From Bacteroidota bacterium (lineage in GTDB: Bacteria > Bacteroidota > Bacteroidia > Bacteroidales > P3): a DNA stretch of 64,000 bases. Made by a program: the position numbers and the translations under genes. Of this stretch, positions 1 to 64,000 are shown piece by piece. Numbering within the stretch: position 1 is the stretch's first letter; each line of letters begins with the position of its first letter. The DNA lies in NCBI GenBank assembly GCA_017860275.1, contig JAFNAQ010000003.1:186001-250000 (forward strand), read 5' to 3'. The notes under the pieces were generated by a model. It worked only from the letters and a program-made list of their open reading frames with translations. It did no database searches and was not told the DNA's origin.

Positions 1-2617
1 GTGGTTTATAATCTTCAAAAGCATCTGTTGAAATTTCTGATGGTAAACCTGTATCGTTTAACTTTCCTTTTCTAAATGGAAGAGGTTGTCCAGAAGCTCC
101 AGCAATATCACTTGGATTTGAAACAATTTCTCCATTTGCATTATACCAAACATTTCCTTTTCTGTAACCTTTAATAAATCCTGCCTTATCTGGATTGTAA
201 ACGTCACTTGGATCAGTTTGTCCATTTAATGCATTAACATATACAACATAATCATCTCCAATTGTAGATGGACGATTTGGAATTTCCAACTCTCCAGCTG
301 TATAAGAAGAATATAATAAATATGGATCTTTTAAGCCCATCTGATTTCCATCAAATCTATCTACACGCAATCCAATATTAAAAATCAAATCTTTAAAATA
401 AAATTGGTCTTGGATATAACCAGCCATATAAATTGGTTGCCAAGCACCTAATGTTCTTTTTTCTGGATTACTGAAGAAATCTTGTAAGTTTTGCTTTCCT
501 TTTACTGTATTTCCTTTATGATCATATCCATAATAACTTACAATTGAGTTTCCACTATTGAACAACTCATCAGCAGAAAACATATCCATTGAAAAAGTAG
601 ATGGATCATAACTGTCTATATCAATAAAGTCAGTACCATCAACCTTTAATCCTAATTTTTGTCTTAAAGCTTTATCAAAATATGTTTGATCTGCAGAATT
701 ATATAACCTATTATAGGTAACGTATGTAACCGATCCTGTATTATCAATATTAACTCTTGGATCTCCAGTAGTTAAGGTATCGACTAAGTCCCTATATAAA
801 ATATGTGAATTAGCATTCTGTTTCATTATGGTCCATAGTGATGATGCCCCTAAACTATATCCACGATATGTTGATTGATCATATTGAAAACCAAATTCTA
901 TTGAATGCTTACCCAAATCGGCAGATACTCTTGCTGCTAAATATACGAACTGACTCTCACTTTTTGAATAACCAGATGTATTAACACCAGCATTTGTAAA
1001 CATACCATATATAGATGTAGGTCTATCTCCATTTGTTAAACCTTGAAAAGATCTAATATTATCATAATTATATAGATAACCTCTTATTGGAGCAAATGTT
1101 GGATCATTGTATAATTGCCATGTATATCTTGCTAAACCTGGATTATACTCAGAAGGAGTAAAGTCTACTTGATAATCCAACCAACCATTGTGTTGCATTA
1201 CATCTTGCATAACTCCATCAATTTCTAATCTAGTTAATTGATATGTATTTCTTTTATAAGTTTTAAATGTTCCAACGTGACCATATCTAAATAAATTATC
1301 CCTATGATTTACATCATAAGATTCACTAAAGGAACGAGAATAAGACCCTGTAAGATTTATAATTACGTTTTTAATTTTTGAAGATTCTGAATTGCTTGCA
1401 AATTTTTGAGTAAAATCACCCATTACTTGAAAACTATTACTATTAGATTCTCCATTATTTGCGTTATTCATTACCATAGAAGAAGCACTTCCATTTTTAC
1501 CTATACTATTAGTGTATTCGGCATTCACTTGAAGTATACTATTATCAGAGAAACGAAAATCAAGTCCACCCTCTAAATATAAACCATTATTCCAAAGATT
1601 TTTCTTCCTTGAAACTTGTTCAAAATCTGATAATCTAAAAAATGATGCAGTGTTATATACAGCTCCTGTAACTGGGTCATATTTTAATGGATTGTTATCC
1701 AAAAAAGCTTGTTTGTCAGCTTTTAGCATATAATAGTCTCTATCTGAAGGTCTATTGTATGGATCACTTGTATAAGTATTATACCCAGAAAATCTATATC
1801 CAATTATACCCTTTTCTACTCCATCGCTAAATGTCTTTTTGTATAAAGGGCCTGTCAAATAGAATTCTGCTCTATGATACCCTCTAGAATCTAATGGTTC
1901 AGAAGTTTGATAACTAACATACCCCATAAATTGATTTGCTGGTGGTTTTAATGTAATGTTAGTTGTACCTCCAACAGACTCTCCAAAACGAGCCGGTGTA
2001 CCTCCCAGAATAACTTGAACTTCTTGAATCGCTTTCTTAGGAATATTGACACTTCCTTTTTTTGCAACACCATTAACATAGGTAATCATACCTGATTCTC
2101 CACGAGCAGTACCCGCACCACCGTCAACATCAGAAACTCCCCCGACTTGTGCAATGATAGCATCAACAGAATTTGCTGTCATTTTTTCAATGTCTTCGGA
2201 AGTCATCTTTTTACCTGTTTCAGCAGAGCCTATATCAATAATAGGTACTTGGAAAACAGTAATTGTAACTGCATCCAAATTAGTTGATGATGCTTCCATA
2301 GTTAAACTACCTCCAGTAGAATAACCCGATGCAGAAACACGAACATCTGTCTTTTTTGCTTTTTTGTATCCTACGGCACTTGATACAACATCATAATTTC
2401 CAGCCGATAAAGGCTTAATTTGGAAAGTACCATTCATATCCGTTTGAGCACCACCTTTTTGTTGACCATTTTGCTCAACAATGACATTAACGAACGGTAT
2501 AGGTTCTCCTGTCTTAGAATCTGTTATTGTACCCGTCAGTGTTCCTTGAGAGTACAATATTAAACTGGTTGTTAAAAACAAACCAAGAGTAAAGAATAAT
2601 TTTCTCAACATACTCAT
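1..2617 (-). CDS. TonB-dependent outer-membrane receptor, cut by window edge
   Basis: The reading frame is open from a start at 2617 down to base 1 (about 872 residues) and its C-terminus lies outside the window. A signal peptide (about residues 1-24, ending LYSQG) is followed by a carboxypeptidase-regulatory-like beta-sandwich (about 25-108; TGTITDSKTGEPIPFVNV), a plug domain (about 110-230; VDAIIAQVGGVSDVDGG, then ITYVNGV) and the start of a long beta-barrel with many aromatic, Asn-rich strands. The family imports bound ligands across the outer membrane using TonB energy. No SusD-like partner is visible, though one could lie beyond base 1, so the substrate is unknown. An in-frame ATG at 2611 (MLRKLFF) is an equally good start. 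The class is clear; the ligand is not. Confidence 0.9.
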   Translation of the reverse strand, partial: MSMLRKLFFTLGLFLTTSLILYSQGTLTGTITDSKTGEPIPFVNVIVEQNGQQKGGAQTDMNGTFQIKPLSAGNYDVVSSAVGYKKAKKTDVRVSASGYSTGGSLTMEASSTNLDAVTITVFQVPIIDIGSAETGKKMTSEDIEKMTANSVDAIIAQVGGVSDVDGGAGTARGESGMITYVNGVAKKGSVNIPKKAIQEVQVILGGTPARFGESVGGTTNITLKPPANQFMGYVSYQTSEPLDSRGYHRAEFYLTGPLYKKTFSDGVEKGIIGYRFSGYNTYTSDPYNRPSDRDYYMLKADKQAFLDNNPLKYDPVTGAVYNTASFFRLSDFEQVSRKKNLWNNGLYLEGGLDFRFSDNSILQVNAEYTNSIGKNGSASSMVMNNANNGESNSNSFQVMGDFTQKFASNSESSKIKNVIINLTGSYSRSFSESYDVNHRDNLFRYGHVGTFKTYKRNTYQLTRLEIDGVMQDVMQHNGWLDYQVDFTPSEYNPGLARYTWQLYNDPTFAPIRGYLYNYDNIRSFQGLTNGDRPTSIYGMFTNAGVNTSGYSKSESQFVYLAARVSADLGKHSIEFGFQYDQSTYRGYSLGASSLWTIMKQNANSHILYRDLVDTLTTGDPRVNIDNTGSVTYVTYNRLYNSADQTYFDKALRQKLGLKVDGTDFIDIDSYDPSTFSMDMFSADELFNSGNSIVSYYGYDHKGNTVKGKQNLQDFFSNPEKRTLGAWQPIYMAGYIQDQFYFKDLIFNIGLRVDRFDGNQMGLKDPYLLYSSYTAGELEIPNRPSTIGDDYVVYVNALNGQTDPSDVYNPDKAGFIKGYRKGNVWYNANGEIVSNPSDIAGASGQPLPFRKGKLNDTGLPSEISTDAFEDYKP

Positions 2618-2660
2618 TAAGTATTATTTATGTAAAGAATTAATAAATTTCATTTTAATC

Positions 2661-3032
2661 TTATTTTTTTATATAGGGATTATTTAGTATTTCTGAGTAA
2701 ATAATCGCTTTTCTTAAATCAAATTCGTCTGTTATATCTTGTTTAATTTCTTTTTTCTCATCAATTTTAATGTCTTTCACTTCATTATTTTTAACATCAT
2801 CTTTTTTAACTTTGTTTTGTACTTTATTCTGATTTTTTAATTGAAAGTTAAAGTGTTTTTCCTCCTTTTTATCATCAAAAATATCATTAATAATTGTCTC
2901 AAAAAGAGATCTACTACCTTTTCTATCAAAAATAGGAGGTGTCTCATTTTCTGAATTTTCATCTTTATTTTTTGATATATTACTATAGATCAAATATAAA
3001 GCAACTAAACCAATTAATAAATAAATTGTCAT
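2661..3032 (-). CDS. small membrane-anchored hypothetical protein
   Basis: A 123-residue protein with one N-terminal membrane segment (about residues 3-17, IYLLIGLVALYLIYS). A lysine- and glutamate-rich low-complexity middle (about 55-100) follows, and the tail is more conserved-looking (FDLRKAIIYSEILNNPY). It probably sits in the inner membrane with the charged part in the cytoplasm. Short proteins with a similar FDLRxAxIYSEIL tail occur in other Bacteroidales, from memory and unchecked; no function is known to me. It lies between secDF and the TonB receptor on the same strand, but the hairpin at 3097-3132 suggests a separate transcript from secDF. Confidence 0.7.
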   Translation of the reverse strand: MTIYLLIGLVALYLIYSNISKNKDENSENETPPIFDRKGSRSLFETIINDIFDDKKEEKHFNFQLKNQNKVQNKVKKDDVKNNEVKDIKIDEKKEIKQDITDEFDLRKAIIYSEILNNPYIKK

Positions 3033-3096
3033 GATGATGATTATTAAACCACAAATTTAGACAAAAAAAACAATGCAAACAAAATATAAAAGATAA

Positions 3097-3132
3097 AATT
3101 GTTCAGCAGAATCTTCTTTCTACTGAACAATT
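3097..3132 (-). terminator. terminator hairpin after secDF
   Basis: The arms AATTGTTCAG (3097-3106) and CTGAACAATT (3123-3132) form a 10-bp perfect stem. On the minus strand it comes just after the secDF stop and runs into a T-rich stretch. Confidence 0.7.
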
Positions 3133-3142
3133 ATCAATTATT

Positions 3143-6100
3143 TTATTTATTCACTTTCATAGTAGCCTTCTTATTTTGATTTTTAATCATAAGATATGCT
3201 ATTGGACTTGAAATAAATAATGTTGAAAAAGATCCTGAAACAGTCCCAATTGTTAAGGCAAAAGCAAATCCTCTTAATACATCTCCTCCAAAGACTAATA
3301 TTATTATCAGAGCTAGAAAAACTGTACAAACCGTATTTACTGTTCTACTCAACGTTTGGTTTATTGACAAATTCATTGTTTTACCAAAATCATAATTTGG
3401 ATATAAATGTACATTTTCACGTACACGGTCAAAAATAATTACGGTATCATTAATAGAATATCCAACGATGGTAAGTATGGCTGCTACAAAATTCATATCA
3501 ACTTCCATACTGAAAGGGAGAATACCCTTAAATATAGAAAATACTCCTATAGTAAACAATGTGTCAAATGCCAATGCTGCTAAACCTCCTAATCCATATT
3601 GCCATTTATTAAACCTTATTGCTATGTATATAAAAATTGCAATTAATGCAATAATCACAGCAATTATTGCTGAAGTCTTAATATCATCAGCAATAGTTGG
3701 TCCTACTATTTCGGAACTAATAATTCCAAGTGGAGACTCTAATGTTGAAACATATTCAGAAAGTTCAATGTCTTTATCCTTATAGAAGCCCTTAGTACCA
3801 TTATATAATTTTTGAATTACTTCTCTCTTTACTGATTCGTTGTCTTCTTTTACTTTATAATCTGTTGTTATCTTAACTTGATAATTTGGTCCAAAAGTTT
3901 TTACTTCAGGAGCAGATTCAAATTCCTTAGCTAAAGATGTTCTAATGTCATTAGGATTGACATCTTGATCAAATCTAACAATGTAGGTACGTCCACCTGT
4001 AAAATCAATACCATAATCTAGTCCTCTAAAAGTTATAAAACCTAGAAAAACTAAAGATAAGGCTCCAAATATTATAAGTTGTTTCTTTGAATTTTTTACA
4101 AAATCAATTTTTGTGTTCTTTAAGAAGCGTTCCGTTAAAGAGGTTGAAAATTTAATTTTATCTTTCAATGTTTTACTCTTCAACATTGACTCTAAAACTA
4201 AACGAGAAATAAATATACTTGTAAATAATGAGGTTAATAAACCTATACATAAAGTAACAGCAAACCCAAGTACTGAACCTGCTCCGAAATAAGCTAAAAT
4301 AATACCTGTAATTAATGTAGTAACATTACCATCAATAATAGCAGAATATGCGGCTTTGTAGCCATCAGCTATTGCCGTACTTAAATTCTTCCCTTGCGCT
4401 AATTCTTCCTTGATACGTTCGTTTATGATTACGTTTGCATCAACTGCCATAGCAAGAGTAAGTACAATCCCTGCAATACCTGATAATGTAAGTACAGCCC
4501 CAATTGAAGCCAAGACTCCGAAAAGGAAGAAAAGGTTCACAACTAAAGCAACACATGCTGAAAATCCGGCAATACTATAAAAGAATAACATGTATAAACA
4601 AATCAATAGGAAAGAGAAAAGGAATGATACCAAGCCAGCCTTTATTGATTCCTCACCTAATGATGGTCCAACTACAGACTCTTGTACAACCCTAGCTGGA
4701 GCTGTAAGCTTTCCTGATTTTAGTATATTTGCTAAGTCCTTTGCCTCTTCTACAGAGAAGTTCCCAGAAATTTCTGAACGTCCTCCATTTATTTCACTAT
4801 TAACTCTTGGTGCAGAGTATACAACACTATCAAGTACAATAGCAATGCTATTTCCAATATTTGAACCAGTAATTTTACCCCACTTTCTTGCTGCTTCAGC
4901 CTTCATTGACATTGAAACTACAGGACGACCTTGTTGATCAAAATCTTGTCGAGCATCATCAATTACATCTCCATCTAATAATGCCGTTTTTGCTTTATTA
5001 GTATATTGAATAATATATAATTCAAATTCATTTGTTTTATCTATTGGTTTTGCACTCCATAAAAACATTACGTCTTGAGGAAGAACTTTTGAGGCTCTTG
5101 CCAATTGACGGTTAATTTCCTTTTTCATGGAAGCAGTTGCTGTTCCAACAACACTAGGGGATAAATCTCCTTTATTCAATCTAGTGAATAGACTTATTAA
5201 TGGTCTTTTAGATTTTAATAAAGTATCTTTCTTTTCCGTTTTTAATGGAGCAATAGTTGAAGTAGTGGTTTCTGTAGCTAAATTATCAGCTAAAAGGATT
5301 GAATCCTTTTCTATAGTGGTATCGGTAATTATTTTTTCGTCCCCAACTGAAGCCAACCATGAATCTGCAGCAACTATCCCTTGGTATACTTTTCCAAAAT
5401 CACCAGCTAACCAAAATTCAAGTTGAGCTGTTCCTTCTAATAGTCTACTTACTCTTTGAGGATCTTTCACTCCAGGCAATTCAATAAGAATTCTTTCTGA
5501 GGATTCTAGTTTTTGAATTGTTGGGTTAGAAACACCAAATTTATCAATACGTTTACTTAAAACTTGGAATGTTCTATCATATGCTTCTGTACATTCAGCT
5601 TTAATTGCTCCCAATACTTGTTCATTTGTAGAATTTGTTGTGATTCCTTTTTCCTTAAGCTTTACTCTAAAGAATGCAGATAAATCGATTTTTCCTGATT
5701 CCTTTACTGCTTGCTCAAAGCAATTAATAAATGGTTTCCCAGAATTCTTTTGAATACTAATAGCATGATTAGTTAATTTCTCAAATGCAGGGTCTTTTGG
5801 ATTTGTTGCAAGATTCTTTACTACGTCAATAGTCGAAACTTCCATCTTAACATTCATCCCGCCTTTTAAGTCAAGGCCTAAGTTAATTTCTCTCGCTTTA
5901 CACTCTTTATAGTTGAACTTACGCATCCATAAAAAATTGTAAATAGGTTTTTCTGAGATTGAGTCTAGATAATAATTTTCTCTCTCAACTTGAATAGTGT
6001 TGAAAATCTCTTGTTCTCTAAGAGCATTTCCGTTTGCAAGTCTTTTAGCCTCATTCTTTGCAAAATTATTTGTAGCATATTCTTTTGCATCACTCTCTAC

Positions 6101-6190
6101 TGATTTAGTAAAATAAGTGAACGAAAGTTGATACAAACAAACTAACGCAAAGATAACAGCAATGATTTTAATCGCTCCTTTGTTTTGCAT
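3143..6190 (-). CDS. secDF: protein translocase subunit SecDF (fused)
   Basis: This 1015-residue protein joins SecD and SecF in one chain, as is common in Bacteroidota. It uses the proton motive force to pull proteins through SecYEG at the periplasmic side. There is an N-terminal membrane helix (about 8-27), then the SecD signature LGLDLKGGMNVKMEV (about 104-118). A large periplasmic region extends to about residue 520. The SecD helix bundle holds AMAVDANVIINERIKEEL (about 600), and a second half starts near 715 with the SecF signatures GIDFTGG and VIIFDRVREN. The length suits the fused family. A promoter-like TATCTTTG lies upstream (6240-6247) and a terminator downstream, so it appears monocistronic. 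Confidence 0.97.
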   Translation of the reverse strand: MQNKGAIKIIAVIFALVCLYQLSFTYFTKSVESDAKEYATNNFAKNEAKRLANGNALREQEIFNTIQVERENYYLDSISEKPIYNFLWMRKFNYKECKAREINLGLDLKGGMNVKMEVSTIDVVKNLATNPKDPAFEKLTNHAISIQKNSGKPFINCFEQAVKESGKIDLSAFFRVKLKEKGITTNSTNEQVLGAIKAECTEAYDRTFQVLSKRIDKFGVSNPTIQKLESSERILIELPGVKDPQRVSRLLEGTAQLEFWLAGDFGKVYQGIVAADSWLASVGDEKIITDTTIEKDSILLADNLATETTTSTIAPLKTEKKDTLLKSKRPLISLFTRLNKGDLSPSVVGTATASMKKEINRQLARASKVLPQDVMFLWSAKPIDKTNEFELYIIQYTNKAKTALLDGDVIDDARQDFDQQGRPVVSMSMKAEAARKWGKITGSNIGNSIAIVLDSVVYSAPRVNSEINGGRSEISGNFSVEEAKDLANILKSGKLTAPARVVQESVVGPSLGEESIKAGLVSFLFSFLLICLYMLFFYSIAGFSACVALVVNLFFLFGVLASIGAVLTLSGIAGIVLTLAMAVDANVIINERIKEELAQGKNLSTAIADGYKAAYSAIIDGNVTTLITGIILAYFGAGSVLGFAVTLCIGLLTSLFTSIFISRLVLESMLKSKTLKDKIKFSTSLTERFLKNTKIDFVKNSKKQLIIFGALSLVFLGFITFRGLDYGIDFTGGRTYIVRFDQDVNPNDIRTSLAKEFESAPEVKTFGPNYQVKITTDYKVKEDNESVKREVIQKLYNGTKGFYKDKDIELSEYVSTLESPLGIISSEIVGPTIADDIKTSAIIAVIIALIAIFIYIAIRFNKWQYGLGGLAALAFDTLFTIGVFSIFKGILPFSMEVDMNFVAAILTIVGYSINDTVIIFDRVRENVHLYPNYDFGKTMNLSINQTLSRTVNTVCTVFLALIIILVFGGDVLRGFAFALTIGTVSGSFSTLFISSPIAYLMIKNQNKKATMKVNK

Positions 6191-6239
6191 ATTATTATAA
6201 TTAATTGATATTTATATTATACCCATTTATTTGAACCTG

Positions 6240-6247
6240 CAAAGATA
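6240..6247 (-). promoter_or_regulatory. Bacteroidetes -7 box for secDF
   Basis: The minus strand reads TATCTTTG, an exact match to the Bacteroidetes -7 consensus TAnnTTTG, about 50 bp before the secDF start. No good -33 TTTG is visible. Confidence 0.55.
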
Positions 6248-6394
6248 AAAGTTTATTTCATAATTCCATAACTGCAATCATTTTTTTTGGTGATGATGAT
6301 TATTAGGGAATAATTATATCCCACCTAATCAAATCATTACTAATAAATTTAAAATAAAATTGGACAATTAAATCTCTATTTCTAAAAATTTTGA

Positions 6395-6402
6395 TAGTTT
6401 TG
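6395..6402 (+). promoter_or_regulatory. Bacteroidetes -7 box for the MFS gene
   Basis: TAGTTTTG matches TAnnTTTG and lies 30 bp before the ATG at 6432. The -33 element is not evident. Confidence 0.5.
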
Positions 6403-6431
6403 CCCACTTAAAACAATAAAATTATATTTTT

Positions 6432-8204
6432 ATGACAGAAAAATTACGTTCATCAATGAGAGAATCTAAAACAATGCGTTGGATTGCTCTTTTATTGATT
6501 TCATCAACAATGTTTTTTGCATACTTCTTTGTTGATGTCGCTGCTCCACTAAAAACTTTATTAGAGCAATCTCCATATTTTTGGTCGAATGAAACATTTG
6601 GAATGCTCGGAGGATCAGAATTTTTCCTTAATGTGTTTGCTGGATTTCTAATTTTATCTGGGATTATTCTAGATAAAATGGGAATTAGATTTACATTAAG
6701 ATTATCGGGTATCTTAATGCTTATCGGAGGAACAATTAAATGGTATGCGTTAACTCCAGGTTTTATAGGTACTGGAGTGGAATCGTTCTTAAACTCTTTT
6801 ATCCCTAGCATTCCTGCTTCTGCAAAATTAGCTTTTGTAGGATTTTCAATTTTTGGAGTTGGAGTAGAAATGGCAGGTATAACTGTTTCTAAAACTATTG
6901 TAAAATGGTTTAAAGGAAAAGAGCTTGCTTTAGCAATGGGACTTGAAATGGCTCTAGCTCGCTTGGGCGTTTTTGCAGTCTTTCAACTATCTCCTATTTT
7001 CGCAAAAGAAGGGGGTGTATCTAACTCATTATTCTTTGGAGTATTGTTCCTTTTAGTTGGTTTTATCACTTTCTTTATCTATACTTTTATGGATAAAAAA
7101 CTAGATAAACAAACTGGAGAAGGGCTTGAAGTTGCACCAGAGGATGAATTTAAAATAAAAGACCTTGGTAAAATAATTTCAAATCCTGGATTCCTTGCAA
7201 TTGCTGGTCTTTGTGTTTTATTCTACTCAGCAATTTTTCCTTTCCAAAAATTTGCTACTGATATGTTATCGTCAAAATTAGATATTAATATCACTTTAGC
7301 AGCAAAATATGTATCATTCTTCCCTATTGGAGCAATGATACTCACACCATTTATTGGAGCATTCCTCGACTTTAAGGGTAAAGGTGCTACCATGATGATA
7401 TACGGAGCAATTCTCCTCACTGTATCGCATTTAATTTTCGCCTTAGTTCCTGCAGAATTATTCACACCTATAGTTGCTATTATTACTATAGTAATCCTTG
7501 GTGTTGCATTTTCACTTGTCCCTGCATCAATGTGGCCTTCATTACCAAAAATTATTGATGAAAAATACTTAGGTTCTGCTTACGGATTAATATTCTACAT
7601 TCAAAATATTGGTTTATTATTAGTTCCAATGCTTATTGGATTTGCATTATCTTCTTCTAACCCAGGAGTTGGCAACAGGATAAAAGAAATCAACAAAAAT
7701 GTAATAGAAATAAAAGCTATCCAAAAAGAGTTAAATGCAAATTATTTAGAACTAAATCAAGAGTCTACTAAATATATTTACGAATTTGAATCTGGCAATT
7801 TCTCTCCTGCTCACAAAAATAATTTATTTATAAAGTACTATGCTACAGAATTTAATAACACATTAAATTATTCTGTTGAACAATTAACAGAGAAATATGC
7901 ATATGTTAATAATAGAAATAAAGTTTTAGATAGCTTGGAAAATTCAATAAATAAAATTGAAAAGATACAAATCGATAGTAATCTACTATCAAAATACACA
8001 ATTGAGACTAAAGCCAATATCAATAAACTGAAAACTAATATCAACGAAATCAGATCCATAAAGGAAAATGCTAAGTATAATTACACTCTTCCTGAAATAA
8101 TATTTGCATTATTTGGTGTTGCGGCATTTATTCTTGGATTTATTTTAAGATTGATAGACAAGAAAAAAGGATATGGCTTAGATGTTCCTAATAAAATTGA
8201 ATAA
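6432..8204 (+). CDS. MFS transporter with a soluble insert before the last helix
   Basis: A 590-residue polytopic membrane protein with about twelve helices, of the major facilitator superfamily; the conserved loop after helix 2 appears as GIILDKMGIRFTLRLSG. The substrate cannot be told. Helix 11 ends near residue 410 (GLLLVPMLIGFAL). Then comes about 140 residues of charged, helical-looking sequence rich in Asn, Lys, Glu and Ile (about 415-555), and only then the last helix (about 557-578). MFS proteins usually have a short loop here, so this is an added domain, probably a coiled-coil hairpin. The gene stands alone between its own promoter and terminator. Confidence 0.85.
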   Translation: MTEKLRSSMRESKTMRWIALLLISSTMFFAYFFVDVAAPLKTLLEQSPYFWSNETFGMLGGSEFFLNVFAGFLILSGIILDKMGIRFTLRLSGILMLIGGTIKWYALTPGFIGTGVESFLNSFIPSIPASAKLAFVGFSIFGVGVEMAGITVSKTIVKWFKGKELALAMGLEMALARLGVFAVFQLSPIFAKEGGVSNSLFFGVLFLLVGFITFFIYTFMDKKLDKQTGEGLEVAPEDEFKIKDLGKIISNPGFLAIAGLCVLFYSAIFPFQKFATDMLSSKLDINITLAAKYVSFFPIGAMILTPFIGAFLDFKGKGATMMIYGAILLTVSHLIFALVPAELFTPIVAIITIVILGVAFSLVPASMWPSLPKIIDEKYLGSAYGLIFYIQNIGLLLVPMLIGFALSSSNPGVGNRIKEINKNVIEIKAIQKELNANYLELNQESTKYIYEFESGNFSPAHKNNLFIKYYATEFNNTLNYSVEQLTEKYAYVNNRNKVLDSLENSINKIEKIQIDSNLLSKYTIETKANINKLKTNINEIRSIKENAKYNYTLPEIIFALFGVAAFILGFILRLIDKKKGYGLDVPNKIE

Positions 8205-8277
8205 TATCTTTCAGCCCCTGGAAACAAAGATTTAAACATCTAGTTTGCAGAGATTAAACTAAACATTCATATTCAGA

Positions 8278-8310
8278 AAAGACCGCCTCATTACACAAGA
8301 GACGGTCTTT
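8278..8310 (+). terminator. terminator hairpin after the MFS gene
   Basis: AAAGACCG (8278-8285) pairs with CGGTCTTT (8303-8310), an inner CTC/GAG adds three pairs, and a T-rich tail follows. Confidence 0.85.
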
Positions 8311-8738
8311 TCTATTTATAAAAATAGAACTTCATTACTTTAACTGAAAATTATGCCTCAATATCGTTTTGAGTAGGTGCTCCCTATAAGAGATATGAAT
8401 TTGCATGTTTTCAGACTCATAACCAAGATGGAACTAAAAAAAATAAAAATAATGCCATGCAGAAAGTTAGTTTAAAAACAATTCAGGAAAAGTCAGTTTT
8501 ATATTTCTTTATATTTCTTTATATTTCTATTCAATTTCTTCGTTTTTTGAACAAAAATCATCGTTTTGAACATAAAAAACAAGGATTTTTTACTTAATTT
8601 CTCCTTTTTTTTCTGTTCAATTTGTTCAATTTCACCTCGTTTTCACCCATTTTTCGAGCTGGGGTGGAGTGTAAATTGCATTTTTTTGGGCTAGTTCCAC
8701 CCCGTTCAACAAACTGTTATACTTAGCGTTACACTTTT

Positions 8739-8758
8739 GGGGTGGAAGGGGGTGGAAG
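8739..8758 (+). repeat. tandem pair of GGGGTGGAAG
   Basis: The 10-mer GGGGTGGAAG occurs twice in direct succession (8739-8748 and 8749-8758). Confidence 0.9.
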
Positions 8759-8864
8759 CAAATCCCTATGTGCATTAGATTTTTTTTGAATATTGAATAT
8801 TTTATTTTTACATGAAAATTATCATATTCAAAAAATATGGTAGCCTACAATGAAATCCTCTCCC

Positions 8865-8925
8865 CCCTCTCCACCCTAATCACATATCTTTCTGATTTCC
8901 ATATTCTAACACAGGGTGGAGAGGG
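8865..8925. repeat. 13-bp perfect inverted repeat
   Basis: CCCTCTCCACCCT (8865-8877) is the exact reverse complement of AGGGTGGAGAGGG (8913-8925), with a 35-bp spacer. No T run follows on either side as a classical terminator would need, apart from GGGTTTTA at 8923-8930. Confidence 0.85.
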
Positions 8926-9054
8926 TTTTAATGCCACTCCACCCTTATCATTAATTTTCATTCAAATCCTCATCAGTTAGCCAAAAGAGGAGCCAGAGGT
9001 TATACTCCAAGAATATGATATATTCTTAAGTGCTAAACTAAATAAGGATACAAT

Positions 9055-9088
9055 AAAAGGCTATCTCATTATTTTGAAATAGCCTTTT
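9055..9088 (-). terminator. terminator hairpin after aspS
   Basis: AAAAGGCTAT (9055-9064) and ATAGCCTTTT (9079-9088) form a 10-bp stem just past the aspS stop on the minus strand, with A/T-rich flanks on both sides. Confidence 0.85.
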
Positions 9089-9114
9089 ATAAAATTACTA
9101 TACAGTTCTGCAAA

Positions 9115-10866
9115 CTAGTCTTTTATAACTAATTTTATCTGTAATTCATCTAGCTGTTCTTGTTTGATTTGAGATGGAGAATCTATCATAATATCTCTTC
9201 CGTTATTATTCTTTGGAAAGGCGATAAAGTCTCTAATTGACTCAACGCCACCAAATACTGAACAAAGTCTATCAAACCCGAATGCAATTCCTCCATGAGG
9301 TGGTGCTCCATATTCAAAAGCCTCTAAAAGGAATCCAAACTGCTTTTGTGCTTCTTCATCGCTGAAACCTAGAACTTTAAACATATCTTTTTGCATATCT
9401 CTATCAAAAATACGTATTGAACCTCCTCCAATCTCTACACCATTGATAACTAAATCATAAGCATTAGCTCTTACATCTTTTGCATTTGTAAAAAGCATAG
9501 AATAATCCTCTGGTTTTGGTGCAGTAAATGGGTGATGTTTAGCATAATAACGATTTGTGTCCTCATCCCATTCTAATAAAGGAAAATCAACAACCCAAAG
9601 GGGAGAATAGTTATCCGAATCCCTCAAACCTAGACGATTACCCATTTCTAAACGCAATACATTTAGAGCTGTCTGAGTTTTTTCTTCTCTTCCTGCTAGG
9701 ATTAATATTAAATCACCAGGTTTTGCACCAAATTCCTTTGCAATTTCTTCTAGTTTTTCTGGTGTAAAGAACTTGTCTACAGATGATTTCAAGCTTCCAT
9801 CAAGATTATACTTGATATATACTAATCCTGTTGCCCCTACTTGTGGTCTTTTTACAAATTCGGTTAACTCATCTATCTGTTTCCTAGTATATTCAGAACA
9901 ATTTTCAGCACAAATACCTACAACCAATTCTGAGTTATCGAAGACAGAGAAACCATTACCCTTAACTATATTATTAAGCTCTACGAACTTCATTCCAAAA
10001 CGTGTATCTGGTTTATCAGAACCATAATACTTCATTGCATCAGCATATGACATCCTTGGAAAATCACTTAAACTCAAACCCTTAACCTTCATAAACAAAT
10101 GCTTAATAAGGCCTTCAAAGGTATTTAAGATATCTTCTTGTTCAACAAAAGACATCTCACAATCAATTTGAGTAAATTCTGGTTGACGATCTGCTCTTAA
10201 ATCTTCATCTCTAAAACATCTAACAATTTGAAAATAACGATCATAACCAGAAATCATTAATAATTGTTTGAAGGTTTGAGGAGATTGAGGTAGAGCGTAA
10301 AACTCATTTGGATTCATCCTTGAAGGAACAACAAAGTCTCTTGCACCCTCTGGAGTTGATTTAATCAAATATGGAGTCTCGATTTCCATAAATTTTAAAT
10401 CATTCATATAGTTTCTAATCAATATAGAAAGATTATGGCGAAGCTCCATTTTTTCTCTAACCTCGTTTCTTCTTAGATCTAGATATCGATACTTCATTCT
10501 TAACTCATCTCCACCATCAGTTTTATCTTCAATGGTAAAAGGAGGCGTTTTAGATGAATTTAATATTTTTATTTTATGAACAATAATCTCAATTTCTCCT
10601 GTAGAAATTTTGGAGTTCTTATTACTTCTCTCCTCTACCTGACCCTTAACTTGAAGAACAAATTCTCTTCCTAACTTTCTTGCCTCAAGACAAAGCTCTG
10701 AATTTGTTTCCATATTGAAAACTAACTGAGTAATACCATAACGATCTCTTAAATCTATAAATGTCATACCTCCTAAATCGCGAGATCTTTGAATCCAGCC
10801 ACTAAGAGTTACTTTTTGCCCGCAGTGAGAAATATTTAACTCTCCACAAGTATGTGTTCTTAACAT
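9115..10866 (-). CDS. aspS: aspartyl-tRNA synthetase
   Basis: A 583-residue class II aminoacyl-tRNA synthetase that charges tRNA-Asp. The N-terminal OB-fold anticodon-binding domain (about 1-135; [20 protein letters not shown]) is followed by the catalytic core. Motif 2 is seen as [18 protein letters not shown] and motif 3 as [10 protein letters not shown] near the C-terminus. The GAD insertion found in bacterial AspRS is present in the middle. Length is normal for the bacterial family. It is the last gene of an ackA, acyltransferase, aspS run (8-bp gap to its neighbour), ended by the hairpin at 9055-9088. Whether it is the discriminating or non-discriminating type cannot be judged here. Confidence 0.98.
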
Positions 10867-10874
10867 AATGTTGT

Positions 10875-11435
10875 TTATTTATGAAATTGTTTGCTTAAAT
10901 GAAATTTTTCTGGGTATTTAGCAACTTTGTCTTTATAAAACTCTTGAATTTCTGCCAAATCTTTTGTATAGTCTCCAGTTGGATAAAATATTTTACCTCC
11001 ACTACCTTGTTTTTTTTCATAATCTAACCAAGCAAGATAGATAGGAACATTTGCTTTTGTTGCTATGTAATAAAACCCTTTTTTCCAATTTTCAGTATAT
11101 TTCCTTGTCCCTTCAGGAGTAATTATTACAGAAAAGTCATCACTATTGTTAAACATATCAACAATCTGATCAACCATATTTGTCCTTTTACCTCTATCAA
11201 TAGGAACTCCTCCTAAAGCTTTAAGCACTCCTCCTAATGGGAATGAAAACATTTCTTTTTTGATAAAAAAATGGGCATTAACCCCAAGTTTCCATAATCC
11301 GCATCTTCCCCAAACGAAGTCCCACATAGTTGTATGTGGGGCCTCGATGAAGACACATTTTTTCATTTCTGGCTCAAATTCACCGATTAGTTTCCATCCT
11401 CCAAGCCACATAATAAAATCTGCGAGTTTTTCCAT
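10875..11435 (-). CDS. PlsC-like lysophospholipid acyltransferase
   Basis: A 186-residue cytoplasmic or membrane-surface acyltransferase. The HX4D catalytic motif is HTTMWD (about 34-39), the substrate-binding block reads [10 protein letters not shown] (about 75-84), and PEGTRKY (about 107-113) is the EGTR motif. Members acylate lysophosphatidate or related lipids. It is shorter than typical PlsC (about 240) and lacks a clear N-terminal membrane helix, which is frequent in a Bacteroidota subgroup. It is 3 bp downstream of ackA and 8 bp upstream of aspS, so the three genes are probably co-transcribed. The exact acceptor lipid is unknown. Confidence 0.85.
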
Positions 11436-11438
11436 TAC

Positions 11439-12635
11439 TTATTTTGCCAAAGCATAAGTATCATTAGCAATCACAAATTCCTCATCTGTTGTTGTAATCA
11501 TGACTTTAACTTTAGAATTAGGTTTAGAAATAATCAAGTCTACTCCACGCTTTCCTTTATTTATCTCTTTATCGAAATCTACTCCTAAAAATTCTAGACC
11601 CTCACATACTTTTTCTCTTACATCATGTCCATTTTCTCCAATACCACCTGTGAAAAGAATTGCATCAACACCGCCCATAGCAGCAGCATATGATCCAATA
11701 TATTTTTTCACTCTATAGCAAAATAATTCAAATGCTATTGTTTGTCTTTCTTCTCCTGCATCTTTTCTATCACAAATATCTCTCATATCCGCAAATCCAC
11801 CAACACCCAATAGTCCTGATTTTTTATTAACAAGATTATTCATTCCTTGTAAATCTAAACCTTCTTTTTCTGCAATGTATAATAACACTCCAAGATCTAA
11901 ATCTCCACATCTTGTTCCCATAACTAAACCTTCAACAGGGGTAAATCCCATTGAAGTATCAACAGAATGACCATTTTTAATTGCACATATAGAAGCTCCA
12001 TTACCTAAATGACAGCTAATTATTTTTGAATTATTGTAGTCTAATCCTGCCATCTTTGCTGCCTTTGGAGCGACGAACTTATGACTTGTACCATGAAAAC
12101 CATAGCGACGAATCTTATTATTTTGATAATATTCGTAAGGAATTGCATACATAAAAGCCTCAGGTGCCATAGTTTGATGGAATGAAGTATCAAATACAGC
12201 CACTTGCGGAACTCCAGGCAATAAGTTTTCCATTGCTTCAATACCTTCAAGATTTGCAGGATTATGAAGTGGCGCTAAAGCACAGAGTTCTCTAATTTCT
12301 GCTTTCTCATGCTCTCCGATCAAAACTGATTCTTTAAATAGTTCTCCGCCGTGAGCAACTCTATGGCCACAAGCATTTATCTCTTTTAGAGATTTTATGA
12401 CCCCATTTTTTTCATCAACTAAAGCTTCAAGGACTAAATTTATTCCAACCTTGTGATTTGCAATAGGTGTTTGTAAATAATATTTTTCTTTGCCTTCTGG
12501 TTTATGAGTAAACTCTCCCATTTCAAGACCTATTCTCTCAACAAGTCCTTTTGCTAAAACAGCAGCGTTGTTAGACATATCAACTAATTGATATTTTAAT
12601 GAGGAACTTCCACAGTTCAATACTAATACATTCAT
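11439..12635 (-). CDS. ackA: acetate kinase
   Basis: A 398-residue kinase that converts acetyl phosphate and ADP to acetate and ATP, the substrate-level ATP step of acetate fermentation. Signatures are NCGSSSLKYQ at the N-terminus, HGTSHKF (about 180-186), HLGNGASI (about 209-216) and FTGGIGENG (about 328-336). The length is standard. It is the first gene of its run, behind a good promoter (12672-12703). The usual partner pta is not next to it: the upstream neighbour is a superoxide dismutase with its own terminator. Confidence 0.98.
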   Translation of the reverse strand: MNVLVLNCGSSSLKYQLVDMSNNAAVLAKGLVERIGLEMGEFTHKPEGKEKYYLQTPIANHKVGINLVLEALVDEKNGVIKSLKEINACGHRVAHGGELFKESVLIGEHEKAEIRELCALAPLHNPANLEGIEAMENLLPGVPQVAVFDTSFHQTMAPEAFMYAIPYEYYQNNKIRRYGFHGTSHKFVAPKAAKMAGLDYNNSKIISCHLGNGASICAIKNGHSVDTSMGFTPVEGLVMGTRCGDLDLGVLLYIAEKEGLDLQGMNNLVNKKSGLLGVGGFADMRDICDRKDAGEERQTIAFELFCYRVKKYIGSYAAAMGGVDAILFTGGIGENGHDVREKVCEGLEFLGVDFDKEINKGKRGVDLIISKPNSKVKVMITTTDEEFVIANDTYALAK

Positions 12636-12671
12636 GATAATTTATATTTTTATTAGATAATATTTAACTGG

Positions 12672-12703
12672 CAAAATTAGTAAATAATAAATTAAGCAGC
12701 AAA
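12672..12703 (-). promoter_or_regulatory. Bacteroidetes promoter for ackA
   Basis: The minus strand reads TTTG (12703-12700), a 20-nt spacer, then TAATTTTG (12679-12672). Both boxes match the Bacteroidetes -33/-7 consensus with near-ideal spacing; the ackA ATG is about 37 nt further on. Confidence 0.75.
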
Positions 12704-12726
12704 GAAATAGGAAAAGAAACAAAAAA

Positions 12727-12760
12727 AAGGCTGCTTCGAAAAAATATTCAAAGCAACCTT
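12727..12760 (-). terminator. terminator hairpin after the SOD gene
   Basis: AAGGCTGCTTCGAA (12727-12740) and TTCAAAGCAACCTT (12747-12760) pair with two mismatches. The minus strand continues into a T run. Confidence 0.75.
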
Positions 12761-12788
12761 AAATGAGCCTAATAAACAAAAAATATTA

Positions 12789-13421
12789 TTAGAATTTTTC
12801 TTCTATATTTTTCCAATTGACTAATTGCCAAAATGAGTCCATATAAGCTGGACGCTTATTTTGTTTATCTAAATAATATGCATGTTCCCAAACATCACAA
12901 ACCAAAATAGGAGTTTTACCTTGTCTAATTGGATTTTCAGCATTTGATGTTTGTACTATTTCTAATTTACCTTCTGAATTTTTCACTAACCAACACCATC
13001 CAGAACCAAATAATGTAACTGACATATTGGTGAATTTTTCCCTAAAGGCATTAAAAGATCCAAATTCATATATAATTGCCTCCATTAATTTCCCTTTTGG
13101 TTCTCCCCCTGCTTTTGGTGAAAGACAATTCCAATAAAAAGTATGGTTCCAAACTTGAGCAGCATTATTGAAAATGCCTCCACTTGATTTTAAGACAATC
13201 TCTTCTAAAGTTGAATTCTCAAATTCTGTCCCAACTACTAGTTTATTTAAATTGTCTACATATGTTTGGTGATGTTTCCCGTAGTGAAATTCAATTGTAT
13301 TTTTTGAAATATGTGGCTCTAAAGCATCATGTGCATAAGGAAGAGCTGGTAATGTAAATTGTGCCATAATAATACTTGATTTAATGATTAATAATGTAAT
13401 AATAATTATCGATTTTTTCAT
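12789..13421 (-). CDS. Fe/Mn superoxide dismutase with N-terminal signal-like extension
   Basis: A superoxide dismutase of the Fe/Mn family, which turns superoxide into peroxide and oxygen. The metal-binding His and Asp residues are in place: EFHYGKHH, WNHTFYW and DVWEHAYY. The chosen ATG (13421) gives 210 residues beginning MKKSIIIITLLII, a charged N-region and hydrophobic stretch ending MAQ before the normal SOD start FTLPALPYAHDALEPH. That resembles a cleavable signal peptide, so the enzyme may be periplasmic. The longer frame to 13475 starts with TTG and overlaps the -7 box at 13473-13480, so it is unlikely. A start at the inner ATG (13367) would give a cytoplasmic enzyme. Confidence 0.9.
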   Translation of the reverse strand: MKKSIIIITLLIIKSSIIMAQFTLPALPYAHDALEPHISKNTIEFHYGKHHQTYVDNLNKLVVGTEFENSTLEEIVLKSSGGIFNNAAQVWNHTFYWNCLSPKAGGEPKGKLMEAIIYEFGSFNAFREKFTNMSVTLFGSGWCWLVKNSEGKLEIVQTSNAENPIRQGKTPILVCDVWEHAYYLDKQNKRPAYMDSFWQLVNWKNIEEKF

Positions 13422-13472
13422 CTTATAATGTTTAACTTCAATAAGAACAACAATAAAGTGTTTTTGTTCATG

Positions 13473-13480
13473 CAAATTTA
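13473..13480 (-). promoter_or_regulatory. -7 box for the SOD gene
   Basis: The minus strand reads TAAATTTG, matching TAnnTTTG. It would start transcription near 13467, which excludes the TTG at 13475 and supports the ATG at 13421. Confidence 0.5.
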
Positions 13481-13745
13481 TATATAATTTTCAATTTCAA
13501 CAGCATATATTTTTTCTATGTAAGCATTTGTTTTTTCTATTGCATTAATAGAAGTTAAGCCTAATACAAGCATATATAATATTGATTAACAAATAAATAT
13601 AATAATTATAATTTCATTTTTCGAACAAAGTAAATTAATAAAAAAATTCAAATATTAATACTTGTTTATCAGCTACTTAAATAAATAACTTAGTTGATTT
13701 ATATATATAGGTATAAGAATGAAAAGGAATCTTTAAATCAAATTA
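13481..13745. other. AT-rich divergent intergenic region
   Basis: This separates the SOD gene and the kor operon, which are transcribed away from each other. Apart from the two promoters at its ends I see no reading frame, hairpin or repeat of note. Confidence 0.5.
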
Positions 13746-13777
13746 TTTGCTGGGGCGGAAAATAATTTATAATTTTG
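13746..13777 (+). promoter_or_regulatory. Bacteroidetes promoter for korDABC
   Basis: TTTG (13746-13749), 20-nt spacer, TAATTTTG (13770-13777). Both boxes match the Bacteroidetes consensus, and the korD ATG is about 50 nt downstream. Confidence 0.75.
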
Positions 13778-13827
13778 ACCTTTGAAATTATTCAAATTAA
13801 TATATTAATCACTTAAAACATAAAACA

Positions 13828-14046
13828 ATGGCAATTAAAGGAGCAATTGTATTTGATGTAGAGCATTGCAAAGGTTGTGGAGTATGTATACCAACATGCC
13901 CTAACCAAGTAATAGCTTTTTCAAAGAATGTAAATAATAAAGGCTACAACTATGCAGAGGCTGTAAATGACAATTGCATAGGTTGCACAAGTTGTGCAAT
14001 GGTTTGTCCTGATGGTGTTATCACCGTTTACAAAGTTAAGTTATAA
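13828..14046 (+). CDS. korD: 2-oxoacid:ferredoxin oxidoreductase, ferredoxin-like delta subunit
   Basis: A 72-residue protein with two [4Fe-4S] motifs: CKGCGVCIPTCP (about 14-25) and CIGCTSCAMVCP (about 51-62). It passes electrons from the thiamine site of the oxidoreductase to external ferredoxin. It leads the four-gene operon korDABC (20-bp gap to the alpha subunit). Bacteroidales homologues are annotated either as 2-oxoglutarate (Kor) or 2-ketoisovalerate (Vor) enzymes; the sequence alone does not separate them. Confidence 0.93.
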   Translation: MAIKGAIVFDVEHCKGCGVCIPTCPNQVIAFSKNVNNKGYNYAEAVNDNCIGCTSCAMVCPDGVITVYKVKL

Positions 14047-14066
14047 ACGAATAAACTTTTATAAAG

Positions 14067-15152
14067 ATGGCAAAAGAGCTAAAATTAATGAAGGGTAACG
14101 AAGCGATAGCAGAAGCTGCAATTCGCTCAGGTTGCGATGGATACTTTGGTTATCCAATCACTCCGCAATCTGAAGTTATGGAACACCTGATGGCTGAAAA
14201 ACCATGGGAAAAAACAGGAATGGTAGTATTACAAGCAGAAAGCGAAACTGCTTCAATAAATATGGTTTATGGTGGAGCTGGTGCAGGGAAGAAAGTGATG
14301 ACTTCCTCTTCTTCTCCAGGAGTAAGTTTAATGCAAGAAGGTATGACTTACCTTGCTGGTGCTGAGCTTCCTTGTCTATTGGTAAATGTTGTTCGTGGAG
14401 GTCCAGGTTTAGGAACAATCCAACCTTCTCAAGCTGATTATTTCCAAACTGTAAAAGGTGGGGGACACGGGGACTATCGTTTATTTACATTAGCTCCTGC
14501 AACAGTGCAAGAGATGTACGACTTTGTTTTCTTAGGATGGGAAATGGCATTCAAGTATCGTAATCCAGTTATGATTCTTTCTGATGGAGCTATTGGTCAA
14601 GTAATGGAAAAATTATACGTTACAGACTATACTCCTCGTTGGACAAACGAAGAAATTGCAGAAAAATGTCCTTGGTCAACTTACGGAAAACCTTCAACTC
14701 GTAAACATAATATAATCACTTCTTTAGAATTAGAAGCTCCAAAACAAGAAGAACATAATCATAAACTTCAAGCAAAATATGCTAAGATGGAAGAAGATGA
14801 AGTTCGATATGAGATGGTTAATTGTGAAGATGCAGAATATGTATTTGTTGCTTACGGTTCAAGTGCTCGTATTGCAGAAAAGGCAGTTCAATTAGGTAGA
14901 GAAAAAGGAATTAAGGTTGGTCTTTTACGTCCAATAACCCTATTCCCTTTCCCAAAGAAAATCATTGCTGAACTTTCAACAAAGGTTAAAGGATTACTAG
15001 CTGTTGAAATGAGTGCAGGACAAATGGTTGAAGATGTTAGATTAGCAGCTCAGTTCCGTTGTCCAATAGAACATTTCGGACGTTTTGGTGGTGTTATCCC
15101 AACTCCACACGAAGTATTAGAAGCATTGGAAGAAAAAATCATTAAAGCTTAA
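14067..15152 (+). CDS. korA: 2-oxoacid:ferredoxin oxidoreductase alpha subunit
   Basis: The 361-residue alpha subunit carries the pyrimidine-binding part of the thiamine diphosphate site. It begins MAKELKLMKGNEAIAEAA and has the family block FGYPITPQSEVMEHL (about 27-41), QAESETASINMVYGGAGAG and SSSPGVSLMQEG. The enzyme converts a 2-oxo acid and CoA to acyl-CoA, CO2 and reduced ferredoxin. It would feed succinyl-CoA or branched acyl-CoA pools and, in reverse, reductive carboxylation. The beta subunit starts 5 bp after its stop. Substrate choice between 2-oxoglutarate and branched-chain acids (VorB naming) is open. Confidence 0.93.
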   Translation: MAKELKLMKGNEAIAEAAIRSGCDGYFGYPITPQSEVMEHLMAEKPWEKTGMVVLQAESETASINMVYGGAGAGKKVMTSSSSPGVSLMQEGMTYLAGAELPCLLVNVVRGGPGLGTIQPSQADYFQTVKGGGHGDYRLFTLAPATVQEMYDFVFLGWEMAFKYRNPVMILSDGAIGQVMEKLYVTDYTPRWTNEEIAEKCPWSTYGKPSTRKHNIITSLELEAPKQEEHNHKLQAKYAKMEEDEVRYEMVNCEDAEYVFVAYGSSARIAEKAVQLGREKGIKVGLLRPITLFPFPKKIIAELSTKVKGLLAVEMSAGQMVEDVRLAAQFRCPIEHFGRFGGVIPTPHEVLEALEEKIIKA

Positions 15153-15157
15153 GACAC

Positions 15158-15937
15158 ATGTTTAATCCAGATATTATCAAACCAGAAAACTTGGTTTATA
15201 AAAGAACATCAGTGCTAACAGACAATGTTATGCACTATTGCCCTGGCTGTGGACACGGAACTATTCACCGTTTAATCGCAGAAGTTATTGAAGAAATGGG
15301 CATTCAAGAAAAAGCTATTTGCGTTGCACCAGTAGGTTGCTCTGTACTAGCTTATAATTATTTCGATGTTGACTCACAAGGAGCAGCTCACGGACGTGCG
15401 CCAGCTATTGCAACTGCAATTCAACGTCTTTATCCAGACAATCACACATTCACATACCAAGGAGATGGAGACTTAGCAGCTATTGGTACTGCTGAAACCA
15501 TTCACGCTTGTAATCGTGGAGAAAACATTGTTATGATATTCGTAAACAATGGTATCTATGGTATGACAGGCGGACAAATGGCTCCAACCACATTAATTGG
15601 GATGAAGACAGCTACTTCTCCTTATGGACGTGATGTTGCATTAAATGGTCATCCATTAAAAATAACTGAACTTCTAGCTGATCTTCCAGGAACATATTAT
15701 GTAACTCGTCAATCAGTTCAAAATGCAGCTTCAGTTAGAAAAGCAAAGAAGGCCATTCGTCAAGCATTCGAAAACCAAAAAGCAAAGAAAGGAACTTCTT
15801 TTGTTGAAGTAGTTTCTAACTGTAACTCTGGGTGGAAGATGACTCCAGTTGCTGCAAACAAATGGATGGAAGAGAATATGTTCCCATTCTACCCACTTGG
15901 AGACATGAAAGTAGATGGTCAAAAAGTAAGTAAATAA
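15158..15937 (+). CDS. korB: 2-oxoacid:ferredoxin oxidoreductase beta subunit (TPP-binding)
   Basis: The 259-residue beta subunit binds thiamine diphosphate and magnesium. It has HYCPGCGHGTIHRLI (about 27-41), where the cysteines belong to the family cluster or TPP region. The TPP motif starts at YQGDGDLAAIGTAETIHA (about 107-124) and runs on to VNNGIYGMTGGQMAPT. It acts with KorA in the cytoplasm. Length matches the short beta subunits of the KorAB class rather than a full PFOR. It is followed after 19 bp by the gamma subunit. Confidence 0.94.
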   Translation: MFNPDIIKPENLVYKRTSVLTDNVMHYCPGCGHGTIHRLIAEVIEEMGIQEKAICVAPVGCSVLAYNYFDVDSQGAAHGRAPAIATAIQRLYPDNHTFTYQGDGDLAAIGTAETIHACNRGENIVMIFVNNGIYGMTGGQMAPTTLIGMKTATSPYGRDVALNGHPLKITELLADLPGTYYVTRQSVQNAASVRKAKKAIRQAFENQKAKKGTSFVEVVSNCNSGWKMTPVAANKWMEENMFPFYPLGDMKVDGQKVSK

Positions 15938-15956
15938 CCCTTAAAAACTCAAAACA

Positions 15957-16508
15957 ATGACAGAAGAAATCATCATAGCAGGTTTTGGAGGACAAGGAGT
16001 TTTATCAATGGGTAAAATCCTTGCTTATTCAGGATTAATGCAAGATAAGGAAGTTAGCTGGATGCCATCATACGGACCTGAAATGCGTGGAGGTACTGCA
16101 AACGTATCAGTAATTATTTCAGATGAGAGAATTAGTTCTCCAATGATTAGCGTTTTTGATACAGCAATTATCCTTAACCAACAATCATTAGATAAATTTG
16201 AAAGTTCAGTAAAACCAGGAGGAGTATTGTTATATGATCCAAATGGTATTATCAAGCCACCTACTCGTAAAGATATTAATATCTATAAGGTAGCTGCAAC
16301 TGAAAAAGCATCAGAACTTGGATTAGCAAAGGTATTCAATATGATAGTACTTGGAGCTTTCTTACAAGTTAAGCCAGTTGTTACTGAAGAATATATAGAA
16401 AAAGGATTGATGAAATCATTACCTGAACGTCACCACGGAATGATTCCTGAGAACTTAAAAGCAGTTCAAACAGGGAAAAAAATCGTAGAGACAGTACAAA
16501 CTCTATAA
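15957..16508 (+). CDS. korC: 2-oxoacid:ferredoxin oxidoreductase gamma subunit
   Basis: The 183-residue gamma subunit is recognised by its N-terminal Rossmann-like block IIIAGFGGQGVLSMGKILA (about 5-23) and by PSYGPEMRGGTANVSV (about 38-53), typical of the POR/KOR gamma family. It completes the cytoplasmic complex and is thought to contribute to CoA binding. It is the last gene of the operon and ends 20 bp before a strong terminator shared with the convergent glycosyltransferase. Confidence 0.94.
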   Translation: MTEEIIIAGFGGQGVLSMGKILAYSGLMQDKEVSWMPSYGPEMRGGTANVSVIISDERISSPMISVFDTAIILNQQSLDKFESSVKPGGVLLYDPNGIIKPPTRKDINIYKVAATEKASELGLAKVFNMIVLGAFLQVKPVVTEEYIEKGLMKSLPERHHGMIPENLKAVQTGKKIVETVQTL

Positions 16509-16527
16509 TTCTAAAATATTATATACT

Positions 16528-16560
16528 AAAAGGTCACTAGAAATTCTGGTGACCTTTTTT
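16528..16560. terminator. bidirectional terminator between korC and glycosyltransferase
   Basis: AAAAGGTCAC (16528-16537) pairs with GTGACCTTTT (16549-16558), with a further TAG/CTG inner helix and a T tail on the plus strand. The A run on the left gives a T tail on the minus strand. It touches the stop codon of the convergent gene. Confidence 0.88.
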
Positions 16561-17647
16561 ATTTATACGTTGAAATTATCTTCTTGTAGAATCGCTCGTA
16601 AGATAGGTTGTTCTCAAAATATTCCTTAGCTTTTAGACCAATATCTTTTCTTAGCTCTTTATCATTTATCAATAATTCGATAGCCTGTGAAAGCCCCTCA
16701 ATATTATTAGGTTCAACTAAAACACCAGTCTCTTTATTTGTAATATATTCCTTTTGAGCACCATTATTTGTAGTAATAACCGGCTTTCCTGCTTGCATAA
16801 ACTCAATAATCGATAATCCAAATGGTTCTCTCCATACAGAAGGGAAAACACCTATATCACTCTGAGAAATCACTGAATTAATATCCTTTACAAAACCCAA
16901 GAAAAAAACCCTATTGGAAAGATTATTCTTCTTTACCAACTCCTTTAACCCCCTCATATAAACCTCATCTCCTACTCCAGCAATAATAAGATTAACATTA
17001 TTATCACTTAACTTCGAAAAGGCATTAATCAAAACATCCACACCCTTATCTCTTACAATCCTTCCTGTAAAGGTCAATAGTAATGTATCCTTTTCAATAT
17101 TATATTCCCTTTTTATATTTAACTCAGAATGCCCACTCGAAGATGATTTAATACTATTATGAATAACAGTGCATTTAGACCTATCCATATTTGGACTTGA
17201 AAGGAAAAACTCTTCCAAGGCCATATTGGAAACAAATATCATTCTATCAATATGGCTATAAAGCCAATTGTATAATATGCCTTTCTTAGCTCTCTTAATC
17301 AAATGCCTTGAAAGAATAATCTTTGGTTTCGTTTTACTTAATAACTTAGCATATACAATTGGGAAAAGAGTCTTGAAATTATGCACATGGATAATATCAA
17401 TACAATTTTCTTCAATTATTTTGCGTAAAGAAAGAGCTGACTTAATATCTAGAAAACCATTAATTGGCAAAGTGAAATAAGGAATATTTAGTGATTTAAG
17501 TTTATCAATAATTACATTACTCCTTTTTGTTATGCATATAACATTATGATTATCCTCAATTAGCCTCTTTGTAAGGTCAAGAACATATAACTCTCCTCCT
17601 CCCCATGAAGCAGAAGAAAATACCTGCAAGATATTATTTCTTTTCAC
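16559..17647 (-). CDS. glycosyltransferase family 4
   Basis: A 362-residue GT-B glycosyltransferase with a retaining GT4 fold. The N-terminal acceptor domain has the glycine loop SWGGGELYVLDL (about 14-25). The C-terminal donor domain has GRIVRDKGVDVLI and the EX7E region EPFGLSIIEFMQAGKPVI (about 280-297). It probably adds a sugar to a lipid-linked glycan such as LPS core at the cytoplasmic side of the inner membrane. The start at 17647 is a GTG and overlaps the upstream glycosyltransferase by 14 bp, which suggests coupled translation. Donor and acceptor are unknown. Confidence 0.9.
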   Translation of the reverse strand: MKRNNILQVFSSASWGGGELYVLDLTKRLIEDNHNVICITKRSNVIIDKLKSLNIPYFTLPINGFLDIKSALSLRKIIEENCIDIIHVHNFKTLFPIVYAKLLSKTKPKIILSRHLIKRAKKGILYNWLYSHIDRMIFVSNMALEEFFLSSPNMDRSKCTVIHNSIKSSSSGHSELNIKREYNIEKDTLLLTFTGRIVRDKGVDVLINAFSKLSDNNVNLIIAGVGDEVYMRGLKELVKKNNLSNRVFFLGFVKDINSVISQSDIGVFPSVWREPFGLSIIEFMQAGKPVITTNNGAQKEYITNKETGVLVEPNNIEGLSQAIELLINDKELRKDIGLKAKEYFENNLSYERFYKKIISTYK

Positions 17648-18386
17648 GATAATATTCTCTTAGCTTAGTATATTTAAGAAAGGTAGCAAATGCTGAAATC
17701 TTACAAACCTGATAACCAGCAAAACCATCTAAGAATCCTAACTTAAAGAAATAGTCCCGAATAAACTTCCACGATGGCTTTATTAATAAACCTAAGAGAT
17801 TAATCTTTTTCCCTTTTACAAAACATTCTTTTGCAGATAATGTTGAATATTTATCAATTCTCTTAATATGTTCTGATGTTGAATAAAAAGAATAATGAAG
17901 TAAATTACCTTCCAATCTATTTATCTCTGCATTATCGGGTAAAAGAAGTGTTTCATGGACAAAATCACCTGACCACTTAACTGATTTATGAAAAATTCGG
18001 ATTCTTGAATCAGGATACCACCCACAATGCCTTATCCATTTTCCACAATAATTTGTCAAACGATTAACAGAATAAAAAACATTAGGATGAAAGTCTATAT
18101 TGTTTATGCTTTGCTTTAATTCTTCAGAAACAGCCTCATCAGCATCTATTGAAAGAATATAGTCGTATGAGGCTAATGAATTAGCATAATTCTTCTGCTG
18201 AGAATAACCTAGCCATTTTTGTTCAAAGAATTTAGTATTGGGATAATTAGAGCATATCTCTTTTGTCCTATCTGATGAAAAGCTATCTACAACAATAATC
18301 TCATCGGCAACTGCATTCAAAGACTCTATGCAACGAGCGATATTTTTCTCTTCGTTATATGTAATGATAACCGCAGATAATAACAT
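17634..18386 (-). CDS. glycosyltransferase family 2, LPS-core type
   Basis: A 250-residue GT-A glycosyltransferase. It has the nucleotide-binding start AVIITYNEEKNIARCIESL (about 5-23), EIIVVDSFSSDRT (about 29-41), and the DXD-like SIDADEAV (about 79-86). The layout resembles the WaaE/KdtX group that acts on the inner core of lipopolysaccharide; this is inference from overall pattern. The upstream gene stops 4 bp before it and the GT4 gene overlaps its end, so the cluster reads rnfA, 18391 gene, GT2, GT4 as one operon. Confidence 0.9.
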   Translation of the reverse strand: MLLSAVIITYNEEKNIARCIESLNAVADEIIVVDSFSSDRTKEICSNYPNTKFFEQKWLGYSQQKNYANSLASYDYILSIDADEAVSEELKQSINNIDFHPNVFYSVNRLTNYCGKWIRHCGWYPDSRIRIFHKSVKWSGDFVHETLLLPDNAEINRLEGNLLHYSFYSTSEHIKRIDKYSTLSAKECFVKGKKINLLGLLIKPSWKFIRDYFFKLGFLDGFAGYQVCKISAFATFLKYTKLREYYREKK

Positions 18387-18390
18387 CTAT

Positions 18391-18831
18391 CTATAATATA
18401 GGTGAAACGTCTCTAAAAACAAATTCCTTTATTGCAGGTTGCAATGTACTAACATCAATGATATTTAGTTTCTTATGCTTAAACTTTTTATCAATCTCTA
18501 AGTCTATTTTATGAACATCCAATTCGTCCCTCGTTTCAAAAAACTCAACATAGATTGTAATGTTTTTAGATTTCTTCTCTTCTGCTGTAATAAAATGATT
18601 ATGAGCCCAAGCTTTTTCAATCCCATACTCTTTTAATGCAGACTGAATATCTTTTATCAATGATTTTCTTCGTGAGCGAATCCACCAAGAAGCCTGTTTT
18701 ACTTTGGGTTTAAGCCCTTTAGAAAGCTTTTTACTAGTCTTATCTTTAACCAAAGATTTTATTGGTTCTAAGTCTGACTTTGTTATTTGATTTGAATCTA
18801 TATTATTAGATGCAGAATTTTCCTCAATCAT
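18391..18831 (-). CDS. possible degenerate nucleotidyltransferase-like protein
   Basis: A 146-residue protein of uncertain family. The first 60 residues are Lys/Ser-rich and probably disordered. The rest follows the order of a small MNT-type nucleotidyltransferase: helix LIKDIQSALKEYGIEKAWA, strand ITIYVEF, helix-strand HKIDLEIDKKF, and the end pattern IIDVSTLQPAIKEFVF. However, the catalytic GSxxRG and paired aspartates are missing (AHNHFITAEEKK stands in their place), so it would be inactive. The longer frame to 18858 starts with TTG inside rnfA, whereas ATG 18831 follows the rnfA stop by 4 bp. The family assignment is tentative. Confidence 0.7.
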   Translation of the reverse strand: MIEENSASNNIDSNQITKSDLEPIKSLVKDKTSKKLSKGLKPKVKQASWWIRSRRKSLIKDIQSALKEYGIEKAWAHNHFITAEEKKSKNITIYVEFFETRDELDVHKIDLEIDKKFKHKKLNIIDVSTLQPAIKEFVFRDVSPIL

Positions 18832-18835
18832 AATT

Positions 18836-19414
18836 TTAGATTTTAACCAAGCCAGCAAAACCCATAAAAGCCATTGCTAAGATGCCTGCTGTTATTAGAA
18901 CGATTGGCATTCCCTTTAATCCTTTAGGAGTCCCTCCTAAATCAATTTGCTCTCTAAGACCTGCAAATAAAACCATTGCAACAGTAAAACCAACAGAGAT
19001 TCCTACTGTATATGTTAAGCCTTCTAATAGGTTAAATTCTTTTTGAATTACTAAAATTGCGATACCAAGTACAGCACAATTAGTTGTAATTAATGGAAGA
19101 AAAACTCCTAAGGCTTGATATAATGCAGGGCTTACCTTCTTTAATATTATCTCAACCATTTGAACAAGAGCTGCAATAACCAAGATAAAAACAATAGTTT
19201 GCAAAAACTCAACATTAAATGGAACAAGGACATAATACTGCAAAATAAATGTAACTAAAGTAGATAACGTCATTACAAAAATTACAGCAGCACCCATACC
19301 CACAGCAGTACTAACCTTATTAGATACACCAAGGAAAGGGCAAATTCCTAAGAACTGAGATAGAATTACATTATTTACAAAAACCGCGAAAATAATGATA
19401 AATACATATTCCAT
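18836..19414 (-). CDS. rnfA: Rnf electron transport complex subunit RnfA
   Basis: A 192-residue integral membrane protein with about six helices. It matches RnfA rather than the related NqrE: NNVILSQFLGICPFLGVS, LPLITTNCAVLGIAILV (with the conserved TTNCA cysteine) and a C-terminus close to MAFMGFAGLVKI. Rnf couples ferredoxin oxidation by NAD+ to ion transport, which suits the ferredoxin-reducing enzymes in this window. RnfA is normally the last gene of rnfBCDGEA. Here it has its own promoter (19442-19472), no Rnf gene upstream, and is followed by the nucleotidyltransferase-like gene and two glycosyltransferases. Confidence 0.96.
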   Translation of the reverse strand: MEYVFIIIFAVFVNNVILSQFLGICPFLGVSNKVSTAVGMGAAVIFVMTLSTLVTFILQYYVLVPFNVEFLQTIVFILVIAALVQMVEIILKKVSPALYQALGVFLPLITTNCAVLGIAILVIQKEFNLLEGLTYTVGISVGFTVAMVLFAGLREQIDLGGTPKGLKGMPIVLITAGILAMAFMGFAGLVKI

Positions 19415-19441
19415 AGTAGAAAAGATTTAAGAATTAATTTG

Positions 19442-19472
19442 CAAAACTAACGATTTTTTGTCTGACCTCAAA
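19442..19472 (-). promoter_or_regulatory. Bacteroidetes promoter for rnfA
   Basis: The minus strand reads TTTG (19472-19469), exactly 19 nt, then TAGTTTTG (19449-19442). This is one of the best consensus promoters in the window and shows that rnfA starts its own transcript. Confidence 0.8.
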
Positions 19473-19506
19473 AAATATTAGTCATGTTTTTATTATTACA
19501 ATGTTT

Positions 19507-19514
19507 TATCTTTG
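19507..19514 (+). promoter_or_regulatory. -7 box for the alpha/beta hydrolase gene
   Basis: TATCTTTG matches TAnnTTTG, 52 bp before the ATG at 19566. It is divergent from the rnfA promoter. Confidence 0.5.
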
Positions 19515-19565
19515 CAAAATAATGTCATCTTTGTCAATGAAAACAAGAATTAACTTGAAATAATT

Positions 19566-20345
19566 ATGAATATGGATTTATTTTTTAGAGAATATGGTCA
19601 AGGAGAACCTATTATCATTTTGCATGGTTGGTTAGGAATGAGTGACCATTGGTTATCGATTGGGAAATTCCTATCAAACCAAGGCTATAATGTAATAATC
19701 CCAGACCTTCCAAACCACGGCAAAAGCTTTCATACTCAAGAGTTTTCATATAAGGAGATGGCAGAGATAATGAATTGTTTCTGCAAAGGGAAAGAGCTTG
19801 TTAGACCAATATTAATTGGGCACTCAATGGGAGGTAAGATAGCAATGGAGATGATAAATCAAGCACCAGATTATTTTAAATCCCTAATACTTGTGGATAT
19901 TCATTTCAAAGATTATAATGATCCAAATCATCACTCCGAACTAACAAAACAACTAAGAGAAATAAACCCTTCAACATTTTCTTCTCTAAAAGATATTTTA
20001 CATTATCTTGAAGAAAAGGATATTGACAAAGGTTGGATTGCCCTAATAATAAAAAACCTACATATTAAAAACTCAAAACCTTGTTGGAAGTCAAACCTTC
20101 CAATGCTTGCGCTTGAGACAGAAAAGGTAATGCAAGAAATAGAGATAATTCCAAACAATATACCAACTCTATTACTTAGAGGAGAAAATTCCGACTACGT
20201 AAGTGACAAAGATATTGACTCTCTAAAAAATGTATATAAAAACCTAGAAGAAGTAAAAATAAAGAATTCGGGGCATTGGGTTCATGCAGATAATCCAACT
20301 CAATTCCTAAGCTCAGTAGTAAATTATCTAAGATTATTACCTTAA
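19566..20345 (+). CDS. alpha/beta hydrolase, YbfF-like esterase
   Basis: A 259-residue cytoplasmic alpha/beta hydrolase. Visible parts are the oxyanion strand ILHGWLGMSDHW (about 18-29), DLPNHGKS (about 47-54), the nucleophile elbow GHSMGGK (Ser near 87) and the catalytic His in NSGHWVHADNP near the C-terminus. The DLPNHGxS block is typical of the YbfF group of acyl-CoA and carboxyl esterases. The substrate is unknown. It is monocistronic. A 0.42-kb repeated element begins directly at its stop codon, so it probably forms part of the 3' untranslated region. Confidence 0.88.
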   Translation: MNMDLFFREYGQGEPIIILHGWLGMSDHWLSIGKFLSNQGYNVIIPDLPNHGKSFHTQEFSYKEMAEIMNCFCKGKELVRPILIGHSMGGKIAMEMINQAPDYFKSLILVDIHFKDYNDPNHHSELTKQLREINPSTFSSLKDILHYLEEKDIDKGWIALIIKNLHIKNSKPCWKSNLPMLALETEKVMQEIEIIPNNIPTLLLRGENSDYVSDKDIDSLKNVYKNLEEVKIKNSGHWVHADNPTQFLSSVVNYLRLLP

Positions 20346-20757
20346 ATAGCTGCCCTTAATCTTAATTTTAAAAAATCGTTTTGAGCGTTTTTGGTGCAAA
20401 AACCTTGTTTTAGGCCTATGGAATCTTATTCTACGACAGCGGAATCTTATTCTATTTTCCTGGAATAAGATTCTATTGGCCCAAAATCCTTATTTCCACA
20501 AAATTAAACCTCGTTTCTATAGATTTTTATCAGAGAAAAATTCATGGATACGAAGAAAATCCAGAAAAAGAGGAGATTTTCCCACAAAGAATGGTCAATT
20601 CGTGAAATTAATTACAAGAAATTAACAATCCATTTCCTTTAAGCCTACTCTTGTCTTTGAATAATCAATTCTCAGAGACTAATTTCATTAATAGGAATTA
20701 ACATCAAAGCTTGCACAATGTTATGAAAAAGGCTCAAACCTCGCTTTTTAGTTAAAA
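20346..20757 (+). repeat. 0.42-kb dispersed element, copy A
   Basis: This non-coding stretch is homologous by eye to 35555-36045 and 50106-50529, read in the sense of the preceding gene. Shared blocks are AAAACCTTGTTTTA near 20398-20411, a set of GGAATCTTATTCTA units (20420-20433, 20441-20454, inverted 20462-20475), TTATTTCCACAAAATTA, TCTATAGATTTTTATCAGAG, and a distal ATTAACATCAAAGCTTGC (about 20698-20715). The central units form an 11-bp hairpin (20442-20452 with 20463-20473). No reading frame fits. Confidence 0.85.
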
Positions 20758-20814
20758 CACATTTATTGTAGTAGTTTTTATCTTAGACATATAATCTTTT
20801 AATCATTCTTTAAC

Positions 20815-20845
20815 TTCGTAATAAAGAAAAAATGTTGTAATTTTG
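20815..20845 (+). promoter_or_regulatory. promoter for nifJ
   Basis: TTCG (20815-20818, one mismatch to TTTG), 19-nt spacer, TAATTTTG (20838-20845). The nifJ ATG follows 73 nt after the -7 box. Confidence 0.65.
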
Positions 20846-20917
20846 CAAACTTGTATTGTGATATTAGAATCATATTAAAGACAAATAGTTCAATAACTTA
20901 AATAAAAATTAATAGCA

Positions 20918-23900
20918 ATGGCAAAAGAAAAGAAATTTTTGACTTGCGATGGAAACCAAGCTGCTGCTCATGTTGCATATATGTTCAGCGAAGTTGCGGC
21001 TATCTATCCTATCACGCCTTCTTCACCAATGGCTGAGAACGTTGACGAATGGTCAGCAAACGGTCGTAAGAACATTTTTGGAGAGGATGTAAAATTAGTT
21101 GAAATGCAATCAGAAGCAGGTGCTGCTGGAGCATTACATGGCTCGCTTCAAGCAGGAGCTTTATCAACTACCTTTACTGCATCACAAGGTTTATTATTAA
21201 TGATCCCAAATATGTACAAGATTGCTGGTGAAATGTTACCAGGAGTTTTACACGTTACTGCTCGTACACTTGCTGCACAAGCTCTATCAATCTTTGGAGA
21301 TCATTCTGACGTTTACGCTTGTCGTCAAACAGGTTTTGCAATGTTGGCATCTGGTTCTGTTCAAGAAGCAATGGATTTAGCTGGTATTGCTCACCTTTCT
21401 GCAATAAAGGGAAGAATTCCATTTATGCACTTCTTCGATGGTTTCCGTACTTCTCACGAAATTCAAAAAATTGAGGCTCTTTCTAACGAAGATATGTTAG
21501 GAATAGTTGATATGGATGCTATTCAAAAATACAGAGAAAACTCTCTTAACCCTGAGCACCCAGTAATTCGTGGTACTGCTCAAAACCCAGACGTTTTCTT
21601 CCAAGCAAGAGAAGCTTGTAATCCTTTCTATGATGCAATCCCTGAGATTGTAGCAGAATATATGGATAAGATCTCTGCAATAACTGGTCGCTCTTACAAA
21701 CCTTTCGATTATTATGGAGCAGCTGATGCTGAAAACATAATAATAGCTATGGGTTCTGTAACTGATACAATTAAAGAAACTATCGACTATCTAGCTGCTA
21801 AGGGCGAAAAAGTTGGTTTGATTTCTGTACATTTATATCGTCCATTCTCGGCTAAATACTTTATGAATGTTCTTCCTAAGACTACAAAGAAAATTTGTGT
21901 TTTAGACAGAACAAAAGAAGTTGGTGCTAATGGAGAACCTTTATATCTTGATGTAGTTGAATTATTCAACAACAAAAAAGAAAGACCAATGATTATTGGT
22001 GGTAGATATGGATTATCTTCTAAAGATACTACTCCAGCTCAAATTATATCAATAATCGAAAACTTAAAATCAGAAAATCCTAAAAACCAATTCTCAGTAG
22101 GTATTGTTGATGATGTTACATTCCACTCTCTACCATTACTTCCTGAAATTTCAATGGCAACTGCTGGAACTTTCGAAGCTAAATTCTATGGTTTAGGTGC
22201 TGATGGTACAGTTGGTGCAAACAAGAACTCAATCAAGATTATTGGTGACAATACAGAAAAATACTGCCAAGCTTACTTCGCTTATGACTCAAAGAAATCA
22301 GGTGGTTTTACTTGTTCTCACCTTCGTTTCGGAGATTCTCCAATACGTTCTCCTTATTTGGTAACAACTCCTGACTTCGTTGCATGTCACGTATTTGCTT
22401 ACTTAAATATGTATGAAGTATTAAAGGGTATTAAAGTAGGAGGAACATTCCTATTAAACTCTATATACAATGCTGAAGAAACAATTAAGAATCTTCCTGC
22501 AAAAATAAAGAAAGAGCTTGCTGAAAAGAAAATCAATTTCTATATAATCAACGCTACTGAAATAGCTGAAGAAATAGGTCTTGGAAATAGAACAAATACT
22601 ATTCTTCAATCTGCATTCTTCAAGATAGCAGAAGTTATTCCTTATGAATTAGCTGTTACTCAAATGAAGAAGGCTATCGATAAATCATACGGTAAAAAAG
22701 GTGAAGACATAGTTAAGATGAACTATGCTGCTGTTGACAAGGGTGGCGAGGCTGTTAAGGTTGAAGTTGACCCAGCATGGGCTAACGAAAACGTTAGCAA
22801 TAGTACTATTACAGCTGAACGTCCAGAATTTATCTCAAATGTAGTTGATACTATCAACGCTCAAGAAGGCGACAACCTTCCTGTATCTGCATTTAAGGGT
22901 AGAGAAGATGGAACATTCCCTGTTGGAACATCACAATATGAAAAACGTGGAATCGCATCTCACGTTCCTACATGGATTTCTGAAAACTGTATCCAATGTA
23001 ACCAATGTGCTTTAGTTTGTCCTCACGCAGCTATCCGTCCTTTCTTATTAGATGAGAAAGAATTAAGTAATGCTCCTGAAGGAACAGTAACTATTAAAGC
23101 TATTGGTAAAGAACTTGAAGGATTACAATTCCGTATGCAAGTTTCTCCATTAGATTGTACTGGCTGTGGAAACTGTGCTGACGTTTGTCCTTCTAAGACT
23201 AAGGCTTTAGAAATGAAGTCTCTTGCTAGCCAAATGGTTGAAAAACCACGTTGGGATTATATGTCAAGCAAGGTTACATATAAATCTCACCTAGTTGGAA
23301 GAGATAAAAACATTAAGAATTCTCAATTTGCACAACCATTATTCGAGTTCTCTGGAGCTTGTGCTGGTTGTGGAGAAACTCCATATATCAAACTTATCAC
23401 TCAATTATTCGGAGAAAGAATGATGGTAGCAAACGCTACTGGTTGTTCTTCTATCTATGGTGGTTCTTGTCCATCTATGCCATATACAGTTAACGAAAAA
23501 GGACAAGGTCCAGCTTGGGCTAACTCTCTATTCGAAGATAATGCTGAATTTGGTTTAGGGATGAGTGTTGCCGTAAACAAAATGCGTGATAGAATCGAAA
23601 GAACAATGAAAGAAGGCTTAGCTTGCACTTGTTGTTCTTCTCGTCAAAAAGAATTATTCCAATTATGGATTGACAATCGTGAAAATGCTGAAATCACACA
23701 ACAAGTTAACGACGAACTTGTTCCAACTCTTCAAGGATGTGGATGTGATACTTGCAAGAAACTTTACGACCTACGTCAATACATTGTAAAGAAGTCACAA
23801 TGGATATTTGGTGGTGACGGTTGGGCTTATGATATTGGTTACGGTGGATTAGACCACGTTATTGCTTCTGGCGAAAACGTAAATATCCTTGTAATGGATA

Positions 23901-24448
23901 CTGAGGTTTACTCAAACACTGGTGGTCAAGCATCTAAGGCTACTCCTGTAGGAGCTATTGCTAAGTTTGCTGCATCGGGGAAGAGAATTCGCAAGAAAGA
24001 CCTTGGTATGATTGCTACAACTTATGGTTATGTTTATGTTGCACAAGTTGCAATTGGAGCTAACCAAGCTCAATATCTAAAGGTAATTAAAGAAGCTGAG
24101 GCTTATAATGGTCCATCTTTAATTATTGCTTATGCTCCATGTATTAACCATGGTCTAAAACTAGGTATGGGTAAGACACAAGAAGAAGGAAAACGTGCTG
24201 TTGAATGCGGATACTGGCATCTATGGAGATATAATCCAGAATTAGCAGACAAGGGACAAAATCCTTTCACTCTTGATTCTAAAGAACCAGATTGGAGCAA
24301 ATTCCAAGACTTTATCCTAAGTGAGGTTCGTTATAACTCATTAAAGAAGGCATTCCCAGCTGAAGCAGATGAATTATTTGCTTCATCAGAAGAAAATGCT
24401 AAATGGCGTTATAATTCATACAAACGTATGGCAGAAATGGGTTGGTAA
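20918..24448 (+). CDS. nifJ: pyruvate:ferredoxin (flavodoxin) oxidoreductase
   Basis: A 1176-residue single-chain enzyme that splits pyruvate with CoA into acetyl-CoA, CO2 and reduced ferredoxin. In order it has the TPP pyrimidine domain (VAAIYPITPSSPMAENVDEW, about 26-45), the CoA-binding region, and a gamma-like domain. Two [4Fe-4S] motifs follow: CIQCNQCALVCP (about 690-701) and CTGCGNCADVCP (about 746-757). The TPP domain has CAGCGET, GCSSIYGGSCP and GDGWAYDIGYGG. Cysteines for the catalytic-domain cluster are also present. Length is standard. Its acetyl-CoA can feed AckA and its ferredoxin can feed Rnf. It is monocistronic, with its own promoter and terminator. Confidence 0.98.
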   Translation: MAKEKKFLTCDGNQAAAHVAYMFSEVAAIYPITPSSPMAENVDEWSANGRKNIFGEDVKLVEMQSEAGAAGALHGSLQAGALSTTFTASQGLLLMIPNMYKIAGEMLPGVLHVTARTLAAQALSIFGDHSDVYACRQTGFAMLASGSVQEAMDLAGIAHLSAIKGRIPFMHFFDGFRTSHEIQKIEALSNEDMLGIVDMDAIQKYRENSLNPEHPVIRGTAQNPDVFFQAREACNPFYDAIPEIVAEYMDKISAITGRSYKPFDYYGAADAENIIIAMGSVTDTIKETIDYLAAKGEKVGLISVHLYRPFSAKYFMNVLPKTTKKICVLDRTKEVGANGEPLYLDVVELFNNKKERPMIIGGRYGLSSKDTTPAQIISIIENLKSENPKNQFSVGIVDDVTFHSLPLLPEISMATAGTFEAKFYGLGADGTVGANKNSIKIIGDNTEKYCQAYFAYDSKKSGGFTCSHLRFGDSPIRSPYLVTTPDFVACHVFAYLNMYEVLKGIKVGGTFLLNSIYNAEETIKNLPAKIKKELAEKKINFYIINATEIAEEIGLGNRTNTILQSAFFKIAEVIPYELAVTQMKKAIDKSYGKKGEDIVKMNYAAVDKGGEAVKVEVDPAWANENVSNSTITAERPEFISNVVDTINAQEGDNLPVSAFKGREDGTFPVGTSQYEKRGIASHVPTWISENCIQCNQCALVCPHAAIRPFLLDEKELSNAPEGTVTIKAIGKELEGLQFRMQVSPLDCTGCGNCADVCPSKTKALEMKSLASQMVEKPRWDYMSSKVTYKSHLVGRDKNIKNSQFAQPLFEFSGACAGCGETPYIKLITQLFGERMMVANATGCSSIYGGSCPSMPYTVNEKGQGPAWANSLFEDNAEFGLGMSVAVNKMRDRIERTMKEGLACTCCSSRQKELFQLWIDNRENAEITQQVNDELVPTLQGCGCDTCKKLYDLRQYIVKKSQWIFGGDGWAYDIGYGGLDHVIASGENVNILVMDTEVYSNTGGQASKATPVGAIAKFAASGKRIRKKDLGMIATTYGYVYVAQVAIGANQAQYLKVIKEAEAYNGPSLIIAYAPCINHGLKLGMGKTQEEGKRAVECGYWHLWRYNPELADKGQNPFTLDSKEPDWSKFQDFILSEVRYNSLKKAFPAEADELFASSEENAKWRYNSYKRMAEMGW

Positions 24449-24472
24449 TAACTAATCTATAAATTATATTTT

Positions 24473-24508
24473 AAGAGCTCGGGAACATTCTCGGGCTCTT
24501 TTTTTTAT
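24473..24508 (+). terminator. terminator after nifJ
   Basis: AAGAGCTCGGG (24473-24483) pairs with CTCGGGCTCTT (24490-24500), including two G-T pairs, followed by a run of eight T. Confidence 0.9.
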
Positions 24509-24555
24509 TTATTGATATTTTTCTTCTAAAAAAACTATTTTTATATTTATTTTGC

Positions 24556-24563
24556 TAACTTTG
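24556..24563 (+). promoter_or_regulatory. -7 box for the M6 protease gene
   Basis: TAACTTTG matches TAnnTTTG. The upstream TTG at 24552 lies in this promoter, so translation starts at the ATG 24591. Confidence 0.6.
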
Positions 24564-24590
24564 CGAATCAAATTATTAAAAATAAGACAT

Positions 24591-27500
24591 ATGAAAACAA
24601 GAATATTAGCTTTAGTCGCTTTATTATTTATTTCAATCAGTTATTCCTTGTACGCAATTCCTGCAAATAATAATCCAATCACAAGAAAACAAGCAGATGG
24701 AAGAAATATTACATTTGTTATGAATGGTGATGAGTTTATTAAATGGGCTAAGAGCATCGATAACTATACATTGATTGCTAACAAGGAAGGGGTATTAGTT
24801 TATGCTCAAAAGGATGAGAATGGGGATTTAGTTCCTTCTTCATATATTGCTGTAAATCCTGATGAAAGGAAAACCGACGAAATTTTGTTTTTATCATCAA
24901 TAGAACCAAACTTATTCTATAGTGAAAGACAGATTTCTTTAAAAACTCAAGCAAGAATCCAAAAAACTACTACTATTGATAAGACTCCAACTACTGGTAC
25001 GCCTAATTTCCTTGTAATATTAGTAAACTACTCCGACTTAGCTTTTACTTATACTTCATCAGATTTTCAAAACATGATTAACCAAACAAATTATACTACA
25101 AATAACTCTACCGGAAGTGTAAAGGATTATTTTTTTGATAACTCAAGAGGATTACTCAATCCAAATTTTACAGTGATTGGCCCAGTGACACTACCACATA
25201 ATGCTGCATACTATGGAGGAAACGATATAAATGGTGATGATACTAATGCTAGACAGATGGTTTTGGATGCCGTTACTCTAGTGGATTCATCTATTAATTT
25301 TGCAAACTTTGACAATGATAATGATGGTTATGTAGATATGGTACATATTATTTACCCAGGATTAGGTGAACATAATGGAGGTGGTGCAAATGCAATATGG
25401 GCTCATAGCTGGACATTCCCTAGTGGAACAATCTTTGACAATACTGGATTCTATAAATATTCTTGTTCTTCTGAAAAACAGAACTCCACAACTATGGATG
25501 GAATTGGTGTTCTTTGCCATGAAATGGCTCACGTACTAGGTCTGCCTGATTTCTACGATACAGATTATTCTGGTAGTGGAGGGCAATCATATCATCTTGG
25601 AACATGGGATTTAATGGCCTCTGGGGGATACAATAATAATTCAAAAACTCCTCCATATCTTAGCGGATTAGAAAGAAAGAAACTTGGTTGGACTAATTAT
25701 TCATATTTGACAAATACCTCATCTTGCACTCTTGCTTCAATTGGAGATAGTGCAAAAGTTTATAGAATAAATATAAGTAGCAATGAGTATTATTTATTAG
25801 AAAATAGGAAAAAGACAAAATGGGATAAATACGTTCCCAACAACGGGCTGCTTATATTCCATGCAGATAGTGCAAAAATTGCCGCAAAATATGGAATAAA
25901 TGCTAATCCATCAGATAGAGGATTCTTTATTGAAACGCCTTCAGCAGATAGCTCTAAATCTCACACTTCTCTAGCCACTTTTCCAAATGTAAATAATACA
26001 ATGGATTTCACCTCAATAACTCTTCCCGCATTTCAAAAACTTAAAAACTGGAATAAGGTATATGGAAAATCTATTACAAATATTACTCTATTGGCTGATT
26101 CAACAATAACATTTGAGTTTCAAAGTTCTCAACCTTCCGTTCAAACTCTTCCTATTAACACTTCTTTAATATCAAATAACTCTGCAACAATTCAAGGATT
26201 AATTGTTCATAGGGGTACGAGTTCAATTACCCAAAAGGGTTTTTATTGGAGTACCAATCCCAATAACGTAAACTCAACTAACGGAACAACTGTAATTAGT
26301 ACTTCTAATGATACATTAATATCCACTAATCTAACAGGATTACCTTCTTTTACAAATATCTATTACTCTGCTTTTGCCACAAATTCCCTTGGCACACAGA
26401 TTGGAAAAGTCGAATTTTTTATTATATCAAATGGTACAATTACAAATTTACCTTGGATTGATGGGTTTGAAAATAATTTAGGCTCTTGGACACAAACAAT
26501 AGATAGTGGAACAGTTAGTTGGGTTAATGCAACAACTTTAACTGGAGCATCTGTTACCTCTCCTCACTCTGGAACAAAATATGCAAAATTCTATCTAAAT
26601 AGTTATAACTCTTCTGTAGCTAAGCTCATATCTCCAATTATTGATTTCACAAATGTTCAATCTCCTTATCTTAGTTTTTGGTATGTTAATCCTTCTTGGA
26701 ATAGCGACCAAAACATATTAAAGATTTATTATAGAGCATCTGCGCAAAGTGCTTGGACTCTAATCAAAACATACAACACTAACATTACAAATTGGACTTT
26801 TGACTCCATTCAATTGCCAAATCAAAGTTCTTACTATCAAATTGCATTTGAAGGAGTAAACCGTTATGGTCGTCAAATTGGAATTGATGACATTAAAATT
26901 GGAGGAAAAATACAATTAACTCCTCCTATTGTGATTACTAATCCTGCTACTCAAATTTATCATAACTCTGCAATACTAAATAGTAACATAACAGTCGGTA
27001 CAGAGCCTGTATTATCTAAAGGATTTTTCTGGAGACTTACCCCTGCTTCATCTTGGGTAACATTGCCTATTAACACTAACGATTCATCTGCTTTATTAAC
27101 TTCCTTGTCTGCAAATACTCAATACGAATATAAAGCCTTTGCAATAACATCAACCGATACAATCTATGGCTCAACCTTAAATTTCACAACACAACCAACT
27201 CCAGTAGTCTTAGGAGAGGTAGAAACACTATTGGTTACAAGTGTTACTTATACTTCTGCACACATTAAAGGGAAAATAATATCTGTTGGAAATGCATTAG
27301 ACAGTATTGAGATCGGATTTGTATATACATACAATAGTAATAACCCAAATTATGAAGATACAAGCTCTACTATTAAGACTGTAACCTATAATCCTGATTC
27401 AATATTTTTCGAATCAGACATCAATATTCAAGCAGGAAAAACATATTCATTAAAAGCATATATTAAAAATTCTGCTGGAATTGCATATGGTGATACAATA

Positions 27501-28109
27501 CATTTTCTTATACCAACTCTAGTAGTCTTAGGAGAAGTGTCAACATTAGGAACAACTAATGTAGATACAACATCCGCAACACTAAACGGAAATTTGGTAA
27601 ATGAAGGAGGAGCAACTAGTGGCATAGAAGTAGGATTTGTATACTCTACAATAACCAATCCAGTAATAGACGGAGCAAATGTTATCAAAGTCCCAGTATC
27701 ATACACAACAGGCATGACAACATATAGTTCAAATATCACAGGATTGATGCTACTAACACCATACTATGTGAAAGCATATATTACCAACGAAGCAGGAACA
27801 GCTTACGGACAAGAAATTACCTTTACACCTTCATCAGGCTTAAATGATATCGAAGTAAACACCATGTCAGTAAGCCTTTATCCTAATCCTGCAAGAAACA
27901 ACACAAACTTAAGAGTAGAGGGAATAGATTTGGATTCAAAGATAATTATCTCTGACGTTCAAGGAAGGATAATTCAAACTATTAATGCAAAACCAATAAA
28001 CAAGATAATAGAAATAAAACTAAACCTCGAAGCCCTAACAAAAGGAATTTACAACATAAAAATCCAAAACCCAAAGGCTGTAAAAACCCAAAAGCTAATC
28101 ATAAGATAA
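24591..28109 (+). CDS. secreted M6-family metalloprotease with T9SS sorting domain
   Basis: A 1172-residue secreted protein. A signal peptide (about 1-22, ending SLYAIPA) and a short propeptide precede the M6 (InhA-like) zinc protease domain. The active site is HEMAHVLGLPDFYDT (about 310-324), with the HExxHxxGxPD pattern. A beta domain (about 500-620) follows, then a MAM-like segment (LPWIDGFENNLGSW to IGIDDIKIGG, about 618-778). Three or more Fn3-like repeats come next, ending in LGEVETL and LGEVSTLG blocks. The last 80 residues are a type A sorting domain (SLYPNPARNNTNLRV to KGIYNIKI). It should leave the cell through the T9SS encoded at 51-57 kb. Its start is set by the promoter at 24556. 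Confidence 0.95.
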   Translation: MKTRILALVALLFISISYSLYAIPANNNPITRKQADGRNITFVMNGDEFIKWAKSIDNYTLIANKEGVLVYAQKDENGDLVPSSYIAVNPDERKTDEILFLSSIEPNLFYSERQISLKTQARIQKTTTIDKTPTTGTPNFLVILVNYSDLAFTYTSSDFQNMINQTNYTTNNSTGSVKDYFFDNSRGLLNPNFTVIGPVTLPHNAAYYGGNDINGDDTNARQMVLDAVTLVDSSINFANFDNDNDGYVDMVHIIYPGLGEHNGGGANAIWAHSWTFPSGTIFDNTGFYKYSCSSEKQNSTTMDGIGVLCHEMAHVLGLPDFYDTDYSGSGGQSYHLGTWDLMASGGYNNNSKTPPYLSGLERKKLGWTNYSYLTNTSSCTLASIGDSAKVYRINISSNEYYLLENRKKTKWDKYVPNNGLLIFHADSAKIAAKYGINANPSDRGFFIETPSADSSKSHTSLATFPNVNNTMDFTSITLPAFQKLKNWNKVYGKSITNITLLADSTITFEFQSSQPSVQTLPINTSLISNNSATIQGLIVHRGTSSITQKGFYWSTNPNNVNSTNGTTVISTSNDTLISTNLTGLPSFTNIYYSAFATNSLGTQIGKVEFFIISNGTITNLPWIDGFENNLGSWTQTIDSGTVSWVNATTLTGASVTSPHSGTKYAKFYLNSYNSSVAKLISPIIDFTNVQSPYLSFWYVNPSWNSDQNILKIYYRASAQSAWTLIKTYNTNITNWTFDSIQLPNQSSYYQIAFEGVNRYGRQIGIDDIKIGGKIQLTPPIVITNPATQIYHNSAILNSNITVGTEPVLSKGFFWRLTPASSWVTLPINTNDSSALLTSLSANTQYEYKAFAITSTDTIYGSTLNFTTQPTPVVLGEVETLLVTSVTYTSAHIKGKIISVGNALDSIEIGFVYTYNSNNPNYEDTSSTIKTVTYNPDSIFFESDINIQAGKTYSLKAYIKNSAGIAYGDTIHFLIPTLVVLGEVSTLGTTNVDTTSATLNGNLVNEGGATSGIEVGFVYSTITNPVIDGANVIKVPVSYTTGMTTYSSNITGLMLLTPYYVKAYITNEAGTAYGQEITFTPSSGLNDIEVNTMSVSLYPNPARNNTNLRVEGIDLDSKIIISDVQGRIIQTINAKPINKIIEIKLNLEALTKGIYNIKIQNPKAVKTQKLIIR

Positions 28110-28154
28110 AGGCATAAACAATAGCCTCGCCATATTGAAAGCTAATTAAATAAA

Positions 28155-28188
28155 AAAATCCCTGCAAGAGAATTCTTGCCGGGATTTT
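28155..28188. terminator. bidirectional terminator between M6 protease and pit
   Basis: AAAATCCC (28155-28162) pairs with GGGATTTT (28181-28188), and an inner GCAAGA/TCTTGC helix extends it. A and T runs flank both sides of this convergent junction. Confidence 0.88.
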
Positions 28189-28207
28189 ATATTTTTAAAC
28201 TTGTTAT

Positions 28208-29605
28208 CTATTTAATTATCCAGTTTAGTAACAGGAATAAACCTCCTGATAATATAACAGAAACTGGGATTGTTAATAACCATGCTAGAAGGATACTTTT
28301 TACTGTATCTGCTTGGATATTCTTAAACCCTCCACGATACACCATCGTACCTGCAATACCAGAAGATAGAACATGTGTTGTACTTACAGGTAGACCTAGA
28401 GCAGTTGAAATACCAATTGTACTTGCCGCTACTATTTCGGCACTAGCACCTTGAGCATAACTCAAATGTGTTTTCCCTATTTTTTCACCTATTGTAACTA
28501 CTATTCTCTTCCATCCTATCATTGTTCCTAATCCTAAAGATACAGAGACTAATAGCATAACCCACCACGGAACAAATTCGGTATATGATTTTAAATGTGA
28601 GATATTTCGTTTTAATTCCTTTTCTACTTTACTATCCAACGAATTTGCCTTTAAGATTACCTTTGTTGCTGATTCAAGAGTTAGAATGTTTTTTCTAATC
28701 TCAAAATTATACTCGTGAGAATCTATCTCTGGATTACTTAATATTGTGGAAATTTCTTTTAGACGCACCAAACTTTGTCTTGACTTATTCACAAGGGCTG
28801 TATCATCTGAAGGTATCTTTGAGAAGTCAACCTTATTATATGCCCATGCTATATGATCGACATTACCAACCATTGTTGCTGGATTTTTAGATGGGTCGAT
28901 TGCAAACTTTGCTGGCAAGAAACAAATCAAAATAATCATCATCAATCCTGCGCCTTTTTGTCCATCGTTCGATCCATGGGCATAACTAACTGATGTACAT
29001 GTTAGGATTAAGGTTAATCTAACCCAAAAAGGAGGTTTTTTATTTGAATCTGCTTGAGCAAAAAATCTTTTCTTCTTAACGAACATCTTAAACAAAAACA
29101 TCAATCCTATCGCTAGAGAAAAACCAACTACTGGAGAAATCAATAATGATAGGCCTGCATCTTCTATCTTTCCCCATGGAAGATGAGAAATACCAGTATT
29201 AGTTACAAAAGATAATGCCAAACTAGCACCAAATATTGAACCTAATAATGTATGAGAGCTAGAACAAGGCAGTCCAAAATACCAAGTCCCTATATTCCAA
29301 ATAATGGCTGTTATTAACAGAGTAAGGATTAGTGAAACACTAACACTCAGTGACTGCTCTACCAATACATCTAAGGGTAATAAGTGCATGATTGCCATAG
29401 CAACAGTTATACCACCTAAATAAACTCCTAGGAAATTCCAAATCCCAGACCAAACAACAGCTGCACGTGGTTTTAATGATCTCGTATAAATTACAGTTGC
29501 TACAGCATTTGCAGTATCATGAAAACCATTGATAAATTCAAATATTACTGCACATAGTATACAAACTACAAGGAGAATAAAAATCGAAGTCTCAAGTCCA
29601 AACAT
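28208..29605 (-). CDS. pit: PiT-family inorganic phosphate transporter
   Basis: A 465-residue inner-membrane transporter. Each half has the PiT signature: EFINGFHDTANAVATVI (about 23-39) and AQGASAEIVAASTIG with STTHVLSSGIAG near residue 400-430; SYAHGSNDGQKGAG (about 210-223) is also present. A hydrophilic loop of about 110 residues (about 240-345) separates the halves, as in other Bacteroidota members. It imports phosphate with protons or sodium. A -7 box (29634-29641) and four 11-bp-phased repeats upstream (29673-29712) suggest control by a PhoB-type regulator. Confidence 0.95.
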   Translation of the reverse strand: MFGLETSIFILLVVCILCAVIFEFINGFHDTANAVATVIYTRSLKPRAAVVWSGIWNFLGVYLGGITVAMAIMHLLPLDVLVEQSLSVSVSLILTLLITAIIWNIGTWYFGLPCSSSHTLLGSIFGASLALSFVTNTGISHLPWGKIEDAGLSLLISPVVGFSLAIGLMFLFKMFVKKKRFFAQADSNKKPPFWVRLTLILTCTSVSYAHGSNDGQKGAGLMMIILICFLPAKFAIDPSKNPATMVGNVDHIAWAYNKVDFSKIPSDDTALVNKSRQSLVRLKEISTILSNPEIDSHEYNFEIRKNILTLESATKVILKANSLDSKVEKELKRNISHLKSYTEFVPWWVMLLVSVSLGLGTMIGWKRIVVTIGEKIGKTHLSYAQGASAEIVAASTIGISTALGLPVSTTHVLSSGIAGTMVYRGGFKNIQADTVKSILLAWLLTIPVSVILSGGLFLLLNWIIK

Positions 29606-29633
29606 ATTTTTTTATATTAAAAAATTAGATTTG

Positions 29634-29641
29634 CAAAATTA
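29634..29641 (-). promoter_or_regulatory. -7 box for pit
   Basis: The minus strand reads TAATTTTG, a match to TAnnTTTG, about 30 nt before the pit ATG. No -33 TTTG is evident, consistent with a promoter that needs an activator. Confidence 0.6.
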
Positions 29642-29672
29642 ATTTGAAAAGTTGTATGGTTTTTTAATTCAA

Positions 29673-29712
29673 GCTTAAGTTTGTGTTAAGTTAGTGTTAA
29701 GTTATTGTTAAG
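29673..29712 (-). promoter_or_regulatory. Pho-box-like array of four 11-bp-phased repeats
   Basis: On the plus strand TGTTAAG occurs at 29684, 29695 and 29706, with a weaker GCTTAAG in phase at 29673. The period is exactly 11 bp: a 7-bp repeat plus 4 A/T-rich bases. On the minus strand this reads CTTAACA repeats placed about 45-85 bp upstream of the predicted pit transcription start. Confidence 0.7.
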
Positions 29713-29767
29713 TTTTTCTTTATCGGGATTTCTATATTTTATATTCGGGGGGAGTATTATAAATAAA

Positions 29768-29799
29768 AATTCCCTGCAAATAAGTATTTACAGGGAATT
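29768..29799 (-). terminator. terminator after tRNA-Leu
   Basis: AATTCCCTG (29768-29776) pairs with CAGGGAATT (29791-29799). The minus strand then runs into TTTTATTT. Confidence 0.8.
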
Positions 29800-29812
29800 C
29801 ACGTTAGTTTTG

Positions 29813-29896
29813 TACACCAGGCCGGAATCGAACCGGCACGAGTTTAACCTCACTAGATTTTGAGTCTAGCGCGTCTACCAGTTCCGCCACTAGTGC
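29813..29896 (-). tRNA. tRNA-Leu (anticodon CAA)
   Basis: The minus strand folds as a class II tRNA of 84 nt without an encoded CCA. The acceptor GCACTAG pairs with CTGGTGT through two G-U pairs, and the discriminator is A. The D arm contains GGCGGAACTGGTAGACGC. The anticodon arm is CTAGA-CTCAAAA-TCTAG with anticodon CAA. There is a long variable arm, and the T arm has GGTTCGATTCC. It decodes the leucine codon UUG. A 9-bp inverted repeat flanks the gene (29799-29807 and 29910-29918), and a terminator lies just downstream. Confidence 0.96.
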
Positions 29897-29991
29897 ATCT
29901 TGCCGTACTCTAACGTGAGTGCAAAATTACTAATATTTTCTAATTGCACAAATAAAAGCCTCTTTTTTTTCTCATTTCGAAATAAGTTCAC

Positions 29992-29999
29992 TAATTTTG
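29992..29999 (+). promoter_or_regulatory. -7 box for prs
   Basis: TAATTTTG matches TAnnTTTG, 38 bp before the prs ATG at 30037. The -33 box is weak. Confidence 0.55.
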
Positions 30000-30036
30000 C
30001 AAGCTTAAATTTCTAACAATAATATCAGCATTGGTT

Positions 30037-31032
30037 ATGCAAAAAAATAATTCAAACGATCCAGCAATACTTTTTACAGGTAGAGCAACTGCTTATTTAT
30101 CAAAAGAGATTGCAAATATTTATGGCAAACCACTGGGTGAATCTCAAGTTCTACAATATGCAGATGGTGAGTTTCAACCGTCTTTTGAACAAAACATAAG
30201 AGGTAAAGATGTGTTTATCATTCAATCAACTTTTGCTCCTTCTGACAATTTGATGGAGTTATTGATGATGGTAGATGCTGCAAAACGTGCCTCTGCTAAG
30301 AGAATCATAGCTGTTATTCCTTATTTTGGATTTGCACGCCAAGACAGAAAGGACAAACCTCGTGTACCAATTACAGCAAAACTTATTGCAGACCTTTTAA
30401 CTGCTGCTGGAGTTTCACGTGTTATAACAATAGACCTTCATGCAGATCAAATTCAAGGATTCTTTGATGTTCCTGTTGACCACTTATTTGCTTCATCTAT
30501 CTTTATCCCTTATTTAAGAGGACTAGCTTGTGATGAATTTCAAATGGAAGATGTATTATTTGCTTCTCCAGATGTTGGTGGAACAAAACGTGCTAGTGAA
30601 TATGCAAAAAAACTAGGTACAGGTTTTGTAATGTGTTACAAACAAAGAAACAAACCAAATGAAATTGGAACAATGCAATTGATTGGTGATGTTAGAGATA
30701 AGCACGTTATTTTGGTTGATGATATAGTTGATACAGGTTCTACACTTTGTAAAGCTGCTGAGGTTATAAAAGAAAGTGGAGCAAAAAGTGTTAGAGCAAT
30801 GATCACTCACCCAGTTTTAAGTGGAGAGGCTGTAAATAGAATTGAAAGTTCTAATATGGAACAGTTGATTGTTGCAAATACAATACCTTTGAAAACAGAA
30901 TCTGATAAAATAAAACAACTATCTGTTGCCCCAATATTTGCAGAAGCAATACGTAGAGTGGAAGCCCATGAGTCGATTGCTGACTTCTACGAAATGGCTA
31001 TCAGCAAAAAAGGGATGACTATTAAATTCTAA
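30037..31032 (+). CDS. prs: ribose-phosphate pyrophosphokinase
   Basis: A 331-residue cytoplasmic enzyme that makes PRPP from ribose 5-phosphate and ATP, for nucleotides, histidine and NAD. Signatures are YADGEFQ, IPYFGFARQDRKDKPR (ATP and flexible loop) and the PRPP-binding loop VDDIVDTGSTL (about 227-237). Length is slightly above the 310-320 norm. The frame opens with TTG at 30031, but the ATG two codons later is preferred. The next gene, rplY, starts 63 bp later on the same strand, a pairing also seen in other bacteria. Confidence 0.97.
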   Translation: MQKNNSNDPAILFTGRATAYLSKEIANIYGKPLGESQVLQYADGEFQPSFEQNIRGKDVFIIQSTFAPSDNLMELLMMVDAAKRASAKRIIAVIPYFGFARQDRKDKPRVPITAKLIADLLTAAGVSRVITIDLHADQIQGFFDVPVDHLFASSIFIPYLRGLACDEFQMEDVLFASPDVGGTKRASEYAKKLGTGFVMCYKQRNKPNEIGTMQLIGDVRDKHVILVDDIVDTGSTLCKAAEVIKESGAKSVRAMITHPVLSGEAVNRIESSNMEQLIVANTIPLKTESDKIKQLSVAPIFAEAIRRVEAHESIADFYEMAISKKGMTIKF

Positions 31033-31095
31033 TAGAAGAAATAAATTATAGGTGATAATGTTTCGCCAATTATTAATTATTAAATAAATAAAAAA

Positions 31096-31653
31096 ATGAA
31101 AACAGTATCTATGAGCGGTTCTCTTCGTGAGAACGTAGGGAAAAAAGATGCAAAAGCAATTCGTCGCCAAGGTTTAGTTCCTTGTGTTGTTTACGGTGGA
31201 GAAGAACAAGTAAGATTTGCAGTTGATGCAAAAGAATTCAAACCTCTTTTATTCACTCCAGACACTCACTTTGTTGAATTAAATATTGAAGGAAAACAAA
31301 TTAAAACTATCCTTCAAGAAATTCAATATCACCCAGTAACTGACGAAGTTATGCATGCTGACTTCCTTCGTTTATTCGATGATAAACCAATCTCAATCGC
31401 TATCCCAGTAAAAACTAATGGAGTTGCTCCAGGGGTTTTACAAGGGGGTAAATTAAACTTAAAACTACGTAAACTTAAACTTAAAGGTCTTCCAAACGAT
31501 ATTCCTCAATATGTTGATATCAATATTTCTAATTTAGAAATTGGTCAAGGAGTAAAAGTTGAGGAAATAAACATTGAAAACGTTGAATGTTTAAACGTAA
31601 AATCTTCAATTGTTGCGTGGATTAAACCAACTCGTCAAACAACAAAAAAATAA
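31096..31653 (+). CDS. rplY: 50S ribosomal protein L25/general stress protein Ctc
   Basis: A 185-residue protein of the long L25 (TL5/CTC) form. The N-terminal 5S-rRNA-binding beta-barrel (about 1-90; LRENVGKKDAKAIRRQGLVP, then VVYGG) is followed by the extra C-terminal beta domain (about 95-180). It binds 5S rRNA at the central protuberance of the ribosome. It lies between prs and pth, and a strong terminator follows it. This is a normal length for Bacteroidota, which lack the short E. coli type. Confidence 0.96.
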   Translation: MKTVSMSGSLRENVGKKDAKAIRRQGLVPCVVYGGEEQVRFAVDAKEFKPLLFTPDTHFVELNIEGKQIKTILQEIQYHPVTDEVMHADFLRLFDDKPISIAIPVKTNGVAPGVLQGGKLNLKLRKLKLKGLPNDIPQYVDINISNLEIGQGVKVEEINIENVECLNVKSSIVAWIKPTRQTTKK

Positions 31654-31676
31654 TATTCTATTAAAATAGTTTATTG

Positions 31677-31712
31677 AAAATAGTGAATAGTTTCTTAGCT
31701 ATTCACTATTTT
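31677..31712 (+). terminator. terminator after rplY
   Basis: AAAATAGTGAATAG (31677-31690) is the exact reverse complement of CTATTCACTATTTT (31699-31712), a 14-bp stem with an 8-nt loop. Confidence 0.85.
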
Positions 31713-31753
31713 ACTTTAGAAAAACAATTCATTAATCTTTCTCCACAAACAAG

Positions 31754-32320
31754 ATGAAATATTTAATTGTAGGCTTAGGCAATATTGGTTCTGAATACGA
31801 GAATACACGTCATAACATTGGATTTATGGCCTTAGACTATTTTGCAAAAGAGTTCGAAGGAGCAAAGTTTACATTAGAAAGACAAGCATATATTGCCGAG
31901 GTTAAACATAAGGGAAGAACAATTATTCTTGCTAAACCAACAACTTATGTCAATCTAAGCGGGAAAGCAGTTAAATATTGGATGGATAAAGAGAAAATTC
32001 CAGTAGAAAACATATTAGTTATCGTTGACGATTTAGCTCTATCTCTTGGAGCAATAAGAATGAGGATGAATGGAGGCGACGGAGGACATAATGGACTTAC
32101 CGACATTATTGCTACTCTTGGGCATAATAAGTTTAATCGACTACGCTTTGGGATAGGAGATAATTTCTCCAGAGGCAAACAAGTCGATTATGTACTAGGG
32201 AAATGGTCAGAAGGAGAACTTTCTACAATATTTCTAAGATTCGATATGGTAAACGAAATAATAAAGTCCTTCACAACAATAGGAATGGACAGAACCATGA
32301 ACGCATTTAATGGGAAATAA
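31754..32320 (+). CDS. pth: peptidyl-tRNA hydrolase
   Basis: A 188-residue enzyme that frees tRNA from peptidyl-tRNA lost by stalled ribosomes. It has GLGNIGSEYENTRHNIGF (about 7-24; catalytic His near residue 21), KPTTYVNLSGKAV (about 60-72), VIVDDLALSLG and GGDGGHNGLTDI, all family blocks. Length is normal. The convergent oxidoreductase gene stops at the next base (32321), so the two stops abut with no room for a separate terminator. Confidence 0.97.
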   Translation: MKYLIVGLGNIGSEYENTRHNIGFMALDYFAKEFEGAKFTLERQAYIAEVKHKGRTIILAKPTTYVNLSGKAVKYWMDKEKIPVENILVIVDDLALSLGAIRMRMNGGDGGHNGLTDIIATLGHNKFNRLRFGIGDNFSRGKQVDYVLGKWSEGELSTIFLRFDMVNEIIKSFTTIGMDRTMNAFNGK

Positions 32321-32971
32321 TTAATACCCTACCGTGAAGGCTTCTCTATGATGCAGGCTTAGATCTAAATCATCTAATAATGCAACAGCATAATCTTCAA
32401 CAGAAATTGCACTCACACCATTTTCATCAGACATAATAGCGTCTGTACCTATACGAAACTTCTCTGTCCTTTGACCAAAATGGATATTTGCTGAGGGGCA
32501 TAAATAAACCCAATCAACTTCTTTTTCATATTTCAAAATATCTTCGTAGAACTTATCCATAGCCATAGAGCAAGGAAGAAATTGTGATGGAAAATCACTC
32601 GACTCCAAAAACTTCTTTTTCGAAGTAAACATCAAACTTCCAGATGTTCCAACTAAATGATATCTCTTTACATTCGCCTTTCTCAAAGACTCCAATATTC
32701 TTATATTTGCATCCAATGTCTCTTGATAAACATTAGGATTAGAATATTCGCATCTAAAAGCAGAAATCACAGAATCATTCCCAATAATATGTCTATACAA
32801 ACCCTCCTCCTTTAATACATCGGCATATACAACCTGCACCTTAGAGCTAAAGACAGGAATCTTCTCATTTTCACCAATTATTGCCTTAACCCTATTGCCC
32901 CTAAAAAGAGCCTCCTTAAGGATAGCCCCACCAATAAAAGTCCCAGCACCAATAATTACAATATTTTTCAT
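32321..32971 (-). CDS. NAD(P)-binding atypical SDR oxidoreductase
   Basis: A 216-residue single-domain Rossmann protein. It begins MKNIVIIGAGTFIGGAILKE with the GxGxxxG nucleotide-binding loop. VISAFRCEYSNP and YHLVGTSGSLMF (about 120-130) stand at the usual SDR positions, and VDWVYLCPSANIHFG follows. It resembles the YwnB/NmrA-like group of NAD(P)H-binding proteins, several of which are annotated as flavin reductase-like. No substrate can be inferred. The longer frame begins with TTG at 32989; the ATG at 32971 is used here. Confidence 0.8.
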   Translation of the reverse strand: MKNIVIIGAGTFIGGAILKEALFRGNRVKAIIGENEKIPVFSSKVQVVYADVLKEEGLYRHIIGNDSVISAFRCEYSNPNVYQETLDANIRILESLRKANVKRYHLVGTSGSLMFTSKKKFLESSDFPSQFLPCSMAMDKFYEDILKYEKEVDWVYLCPSANIHFGQRTEKFRIGTDAIMSDENGVSAISVEDYAVALLDDLDLSLHHREAFTVGY

Positions 32972-33066
32972 CTCAAAGTTTATATCCAACTAAAATATAA
33001 ACCCCCAAAAATCAAAATAGTTTACCAAATAACAAAGAATAAGAAATAAAGATTTAATCTACCCCA

Positions 33067-33648
33067 TTATCTCTCTTCTGATGCATTACCCCAATCTTCA
33101 TTAAATTTCTTTTCGTCTGTTAAATACCAATCGGAGCATAGCTTTCTTTTATAATCAAAAGATGGTTGTTTTTTTGTATAAATAATTTGACAGTATAAAG
33201 TTATAATTGAAATGCGTTGTTGTTCTTCTCTAACAAACAATTGCATTAATTTAAATCCATAACAGAAATCAATAAATTTCTTTGCTCTGTCAACATCCCA
33301 CTCATACTTATCTTCAAACTCTTTTGAATGTATGTTTAAGTCATATAAAACAGTGTCTTGAGAATCGATATCGCCATATATGCTATATAAATATTGATTA
33401 TTTATTTTTCTTAGACATACTTGATGTCCATTATTAAAATTTATTATATAATATCCTCTACGAAAAGAATACTTTATACCTTTAAAAAGATTGAAATAAT
33501 AAGATTCTTGTTTACTACAAATTTCTTTTATTAGCTTTTCTGTCTCTGAATAATCTTGCTTAGGAATACTATTATTACTCTTATTCTGATTGCATGATAT
33601 TGTAGTAATCAAAACAATAAGTAAGATTAATTTAAATGAATTCTTCAT
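33067..33648 (-). CDS. hypothetical lipoprotein
   Basis: A 193-residue protein with a lipoprotein signal (MKNSFKLILLIVLITTISC; lipobox Cys near residue 19) and so probably attached to the envelope. The rest has a mix of helix and strand (GYYIINFNNGHQVCLRK) and no recognised domain. It weakly resembles the lipoprotein at 34312-34791 (GYxIxNxxG block). Its C-terminus GNASEER recalls the GNxSD ends of neighbouring genes. It is the last of four small secreted-protein genes on the minus strand. Confidence 0.7.
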   Translation of the reverse strand: MKNSFKLILLIVLITTISCNQNKSNNSIPKQDYSETEKLIKEICSKQESYYFNLFKGIKYSFRRGYYIINFNNGHQVCLRKINNQYLYSIYGDIDSQDTVLYDLNIHSKEFEDKYEWDVDRAKKFIDFCYGFKLMQLFVREEQQRISIITLYCQIIYTKKQPSFDYKRKLCSDWYLTDEKKFNEDWGNASEER

Positions 33649-33737
33649 GATATTATTGTCTCCTTTCTCTCACCTATCGAGTGGGATTTATACTCCCTTT
33701 ATATTTTTGTAATCTGACTCTTCACTAAGTAAGCCTA

Positions 33738-34232
33738 CTAATCTGATACATTACCACCATCTGAAAAAAACACTGATTGCAAATATCCCTCAAAAGTAAT
33801 ATCTATATATGGCTGTTTCAACAAATATGTATGTTGCCCTGAAACAATATCTTCATTAAAGAAATTAGAATCCTCTGCACTTATCTTTTTTAACCTGTAT
33901 TTTACTTTATTTATTTCGACTATATTATCAGTTCTATCAACAATACACATCTCATTTTCCTTCGACGGATTTATTACAAAGCTCACCCAACTTGTTTCTG
34001 ACTTTTTGATTTTTATAAAATCAAAACTATTAGAAAACGACAGATTACTATCTTTACTCCAAATAATGTAACCATAATCACTAAATAGAGGTTTGTACAC
34101 CTTGAAATATGTTCCCGTCTGCTTGATATAATATTTTTTATTATTATCTCTAACAAATGAAATACAATAATAACAAACGATAAATGCTATTAAACATATA
34201 AATATTAATAATACAATATATCTTTTTTTCAT
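33738..34232 (-). CDS. hypothetical membrane-anchored protein
   Basis: A 164-residue protein with one N-terminal membrane helix (about 5-26, IVLLIFICLIAFIVCYY) and an extracytoplasmic domain of about 135 residues. No family is recognised. It ends GGNVSD, a tail that recurs in this island and in the one at 45-48 kb. Its base composition is as AT-rich as its neighbours. Confidence 0.65.
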   Translation of the reverse strand: MKKRYIVLLIFICLIAFIVCYYCISFVRDNNKKYYIKQTGTYFKVYKPLFSDYGYIIWSKDSNLSFSNSFDFIKIKKSETSWVSFVINPSKENEMCIVDRTDNIVEINKVKYRLKKISAEDSNFFNEDIVSGQHTYLLKQPYIDITFEGYLQSVFFSDGGNVSD

Positions 34233-34311
34233 ACTAATATCTTATTTTGTTATTAAATTCCAACTCTTTTATATTATATAAATTACAATCTGATAGATTA
34301 CCAATTGCATT

Positions 34312-34791
34312 TTAATTATTATTTTCTATATACCAATATTTTGTACCATCAATATGCATATGATGTTTAAGTTGAATATTCTCTTCACTATAAACCAAGG
34401 AGAATTCTTTTGCGCAAAAAAACGCTCTTTTATTATCTGGATTATAAGAAAAACTCTCTATATCATTTTCTTTAAATAAAGATATTATTTTGATAATATC
34501 TTTATACGAAATACCTATTTTACTATTATTATAGTGAATGATATTAACGGGGATACTATCTTGAATCGGAGAAATATTCTTAATAAAGAAATCATTATTT
34601 TTTTCAAATACAAAAACACGACAACCATCAATATTTTTTATAAAGTATCCTTGACTTCTTGCTTCTATTGCATCTATTCTATTAAACAAACCTAATGTTT
34701 CATAGCTATACAAAATATCATAATAATCTATTTTATTATTGCAACTTATCAAGGTCGCCAAAACAATAAATATTGATATTATTTTTTTCAT
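34312..34791 (-). CDS. hypothetical lipoprotein
   Basis: A 159-residue lipoprotein (MKKIISIFIVLATLISC; lipobox Cys near 17). The body contains SQGYFIKNIDGCRVFVFEKN and SYKDIIKIISLFKENDIESF and matches no domain I know. It may be a distant paralogue of 33067-33648. Just after its stop (34286-34302) the minus strand could encode IGNLSD, a remnant of the tail found at the ends of other genes here, which suggests recombination or truncation at this end. Confidence 0.65.
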   Translation of the reverse strand: MKKIISIFIVLATLISCNNKIDYYDILYSYETLGLFNRIDAIEARSQGYFIKNIDGCRVFVFEKNNDFFIKNISPIQDSIPVNIIHYNNSKIGISYKDIIKIISLFKENDIESFSYNPDNKRAFFCAKEFSLVYSEENIQLKHHMHIDGTKYWYIENNN

Positions 34792-34863
34792 GTTATTAAT
34801 TATATGATTCCTGCGGCAGCAAAGTCACTTTTAGGGGATTTGGGGTAATTTGAGATTCTTCTT

Positions 34864-35376
34864 TTATTTGGGATTGGTTATGAATTCTCCTTTTTCGTTT
34901 ATAAAACCTTGTTTATTGTTTATCTCTACTTTTGCAAGATTGGTGTAATAGACATCAAAATGATCGATTTTATCATATATTGGTTTTACTACTTCTTTGC
35001 CTTTATCATCAATAAAACCACATTTACCATTTAGTTTTACTAAAGCCCAATTTTTTTGATATACATCAAAATAATCTATTTTATCATATTTTGGTTCTAC
35101 TACTTCTTTTCCATTATCATCAATAAAACCATATTTACCATCGAGTTTTACTAATGCCCAATTGTTTTGATATACATCGAAATGATCGATTTTATCATAT
35201 TTTGGTTTTACTACTTCCTTACCTTTAATATCAATAAAGCCTAATTTACCATTAGTCTTTACAAGCGCCCAATCATTTTGGTATGTATCAAATTGGCCTA
35301 TTTCATCATAATTTGTTTGTGCTGATGTTAGTCCTATAAAGGAAAACATAATAAGGATAAAACTTAATTTTTTCAT
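34864..35376 (-). CDS. secreted WG-repeat protein
   Basis: A 170-residue exported protein with a signal peptide (about 1-19, ending LTSAQ) and four tandem WG (KWG) repeats of about 37 residues. Each unit reads roughly KYDKIDxFDVYQxNWALVK followed by GKxGFIDxxGKEVV. The middle repeats are nearly identical at DNA level too, which suggests recent internal duplication. WG repeats are thought to form beta-rich surfaces; the partner is unknown. WG proteins often carry many more repeats, so this is a short member. It is upstream of the three unknown secreted-protein genes on the same strand. Confidence 0.85.
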   Translation of the reverse strand: MKKLSFILIMFSFIGLTSAQTNYDEIGQFDTYQNDWALVKTNGKLGFIDIKGKEVVKPKYDKIDHFDVYQNNWALVKLDGKYGFIDDNGKEVVEPKYDKIDYFDVYQKNWALVKLNGKCGFIDDKGKEVVKPIYDKIDHFDVYYTNLAKVEINNKQGFINEKGEFITNPK

Positions 35377-35554
35377 GACTTAAATTTTAAATGGTTTAGT
35401 ATAAGAAACTTCTAATTATACAATTTAAATATTCTTCCTCCTTTGAGTGGGATTTGGAATTAACGCTTCAAAGGTAAAGTTTAATTTTATTATTGGAAAG
35501 GAATTTGGGATTTTTTTTCGTAATTCTTATTTGTATTATAATACTTTAGGCTTG

Positions 35555-36045
35555 TATTTAACTAAAAGAGTGGTTTTTGACAGTTTTTGTAACATTATGC
35601 AAGTTTTGATGTTAATTATAGCCAATATTATTGTGGGTTGTGGGTTGAATATCTGAAGACAATGGTTGGGTTAAGGGAAAAGATTCGTTAATTTCTTATA
35701 ATAATTTTGGGAATGTCGTGGTATTATTGTTGTAGGGGCGAATAATTATTCGCCCTTATTGAAAAAATGGTTAATTTTTGGGCAAAAAATGTTTCGCCCC
35801 TACGGTTGACAAAAATAAATCTCATCTTTTTGTGAATTTTCTTCGTATCTGTGAACTTTTATTTGATATAAATTCAGAGAAACGAAGTATATTTTCATGA
35901 AAATAAAGATTTTAGGGAAATAGAACTTGATTCTACGAAAATAGAATCAAATTCTATTTCGCTAGAACCTTATTCTAGAGCGACAAAACAAGGTATTTTC
36001 GGAATATTACTTGATTTTGTTTTCTTAATATTAACAGGCTTAAAT
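35555..36045 (-). repeat. 0.42-kb dispersed element, copy B, with inserted small palindromic element
   Basis: Read on the minus strand from the end of the histidine kinase gene. It starts TTAAGCCTGTTAATATTAAG (from about 36045), then CCTTGTTTTGTCGC, the AGAATTTGATTCTA hairpin (35922-35955), AAAATCTTTATTTTCATGAA, and ends ATTAACATCAAAACTTGC (35616 back to 35583) and TTTAGTTAAATA. Order and spacing match copies A and C once a 72-bp insertion (35732-35803) is subtracted. No reading frame is convincing. Confidence 0.85.
35732..35803. mobile_element. 72-bp palindromic miniature element
   Basis: Terminal inverted repeats GTAGGGGCGAA (35732-35742) and TTCGCCCCTAC (35793-35803) are perfect over 11 bp. 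Inside, GGGCGAATAATTATTCGCCC (35736-35755) is a 20-bp palindrome. Similar GTAGGGGCGAA palindromes are scattered in other bacterial genomes, from memory. It lies within copy B of the dispersed element. Confidence 0.75.
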
Positions 36046-36054
36046 GTCGTTTGA

Positions 36055-37092
36055 TTAGTTTTTTGCCTTGTTTAGGGTGAAGCCGAAGACAGTTCCTTCT
36101 CCGTATTTACTTCTTACGTTTATTGTTTGGTTATGTGCCTCTACTATATGTTTCACAATAGCAAGACCTATACCTGAGCCTCCAAACTGACGAGAACGTG
36201 CTTTATCGGTGCGGTAGAAGCGTTCAAATACTCTGTTGATGTCTTTTTCCTCTATTCCTATTCCATGGTCTGAGACCTCTATTAAATACATCTCCTCCAT
36301 GTCGAAATGCTTTATCCTAACCTCTCCTCCATTATCCTTGCTATATTTGATAGCGTTTTCAATGAGATTTACTAAGACTTGACGTATCTTATCCTTGTCG
36401 GCATTGACTAGGACTTGAACTGGATTCATGACTACTACCTTTATATTTCTTTCCTTTGCCTTTAGGTCTAGATTATCTACAATTTCTTTTATAAGAGGGA
36501 TTATATCAAAATCGGAGTATGTTATTGGGAAAGCACCAAGCTCCAGTTGTGTTATTGTATCTAGGTCTTGCACAATCTCTATCATCCTATCAATCCCTGC
36601 CTCTGCTCTTAGAAGGTATTTCTTCGATAATTCTTTATCGTCCATCGCTCCATCTAAGAGGGTTGAAACATAACCCTGTATTGTAAAGATTGGGGTTCTA
36701 AGCTCATGAGCAACATTACCTATATATTCTTTTCTGAATTTCTCTAAGGCAAGCATATTGTCGAGTTGCTTATTGCTATCTTCCATCCACTGCTCAACTT
36801 CATTATTTACCTCATCAATTCCTATGGTAGATGTTTTTATCTTTTGCTTAAGGCTCTTCTTTGAAACCTTAAAATTATAGATATTCTTGTAGATGGTTCT
36901 TACTTTTTCGTAAATCTCTCTACGAATAAGAAATCTAGCAAAAAAATAATTTAAGAAGAAGAATAGAAGGATTGATGCTATTATCAATATATTAATATTC
37001 TCTATCTTAAAATTAAGCATTAATATTAGCCCAAGAGCAAAAAATATTGCTGAATTAGCGGCTATTATTCCCGCAATATATCTTGTTTTCAT
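36055..37092 (-). CDS. sensor histidine kinase, PhoR-like
   Basis: A 345-residue inner-membrane kinase. Two membrane helices (about 8-28 and 34-55) enclose almost no periplasmic loop, then a linker. The H-box is GNVAHELRTPIFTIQGY (His near 130), the N-box NLIENAIKYS, and the G-boxes DHGIGI and GGSGIGLAIVKHIVEAHN. This lay-out is that of PhoR-type kinases without a PAS domain. It overlaps the response regulator stop by one base (TAATG) and so is translated with it. Phosphate sensing is inferred from family resemblance and from the Pho-box-like array at pit. Confidence 0.93.
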   Translation of the reverse strand: MKTRYIAGIIAANSAIFFALGLILMLNFKIENINILIIASILLFFFLNYFFARFLIRREIYEKVRTIYKNIYNFKVSKKSLKQKIKTSTIGIDEVNNEVEQWMEDSNKQLDNMLALEKFRKEYIGNVAHELRTPIFTIQGYVSTLLDGAMDDKELSKKYLLRAEAGIDRMIEIVQDLDTITQLELGAFPITYSDFDIIPLIKEIVDNLDLKAKERNIKVVVMNPVQVLVNADKDKIRQVLVNLIENAIKYSKDNGGEVRIKHFDMEEMYLIEVSDHGIGIEEKDINRVFERFYRTDKARSRQFGGSGIGLAIVKHIVEAHNQTINVRSKYGEGTVFGFTLNKAKN

Positions 37093-37802
37093 TACTCTTC
37101 GTATTTATATCCTACTCCTTTATATGTTTTGATATTGTCTATCTTAAGTTTATCTCTAAGCTTTCTTATATGAACATCTATTGTTCTTTCTCCAACAATT
37201 ACCCCATCATCCCAAACGGCAGAATATATTTCATCTCTTGAGTAAACCTTATTTGGTCTTGAGGCTAAGAAATAAAGGAGTTCAAATTCTTTCTTAGAGA
37301 GCAAAATCTCTTTATCCTCAACTGTTACAACATATCTGTCTTTATCAATAATGATATTCGATAAAACTAGTTTATTTTTATTTTCTTTTGGCATAGAGAT
37401 TATTGCTGGTTGCTGAGAGGTCTTCCTCCTTCTTAAGAGTGCAGAAAGACGAGCCGAAAGTAATTTGGGTTTAATTGGTTTAGATATATAATCATCTGCC
37501 CCTGCCGAAAATCCAGCTATCTGAGAATAATCCTCACTTCTTGCAGTTAGAAATACAATCATAGTATCATCTAACTCCTTTATTGCTCTAAGCTCTGAAC
37601 AAGTCTCTATTCCATCTATACCTGGCATCATTACATCTAACAAAATAATCTCAGGAATAAAATCCTTTACTATCTTCAATGCCTCATCACCAGAGGATGC
37701 GGTACGAACAATAAAATTATCTTTTACTAGGGCAAAGGAAAGAAATTCTAAAATATCTGCATCATCATCGACAATCAAAACAGAAGTGTGATTATTTTCC
37801 AT
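37092..37802 (-). CDS. OmpR/PhoB-family response regulator
   Basis: A 236-residue DNA-binding regulator. The receiver domain (about 5-120) shows VDDDADI (acidic pocket), LLDVMMPG (phosphorylated Asp near 54), FLTARSED (switch Thr) and KPIKPKLL (Lys). The winged-helix output domain (about 145-234) shows RTIDVHIRKLRDKL and a final GVGYKYEE. PhoB-class proteins bind direct repeats with an 11-bp period, as found upstream of pit. It shares an operon with the kinase. Target genes are inferred, not shown. Confidence 0.95.
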   Translation of the reverse strand: MENNHTSVLIVDDDADILEFLSFALVKDNFIVRTASSGDEALKIVKDFIPEIILLDVMMPGIDGIETCSELRAIKELDDTMIVFLTARSEDYSQIAGFSAGADDYISKPIKPKLLSARLSALLRRRKTSQQPAIISMPKENKNKLVLSNIIIDKDRYVVTVEDKEILLSKKEFELLYFLASRPNKVYSRDEIYSAVWDDGVIVGERTIDVHIRKLRDKLKIDNIKTYKGVGYKYEE

Positions 37803-37812
37803 ATAACTTGTA

Positions 37813-38403
37813 TTAAATTATTTGTTTTATTTGTTTGAATAGCTCCTGAGTTGGGAGCCCCATTACATTGTAAAAACATCCATCAATTTTCTCTACTCCA
37901 ATACAACCTATCCATTCTTGAATACCATAGGCTCCTGCCTTATCGAAGGGCTGGTATTTATCGATATAATATTCTATTTCTTCGATAGATAGTTTCTTGA
38001 AATAAACATCTGTACTCACACTAAAAGAAACAGTCTTTGATTTTGTTTTTAGACAACAACCAGTTATTACATTATGTTTTTTGCATGAGAGATTTTGTAT
38101 GAAATCTATTGCCTGAGCTCTATCTTTTGGTTTTCCATAAGAGAGTCCATCGACAAACACCATTGTATCGGCCGTAAGAAGTATATCTTTATCACAAAGT
38201 TCTGAGACATTACAATTGTCTGCTTTTCTATGAGCAAGATGTTCTGCAACCATTCTATAATCAATCTCTTGAGAATAGTCTTCATTTACATCTATTTTCT
38301 TAGTTACTACACTAAAACCCATCTGCTTTATTAGTTGCAATCGTCGAGGTGATTTGGAAGCTAGAACAATTCTATAATCAAAAACATCAGATAGTTTAAC
38401 CAT
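37813..38403 (-). CDS. maf: Maf-like nucleoside triphosphate pyrophosphatase
   Basis: A 196-residue member of the Maf/YhdE family, which hydrolyses dTTP, UTP or modified nucleotides and is linked to septum control and nucleotide-pool cleaning. It has the N-terminal signature LASKSPRRLQLIKQMG (about 15-30), KAD in the region HRKADN, TADTMVFVDG with the catalytic Asp, and QPFDKAGAYGIQEW. Its longer frame begins with TTG at 38412; the ATG 38403 follows a -7 box. The response regulator starts 10 bp after its end, so the three genes maf, regulator and kinase look co-transcribed. Confidence 0.93.
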   Translation of the reverse strand: MVKLSDVFDYRIVLASKSPRRLQLIKQMGFSVVTKKIDVNEDYSQEIDYRMVAEHLAHRKADNCNVSELCDKDILLTADTMVFVDGLSYGKPKDRAQAIDFIQNLSCKKHNVITGCCLKTKSKTVSFSVSTDVYFKKLSIEEIEYYIDKYQPFDKAGAYGIQEWIGCIGVEKIDGCFYNVMGLPTQELFKQIKQII

Positions 38404-38420
38404 AAATCTCAAATTTAGAG

Positions 38421-38428
38421 CAAAGGTA
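38421..38428 (-). promoter_or_regulatory. -7 box for maf and the two-component operon
   Basis: The minus strand reads TACCTTTG, a match to TAnnTTTG, about 18 nt before the maf ATG. Confidence 0.5.
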
Positions 38429-38460
38429 AGAAGTTTTTGTTCTTTAAGGGTAATTTAATA

Positions 38461-38502
38461 AAAAAAGACTCCACCTTAGTAACTAAAGTGGAGTCTTTTT
38501 TA
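38461..38502 (-). terminator. terminator after the MORN-repeat gene
   Basis: AAAAAGACTCCAC (38462-38474) pairs with GTGGAGTCTTTTT (38489-38501), with A and T runs on both sides. Confidence 0.9.
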
Positions 38503-38519
38503 TTATCCTTGATAAATAT

Positions 38520-39788
38520 TTAGAATGCTTTTGATTTAGATTTTTGCTCAGGCTCTGCTTTTATTATCTCTTGAGATAATTTTTTACCTGCCTTATATTT
38601 TGTTATAGAAATTTTATTTCCATATTGGTCATAATTTGTCCAAGTTCCTTCTTGTTTACCTTTAACGTAAGAACCTTCTCCTAATTTAGTCCCCTTCTCT
38701 GTATATTCAACCCAATCTCCATTTGGTCTTCCGCCAGAGAAAGATTGTTCTCTTAACTTTGCTCCTTGAAGATAATAGAATGTACATTTGCCATCTTTCT
38801 CTCCATTTAGATATGTCGACTTCTCAATCAACACCCCTGCTTCCGAGAACTTTTCGTACTTACCACTAAGTCTTCCAGATTTATAGTTTGCCTTTACATA
38901 GGCTAAACCATTTTCATTATATAAGGTTTCTTTTCCGTCTTTTAAGCCTTCTTTATAGTTTGTCTCTGTTTTTACCTTTCCATGTTCGAAGTAAGATATC
39001 CAAAGTCCATCCATCTTTCCTTGTTTGAAGCTTCCTTTATCCTTAATTTTCCCATTTTGATAATAGCTTTCCCAAATGCCTTCTTCTAAGCCTTGAGAAT
39101 AATTACCATTTTGTAATATTTTCCCATCTTCATAGAAAGTATTCCAATTACCATTTCTTTTCCCATCAAGATATTCTCCCTCTCGCCAAAGTTCTTTTGT
39201 TTGGTAATAGTAAATCCATTTACCATTTTCTTTATCGTTTTGGTAGCTTCCTTGGCTTCCTAAAACTCCATTCTCACGATAATAATACTTCCAATTACCA
39301 TTCTTCTTCCCTTTTAATAAGGAACCTTCCATCTCTTTATTACCATTATCATACCACCAAACGACTTCTCCCTCCAATTCATCATCAACGTATTTTCCAA
39401 TCATCTTATCTTTGCCGTCTTTGTGAAACTCTTTATAGTCTCCAACCCTCTTGCCATCTTTTATCTCTACTGAAAAATATAATTGTCCGTTATTATAGTA
39501 TGCCTTATTGAATCCATTTTCTGAAAAGCACTCCTCTTTTTGAAGCTGACCATTATCATAATAATACTTCCAAGAAGAAACCTTTCGTCCTTTTTCATCA
39601 TAAGTTCCTTCAATCTGTTTTTTACCATCTTGAAAAAACCATGACCACTCACCTACTCTTGTCCCTTTTTCTGTCTTGAATCCTTTTGCAGAAACATTTC
39701 CATTTTTCCAATACTCTACATATTCCTTTTGAGCATAGGTTGTAAATAAGAAACTAAAGCATATTAGAGTTAAAAGTACTTTTTTCAT
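38520..39788 (-). CDS. exported MORN-2 repeat protein (YwqK-like)
   Basis: A 422-residue exported protein (signal peptide about 1-19, ending TTYAQ). It is built almost wholly from about sixteen repeats of roughly 22 residues with the pattern GxWxxYYxNGxLxxxGxYxxG, the MORN_2 or YwqK type. Such proteins are often labelled toxin-antitoxin YwqK antitoxin on repeat similarity alone, and I see no toxin here. It starts 3 bp after the DUF4270 gene, so it is probably co-expressed and envelope-associated. Its function is unknown. Confidence 0.85.
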   Translation of the reverse strand: MKKVLLTLICFSFLFTTYAQKEYVEYWKNGNVSAKGFKTEKGTRVGEWSWFFQDGKKQIEGTYDEKGRKVSSWKYYYDNGQLQKEECFSENGFNKAYYNNGQLYFSVEIKDGKRVGDYKEFHKDGKDKMIGKYVDDELEGEVVWWYDNGNKEMEGSLLKGKKNGNWKYYYRENGVLGSQGSYQNDKENGKWIYYYQTKELWREGEYLDGKRNGNWNTFYEDGKILQNGNYSQGLEEGIWESYYQNGKIKDKGSFKQGKMDGLWISYFEHGKVKTETNYKEGLKDGKETLYNENGLAYVKANYKSGRLSGKYEKFSEAGVLIEKSTYLNGEKDGKCTFYYLQGAKLREQSFSGGRPNGDWVEYTEKGTKLGEGSYVKGKQEGTWTNYDQYGNKISITKYKAGKKLSQEIIKAEPEQKSKSKAF

Positions 39789-39791
39789 TGT

Positions 39792-41153
39792 CTATCTTGT
39801 ATATATAATTTCTATTTTAGCTGGATTTGTTGGGTGTTGTGGTCCATTTAATACCACTCTTGATGCAGAAGAAGTTCTCGCATCTGGGAAAATATAAATA
39901 TCAGAAGATTTAATATTTCCATTAAGGTAGTTTTGAAGATGAGAAGTTATACGCATCTTGTAAGACTTTGAAGTCTTGTCATATTTCCCATTATAGAAAT
40001 CAGCATCAAATGCATCATGTATATACACAAACTTTCCGTCGGTATCTTTTCTATAACAAACAAGTGTAGAAGGGAAATTAAATTCTGAGTTATTTGCTAA
40101 ATATGTTGCATCTACTGGAATAGTTAATAATGCTTGGTTGAATCCCCCAAGACTTTGAGTAGATTCTTTATACCACTCTAATAAACTATCTATACTTATT
40201 TTTGCATATGCAGTACCAAATGTTCCAATCAACATCTTGTTATCTAATAATGCAGCTTGACAATTAATTGAATCATTCTTTGATTTTCTAGAGCTTAGTC
40301 CAAATGTTGATAATGCAGTTCCAGAGAAATCGTAATCTACATGTGTAAAACGATAAGACTTATCATCAAATACAAAATTATACTTTTGAGTTTTATTACT
40401 TGCATCTCTATAATATAGGCTCATTCCCGATAAAGAAGAATACATATCTAAATAAGCAACAAGCCCAATAGATGTTACTTTTCTTCTTGCAGAAGGAGTG
40501 GCTTTAATATAAAACCCTTTTAATCCTGTTTTAAAAATATCATTTGTTGATACATTACCTAAGGCTTTTATTTTAGCAAGGAAGTTTGAACCAAGATTTA
40601 TTCTTAGATGTGGAGAAACTGTATCAGAACCTAAAACCACACTCTTCTTAGGAGAAACATTTATTGTTCCAGAATATATTGGTGTAGGATTATATTGCAA
40701 ATTGCTATTTGTGTAATATGTAGTTGAATCTTTAAACGATTCTGTCACTTCATATACAGATATATCCATATCCATAGACTTTGTTAAAGTATCCTTTGTG
40801 AATGCTCCTGTATATGCAATTGTCAAGACTATTGAATCTGAATTATCATAAGTTGGAGAACTAAAATCTTGAGAATTAGATGACAAACTTATTTGAGTAT
40901 AAATAGATGTATTCACCTTACCAAATTCATTATCAGAATATGAACCCAAGGTCATATATCTATAATTTGAAGTTTTCAATGAATCTCCTTCGTGGAAGAT
41001 AAATGCTTTTACCTTTGTCTTCTCTATTTGGTGTTTCTTTACATTTACAACATCAGACGGATCAACTAGGCCTAAGCCTAACATTGAATCTTCATCTACA
41101 CAAGAAGCTAATAATAATGGGAATATTAATAATAATAATTTTAATCTATTCAT
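39792..41153 (-). CDS. DUF4270-family lipoprotein
   Basis: A 453-residue lipoprotein (MNRLKLLLLIFPLLLASC; lipobox Cys near 18) followed by VDEDSMLGLGLVDPSDVV, the start I associate with DUF4270 in Bacteroidota. The body is beta-rich, with Ser/Thr-rich strands (SIVLTIAYTGAF) and a C-terminal IEIIYTR. The function is not known. It lies 72 bp after the half-length glycogen synthase, an arrangement I recall from other Bacteroidota. The MORN-repeat gene follows closely. Confidence 0.82.
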   Translation of the reverse strand: MNRLKLLLLIFPLLLASCVDEDSMLGLGLVDPSDVVNVKKHQIEKTKVKAFIFHEGDSLKTSNYRYMTLGSYSDNEFGKVNTSIYTQISLSSNSQDFSSPTYDNSDSIVLTIAYTGAFTKDTLTKSMDMDISVYEVTESFKDSTTYYTNSNLQYNPTPIYSGTINVSPKKSVVLGSDTVSPHLRINLGSNFLAKIKALGNVSTNDIFKTGLKGFYIKATPSARRKVTSIGLVAYLDMYSSLSGMSLYYRDASNKTQKYNFVFDDKSYRFTHVDYDFSGTALSTFGLSSRKSKNDSINCQAALLDNKMLIGTFGTAYAKISIDSLLEWYKESTQSLGGFNQALLTIPVDATYLANNSEFNFPSTLVCYRKDTDGKFVYIHDAFDADFYNGKYDKTSKSYKMRITSHLQNYLNGNIKSSDIYIFPDARTSSASRVVLNGPQHPTNPAKIEIIYTR

Positions 41154-41224
41154 AGGAATTGGAAATAAATTGTTTCTGCTATAAACGTGAACAAAATTGA
41201 TATGTTGTATATCTTCTATAAAAT

Positions 41225-42046
41225 TTAATCTTCAGTTTGAATCATAATTTTATCGTAAAGCTCATTTATCTTTACTGCCTGCTCTTGCAAAGGTGCATAT
41301 TCAACAATATGTTTTTTGTTTTGTTTTGCAAATTCTATTAGTACAGGATTTACATTTTCACTTGCTAATACAACTCCTTCTGAATATGAAATTGCGGCCA
41401 TCATATAGTTTAAGTAATCAGGCTCCTTATAATTCTTCCAATCTTTAACAGTTCCTCCGTCTGACTTTAGTTTCTTTGAGATGCCTTCGCATAACATTCC
41501 ACTAAACTCATCATCGGCCAAGGTTAGAATTATCTTACTATTAGAAAATAAAGGATTATTTTTATAGTCTGTTCTTTTTACATAAAATGGCATCAAGGAA
41601 GAAAACCATCCATTGCAATGTATAATTTGTGGCTGCCAATTCAATTTTTTAATTGTCTCAAGCACACCTCTAGAATAAAATATTGTTCTTTCATCATTAT
41701 CGGCAAACATCTCGCCGTCCTCATCAATAACATCATATTTTCTTTGGAAGAAGTCTTCGTTATCAATAAAATAAACCTGCATTCTTGCTTGTTGAATAGA
41801 GGCAACTTTTATGATAAGTGGGTGGTCCGAATTATCTATTATTAGATTTATCCCTGAAAGACGAATAACTTCGTGTAGTTGATTTTTTCTTTCATTCACA
41901 TTTCCGAATCGTGGCATAAAGGTTCGAATCTCTTTTCCACTTTCTTGAATATATTGAGGAAGAAATCTTCCTACATTTGATAATATTGATTCTTTTAAAT
42001 AAGGCGTTATTTCCTGATTTACGAATAATACTCTTCCTTTTGACAT
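41225..42046 (-). CDS. glycogen/starch synthase-like protein, N-terminal domain only
   Basis: A 273-residue protein equivalent to the N-terminal GT5 domain of glycogen synthase. It starts KGRVLFVNQEITPYLKES (about 3-20) and has RTFMPRFGNVNER, VYFIDNEDFFQRK and IIHCNGWFSSLMPFY (about 141-155). The C-terminal half with the ADP-glucose site is absent, and the stop is natural rather than a visible frameshift. Half-length proteins of this kind recur in Bacteroidota, from memory, so this is probably a family in its own right and not a broken gene. It cannot be assumed to make glycogen. Confidence 0.85.
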   Translation of the reverse strand: MSKGRVLFVNQEITPYLKESILSNVGRFLPQYIQESGKEIRTFMPRFGNVNERKNQLHEVIRLSGINLIIDNSDHPLIIKVASIQQARMQVYFIDNEDFFQRKYDVIDEDGEMFADNDERTIFYSRGVLETIKKLNWQPQIIHCNGWFSSLMPFYVKRTDYKNNPLFSNSKIILTLADDEFSGMLCEGISKKLKSDGGTVKDWKNYKEPDYLNYMMAAISYSEGVVLASENVNPVLIEFAKQNKKHIVEYAPLQEQAVKINELYDKIMIQTED

Positions 42047-42132
42047 AGTATATGATTAAAATATAATTGCAAAAATAGTGAAAATAAATGAGAAAATGAA
42101 ATTGTTAAACATTTGGTTTGTATTATTATGCT

Positions 42133-42777
42133 TTACATTTCCTTATCTTCGAGCATAGGAACAAATTTAAAATTACCAAATTTCTCCTTTTTTGCTTCCG
42201 TTTCCGAAAGTTTAGTTATCCTATACATGGTTTGTGTCTTATCTCCAATAGGTATGATAAGGAATCCGCCTATTTTTAGTTGATCAAATAGGTCTGTTGG
42301 GATATGTTTCGCTCCACAGGTGATAATAATCTTATCGAAAGGAGCAAATTGTGGCAAGCCTTTATACCCATCGCCAAAGAAACATCTCGCCTTATATTTC
42401 AATAATTCAAGAACAGATTTCGATCTTATATATAATGGCTTTTGTCTTTCTATAGAAAAAACCTTAGCACCCATTTCGCATAATACTGAGGTCTGATAGC
42501 CTGAGCCTGTACCTATCTCTAAAACTTTTTCGTTCTTACATAGCTCCAGAAGCTGACTTTGAAAGGCTACAGTAAAAGGCTGAGAAATTGTTTGGTCGCA
42601 GCCTATTGGCAAGGCTTTATCTTGGTACGAAATATTGTCCAAAGATGAATCTAGGAAAATATGCCTTGGAATCTTGCCTATAGATTCTAAAACCTTTATA
42701 TCTGTTATTCCTTTTGAAGCTAATTCGTCAACTAGTGCTTTTCTAAGTCCTTTATGTTTGAAACTATCAGTGTACAT
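42133..42777 (-). CDS. pcm: protein-L-isoaspartate O-methyltransferase
   Basis: A 214-residue cytoplasmic SAM-dependent enzyme that repairs isoaspartyl residues in aged proteins. Visible blocks are GCDQTISQPFTVAFQSQLL (about 57-75), the SAM-binding motif VLEIGTGSGYQTSVL (about 84-98), VFSIERQ and FDKIIITCGAKHIP (about 144-157). Length and order are normal. It is transcribed alone or leads the glycogen synthase-like gene 86 bp further on. Confidence 0.95.
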   Translation of the reverse strand: MYTDSFKHKGLRKALVDELASKGITDIKVLESIGKIPRHIFLDSSLDNISYQDKALPIGCDQTISQPFTVAFQSQLLELCKNEKVLEIGTGSGYQTSVLCEMGAKVFSIERQKPLYIRSKSVLELLKYKARCFFGDGYKGLPQFAPFDKIIITCGAKHIPTDLFDQLKIGGFLIIPIGDKTQTMYRITKLSETEAKKEKFGNFKFVPMLEDKEM

Positions 42778-42854
42778 TAATTATTTTTGAAGTTTTGAGA
42801 TTGCGAATTTACGAATATATTGCGATTAAAGTATAATGGTAAAGGAAAAAGATT

Positions 42855-42862
42855 TATTTTTG
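42855..42862 (+). promoter_or_regulatory. -7 box for the lipoprotein-sugar transferase pair
   Basis: TATTTTTG matches TAnnTTTG, 72 bp before the ATG at 42934. Confidence 0.45.
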
Positions 42863-42933
42863 CCCTTTAGTTTATTAAAAAAATAATATATATATATTTT
42901 ATTCGTTTCATTTTAGTATAATTACATTTTAGC

Positions 42934-43845
42934 ATGAAAAACAGTAGATTTATAAGTGGTCTTTTTGCGTTATTAGTTGCGGTTTCCTTTTTCTCTTGTG
43001 ATAATTTTGAGGGCAATCAAGAAATCCCTGCATATATCAAAGTTGATGCAATAAAATTGGTTGAAAATACTGATATACCTCAGAGTGCAATTGATGGTTT
43101 CAATACCTCGCTAATAACTGATGCTTGGGTTTATATCGATAATGAATACGTCGGAACATATACCCTGCCTTGCTCATTTCCTATTCTTAAGGAAGGTAAT
43201 CATAAGATTGATATTAGACCAGGTTTAAAATTAAATGGTATAGCGATGACTAGAACCGAATACCCTTTCTATACTTATTATTCCCAACAACAGAACCTAG
43301 TTGCAGGAAAAGAAATTAATATTGGTACAGTTGAAGTCAAATATAGAAGCGATTGGAGTACTTTTGGCGTTGCGGAATTGTTTGAAAACCCTTATATGGC
43401 ATTCAAGACTGATGGTGTATCGCAAGATTCCAACATGATAAAGAAGATAAATAATCTAGATACAGTAAAATGGGGTTCATATTGTGGTGCAATGTATTTA
43501 GGCAAGGATCAAGCGACTTATAAGATTATTACAGACTCAATATATTGCAATAATTATGACGCATTGATTCTAGAGATAGATTATTGGGGCAATATTCCTT
43601 TCGATATTGGAATGGCAGCAAAAACTTCTTCTGCATCTCAAACGTATTATGTTAATGCAATGAGAGTGAATGCGAACAAAGATAAGGGTTGGCAAAAAAT
43701 ATATGTAGTACTAGGAAAGGTATGGCAGCAACTGAGCTACCCTAATTATTTTAAGTTCTATTTTTCTCCAGCTAATCCAAACAAAATTGATAATGGATGG
43801 ATATATATAGACAATGTAAAACTTGTTCATAAACCTATCAAGTAA
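42934..43845 (+). CDS. conserved lipoprotein with PEGA-like segment
   Basis: A 303-residue lipoprotein (MKNSRFISGLFALLVAVSFFSC; lipobox Cys near 22). Residues about 60-100 (DAWVYIDNEYVGTYTLPCSF, then EGNHKIDIRPG) resemble a PEGA-like beta domain. The C-terminal half resembles a carbohydrate-binding-like jelly roll (YDALILEIDYWGNIPFDIG, then WIYIDNVKLV). It lies 20 bp upstream of a polyprenyl sugar phosphotransferase on the same strand, so a role in surface polysaccharide assembly or attachment is a fair guess only. Confidence 0.8.
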   Translation: MKNSRFISGLFALLVAVSFFSCDNFEGNQEIPAYIKVDAIKLVENTDIPQSAIDGFNTSLITDAWVYIDNEYVGTYTLPCSFPILKEGNHKIDIRPGLKLNGIAMTRTEYPFYTYYSQQQNLVAGKEINIGTVEVKYRSDWSTFGVAELFENPYMAFKTDGVSQDSNMIKKINNLDTVKWGSYCGAMYLGKDQATYKIITDSIYCNNYDALILEIDYWGNIPFDIGMAAKTSSASQTYYVNAMRVNANKDKGWQKIYVVLGKVWQQLSYPNYFKFYFSPANPNKIDNGWIYIDNVKLVHKPIK

Positions 43846-43865
43846 AGACTATAAATAAAAAGCTA

Positions 43866-45281
43866 ATGAACAAAAAATTACAAGGTGCTAAATATGTAGT
43901 TTCCGATATTTTCTCTGCAATATTTGCTTGGGCTTTATTCTTTATCTTTAGAAAGATTACCATAGAAACTGGCGATTTTAATGACATTAATAATGTTTTT
44001 GCCGACTCAAATTTCTACTATGGACTAATGTTTATCCCTTTCTTTTGGATTTTTCTTTACTTCTGCCAAGGCACATATCTGAATCCCTATAGAAAGTCTC
44101 GACTAAAGGAGCTTGAACAAACAATTGTTATAAGCATATTAGGTATCATTGTAATCTTTTTCACTCTCTTGCTCGATGACCATATTCAATCCTATAAGAA
44201 TTACTATTTTTCTTTTACTCTTTTGTTGTTTATCCATTTCACAATTACTTATATTCCAAGACTAATAATCACTACCTTAGCCGCTAATAAAATCCATGCA
44301 AAGAAGATGGGTTTTCCTACTCTAATTATTGGTAATAATGGTAAAGCAATAAAGATTTTTAATAATATTGAACATCAGGAAATATCCTCAGGGAATAAAT
44401 TCGTTGGATATGTAAACCTTGATAATTCTAGCACTGAGCTTTCGAACTATCTCCCTTATATGGGCAAATATGAAGATATTTTCAAGATAATTGAAGAAAA
44501 TAAGATTGAAGAAATAATTATTGCCGTAGAAAAGGAACAAGAGCAAGATCTTCATAATATTATTACAGAAATAGAGGCTCAGAGCAATGTTCAGATTAAG
44601 ATTCCTGCCGACACAAAGGACATCCTTCTTGGTAGGGTAAAAATGTCTTCAATTTTCCAAACGCCTTTGGTCTTAGTTTCTAATGAGGTTATGTCGAATT
44701 GGCAGAAAATCATTAAAAGAGTCATTGATATTGTATTTTCTTTGATTGCAATTCTTATCTTATCTCCTGTATATATTATTACTGGGATAATTGTTTTTAC
44801 TTCCTCGAAAGGACCTATTTTCTATAAACAAGAAAGAATTGGGTTTAAGGGCAAGCCTTTCTATATGCATAAATTCCGTTCAATGTTTATCAATGCTGAA
44901 AATGGGACGCCTATGCTTTCGAGCGACAATGATTCAAGGATTACTCCATTTGGTAAGTTTATGCGTAAGGTAAGACTCGATGAGATTCCTCAATTCTATA
45001 ATGTTCTTAAAGGCACAATGTCTTTGGTTGGGCCAAGACCAGAAAGACAATTCTTTATTGACCAGATAGTGAAAAGAGCTCCAGAATACAAGCTCTTACA
45101 TAAGGTTAAACCTGGGATTACTTCATGGGGACAGGTGAAATTTGGATATGCAGAGAATGTTGATGAAATGATAGAAAGGCTGCAATACGACCTAATATAT
45201 ATAGAAAACCTTTCTCTAGCGACAGATATAAAAATCCTACTCTACACCTTCGTAATAATCTTCCAAGGAAGAGGAAAATAA
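43866..45281 (+). CDS. polyprenyl glycosylphosphotransferase (initiating sugar transferase)
   Basis: A 471-residue inner-membrane enzyme of the WbaP/WcaJ class, which transfers a sugar phosphate to undecaprenyl phosphate and so starts a surface polysaccharide. Four N-terminal helices (about 10-140) and a cytoplasmic Rossmann-like domain (about 145-260) precede a fifth helix (about 283-305) and the catalytic domain. The catalytic part has KGPIFYKQERIGFKGKPF, HKFRSM, and KVRLDEIPQFYNVLKG with SLVGPRPER (about 380-408), all signatures of the family. No other polysaccharide genes follow; the sugar is unknown. Confidence 0.94.
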   Translation: MNKKLQGAKYVVSDIFSAIFAWALFFIFRKITIETGDFNDINNVFADSNFYYGLMFIPFFWIFLYFCQGTYLNPYRKSRLKELEQTIVISILGIIVIFFTLLLDDHIQSYKNYYFSFTLLLFIHFTITYIPRLIITTLAANKIHAKKMGFPTLIIGNNGKAIKIFNNIEHQEISSGNKFVGYVNLDNSSTELSNYLPYMGKYEDIFKIIEENKIEEIIIAVEKEQEQDLHNIITEIEAQSNVQIKIPADTKDILLGRVKMSSIFQTPLVLVSNEVMSNWQKIIKRVIDIVFSLIAILILSPVYIITGIIVFTSSKGPIFYKQERIGFKGKPFYMHKFRSMFINAENGTPMLSSDNDSRITPFGKFMRKVRLDEIPQFYNVLKGTMSLVGPRPERQFFIDQIVKRAPEYKLLHKVKPGITSWGQVKFGYAENVDEMIERLQYDLIYIENLSLATDIKILLYTFVIIFQGRGK

Positions 45282-45501
45282 AAGCAAAAACCCATCAAAA
45301 TAGATTAAAGAGATAGCCAAAACCTCTTTTGATTCTACTAGCACTATCTCAAAGAGACAACAACCCTCTTTCTTTAATCCACCCCACCCAATCTTAAATC
45401 CCAAAAACTCAAACCAAACCCCACCCCACTATCTCTAAGCAAAAAAACTTTCAACTTTTGACTCTGACTATCTTCTTATATCCAACTCCCAATCTTATGA
45501 A
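45282..45501. other. convergent intergenic region with G-free tract
   Basis: No gene is seen. GAGATAG (about 45310-45316) and CTATCTC (about 45347-45353) could form a weak hairpin after the sugar transferase. From about 45363 to 45435 the plus strand is almost free of G and has CCACCCCACCC and CCCCACCCC clusters. The end next to 45502 resembles the tail sequence downstream of other genes in the small lipoprotein islands. Confidence 0.45.
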
Positions 45502-45942
45502 TTATCCAATTGCTTTTATCGTAAAAGGAAATACATAATCGGTTCTTCTTGTAAAATACTTTCTGCATTGCCCCTTAGGGATATAGTATTTTTTCTTTTT
45601 GATATTTATAATCATTTCATCAATAAATGGTAAATAATAGCTATCAATTTCGGTATCTTTTGAATTATATTTGTAAACGTATTTTTTTGATATAGGATCA
45701 AGAGTAACCAACTCGCTTATTTCAACATCCTCTAAAACTAATGGAGACAAACTATCTTTAAAGGTTAGAATTACTCTAACATACCCCTCAGTTGAAAATT
45801 CGCAATTTTTACAATCTAGTTCAATTCTACGTGGTTCTGTTATTATGTCTGGTGAAATAGGATCAATTATTGTATCCTGACACATCAACCCACTTGTATA
45901 TATAACAGCAATAATAAATATAAATATTTTATTGGTCTTCAT
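45502..45942 (-). CDS. hypothetical exported protein
   Basis: A 146-residue protein with an N-terminal signal or anchor (about 1-21, MKTNKIFIFIIAVIYTSGLMC). A Cys at 21 could be lipidated, although Met at the preceding position is not ideal. The rest is probably a small beta domain (EGYVRVILTFKDSLSPLVLE), vaguely like a TonB C-terminal or energy-transducer-like domain, but I do not claim that. It ends FTIKAIG; the DNA just after the stop resembles the tail repeat found behind 34312. Confidence 0.6.
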   Translation of the reverse strand: MKTNKIFIFIIAVIYTSGLMCQDTIIDPISPDIITEPRRIELDCKNCEFSTEGYVRVILTFKDSLSPLVLEDVEISELVTLDPISKKYVYKYNSKDTEIDSYYLPFIDEMIINIKKKKYYIPKGQCRKYFTRRTDYVFPFTIKAIG

Positions 45943-45998
45943 ATATCATAATTTTTCATTTTCATTAAGCGTGATTTTCTGGATAGTTTCTGGATAGT

Positions 45999-46604
45999 TT
46001 AATCTGATACATTATCCTTGCTTATATCAAATATAATCTTATCTTTTGTCTCTTTGATTTTTCTATTTTTCATATTTTCATCGCATAATGATTCTCTAAT
46101 AAGGACAAAAGAGTCATTTATATATTCATATAAAAAAGAAACTCCAATACTATTCTGATAATAGTCATTAAATACATATTCTTTATTGTCTATTGGGTAA
46201 AGATATATTTTTCTACCGCATTTTTCAAATATTTTCTTCGTTTCAATTAGATTATCATCAGCACTAATTGTAAACAAGACACCCCTATAATAAAAACAAG
46301 AATTTGAATTATGTTTAATGAAATTAAAACCACAATTAAAATCAGTATATTGATGAGAATTAATAATAAGCTTTAAAGCTTGATCTTTGGAAAAATTTAA
46401 TCCAAAAAAACAAGGGTTGTTTTCCTGAAAAAACACACATTTTTCGGATTTATCTATTACGCTGTCTAATATCTTGTAAAAATCATTATCAATGATTTTT
46501 ACCTCTTCTAATGAATTTCTCTTCTTGATTATTTCCTTTGAAGATATTCCACAAGAATATAATAATATTATCATTATAATTAATCCACAATATTTCATTT
46601 TCAT
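45999..46604 (-). CDS. hypothetical lipoprotein, paralogue of 47947-48564
   Basis: A 201-residue lipoprotein (lipobox LYSC, Cys near 18). It is related to the gene at 47947-48564: VKIIDNDFYKILDSVI matches VKVVDKGFKDLLDSLL, FYYRGVLFTISA matches LYYNDVLFVIPK, and FLYEYINDSFVLIRES matches MTYKYSNHKFILINEK. The order and spacing of these blocks agree. No known family is recognised. It ends DNVSD, the tail shared with the island at 33-35 kb. Confidence 0.7.
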   Translation of the reverse strand: MKMKYCGLIIMIILLYSCGISSKEIIKKRNSLEEVKIIDNDFYKILDSVIDKSEKCVFFQENNPCFFGLNFSKDQALKLIINSHQYTDFNCGFNFIKHNSNSCFYYRGVLFTISADDNLIETKKIFEKCGRKIYLYPIDNKEYVFNDYYQNSIGVSFLYEYINDSFVLIRESLCDENMKNRKIKETKDKIIFDISKDNVSD

Positions 46605-46692
46605 AGTATTGATATTTAGTTACCACTTAATCAAGACACGCAATCTCGCTTAATTTTATTATTACGATTTTTAATCTTGTTCATTATTAGAA

Positions 46693-47433
46693 TTATCCTT
46701 TGTAGGACAACATTCTTCTTAACTCCTTATCCCCAAGAATCTTGTAATTCAATATTCCCACAAAAGTTTTCTTTCTATCTATTACTATTCTTGGACTATA
46801 TGTTTTATCTGTTATAATAATATCATCAGCTAAAATCAGTATATCCTTATACATTCCTTCGTGTATAGAAACACCTGCCTCTGTTCTAATTACCACCCCT
46901 TTAACTAATTCTTTTTTTATTGATATTTGGTTGATTACTATTACTAATTGAAAGTAATTTGTTGTAAATTCACAAATCAAATTCACTTCCAAATCTTCTT
47001 CTTTAAAACGTTTCTTCTTGTGTAACCATTCATTTTTACAACCTCCTTGTTTAAAATCTTCAACTATACCTAAAAGATACTCTAGTGGAATAGATTTATA
47101 CTCTGATGCTTTTTTGAATCCTTGTTCTAATAGCTCTAAATAATAATTACAATCTTCTGTCCCTTTTATCTTTTCGTAACGATTTCTGTCAAAAGGAAGA
47201 TTAACTTCTAAAACATCCATCGGGACTAATGAATTAGGTTTTATTTCAAATTCAGTTGGTGAAACAGCAATCATTTTAAAAGTACCATCTGTTTTAAATT
47301 TTTCTTTTCTGATCTTTTTTGAAAAATAATCATCTATAAAATTCGTATGCCGTTGAAATTCATAACGTAATTCGTTATTACTTTCTATGTAATCATAATA
47401 ATCTAATCCTAAATGTATGTAATATAAATTCAT
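46693..47433 (-). CDS. hypothetical protein
   Basis: A 246-residue protein starting at MNLYYIHLGLDYYDYIE; the longer frame to 47502 opens with TTG inside the upstream gene. No signal peptide or membrane segment is visible from this start, so it may be cytoplasmic, unlike its neighbours. It is rich in charged residues, with LYKDILILADDIIITDKTY near the end (split here: KDILILADDII). I do not recognise it. It is likely expressed with the small membrane protein upstream (31 bp between stop and start). Confidence 0.6.
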   Translation of the reverse strand: MNLYYIHLGLDYYDYIESNNELRYEFQRHTNFIDDYFSKKIRKEKFKTDGTFKMIAVSPTEFEIKPNSLVPMDVLEVNLPFDRNRYEKIKGTEDCNYYLELLEQGFKKASEYKSIPLEYLLGIVEDFKQGGCKNEWLHKKKRFKEEDLEVNLICEFTTNYFQLVIVINQISIKKELVKGVVIRTEAGVSIHEGMYKDILILADDIIITDKTYSPRIVIDRKKTFVGILNYKILGDKELRRMLSYKG

Positions 47434-47464
47434 TCTATCCTCAATTAATCCGTTATTAATTCTA

Positions 47465-47818
47465 CTAAAAGATATTATACATAAACCCAAGAGTAAATAC
47501 AATTGAAAGAATAAGATATATTATAGGCTCAATTATTCTAATTTTCTTAGCTATTTTATATTTAACCCCCGTTAATCGTTCAATAAATAGACTTATTGAA
47601 TATGGAATAAGGCTAAGAATAAATGTAAAAGAAGATCTTACTAGCAACATCTCCCAATAAAAATAATTAAAATCATCTATCCCATTAACTACTCCAAGTG
47701 AAAAGTGAGTTAAAAAATAAATTCCCATTACAACAATACAAAAAACGATTGTCTTTAAAATAAGATACCATGTTCTTAACATTTTATCTTCTTCAATAAC
47801 TACTTTCTCTCCTTCCAT
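47465..47818 (-). CDS. small integral membrane protein
   Basis: A 117-residue protein with three predicted helices (about 12-31, 43-65 and 92-115) and short charged loops (FIERLTGVKYKIAKKIRI). No family is recognised. It precedes the unknown 46693 gene and probably forms a pair with it. Confidence 0.6.
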   Translation of the reverse strand: MEGEKVVIEEDKMLRTWYLILKTIVFCIVVMGIYFLTHFSLGVVNGIDDFNYFYWEMLLVRSSFTFILSLIPYSISLFIERLTGVKYKIAKKIRIIEPIIYLILSIVFTLGFMYNIF

Positions 47819-47946
47819 AATTTATTCTTTATAAAATCTCGTCAAACGGAGATTCTTTGCCTTGCAAAGCGATAACGTCGATAATTTAATCTGATAAATA
47901 CCTTTTATACTCCTTAATTCCTAATCTGATACATGACAGATAAATT

Positions 47947-48564
47947 CTAATTAGAACGATTACCTCCACTAATTTCTAAATATTTTTTTAACCTACTGTA
48001 AGAATCATCACTTTTTTCATTAATAAGAATAAATTTATGGTTAGAATATTTATAAGTCATAACTAATCTAGGAATATCATAATATTTTCTTTTGTTTAGA
48101 TTACTATCAGCATAAAATTTAATTTTTTTTTTCCTGATAGCAACAAATCCTAATTTAGCCATTTCTTTTGGAATCACAAACAGAACATCATTATAATACA
48201 AAATATCATCTTTTTTGAAAATATCACAATAGGATACAATATCATCAGGTTCGTATAAAAGTCTAATACATTCTAAATTTATTGTGTCCTTTTCTTTATT
48301 GATATTAACTTTGTAATAAAACAAATCAGAATTGCGATTAGCTTCTATCTTTGTATAACACAATAAAGAATCTAATAAATCTTTAAATCCCTTATCAACT
48401 ACTTTTACAGAATTGAAGGTAGTGTAATTTTCCATCCTCTTATTCTCTTTCATTGTTTTACAAGAAAGCAATAGAGAAATCATCAATAATATGAATATAG
48501 CTATATATGCTCTCCTTAGTGAGATATTTGTAATCCTTTGTTTGTTCTTATAAAGTGATATCAT
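47947..48564 (-). CDS. hypothetical lipoprotein, paralogue of 45999-46604
   Basis: A 205-residue protein with a long charged N-region, a hydrophobic stretch and lipobox LLLSC (Cys near 35). The body shares ordered blocks with 45999-46604, which makes the two a local paralogous pair with diverged sequence. It ends GGNRSN; 11 bases after the stop the DNA still contains the ATGTATCAGATTAG tail seen at the ends of other genes in these islands. Function unknown. Confidence 0.7.
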   Translation of the reverse strand: MISLYKNKQRITNISLRRAYIAIFILLMISLLLSCKTMKENKRMENYTTFNSVKVVDKGFKDLLDSLLCYTKIEANRNSDLFYYKVNINKEKDTINLECIRLLYEPDDIVSYCDIFKKDDILYYNDVLFVIPKEMAKLGFVAIRKKKIKFYADSNLNKRKYYDIPRLVMTYKYSNHKFILINEKSDDSYSRLKKYLEISGGNRSN

Positions 48565-48696
48565 CTTATTATTTCTTGATTCAAGATAGAATTAAACCTC
48601 AAAGGTAATTATATATTTTGATATTGTGTTGGGTTTTGGGGATAATTTAACTAAAAGGGATGGTGATTGGGTTTATACTTTCTAGTAAAAACAAAA

Positions 48697-48736
48697 ACAT
48701 CTTAATTGAAAAAAAGCTTTCTTTCAATTAAGATGT
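48697..48736 (-). terminator. terminator after the cysteine-rich lipoprotein
   Basis: ACATCTTAATTGAAA (48697-48711) and TTTCAATTAAGATGT (48722-48736) form a 15-bp perfect stem. The minus strand continues TTTTTGTTTTT. Confidence 0.88.
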
Positions 48737-48788
48737 TTGTTTGGATAAAAGAATATCTAAAAAATCTGAGTTATCAGACTTTTAATTG

Positions 48789-49043
48789 TTATTCTAAAGA
48801 ACAAATACCTGAATGCACTGTTCCGCTTGGACAAGATGTTTGATAGCATTTTCCATCACACATATGTGCATAGCCTGCTGGGCAACAATTATCTGTTAGT
48901 GAACAATACATTGGATAATCTTTGTTTGTACAATGTATGCCCAAATCATCGCAACTCGTCAATGTTGACATTAATCCTACAAATGTACAACCTAGTAAGA
49001 CTAATCCAAGAGCAAAGGGCATTACAAATTTTGATTTTTTCAT
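48789..49043 (-). CDS. 84-residue cysteine-rich lipoprotein
   Basis: The ATG at 49043 lies 4 bp after the stop of the MauE-thioredoxin gene; a longer frame to 49145 would overlap it. Residues 1-30 are a lipoprotein signal (KKSK, a long hydrophobic run, then LTSC as lipobox). The lipid would sit on Cys31. The mature part has eight more cysteines (38, 47, 53, 54, 62, 66, 71, 81), enough for four disulfides, with a vicinal pair in DNCCPAGY and CDGKCYQTSCPSG. This resembles a knottin or granulin-like fold but I can name no family. Placement suggests that its disulfides or reduction depend on the fused thioredoxin upstream. Confidence 0.78.
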   Translation of the reverse strand: MKKSKFVMPFALGLVLLGCTFVGLMSTLTSCDDLGIHCTNKDYPMYCSLTDNCCPAGYAHMCDGKCYQTSCPSGTVHSGICSLE

Positions 49044-49047
49044 GTAA

Positions 49048-49980
49048 TTAATTATTAAGATTATTACCAAAAATAGTTTTATATGATTTAATAAATACGA
49101 ATGGAGAAGATAAGTCTCCAATTTTAACAACTTTAATTGTATCATTTTTAATAAAGAAAGTGGCTGGATAAGAATCTGTTAGTTCTTGCATTTCTATTAG
49201 AGGTATATTTATTATAGGAAAATCTGGTTGGAAATTCTTATTAAAGATGGCTTCTTCTTCTTTATTATCGTTAGCAACTATTGAAATTATATTATCAATT
49301 GTTTTGCTTTTTCTGAAATGACGCATGTTTTCGATAGAATTCAAGCAATGAGGGCAATTGTATGAGAAACAAAACACTAAGTAGGTGCTATCAGATGATG
49401 TTTTAATATACTTAGATAATTCTGTGTCTTTTATATGTTTATTATTATATTTGTGTGTCTCTGTTTTTGAGGATATACTAGAAGGTAATTTAAAAGTTAG
49501 CCCAGTAATGAAAATAGAAATACTCATTACTATTAATAAGATTATCTTCTTACACCTCGTTATTTCTGTTTTTTCTTTAGGGTATTTTATCCATAAATAA
49601 ACAGACATACCAATTAATATTATGTTTCTTAAAATAGATAAAGAAAAGGGCGTTTTTGAGGGTTGAATTGTTCCAAAGCAGCCACAATCATTGATCCCTT
49701 TTGTAAAATGAGCATAGGTAAAAGCAATTGTAAATACTATCAACAAAATAGAAGATAGCATTGCATACCTTTTTGGATTGATAAGTAGAATTAATAAGAC
49801 ACCAATTAATATCTCAAATAATACAATAACTGGAGATAAAAGCATTAGTGAATCAAAGCCATACTGAGAAATTAGGATAGTAAATCTTGCTGTATCAAGA
49901 GCTTTCCCAATGCCAGAGACAATAAAGAATAAGCCTATTATTATGGCGTAAACATTTAATATTTTCTTTTCAACAGACAT
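49048..49980 (-). CDS. MauE/DoxX-like membrane protein fused to a thioredoxin domain
   Basis: A 310-residue protein. The N-terminal half (about 1-130) has four membrane helices of the MauE/DoxX type, with DCGCFGT in the loop after helix 3; this CGC motif is typical of MauE-like redox proteins. A fifth helix (about 145-163) leads to a periplasmic thioredoxin-like domain with active site YNCPHCLNS (about 207-215) and the conserved YPATFFI cis-Pro region. MauE is known to assist disulfide formation in methylamine dehydrogenase. Here the likely client is the cysteine-rich lipoprotein encoded 4 bp downstream; this is inference. Confidence 0.88.
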   Translation of the reverse strand: MSVEKKILNVYAIIIGLFFIVSGIGKALDTARFTILISQYGFDSLMLLSPVIVLFEILIGVLLILLINPKRYAMLSSILLIVFTIAFTYAHFTKGINDCGCFGTIQPSKTPFSLSILRNIILIGMSVYLWIKYPKEKTEITRCKKIILLIVMSISIFITGLTFKLPSSISSKTETHKYNNKHIKDTELSKYIKTSSDSTYLVFCFSYNCPHCLNSIENMRHFRKSKTIDNIISIVANDNKEEEAIFNKNFQPDFPIINIPLIEMQELTDSYPATFFIKNDTIKVVKIGDLSSPFVFIKSYKTIFGNNLNN

Positions 49981-50105
49981 AGAATCTTATAATGTATTTC
50001 AATTGTTACATTGCTCTAATTGCAAAATTACAAAAAAACGAATACAAATATCATTAATTGGTTATTTTATTGCTTAATGTGTAATCTCACTAAGCATAAG
50101 ACGGA

Positions 50106-50529
50106 TATTTAACTAAACAGCTCAATAATTGGTGTTTTTGTAACATTATGCAAACTTTGATGTTAATTGTTATTAATGGTATTAGGCTAAATGCGGGCAA
50201 TTTTCGAGCACTAGAGTCTTCTTGTTTGGAAGGAATAGAATTATAGTAGCTTTAAATTAAAAAAAAGTAGCTTTCATTTCAAGTAAAGTAGCTCTTTTTT
50301 GAATTAAAGCTACTCTTTATGCAAAAAGTCTTCCTCTTTTTGAATTTTTCTCTGATAAAAATCTATAGAAATGAAGTATAATTTTGTGGAAATAAAGATT
50401 TTAGGGGAATAACTCCTTATTCTAGGAAAATAGAATAAGATTCTATGATTTTAGAATAAGATTCCATGGGCATAAAACAAGGTTTTTAGCTCTTAGAGCT
50501 AATTTCTATTTCTTAATATTAACAGGCTA
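50106..50529 (-). repeat. 0.42-kb dispersed element, copy C
   Basis: Read on the minus strand from the methyltransferase stop codon. It runs TTAGCCTGTTAATATTAAG, AAAACCTTGTTTTATGCCC, two AGAATCTTATTCTA-type units with hairpin 50416-50439, TTATTTCCACAAAATTATAC, TCTATAGATTTTTATCAGAG, then a distal ATTAACATCAAAGTTTGC (50168 back to about 50151) and TTTAGTTAAATA at 50106. Copy C and copy A are nearly identical over the central 150 bp. It also contains a private set of GTAGCT repeats (50245-50314). Confidence 0.87.
50245..50314. repeat. GTAGCT-repeat hairpin inside copy C
   Basis: AGTAGCTTTAAATT (50245-50258) pairs with AATTAAAGCTACT (50302-50314) with one bulge. Two more AGTAGCT copies lie in the loop. 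It is not found in copies A or B. Confidence 0.65.
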
Positions 50530-51165
50530 ATTCTTTCTTGCAATTACATATTCTGCAAATCCGCATATATCCCACATCACACCAGCTCGGATATATCCCT
50601 TTGTGATTAATTGTATAATGGATTTGATAGGAACAAGTGTAATATTTATCCAACTCCTCCTTACTCCTCCTTCCAATATCTTGAAATCGTTTCTCATTAG
50701 GAGATTATATATCTCTATAAGACTATATAATCTGCAATGAGTTGGGTCGTCATAGAAATTCAAGGTCTCTCTCATGGAAGGGAGCTTCGTGCTCTTATAA
50801 GAAGGGTATTCTATGTAAATAACTCCCCCGTTCTTTAGCTTTGACATCAAAGCCTCAATTACCTTGTCGCCATTATATAGATGCTCAATTATATGAGACA
50901 TAATAATTAGATCGAAATAATCATTTGGGATTTCATCGAACTCGAGTTTGGTAAGATCCATAAGATAAAACTTATCCATTACTGATAAATCTTCCTCATC
51001 ATTATAATAGTCTCGAGATATATCAACTCCATGGTAAATGGAATTCGCAAACCATTTCTTTGTAATTGATGCAGAATGACTACCTGCCCCAATATCAAGA
51101 ATTTTTATATTATCTTGCTTTAGGTATTTCTTTAATTTGGATATTCTATAGGGTCTAATCTTCAT
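50527..51165 (-). CDS. class I SAM-dependent methyltransferase
   Basis: A 212-residue cytoplasmic methyltransferase of the Methyltransf_23/11 type. The SAM-binding motif is ILDIGAGSHSASITKKWF (about 19-36), then GVDISRDYYN, MDLTKLEFDEIPNDYFDLI and the post-motif MSHIIEHLYNGDKVI. Length is normal. The substrate is unknown; such genes often act on glycan lipids or quinones. Its stop codon lies inside the conserved start of dispersed element copy C. A terminator (51189-51216) separates it from the T9SS operon upstream. Confidence 0.88.
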   Translation of the reverse strand: MKIRPYRISKLKKYLKQDNIKILDIGAGSHSASITKKWFANSIYHGVDISRDYYNDEEDLSVMDKFYLMDLTKLEFDEIPNDYFDLIIMSHIIEHLYNGDKVIEALMSKLKNGGVIYIEYPSYKSTKLPSMRETLNFYDDPTHCRLYSLIEIYNLLMRNDFKILEGGVRRSWINITLVPIKSIIQLITKGYIRAGVMWDICGFAEYVIARKN

Positions 51166-51188
51166 AAAGGTAATTTTGTACTAAACAG

Positions 51189-51216
51189 AAAAAGACTGCC
51201 CTTAGACAGTCTTTTT
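51189..51216 (-). terminator. terminator after gldN
   Basis: AAAAAGACTG (51189-51198) pairs with CAGTCTTTTT (51207-51216), an 8-nt loop and T run on the minus strand. Confidence 0.88.
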
Positions 51217-51237
51217 CTATAATAAGGGAAAATTTAA

Positions 51238-52101
51238 TTAGTATTCCCACATATCTTCTTCTAAACTGAAGATTTTATCTTTAATATTTTCTGATTCAGC
51301 AAGAGCCTCATCTCCGATAGTATATTGACTAACAGTTCTTTCGTAAACATTAGATTCTCTAATAATATAACTAGCAAAGTATCTTTTTATGAAAATATCG
51401 TCATAACTTCTTTTCTCAGCATTATTTCTACTATTAAATACCTCAGTGTTTGCAAGTAATGTTCTTACTTCTGGGTCATCATATCTTACCCAAAATAAAG
51501 CATATATCATAGGAGCGGAACCTTCTTCCTTAATTTGAGAATAAATTGGTGAAAAACCAGCAATTCTTACGTCCATTACAGAACGTGCTTTATCTATAAA
51601 CCAGTTTTCCTTTATTCTTAAAGTTTTAATATCCTCATTTTTAATATTTCTTTCAATCAAGGTATCTTTAGTTTGAATAGTTCCATCAATATCTGTTACA
51701 TCAATAGTTGTTGCAAGAGGTGGAGTAAAACTCTTTTTATATGAAGGCCAATCAGTTATTTCGTCTGTAAACTCATCATCCTTATATATCTTAATCTTAC
51801 CTTCATTTATTGCAGTCTCTAATGCATAAAAGAAATTTACTTTACCTTGTTTTGGATCTAATGGAAAATAAAATACTTGATTTAATTTTTCACGAAAGTC
51901 AACATTTCTCCATATACGCCATTCCCAAGCTACATCTGCTTCTCTTACATAGTTGAATTCAAATGGTATTCTTTTTTTATTTGAAACCTTATCATAAAAG
52001 CTATCCCTTCTATCATCTTTAGGCTCATCTAAAACTTGTGAAAATAAATTCACGCTCATTAAACTAAATGCCGCAAATGCGAATAATGCTATTTTTTTCA
52101 T
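51238..52101 (-). CDS. gldN: type IX secretion/gliding protein GldN (PorN)
   Basis: A 287-residue periplasmic protein with a signal peptide (about 1-21, ending NLFSQ). It has the GldN signature region READVAWEWRIWRNVDFREK (about 54-73) and LDPKQGKVNFFYALETAINE. GldN forms the periplasmic ring of the T9SS together with GldK. It is the last gene of porP-gldKLMN, 24 bp after gldM, and is followed by a terminator. Gliding itself cannot be inferred, since many non-gliding Bacteroidales use this system for secretion. Confidence 0.96.
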   Translation of the reverse strand: MKKIALFAFAAFSLMSVNLFSQVLDEPKDDRRDSFYDKVSNKKRIPFEFNYVREADVAWEWRIWRNVDFREKLNQVFYFPLDPKQGKVNFFYALETAINEGKIKIYKDDEFTDEITDWPSYKKSFTPPLATTIDVTDIDGTIQTKDTLIERNIKNEDIKTLRIKENWFIDKARSVMDVRIAGFSPIYSQIKEEGSAPMIYALFWVRYDDPEVRTLLANTEVFNSRNNAEKRSYDDIFIKRYFASYIIRESNVYERTVSQYTIGDEALAESENIKDKIFSLEEDMWEY

Positions 52102-52125
52102 GGCAATTATATATTTTTAGATTTA

Positions 52126-53724
52126 TTATTGTATTGTAAATATCATTTGAGGGTTAGCAACCGATTTTTCTCCATCAGGTCCCTTTGCTCTAATACCTTC
52201 AATATATACTTTATTTCCTCTTCTAAGACGATTAATTTGAGCTAACATCTCTGGTGTGAATCTATTCCCCCTTGCTGTCAAAGGAGCTTGTCCATCACCA
52301 CCAGTATTAAATGTCATTTGAAACTCAGTTACAGTATAGGTAACAGGGAAGTCAAAACCTTCCATTACAACCTTTAGTCCTCCTTGTGCAGTCATAATTT
52401 CTTTTGCAATTCTTCCACCATCAGATGTTCCTACTTGAGCCTTTGGCTTTGGAATAGCTTTTACACGGAATTTCATAGAACCCATTTGCATAGTCTTTCC
52501 ATTGAAGTTGGCAGCAACATTAATAATTGCTTCCTTCTGAGTCTTAACATTTACAATATACTGTCCAGGTTTTACCTTAGATATTGTAGCACCACCGCCT
52601 CCAGTTATAGTTGGAACTAAACTTTCTGCTGAAGCACCAGGAACTGATATAGATACAGGATTATCAACTCCAATATAGAATACATTCATATTTGTTGGAG
52701 AAATTGTAGCAGATGGTGCTGCAACGAAATATTCCCCTGAGAATGGATAAGCATCCTCACCTGTTTCCTTCTTTACGTAAACAGTTCCTTGATATTTTTG
52801 AGGGCCTAAGGCTGTTGCTCCAAATTTTAATTTAATAACTCCTGAGTCGCTAACATAACCAGAACCTCTAACATCAGCTCTTAATTGTGTCTTTGAATCA
52901 TAAGCAGCAACAAAAACTTCTGCCTCATAATTATCTCCCTGCATTATATAAGTTGTCTTTGGAACAACCTTAGCTCTTACAGCATCAAATTTATAGTCAT
53001 CTTTACTAACTGCTGCAAACAAATCGTTCACAACGTCAAATTCTGCATTTTGAATTTCTGATTTGAACTTGCTAAGTAAAACTAAGTCAGCCATTGTAAT
53101 GGTATGGAAGAAATTATACATCTGCCAATTCATTTTTTGACCACTCTTACCTACGAACTCTTGCTTAGTTTTTATTTGAATTTTCTTAAGTTGGTCTCTA
53201 AATCCAGGATCAGCAAGTGCTAACATTTTATCTTGATATTCTTCAATCTTCTTTCTAAGCTCCATAGCTTTTCCTGTTGAACCAGTTTCAGATTGACCAA
53301 TGAAATAATTAGTAGCTGTAGTATAGTTATCCTTTTTTTGGATACCATCATATCCTTTTTCCTTAAGAAGTTTTATTGCTTCTGCCTTTCCTCCTTTTAA
53401 ATCCTCAACTTGAACTAATAAATCATATTTCATATCATCAATATAATTTATTATTTTCTGAGTTTCTGTTCTTACCTTCTTTGCTTTTTCCCAATTAGGT
53501 CCTATCTTTTCTGGATTTCCTGCATAGGCTCTTTCAAAAGAATAATAAGAACTTTCTATTTTTTTGGAAAACAAGGCATTTGTTGTTTCCATACTGTCAC
53601 CTACAGTTACAAAGGCTTGCAAGATTTCAACTGACACATTTAATGCCAACATAGCTGTTAACACCAAATACATCATCGAAATCATTCTTTGCCTCGGCGT
53701 TTCCGGACAATTCGTTGCACCCAT
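52126..53724 (-). CDS. gldM: type IX secretion/gliding motor protein GldM (PorM)
   Basis: A 532-residue protein with a short cytoplasmic start (TPRQRMISMMYLVLTAMLAL), one membrane helix (about 14-34) and a long periplasmic region of helical and then beta domains. With GldL it forms the proton-driven motor that powers secretion. Features such as NVSVEILQAFVTVGDSM after the helix and C-terminal AQGGLKVVMEGFDFPVTYTV are typical. Length is close to the usual 510-530. It lies between gldL (45 bp) and gldN (24 bp). Confidence 0.96.
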   Translation of the reverse strand: MGATNCPETPRQRMISMMYLVLTAMLALNVSVEILQAFVTVGDSMETTNALFSKKIESSYYSFERAYAGNPEKIGPNWEKAKKVRTETQKIINYIDDMKYDLLVQVEDLKGGKAEAIKLLKEKGYDGIQKKDNYTTATNYFIGQSETGSTGKAMELRKKIEEYQDKMLALADPGFRDQLKKIQIKTKQEFVGKSGQKMNWQMYNFFHTITMADLVLLSKFKSEIQNAEFDVVNDLFAAVSKDDYKFDAVRAKVVPKTTYIMQGDNYEAEVFVAAYDSKTQLRADVRGSGYVSDSGVIKLKFGATALGPQKYQGTVYVKKETGEDAYPFSGEYFVAAPSATISPTNMNVFYIGVDNPVSISVPGASAESLVPTITGGGGATISKVKPGQYIVNVKTQKEAIINVAANFNGKTMQMGSMKFRVKAIPKPKAQVGTSDGGRIAKEIMTAQGGLKVVMEGFDFPVTYTVTEFQMTFNTGGDGQAPLTARGNRFTPEMLAQINRLRRGNKVYIEGIRAKGPDGEKSVANPQMIFTIQ

Positions 53725-53769
53725 AGTTTATCTATATTATTTAGAGTTTATAATTTAATTGTTTCTTGA

Positions 53770-54714
53770 TTATGCTCTTGTTTGCATTGCTGCTAGCATA
53801 TTACCATAGATATCATTTAATGCAGTAACCTTCTTAGATAATGCATTCACTTGTTCTTTGTATCTAAGAACATTTTCAGCTGTATCAGCAAAGTTAACAA
53901 CCAAATTATCAATTTTCTCTTGTACTTGTTTTGTTGAATCTAATTGTGCAGTTGAATTTTGAATTTGTAATTCATACAATGCATTAATAGATGAAAGACT
54001 TGAAGCCATTGTTTTAAGTTCTTCTAGGTATGAAGTTTCTCCATTTGACAATGCGCTAGCAGTTTCTTTGTAAATATTAGATAATGTAGAAACAGCAGAT
54101 GTTGCATCTTGTACAGATGATAGATATTCTCCTGAAACCATTAAATCTTTATTTAAATACTCAGAAGTTTTTCTGTAAGCTGAAGATAATTCAACAACTG
54201 CTTCTGAAGCTCCATCTATATTTCTAATGAAATTATCTGTTGAAATTGTAGCATTTGCTACAGTTCCTAATTGACCTGCAGTTTCAGAAAGATTTTGTAA
54301 TCCTTTCCCTAGACTTTCGATTAATTCAGGTCCAATCTTAGCATTTGAAAGCATTTGGTCTAACGCTTGTGTTGTTGAGCCAACTAAAACGCCTTCCACA
54401 GCTCCAATTTGCCCATGAGCTATATCATGATCTTTCTTTCTTTTCTTTTTCTTTTCTTCTGCGTGAGGGTCTTCCATTCCTGCTAATTCAGGATAAGCTA
54501 ATGACCAATCATACTCAACGTGCAAAGGTTCAAATGCAGATACAAAAAATATAATTGCCTCAGTTCCCATACCTATTGTCAAAAGCTCTCCAGCTCCTGG
54601 CCAGTGTTGAATTTTGAATAAGGCACCTACAATAACGGCTGATGCACCAATACCATAAAGTTTTGCAGCTGTATTTTTATAAGCTTTACTTCTTACAATA
54701 CTATCTAAGCCCAT
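53770..54714 (-). CDS. gldL: type IX secretion/gliding motor protein GldL (PorL)
   Basis: A 314-residue inner-membrane protein. Two N-terminal helices (about 16-36 and 42-62; KLYGIGASAVIVGALFKIQH, then WPGAGELLTIGMGTEAIIFF) hold a conserved acidic residue in the second helix thought to carry protons. A long cytoplasmic coiled coil (about 120-310) follows. The length is like PorL of Porphyromonas and longer than GldL of Flavobacterium. It pairs with GldM as the motor. Confidence 0.95.
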   Translation of the reverse strand: MGLDSIVRSKAYKNTAAKLYGIGASAVIVGALFKIQHWPGAGELLTIGMGTEAIIFFVSAFEPLHVEYDWSLAYPELAGMEDPHAEEKKKKRKKDHDIAHGQIGAVEGVLVGSTTQALDQMLSNAKIGPELIESLGKGLQNLSETAGQLGTVANATISTDNFIRNIDGASEAVVELSSAYRKTSEYLNKDLMVSGEYLSSVQDATSAVSTLSNIYKETASALSNGETSYLEELKTMASSLSSINALYELQIQNSTAQLDSTKQVQEKIDNLVVNFADTAENVLRYKEQVNALSKKVTALNDIYGNMLAAMQTRA

Positions 54715-54746
54715 AATGAATGTTTTTTTTGAAATTAATATTTATT

Positions 54747-56120
54747 TTAATATTTATACACGTTTGATGATGTTTTTGGATTGTCTCCTCTTACTCTACC
54801 AATATATGATTGAACGCAACGGAAACCAACATAACTTTTACCAGAATCTTGATATTCGTATGAACGAGTTGCTGTTTGGATAAAGTGTTTTTGATCTTTC
54901 CAAGAACCTCCTCTAATTACTTTTCTCTTCATTACAGGACTATCATCCTCAGTTGAACTATATCTAGATACTTGACCTAAATCATGAGCAAAATTATATG
55001 CAGATTCGTTGAATGTGTCTTCACACCATTCAGATACATTCCCTGCCATATCATAAAGTCCAAAATCATTAGGAGCATAGTGAGCAACAATAACAGGAGT
55101 TATACCTCCATCATTATCGTAATTTCCACGCATAGGTTTATAATTAGCAATAAAACATCCTTTACCATTTCTTACATAAGGACCTCCCCATGGGTAAGCT
55201 CCACCTACACCACCACCTCTAGCTGCGTATTCCCATTCTGCCTCTGTTGGTAAACGAAAATCTTCCATTCTAGAATAATTATTTGACTCTAAGTAATTAT
55301 TCATCATAAGTGTTCTCCAAACTGAGAAAGCCTTAGCTTGTTTGTATGTAATCCCTATTACAGGGTAATTATCATAAACTGCATGTGAAAAATAAGAACG
55401 AGTCAAGTTATCGTTATATGAGTATGCATAATCATGTACCCAACACAAAGTATCTGGATAAATATTAATTACTTCCTTCTTTATTACTTGTTTTCTGTTC
55501 TTTAATCCATGAGGACGACCAGAAAATGCAGAACCCTTGAACTCATTATTTAGTTGCTGTCCTGAATTATCTTTTTTAGATGCTAAAGCTTGATCTATCC
55601 AATAATACTCATAGTTTAATTTCTTAACATCATACTGAGCCCTATTATAATATCTCTCATCAGATTGCAAAAATAAAGCCGATAATGCTTCTCTCTCATC
55701 AGTATTCTGCATACTCCAATCTATTTTTGCAGTCCAATTAATAGCTGGTGTAGGTAATTCCTCACCATATTGATCTGCTTCAATTAAATAGGTTTGTGGG
55801 GAAACTTCGCCAAGCAATCTATAAGCAATTGAATCTCTCACCCAATAAACAAATTGACGATATTCGTTATTTGTTATCTCAGTTTCATCCATCCAAAAAG
55901 ATGCTATCTGTACAGTCTTCGGCTGTATATTATACGTGGTATAAATATCTTCATCTGCCGAGCCCATCATAAAACTACCTTGAGGAACTTCTACCATTCC
56001 ATAAGGTTGCATATCTTCAAATAGTGGTCTGTCTTGAACTCCCACAAGCTCTCCATTATCAGTCGAACTACATCCGATAGCTATATAAGCTAACGAAGCT
56101 AATAAAAAGATTCTTTTCAT
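54747..56120 (-). CDS. gldK: type IX secretion/gliding lipoprotein GldK (PorK)
   Basis: A 457-residue lipoprotein (MKRIFLLASLAYIAIGC; lipobox Cys near 17) with a formylglycine-generating-enzyme-like domain: VPQGSFMMGS, FRLPTEAEWEYAARGG, GNVSEWCEDTF, RVIRGGSWKD, VGFRCV. In the T9SS this fold is structural and builds the outer periplasmic ring with GldN. The frame extends to a TTG at 56177; the ATG 56120 directly precedes the signal and is chosen. It is 33 bp upstream of gldL. Confidence 0.95.
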   Translation of the reverse strand: MKRIFLLASLAYIAIGCSSTDNGELVGVQDRPLFEDMQPYGMVEVPQGSFMMGSADEDIYTTYNIQPKTVQIASFWMDETEITNNEYRQFVYWVRDSIAYRLLGEVSPQTYLIEADQYGEELPTPAINWTAKIDWSMQNTDEREALSALFLQSDERYYNRAQYDVKKLNYEYYWIDQALASKKDNSGQQLNNEFKGSAFSGRPHGLKNRKQVIKKEVINIYPDTLCWVHDYAYSYNDNLTRSYFSHAVYDNYPVIGITYKQAKAFSVWRTLMMNNYLESNNYSRMEDFRLPTEAEWEYAARGGGVGGAYPWGGPYVRNGKGCFIANYKPMRGNYDNDGGITPVIVAHYAPNDFGLYDMAGNVSEWCEDTFNESAYNFAHDLGQVSRYSSTEDDSPVMKRKVIRGGSWKDQKHFIQTATRSYEYQDSGKSYVGFRCVQSYIGRVRGDNPKTSSNVYKY

Positions 56121-56183
56121 ATTTAGAAATATTTTATTTTTTCTTTTATAAACGTAATATGTATTTATATGTTTCAATTTATT

Positions 56184-57197
56184 CTAATTTCTACGAGTGT
56201 TTCTATAGCTTGTAGGAGGTTTCGGAGGATTTTCAATTTTGAAGCAATATCTTACAAACAAGTCAAGAGAACCTGACCCTTGAGTAGATAATCTAGAAGT
56301 AGGAATATCATATGCTAATCCTAATTTGAATCCACCTAAGCTAAATCCACCCATAACACTAATAGCATCTTGAATACGATAATTTAGTCCACCCCAAAAT
56401 TTATGATTATATTCTAGTAAACAAGAAGCATCGAGTTGAAAGGTTGAAAATTCCGTTTTAAATAGAACAGAAGGAAGTACTCTTAAAGAAGGATTTGAAG
56501 GGACAGTCCAATCATATCCTGCCATCACGTAATAATGCCTCCTATTTTCCCAATTTAATTTATCACTCTTGGTTTGCAATATTTTTGCTGTTGACAATCC
56601 TGCATAAAACTTTCCAGGTACTTGATAATATATACCAGCTCCTAAGTCGAATATGAAATCATCTAATTTATCCCCATTTGCAAGTAAGGGGTCATTAGAT
56701 TCAATAATCTGATCTCTTACATCAAACTGATCAGATCCTACCAGTTTAGAAAAATCTAATGAAGCACTAAAAAATTGGGCTTCAAGCCCAATTGCTAAAT
56801 TCCCTGTAGGAAGTTCAAATCTATAAGCGTAATCTATTTTTACAAATGTATTGTTCCACCATCCAATTTTATCAGAAATAATTGTTGCTCCTAAACCTCC
56901 ATGTAAAAGACTAACAGGAGCATCCAAAGAAAAATTGATTGTTTGAGGAGTAGATGGAGCTGATCCACTTGGATCAGAAAAAGCCATTCCCATCCATTGA
57001 TTTCTGTAAAATCCTGTCAGACACATAGCTCCATTACTTCCTGCGTATGCAGGGTTATAAGATAAACGATTAAACATGTATTGCGTAAATTCGGGCTCTT
57101 GTTGAGCAAAACCAACAAAAGGGGTCATTGCTACAATAACCAACAAATAAGTTTTAACAAATTTGTTTAATAAAAACATGATTTTTCGTTTATACAT
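56184..57197 (-). CDS. porP: PorP/SprF family type IX secretion outer-membrane protein
   Basis: A 337-residue outer-membrane beta-barrel protein. A signal peptide ends near residue 31 (VGFAQ). The family start EPEFTQYMFNRLSYNPAYAG follows, then GFYRNQWMG and a C-terminal strand region LFVRYCF. PorP/SprF proteins help the T9SS and its PorE anchor or deliver cell-surface adhesins. It is the first gene of the operon, downstream of a -7 box (57314-57321). ATG 57179 (MFLLNKF) is an alternative start that gives a shorter signal peptide. Confidence 0.94.
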   Translation of the reverse strand: MYKRKIMFLLNKFVKTYLLVIVAMTPFVGFAQQEPEFTQYMFNRLSYNPAYAGSNGAMCLTGFYRNQWMGMAFSDPSGSAPSTPQTINFSLDAPVSLLHGGLGATIISDKIGWWNNTFVKIDYAYRFELPTGNLAIGLEAQFFSASLDFSKLVGSDQFDVRDQIIESNDPLLANGDKLDDFIFDLGAGIYYQVPGKFYAGLSTAKILQTKSDKLNWENRRHYYVMAGYDWTVPSNPSLRVLPSVLFKTEFSTFQLDASCLLEYNHKFWGGLNYRIQDAISVMGGFSLGGFKLGLAYDIPTSRLSTQGSGSLDLFVRYCFKIENPPKPPTSYRNTRRN

Positions 57198-57313
57198 ACT
57201 TCAAAATATAAAGCTAATATGGCTATCAAAGAATAGCAATACTTTTATGTTTTTCTTTAATTATTAATAATATAGCACTATGTAGATATAGTATTTTACA
57301 AAATGCCGTCTTG

Positions 57314-57321
57314 CAAAAGTA
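57314..57321 (-). promoter_or_regulatory. -7 box for the porP-gldKLMN operon
   Basis: The minus strand reads TACTTTTG, a match to TAnnTTTG, about 115-130 nt before porP. This implies a fairly long 5' leader. The -33 region is a T run without clear TTTG. Confidence 0.5.
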
Positions 57322-57347
57322 AAAAAAAAAAGTTTAATATAAAATTA

Positions 57348-58091
57348 TTATGTGTTTTTCTTTTCTAAAATGTGTGCAAAAGAATATTTAGCCTTCAATT
57401 CCTCTAGTGCCTGGTTTGCTGTTTTAGAAGAAACAAAGGGCCCAATATTAACATAATAAAATTTTTGACCTTTTGCTTTTACCACCCTTGATATATACTT
57501 ATATTTCTCTGGTAGTTGATTAATTATCAATCTTGCATTATCTTGACTATCAGCCGTAGCTAATCGAATATAATACGCAAATAAATAGCTCTCTTCTATG
57601 TTAGATCTTTTAGCAAAAATAAGTGAATCAAATACTGCACTTTTAACACTATCTATTTGTTGAGCCCTATCAAAAATACCAAAAATTTCATCTTGTTTAG
57701 CCCAAATATCATAATAATCATTACTTATCACTTCAACTTTTACAGGAATAGAACCTGATTCAATCATTTGTATCCTTTTTGCTGCGACAAGTGTTAAGTC
57801 AATAACGCCCTTCTTCTTACATCTATCATTAATTCTTACAATAATTGAGCGACCATTTTTTTTATTTGTTACCTTTACAAGAGTATTAAGTGGGATTGTT
57901 TTATGAGCTGCTGTATATTTAGTTTGAGAAAAAAGCTCCCCGGTTGAGGTTTTCCTATTTACAAATTTATCATGATAATATGTAGCCTTTTTATCTAACG
58001 TAGACTTACCAAACTTTTCTTGAGAAAAAATCTGGATAGAAAATAAAAGTATAAAAAATAAAAAATAAAACTTTAATAATTTGTTTACCAT
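57348..58091 (-). CDS. rlpA: RlpA-like double-psi beta-barrel protein with SPOR domain
   Basis: A 247-residue exported protein. After the signal peptide (about 1-23, IQIFSQ) comes the RlpA-type double-psi beta-barrel (about 34-120; KATYYHDKFVNRKTSTGE, TAAHKTIPLNTLVKVTN, RINDRC). A C-terminal SPOR domain (about 165-243; YYVNIGPFVSSKTANQALEE) should bind bare septal peptidoglycan. RlpA members can be lytic transglycosylases, and the conserved Asp of the active-site region (NDRC) is present. It overlaps kdsC by 7 bp and ends the LPS operon. Confidence 0.9.
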   Translation of the reverse strand: MVNKLLKFYFLFFILLFSIQIFSQEKFGKSTLDKKATYYHDKFVNRKTSTGELFSQTKYTAAHKTIPLNTLVKVTNKKNGRSIIVRINDRCKKKGVIDLTLVAAKRIQMIESGSIPVKVEVISNDYYDIWAKQDEIFGIFDRAQQIDSVKSAVFDSLIFAKRSNIEESYLFAYYIRLATADSQDNARLIINQLPEKYKYISRVVKAKGQKFYYVNIGPFVSSKTANQALEELKAKYSFAHILEKKNT

Positions 58092-58603
58092 GCTTTAGCA
58101 TCTTCGTGAAACCATGTATTATGCAACCGCATAACTTGTTCTATAATATCTCTTGCACAGCCATACCCCCCATTTTTATTAGAGATATAATCCGAAATAG
58201 ATTTAATTTCCTCCGCAGCATCAGCTGGGCATGCAGAAACTCCTGCCTCCATCATAACATCATAATCTGGTATATCATCCCCCATATAGAGCACCTCATC
58301 AGCATTAAGTCCCTTTTGATTAAGGTAGTTATGAAATATTTCCTTCTTTTTATGAGATCCCAGAAATACATCTTTTATTCCCAACATCTCCATCCTTGCT
58401 TGAATACTATCTCCTTTGCCTCCTGATATTATTGCTACCTCATAACCCTTTCTTATAGCATATTGGAGAGCATAACCATCCTTAACATTTCCTGAACGCA
58501 TAACTATTCTTTGGTCTGCCACCCATAAAAATCCATCACTTAATACCCCATCGTAATCAAATACAAAAGCCTTTATTTTTTTTAGTTTTGCCTTATAATT
58601 CAT
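58085..58603 (-). CDS. kdsC: KdsC-type HAD phosphatase (Kdo 8-phosphate phosphatase)
   Basis: A 172-residue HAD phosphatase of the capless KdsC type, releasing Kdo for lipopolysaccharide. The HAD motifs are FDYDGVLSDG (about 14-23), the Ser of ISGGKGDS (about 58-65), Lys of KKKEIF and MGDDIPDYDVM (about 106-116). It lies 1 bp from hldD and overlaps rlpA; both positions point to coupled expression with LPS genes. Confidence 0.92.
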   Translation of the reverse strand: MNYKAKLKKIKAFVFDYDGVLSDGFLWVADQRIVMRSGNVKDGYALQYAIRKGYEVAIISGGKGDSIQARMEMLGIKDVFLGSHKKKEIFHNYLNQKGLNADEVLYMGDDIPDYDVMMEAGVSACPADAAEEIKSISDYISNKNGGYGCARDIIEQVMRLHNTWFHEDAKAW

Positions 58604-58604
58604 T

Positions 58605-59570
58605 TTAGTAGTATGATTTCGTCATTAAATAATTTTGAACATAATCCTTTACTCCATCTTCTAAAGAATAAAAATCTTCCTTATACCCAGCATCCTTTAA
58701 CTTTTGCATATTAGCCTCTGTAAAGTACTGATATTTATCCCTAATATCTTCTGGGATATCAACAAACTCAATATTAGGTGCTATTCCCAAAGCGTCAAAC
58801 GTAGCAACAGCTAAATCATAAAAACTTCTAGCTTTACCTGTCCCAAGATTATATACTCCTGAATTTGGTTTATTGTCCATCAAAAAAGCCATAACAGAAA
58901 TTAGGTCTTTTACGTAGATAAAATCTCTTAGTTGCATTCCATTCTTATAATCAGGTCGATGTGAACGAAACAATTTAACTAAACCAGTTGAATTTATTTG
59001 ATTAAAGGAATGAAAAATAACAGAAGCCATTCTTTGTTTATGATATTCGTTTGGACCATAAACATTAAAAAATTTCAATCCAGCCCAAAAAGGAGGAGTT
59101 TTTTCTTGTTTCAAAACCCATAAATCGAATTCTTGTTTTGAATTACCATAAGGGTTTAGTGGCTTAAGCTGTGATATTAATTCATGGTTATCATCGTATC
59201 CTAATTCTCCATCGCCATAAGTTGCAGCAGAAGAAGCATAAACCATAGGGATATTATTCTCTGAGCATATTTTCCAAATACTCTTCGAATATTCTAAGTT
59301 AAGCTCAACAAATACTTCCCAATTAAATTCAGCAGTATCTGTTCTTGCTCCAAGGTGAAAAATACTATCTACTTTTGAATGATTAGTATTGAACCAATCT
59401 ATAAAGTCTTTTCTATCTATTTTGAGAGAAAAATCTAATCGACTATAATTATCTATCTTATATTCCTTCGAAAAGTCATCAACAATAATTATATCTTTTC
59501 TCCCCAATTTATTCAATTTGCTAACCATACAGCTACCAATAAAACCAGCAGCTCCAGTAACTACAACCAT
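58605..59570 (-). CDS. hldD: ADP-L-glycero-D-manno-heptose 6-epimerase
   Basis: A 321-residue NADP-dependent extended SDR. It starts MVVVTGAAGFIGSCMVSKLN with the Rossmann loop. It then shows FHLGARTDT (about 72-80), the active-site YASSAATYG, NPYGNSKQEFD with the catalytic Tyr-Lys pair, and FNVYGPNEYHKQRMASV, typical of HldD/RfaD. It makes the heptose donor of the LPS inner core. It lies in the operon lptB, deacetylase, hldD, kdsC, rlpA. Confidence 0.95.
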   Translation of the reverse strand: MVVVTGAAGFIGSCMVSKLNKLGRKDIIIVDDFSKEYKIDNYSRLDFSLKIDRKDFIDWFNTNHSKVDSIFHLGARTDTAEFNWEVFVELNLEYSKSIWKICSENNIPMVYASSAATYGDGELGYDDNHELISQLKPLNPYGNSKQEFDLWVLKQEKTPPFWAGLKFFNVYGPNEYHKQRMASVIFHSFNQINSTGLVKLFRSHRPDYKNGMQLRDFIYVKDLISVMAFLMDNKPNSGVYNLGTGKARSFYDLAVATFDALGIAPNIEFVDIPEDIRDKYQYFTEANMQKLKDAGYKEDFYSLEDGVKDYVQNYLMTKSYY

Positions 59571-59589
59571 ATTATATTATTTTATTTTG

Positions 59590-60936
59590 TTAAACACTTT
59601 TATTTATTTCAGTATATGGTGCTCTATCCAATTTCGAGACATATTCTAACATCGTTTCGTACACATCTCGCCAACCATTCCACTCGTATCTTTCACAAAG
59701 AGTTTCATTATGCCAAATACTAATAAAATCTCCATTCACATCTGCAATATTATCTACAATGCTTTTTATAGCTTGCATTGCCTCATCCGCGTTTAATTTC
59801 ATCCCTTTTTTAAGAGCAACATCCATTATCGCAAATGGGTGAAGTCTTAGATTTGTCTCAACGTCAAATTCTAAATCATAAAAATTAAATTCAGTACAAA
59901 TTCCAGCCCTAAAACCTATAATATTTGAATATCCCATCGAATAATCATCAGTAATTTTATTCTCTATCAGGGTTCGAAATGAAACCGGTAATCGAAACCT
60001 AAGAAAATGAAAACGACTCCTAAAAACAGGTTTATGAATAACCTCAATAATATCCCTTAGTTGTTTTGTGAGTTGTTTTGGGTCATCAAAAGAATCATAA
60101 GAAGGGTGAATGCCAACCTTAGCATAATCACATAAAAACTTAATCAATCTTTGAAATCTCCTATTATACGGAGAGATATTCTTATCGTACTTTCCAAAAC
60201 TCCCAAATAAAACAAAATATATTGTTTTTAGTTTAAACTTATTTATTAACGAGATTTGATAATTAAAAGTATCATAAGGGTCCATTTCTTTCTTCATAAG
60301 CACATTTATCCTAAATAAACATTCCGAAAAATCGCCCCTTAATAAATCTCTAAAAAACCCATATAATTTTCTTATTACACTCTTTTCTGAAAAAGAATAT
60401 GCGGAATCTATATCTATTGTATTGAAATATCTAAAATATCTTTGTTTAATCTCAAAACTTGGATAATGTTCATTTATCATCTTATCAAGTTTCTTTGCCC
60501 ATATATTTACTATTGGAATATCTAGAAAGTTATTTTTGTAAGCTATGCTATCCTCATGCCTAAATCTACCATGTTCATCTTGCATATATGGCAAATACTC
60601 CTCATATCTTGACACAAGATAAAAGCTTGCAGCAAAAATATCAAAAGGAATACTGGATTTTGAAGAATAAGTCCTAAAAAATGCAGGAATGCCATCAAAA
60701 TAAAATGCTTCAATATTTTTATCCTCAATGACAGTTTCAAATAATAAATCCTTTGAGTAGATAAAGACCTCGTCAGAAATCTTCTTCTTTGAGTATGATA
60801 GTTTTGGACCTTCAAATGCAATGAAATCTTCTTTTTTATTTGTAATATGATACTCAATGCCTAAAATATCTCTAAAAATGAAATTTAAAGTATATCCTAA
60901 ACGATTAGTAATCCTATCTACATAAATTAGAAGCAT
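59590..60936 (-). CDS. polysaccharide deacetylase family protein
   Basis: A 448-residue protein with an N-terminal domain common to Bacteroidota members (about 1-150; RLGYTLNFIFRDILGIEYHI, and SRYEEYLPYMQDEHGRF). A NodB-like deacetylase barrel follows, with FNTIDIDSAYSF (about 172-183, the Asp pair) and KVGIHPSYDSFDDP (about 273-286, the His region). The HxxxH metal pair is not clean (His then Tyr and Asp), so activity and substrate are uncertain. It is 21 bp after lptB and 19 bp before hldD, which suggests a role in envelope glycan modification. Confidence 0.87.
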   Translation of the reverse strand: MLLIYVDRITNRLGYTLNFIFRDILGIEYHITNKKEDFIAFEGPKLSYSKKKISDEVFIYSKDLLFETVIEDKNIEAFYFDGIPAFFRTYSSKSSIPFDIFAASFYLVSRYEEYLPYMQDEHGRFRHEDSIAYKNNFLDIPIVNIWAKKLDKMINEHYPSFEIKQRYFRYFNTIDIDSAYSFSEKSVIRKLYGFFRDLLRGDFSECLFRINVLMKKEMDPYDTFNYQISLINKFKLKTIYFVLFGSFGKYDKNISPYNRRFQRLIKFLCDYAKVGIHPSYDSFDDPKQLTKQLRDIIEVIHKPVFRSRFHFLRFRLPVSFRTLIENKITDDYSMGYSNIIGFRAGICTEFNFYDLEFDVETNLRLHPFAIMDVALKKGMKLNADEAMQAIKSIVDNIADVNGDFISIWHNETLCERYEWNGWRDVYETMLEYVSKLDRAPYTEINKSV

Positions 60937-60957
60937 GAAAATAATATTAATTAATAA

Positions 60958-61680
60958 CTAGCGCAATTCAAAATTCTCGCCTAAGTATTTTTTCCTAACT
61001 TGTGGATCTGAAGCAAGCTCTTGGGGTGTTCCTGATTTTAATACATCTCCTTCGAAAAGTAAATAAGCTCTATCTGTTATTGTAAGCGTTTCGTGAACAT
61101 TATGATCAGTAATCAATACACCAATATTTCTTTCCTTTAATTTTGCAACAATTGCCTGAATGTCTTGAACGGCAATAGGGTCTACCCCTGCAAAAGGTTC
61201 ATCTAGTAGAATAAATTTAGGATCAGCAGCCAAAGCTCTTGCAATCTCTGTTCTCCTTCTCTCCCCTCCCGAAAGTTGATTGCCATTGCTCTTCCTTATA
61301 TGTTTTAGACTAAACTCATCTAAAAGTTCCTCCATTATTCTTTCTCTTTCTTTTTGAGGCATTTTTCTAAACTCAAGAACAGACATAATATTATCCTCCA
61401 CCGATAGTGTGCGAAAAACAGAAGCCTCTTGAGCAAGATACCCAACACCATTCTGAGCCCTTTTATACATTGGCATATCAGTTATCTCAATATCATCCAA
61501 GAACACCTTACCACTAAAAGGTTTAATCAACCCAACCATCATATAGAATGTAGTAGTCTTTCCAGCTCCATTAGGACCTAATAGACCAACAATCTCACCT
61601 TGACTAACCTCAATAGAAACACCCTTTACTACAGTTCTTTTTCTGTATTTTTTGAAAACATTTTCTGTATACAATCTCAT
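60958..61680 (-). CDS. lptB: LPS export ABC transporter ATP-binding protein LptB
   Basis: A 240-residue ATPase. Walker A is GPNGAGKTT (about 35-43), the Q-loop region is [18 protein letters not shown], the signature is [15 protein letters not shown] (about 136-150), Walker B is [13 protein letters not shown], and the switch is TDHNVHETL. The ASVFRxLSVxDN and DHNVxETL blocks identify LptB rather than a generic ABC ATPase. It drives LPS transport from the inner membrane with LptFGC. It heads the LPS operon behind a -7 box (61725-61732). Confidence 0.96.
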
Positions 61681-61724
61681 CTCTAATCTACTTATTCTAT
61701 TTCAAGTATTCCACTATTAAAGGG

Positions 61725-61732
61725 CAAAGTTA
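61725..61732 (-). promoter_or_regulatory. -7 box for the lptB operon
   Basis: The minus strand reads TAACTTTG, a match to TAnnTTTG, 45 bp before lptB. It is divergent from the box at 61754. Confidence 0.55.
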
Positions 61733-61753
61733 AATAATTTATTCCAAAAAACT

Positions 61754-61761
61754 TATCTTTG
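61754..61761 (+). promoter_or_regulatory. -7 box for the 61796 gene
   Basis: TATCTTTG matches TAnnTTTG, 35 bp before the ATG at 61796. Confidence 0.55.
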
Positions 61762-61795
61762 CACTTATTATTGTAAATAAGCACTATAATACAAA

Positions 61796-62191
61796 ATGAA
61801 TATTTTTAGACTTAAAGATAGAATAAACTATTTCATTAAGGCAAAGAATGAACATTCAATTCATTCCCCTTTTATGTTTGAACTTTATTGCAAGACAATA
61901 AAAAAGAATAGAAGGAATCCCAATCAAATAATTAATAAACTAATAGAAGAATTTGGAGAAGAAAACATTCTTCATATAAATCCATCATCTAAAGAATTAG
62001 AAAATCTTAGTTCAAAAATAAACCATAAATCAATAATAATCATTAAAGAACCTCATTGTAGCCAAAGTAGTTTAGAAGAGTATAGAAAAATAATACTACA
62101 ACCAAAACTTATAGTAAATGTAGACCTATATAATATTGGTATATCTTTTTGCAACACAAAACTCAAAAGACAGAATTACACTTTAAAATAG
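61796..62191 (+). CDS. reduced methyltransferase-like protein lacking the SAM-binding core
   Basis: A 131-residue protein. Its first 35 residues (INYFIKAKNEHSIHSPFMFE) match the start of a Bacteroidota class I methyltransferase of about 220-270 residues, and its last 50 (IIIIKEPHCSQSSLEEY, then VNVDLYNIGISFCNTKL) match that family's end. The middle, where the glycine-rich SAM motif should be, is represented by only about 45 residues without that motif. It is thus likely the product of an internal deletion kept in frame, catalytically dead or a pseudogene. A promoter is present and no stop interrupts it. The family match is from memory. Confidence 0.65.
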   Translation: MNIFRLKDRINYFIKAKNEHSIHSPFMFELYCKTIKKNRRNPNQIINKLIEEFGEENILHINPSSKELENLSSKINHKSIIIIKEPHCSQSSLEEYRKIILQPKLIVNVDLYNIGISFCNTKLKRQNYTLK

Positions 62192-62215
62192 TTATTTGAA
62201 AAAATAGCAATAACG

Positions 62216-63439
62216 ATGCAAACACAGACAATTGCTCTAATAATTTTTGTAATCACTTATATAGGTATTATCTTTACAAGATTGCCTAAAATGAATATCG
62301 ATAGACCTTCGGCAGCATTCACTGGAGCAGTTGCAATGATATTGTTTGGAGTCTTAGATTTTCAAGAGGCAATAAACGCAATAGATTTCAATACAATTTG
62401 CCTTTTGCTTGGAATGATGATAATCATTTCCGCCCTAAAGATAGAAGGCTTCTTCTCACTAATAGCTTCCAGTACAATTGCCTTTGCCAATACTAGAACA
62501 AAACTACTCTCAGCAATTGTTTTTGTAACAGGAATAGCCTCTGCATTCTTGGTAAATGATGCTGTTGTATTATTATTTACTCCCATAATAATATCCATAT
62601 GTTCGAAAGCTGACATCAACCCTATACCATATTTAATCGCTGAAATTCTAGCATCTAATATTGGAAGCGTAATGACAATAACAGGTAATCCGCAGAATAT
62701 GCTTATTGGAATCAACTCTGGCATATCTTACCTAAACTTTATGCTAAAGCTACTTCCTATCTCAATCTTAGGAATGATAATAGTAATATTTATTGTAAAA
62801 CTATTATATCATAAGAATTTTAAAGATAAAACTCATTTGTCATTCAAATCTTCCTACTCATACTCTTTCAAAAAAATGCAACGCTCAATAATAATCTTTA
62901 TATTGGTAATCTTCGCATTCTTCCTTGGCAAGTTTCTAAATATCTCAATTCCTTTAATTGCTCTTGTCGGAGCGGCTTTAATTCTACTTATGGGAGAAGC
63001 AAAACCTTCTAAGATAATTAAAGAAGTAGATTGGGTTTTATTACTGTTCTTCTCCTCTCTCTTCATCGTTGTAGCTGCAATTGAAAAAGTCGGAATACTA
63101 AATCCTCTTCTTAATATTAATCTCTCTGAAAATATTCAAGGTATAATTGGCATACATAGTTTGAGTCTTATACTTTCGCAAATAGTAAGCAATGTACCTT
63201 TTACTGTTCTCATGCTCCCCATAATGAAAAGCATAAATAGTGAGACTCTATGGTTAGCCTTAGCCTCTGCATCAACACTTGCAGGCAATGCTACAATAAT
63301 TGGAGCAATGGCAAACCTAATAGTAATTGAATCTGCCGAAAAAGAAGGAGTAAAAATAAGGTTTTGGCAATTTTTTAAGATAGGAATAGTAGTCACCCTA
63401 ATCACATTTATTGTTTCAATATTAGTTCTACTTTTTTAA
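62216..63439 (+). CDS. SLC13/ArsB-type ion transporter
   Basis: A 407-residue membrane protein with about eleven helices of the IT superfamily (ArsB, CitM, SLC13). Typical blocks are VAMILFGVLDFQEAINAID (about 40-58), VLLFTPIIISICSK (about 118-131), the first-half NIGSVMTITGNPQNMLI (about 153-169) and the second-half STLAGNATIIGAMANLIVIE. These paired motifs bind the cation and anion in SLC13 structures. The substrate may be a dicarboxylate, sulfate or arsenite; it cannot be told. The gene lies 24 bp after the reduced methyltransferase and may share its transcript. Confidence 0.85.
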   Translation: MQTQTIALIIFVITYIGIIFTRLPKMNIDRPSAAFTGAVAMILFGVLDFQEAINAIDFNTICLLLGMMIIISALKIEGFFSLIASSTIAFANTRTKLLSAIVFVTGIASAFLVNDAVVLLFTPIIISICSKADINPIPYLIAEILASNIGSVMTITGNPQNMLIGINSGISYLNFMLKLLPISILGMIIVIFIVKLLYHKNFKDKTHLSFKSSYSYSFKKMQRSIIIFILVIFAFFLGKFLNISIPLIALVGAALILLMGEAKPSKIIKEVDWVLLLFFSSLFIVVAAIEKVGILNPLLNINLSENIQGIIGIHSLSLILSQIVSNVPFTVLMLPIMKSINSETLWLALASASTLAGNATIIGAMANLIVIESAEKEGVKIRFWQFFKIGIVVTLITFIVSILVLLF

Positions 63440-63610
63440 TTATTGTATATAATAGTCAAATTACAACTTGCTTTGAAAAAACTTGACTTTTGAATAAAAA
63501 TATCAAACAATAGCTATTTAATACTTGATATTTAATTATAAATACAAAGTATTTTTTATTCGATATTATACATTAAGCTTTCTCGTATTTTTAACAATAC
63601 ACAATTATCT
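63440..63610. other. AT-rich spacer before the tandem RNA genes
   Basis: No reading frame or clear terminator is seen after the transporter gene. The sequence is simple and AT-rich. Confidence 0.4.
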
Positions 63611-63613
63611 CAG

Positions 63614-63753
63614 AAAATAAAAAAGGGACAGCGTTTCACAACGTGCCCCTTTATAAATTGTCTAATTTATCAATTAAACCTTTCCAATGAAAAGATCTAT
63701 TTCTTCTTAATAAGCAAGCTTATTAACACATAATTTAATTCTATTCAATTAAC
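63614..63753 (-). ncRNA. putative small RNA, unit 1 of a tandem pair
   Basis: The minus strand shows a -7 box TATCTTTG (63767-63760) and then about 140 nt with three hairpins. They are AATAAG/CTTATT (63709-63724), CTTTTC-ATTG-GAAAGG (63679-63694) and a terminator (63622-63652) with AAAGGGGCA, inner CGTT/AACG and TCCCTTT followed by a T-rich tail. A second copy lies at 63846-63990. No reading frame is convincing. Promoter, terminator, structure and duplication together point to an RNA gene. Confidence 0.6.
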
Positions 63754-63845
63754 TATTTGCAAAGATAAGTTCATTATTAATCAATAAAAAGCAAAAATGG
63801 ATGAGATGGTATTTTATCTATACAGAGTGGTAAAAAATACAGATG

Positions 63846-63990
63846 AAATAAAAAAGGGGTAGCGTTTCACAACGTACCCCTTTAGAAATTTAATCTAATT
63901 TATTAACCAAACCTTTCCTATGAAAGATTCCTATCTTATAATAAGCTTTTGTGTGCTTATTGTATTTGCATTTTGGATACGGACGTAATA
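63846..63990 (-). ncRNA. putative small RNA, unit 2 of a tandem pair
   Basis: This shares the layout and much of the sequence of unit 1, offset by about 231 bp. Hairpins are AATAAGC/GCTTATT, CTTTC-ATAG-GAAAG and a terminator (63853-63883) with AAAGGGGTA/TACCCCTTT, inner CGTT/AACG and the same TCAC-type loop. No TAnnTTTG box is seen upstream inside the window, so its promoter may be outside, different or lost. The 5' end is uncertain. Confidence 0.55.
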
Positions 63991-64000
63991 TACTCCCTTT

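Follow-up and report, generated by a model that had tools for sequence, protein, structure and literature searches.

The right edge of the window, by which we mean the whole stretch of 64,000 nt that was analysed (C87:186001-250000), carries a short sequence twice on its minus strand. A preliminary description took the two copies for tandem small RNA genes, and the question raised by this locus is what the repeated sequence is and whether either copy acts as a gene of its own. Repeat comparison within the window confirmed the tandem repeat with a period of about 231 bp: there are two copies, and the two main blocks are direct repeats of 45 nt (91% identity) and 32 nt (88% identity) with spacings of 231 and 233 bp. 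The exact 12-mer CGTTGTGAAACG in the hairpin core occurs twice in the window, where 0.03 occurrences are expected (up to one mismatch). Unit 1 lies at about 63619-63757 and unit 2 at about 63850-63990, both on the minus strand. Outside the unit, a convergent CitMHS/ArsB-type transporter gene occupies 62216-63439 on the plus strand (open reading frame; PF03600, E 1.1e-70). As had been described, each unit folds into three hairpins in identical order, of which the strong terminator is by far the most stable, and the folds of the whole units have z-scores of -3.3 and -3.6. The reported compensatory change in the terminator stem (CA/TG to TA/TA) does alter both sides of the stem between the copies, and one further difference converts a G-C pair to G-U. 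We consider it very probable that the repeated sequence is a 3' tail common to the members of a recently expanded family of genes for cargo proteins of type IX secretion (T9SS), with unit 2 as one such tail and unit 1 as its decayed tandem duplicate.

The identity of unit 2 is indicated by a reading frame that extends beyond the window. The contig extends for only 204 bp past the window, to 250204, and a minus-strand open frame of 90 amino acids runs from the contig end across the window edge to a TAG codon at 63931-63933. The frame matches TIGR04183 (E 5.5e-15, 55.1 bits vs a cut-off of 23) and PF18962 (E 9.4e-15, 55.1 bits vs a cut-off of 27), and the sorting-domain alignment reaches its last or next-to-last residue, which is the C-terminal placement of such a domain. 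Positions 63931-64000 (minus strand) are accordingly the 3' end of a T9SS cargo gene with a type A C-terminal sorting domain, the frame of which continues to C87:250204. Hairpin 1 of unit 2 (AATAAGC...GCTTATT) is the coding sequence for the last residues, NTISTQKLIIR. The stop codon and the terminator are separated by a 3' UTR of about 47 nt (63884-63930, minus strand), which comprises an AU-rich hairpin, namely the "middle hairpin" and "box" of the preliminary description, and is recognizable as post-stop sequence in common with the tail copies C34a and C108a. The intrinsic terminator follows at 63850-63883 (minus strand) with a GUGA tetraloop, one bulged C and a T-tract, as delineated by the fold and the alignment of nine copies. 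Read from its sequence, unit 2 is therefore a T9SS gene 3' end with its 3' UTR and a GNRA-capped intrinsic terminator, the gene running off the contig. The proposal of two small RNA genes is refuted for this unit, the first third of which is the end of a sorting-domain gene according to both the frame and the domain matches. A continuous protein frame in homologous loci, named beforehand as evidence against an RNA gene, is present in unit 2, C34a and C108a.

A covariance-model search of the genome found nine tails in four clusters, located behind four near-identical T9SS paralogs. C87 carries two of them (units 1 and 2), C34 has three at its start and a single one at 10.6 kb, and another three open C108; the first tail of each cluster is behind a T9SS gene. 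Besides that on C87, these genes are C34:3-530, C34:3586-10650 and C108:3-275. Further copies had been suspected past base 64000; no third copy was found in the remaining 204 bp of the contig, and the other seven are elsewhere in the genome. Among the about 70 T9SS sorting domains encoded in the genome, the tail is common to only four of the five that are most similar. The fifth paralog, on C71, adjoins an enolase gene (by eye) and has a terminator unrelated to the tail; its counterpart in a congener (L025), also beside enolase (by eye), has yet another terminator. The contigs C87, C34, C108 and C71 all end or begin inside these T9SS genes, a pattern compatible with the assembly having broken at near-identical repeats. 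The second tandem tail of C108 (C108b) also opens with decayed sorting-domain codons, indicating that the duplicated unit extends from the coding end through the T-tract.

Several features were observed around the C34 and C108 copies. Two nearly identical proteins of 74-75 amino acids are encoded after the triple tails (L010:965-1189 on C34 and L011:720-947 on C108); they look DNA-binding-like by eye, have no significant family match and have weaker paralogs on C95 and C48. Their near-identity implies that the duplicated segment took in at least the T9SS gene end, the three tails and this gene. Between the two T9SS paralogs of C34 (L010:1300-3573) lie a His_kinase (PF06580) protein, a LytTR response regulator and a second receiver-like protein (by eye), which are possibly regulators of the flanking paralogs. 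In the single tail at C34:10.6 kb (C34d), a deletion has taken out the end of the sorting domain together with some of the UTR, while the terminator is still there. The product of this gene has 2354 amino acids with fn3 and choice-of-anchor J domains, and at L010:10444-10650 the deletion joins the shortened sorting domain to the UTR, giving an end of FAKGVYGIDFD-stop; secretion of this protein may be impaired by the truncated domain. Behind the terminator of this gene (L010:10760-10845) are short tandem repeats of the form GCTAAGATGTGCATCT.

Conservation within the tail is confined largely to its terminator. The RNAalifold consensus of the nine copies retained only this element, and when it was removed the upstream parts had z-scores between -1.8 and +0.3, the other hairpins being individually weak. 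The middle hairpin had been described as keeping its pairing with altered bases. It can indeed be drawn with altered bases in most copies; its z-scores are -1.8 for the unit 2 UTR hairpin without the terminator and -1.7 for the corresponding stretch of unit 1 alone, and the nine-copy consensus does not retain it. The GC core and T-tract of the terminator are kept in 9/9 copies, and both units thereby have a recognizable intrinsic terminator. A simple terminator-consensus scan did not list it, probably because the scan disallows the bulged C. The coding DNA next to the C87 tail has diverged by 4.4% from the C108 paralog and by 4.8% from the C34a paralog. Divergence within the tail is higher, at 14% plus indels in the UTR part and 6-9% in the terminator, and most pairs of copies show better preservation of the hairpin than of the UTR. 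The visible constraint sits on the terminator and not on the rest of the tail, as expected for a terminator.

Unit 1 can be aligned with the same parts in a decayed state. Its intrinsic terminator (63619-63652, minus strand; from the fold, and within the 45-nt repeat) is predicted to be intact, and the UTR-like stretch with the middle hairpin and "box" is at 63653-63706 (minus strand, from the aligned copies). At 63707-63726 (minus strand) there is a perfect hairpin, TTAATAAGC-TT-GCTTATTAA; its fold, and its alignment to the ends of the coding sequences in C34a, C108a and unit 2, identify it as what is left of the final sorting-domain codons after decay. Unit 1 contains no reading frame, and by its sequence it is a decayed tandem copy of the unit 2 tail.

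The feature that sets unit 1 apart is the claimed Bacteroidota -7 box, TATCTTTGC, which is present upstream of it at 63759-63767 (minus strand), looks genuine and belongs to unit 1 alone. Motif counts in the window support this assessment. The motif TANNTTTG occurs at 3.8 per kb on intergenic strands leading into a gene vs 0.6 per kb on other intergenic strands, and by this enrichment it behaves as the real -7 element of the genome. The stricter form TATNTTTGC was found five times in 7.9 kb of gene-leading intergenic strand and once in 13.3 kb of other intergenic strand, this sole occurrence being the box at 63759-63767. The bases around the box are similar to the promoter regions of other, ordinary genes in the genome. 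On the minus strand no gene follows unit 1 before the convergent CitMHS transporter, and together with the promoter-like box this suggests that unit 1 may be transcribed alone. A species-specific orphan transcript of ~137 nt is thus possible. An ATG is located about 30 nt after the box; as a speculative alternative origin, unit 1 could be what remains of a T9SS gene that lost everything between its promoter and its tail by deletion.

The strongest competitor of the tail explanation builds on these features. It proposes that unit 1 alone is a young intergenic sRNA of about 137 nt (about 63753 to 63617, minus strand) that arose when a promoter came to stand before a duplicated T9SS tail. The -7 box is at the right distance, its surroundings resemble ordinary gene promoters, the terminator is intact and no gene follows. 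Strain-specific intergenic or 3'-derived sRNAs are, moreover, known in Bacteroides, where 27/49 high-confidence sRNAs are strain-specific and intergenic with a TSS and a terminator (PMC7366714). Against it, the -33 element has only 3 of 4 bases at the best spacing (by eye), reading of the sequence at the other tandem tails revealed no -7-type box, no relative is present in 10 congeners, and no significant structure precedes the terminator. We regard this proposal as unlikely. Such a newborn RNA would mimic the 3' UTRs of four surface-protein mRNAs as a decoy for a processing or binding factor, a role to which we assign an equally low probability; it could alternatively base-pair elsewhere. Compared with the intergenic and 3' UTR-derived sRNAs of B. 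thetaiotaomicron (PMC7366714), unit 1 is similar in having a promoter-like -7 box and a predicted terminator and no frame, while unit 2 differs in overlapping a coding gene in sense and does not qualify as an intergenic sRNA. At most, unit 1 would be of this strain-specific intergenic or 3'-derived kind. What survives of the original small-RNA reading is this possible orphan transcript of unit 1, with its promoter-like box and no reading frame; unit 2 overlaps a coding gene.

It is very improbable that the two units belong to a new structured sRNA family. The repetition, the three drawn hairpins and the compensatory terminator change are what such a family would display, but the initial part of unit 2 and of its homologues is occupied by the coding frame, the nine-copy consensus keeps the terminator alone, and homologues are lacking elsewhere. 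A covariance model of the UTR and terminator found no copy in 10 congeners. A search with the consensus DNA in 189 other genomes of the family gave short AT-rich matches in 4, none of them over the terminator. A conserved sRNA of the genus or family was rejected on these negative RNA-model and DNA searches, the weak matches being coding or short AT-rich stretches. The Rfam covariance search of the whole window returned only a tRNA above the cut-off, and the best sub-threshold match at the units was GcvB (16.4 bits vs a gathering cut-off of 42). The asserted absence of a known RNA family thus holds at the units, and it is explained if the element is a lineage-specific mRNA tail. FopS, paralogous multicopy sRNAs of Bacteroides with an R1 seed that are conserved across Bacteroidaceae (PMC11697453), likewise has several copies per genome and a terminator at the 3' end; in contrast, the present tail occurs in one species only, behind T9SS genes. 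The tail, set beside FopS by description, has no Rfam match. A widespread hairpin family was rejected, since the core had 27 matches in 84,980 genomes vs about 30 by chance (our own estimate), mostly in unrelated phyla; the few with T runs (L039, L049, L051, and L057) appear to be terminators of unrelated origin that share the GNRA cap. A phage origin was dismissed because matches in viral contigs have only the hairpin core in common, and a mobile element because the ORFs next to the C34 and C108 copies included no visible transposase and the copies are behind T9SS genes.

A T9SS gene end facing the transporter is nothing unusual for the genus. The same transporter is present in five congeners; by eye, the opposite strand downstream of it carries peptide chain release factor 1 in three, and in the other two it carries the end of another T9SS gene, whose terminator is an ordinary one. 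In favor of the tail explanation we counted these two T9SS ends facing the transporter, the 90-aa T9SS frame into unit 2, the location of all nine model matches in four T9SS clusters, and the divergence of the UTR (14%) relative to adjacent coding DNA (4-5%). Counted against it were the promoter-like box of unit 1, which a plain decayed tail does not need, and the middle hairpin that can be drawn in most copies despite changed bases.

Under the tail explanation, each tail would run from the final codons of the sorting domain through a short AU-rich 3' UTR to the GNRA-capped intrinsic terminator, and the copies would have arisen through duplication and exchange among paralogs. The hairpins would stop transcription of the cargo mRNA, and the second terminator, that of unit 1, may be a back-up or the end of a short orphan transcript from its own promoter-like box. 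The tail resembles intrinsic (Rho-independent) terminators in its GC-rich stem, GNRA loop, T run and position about 50 nt after the stop; unlike the usual case, two or three stand in tandem behind one gene and the loop sequence is nearly fixed across paralogs. A similar gene family is known in Porphyromonas gingivalis, where the gingipain/hagA T9SS surface-protein genes share near-identical repeats that break assemblies, and exchange between genes or strains has been proposed (PMC5266723). Here, too, several T9SS cargo genes have near-identical, assembly-breaking stretches. Unlike in gingipain/hagA, the shared part takes in the 3' UTR and terminator and includes tandem duplicate tails, and the cargo is an fn3/choice-of-anchor J protein instead of a gingipain.

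Overall the finding is mostly ordinary, with one loose end in the possible transcript of unit 1. At present it stands mainly as an annotation correction, a T9SS gene end in place of an sRNA. It illustrates that, when only a single window is read, the 3' tails of expanded surface-protein genes can pass for a structured RNA family. Should unit 1 prove to be transcribed, it would offer a readable case of the birth of a small RNA from a duplicated mRNA tail.
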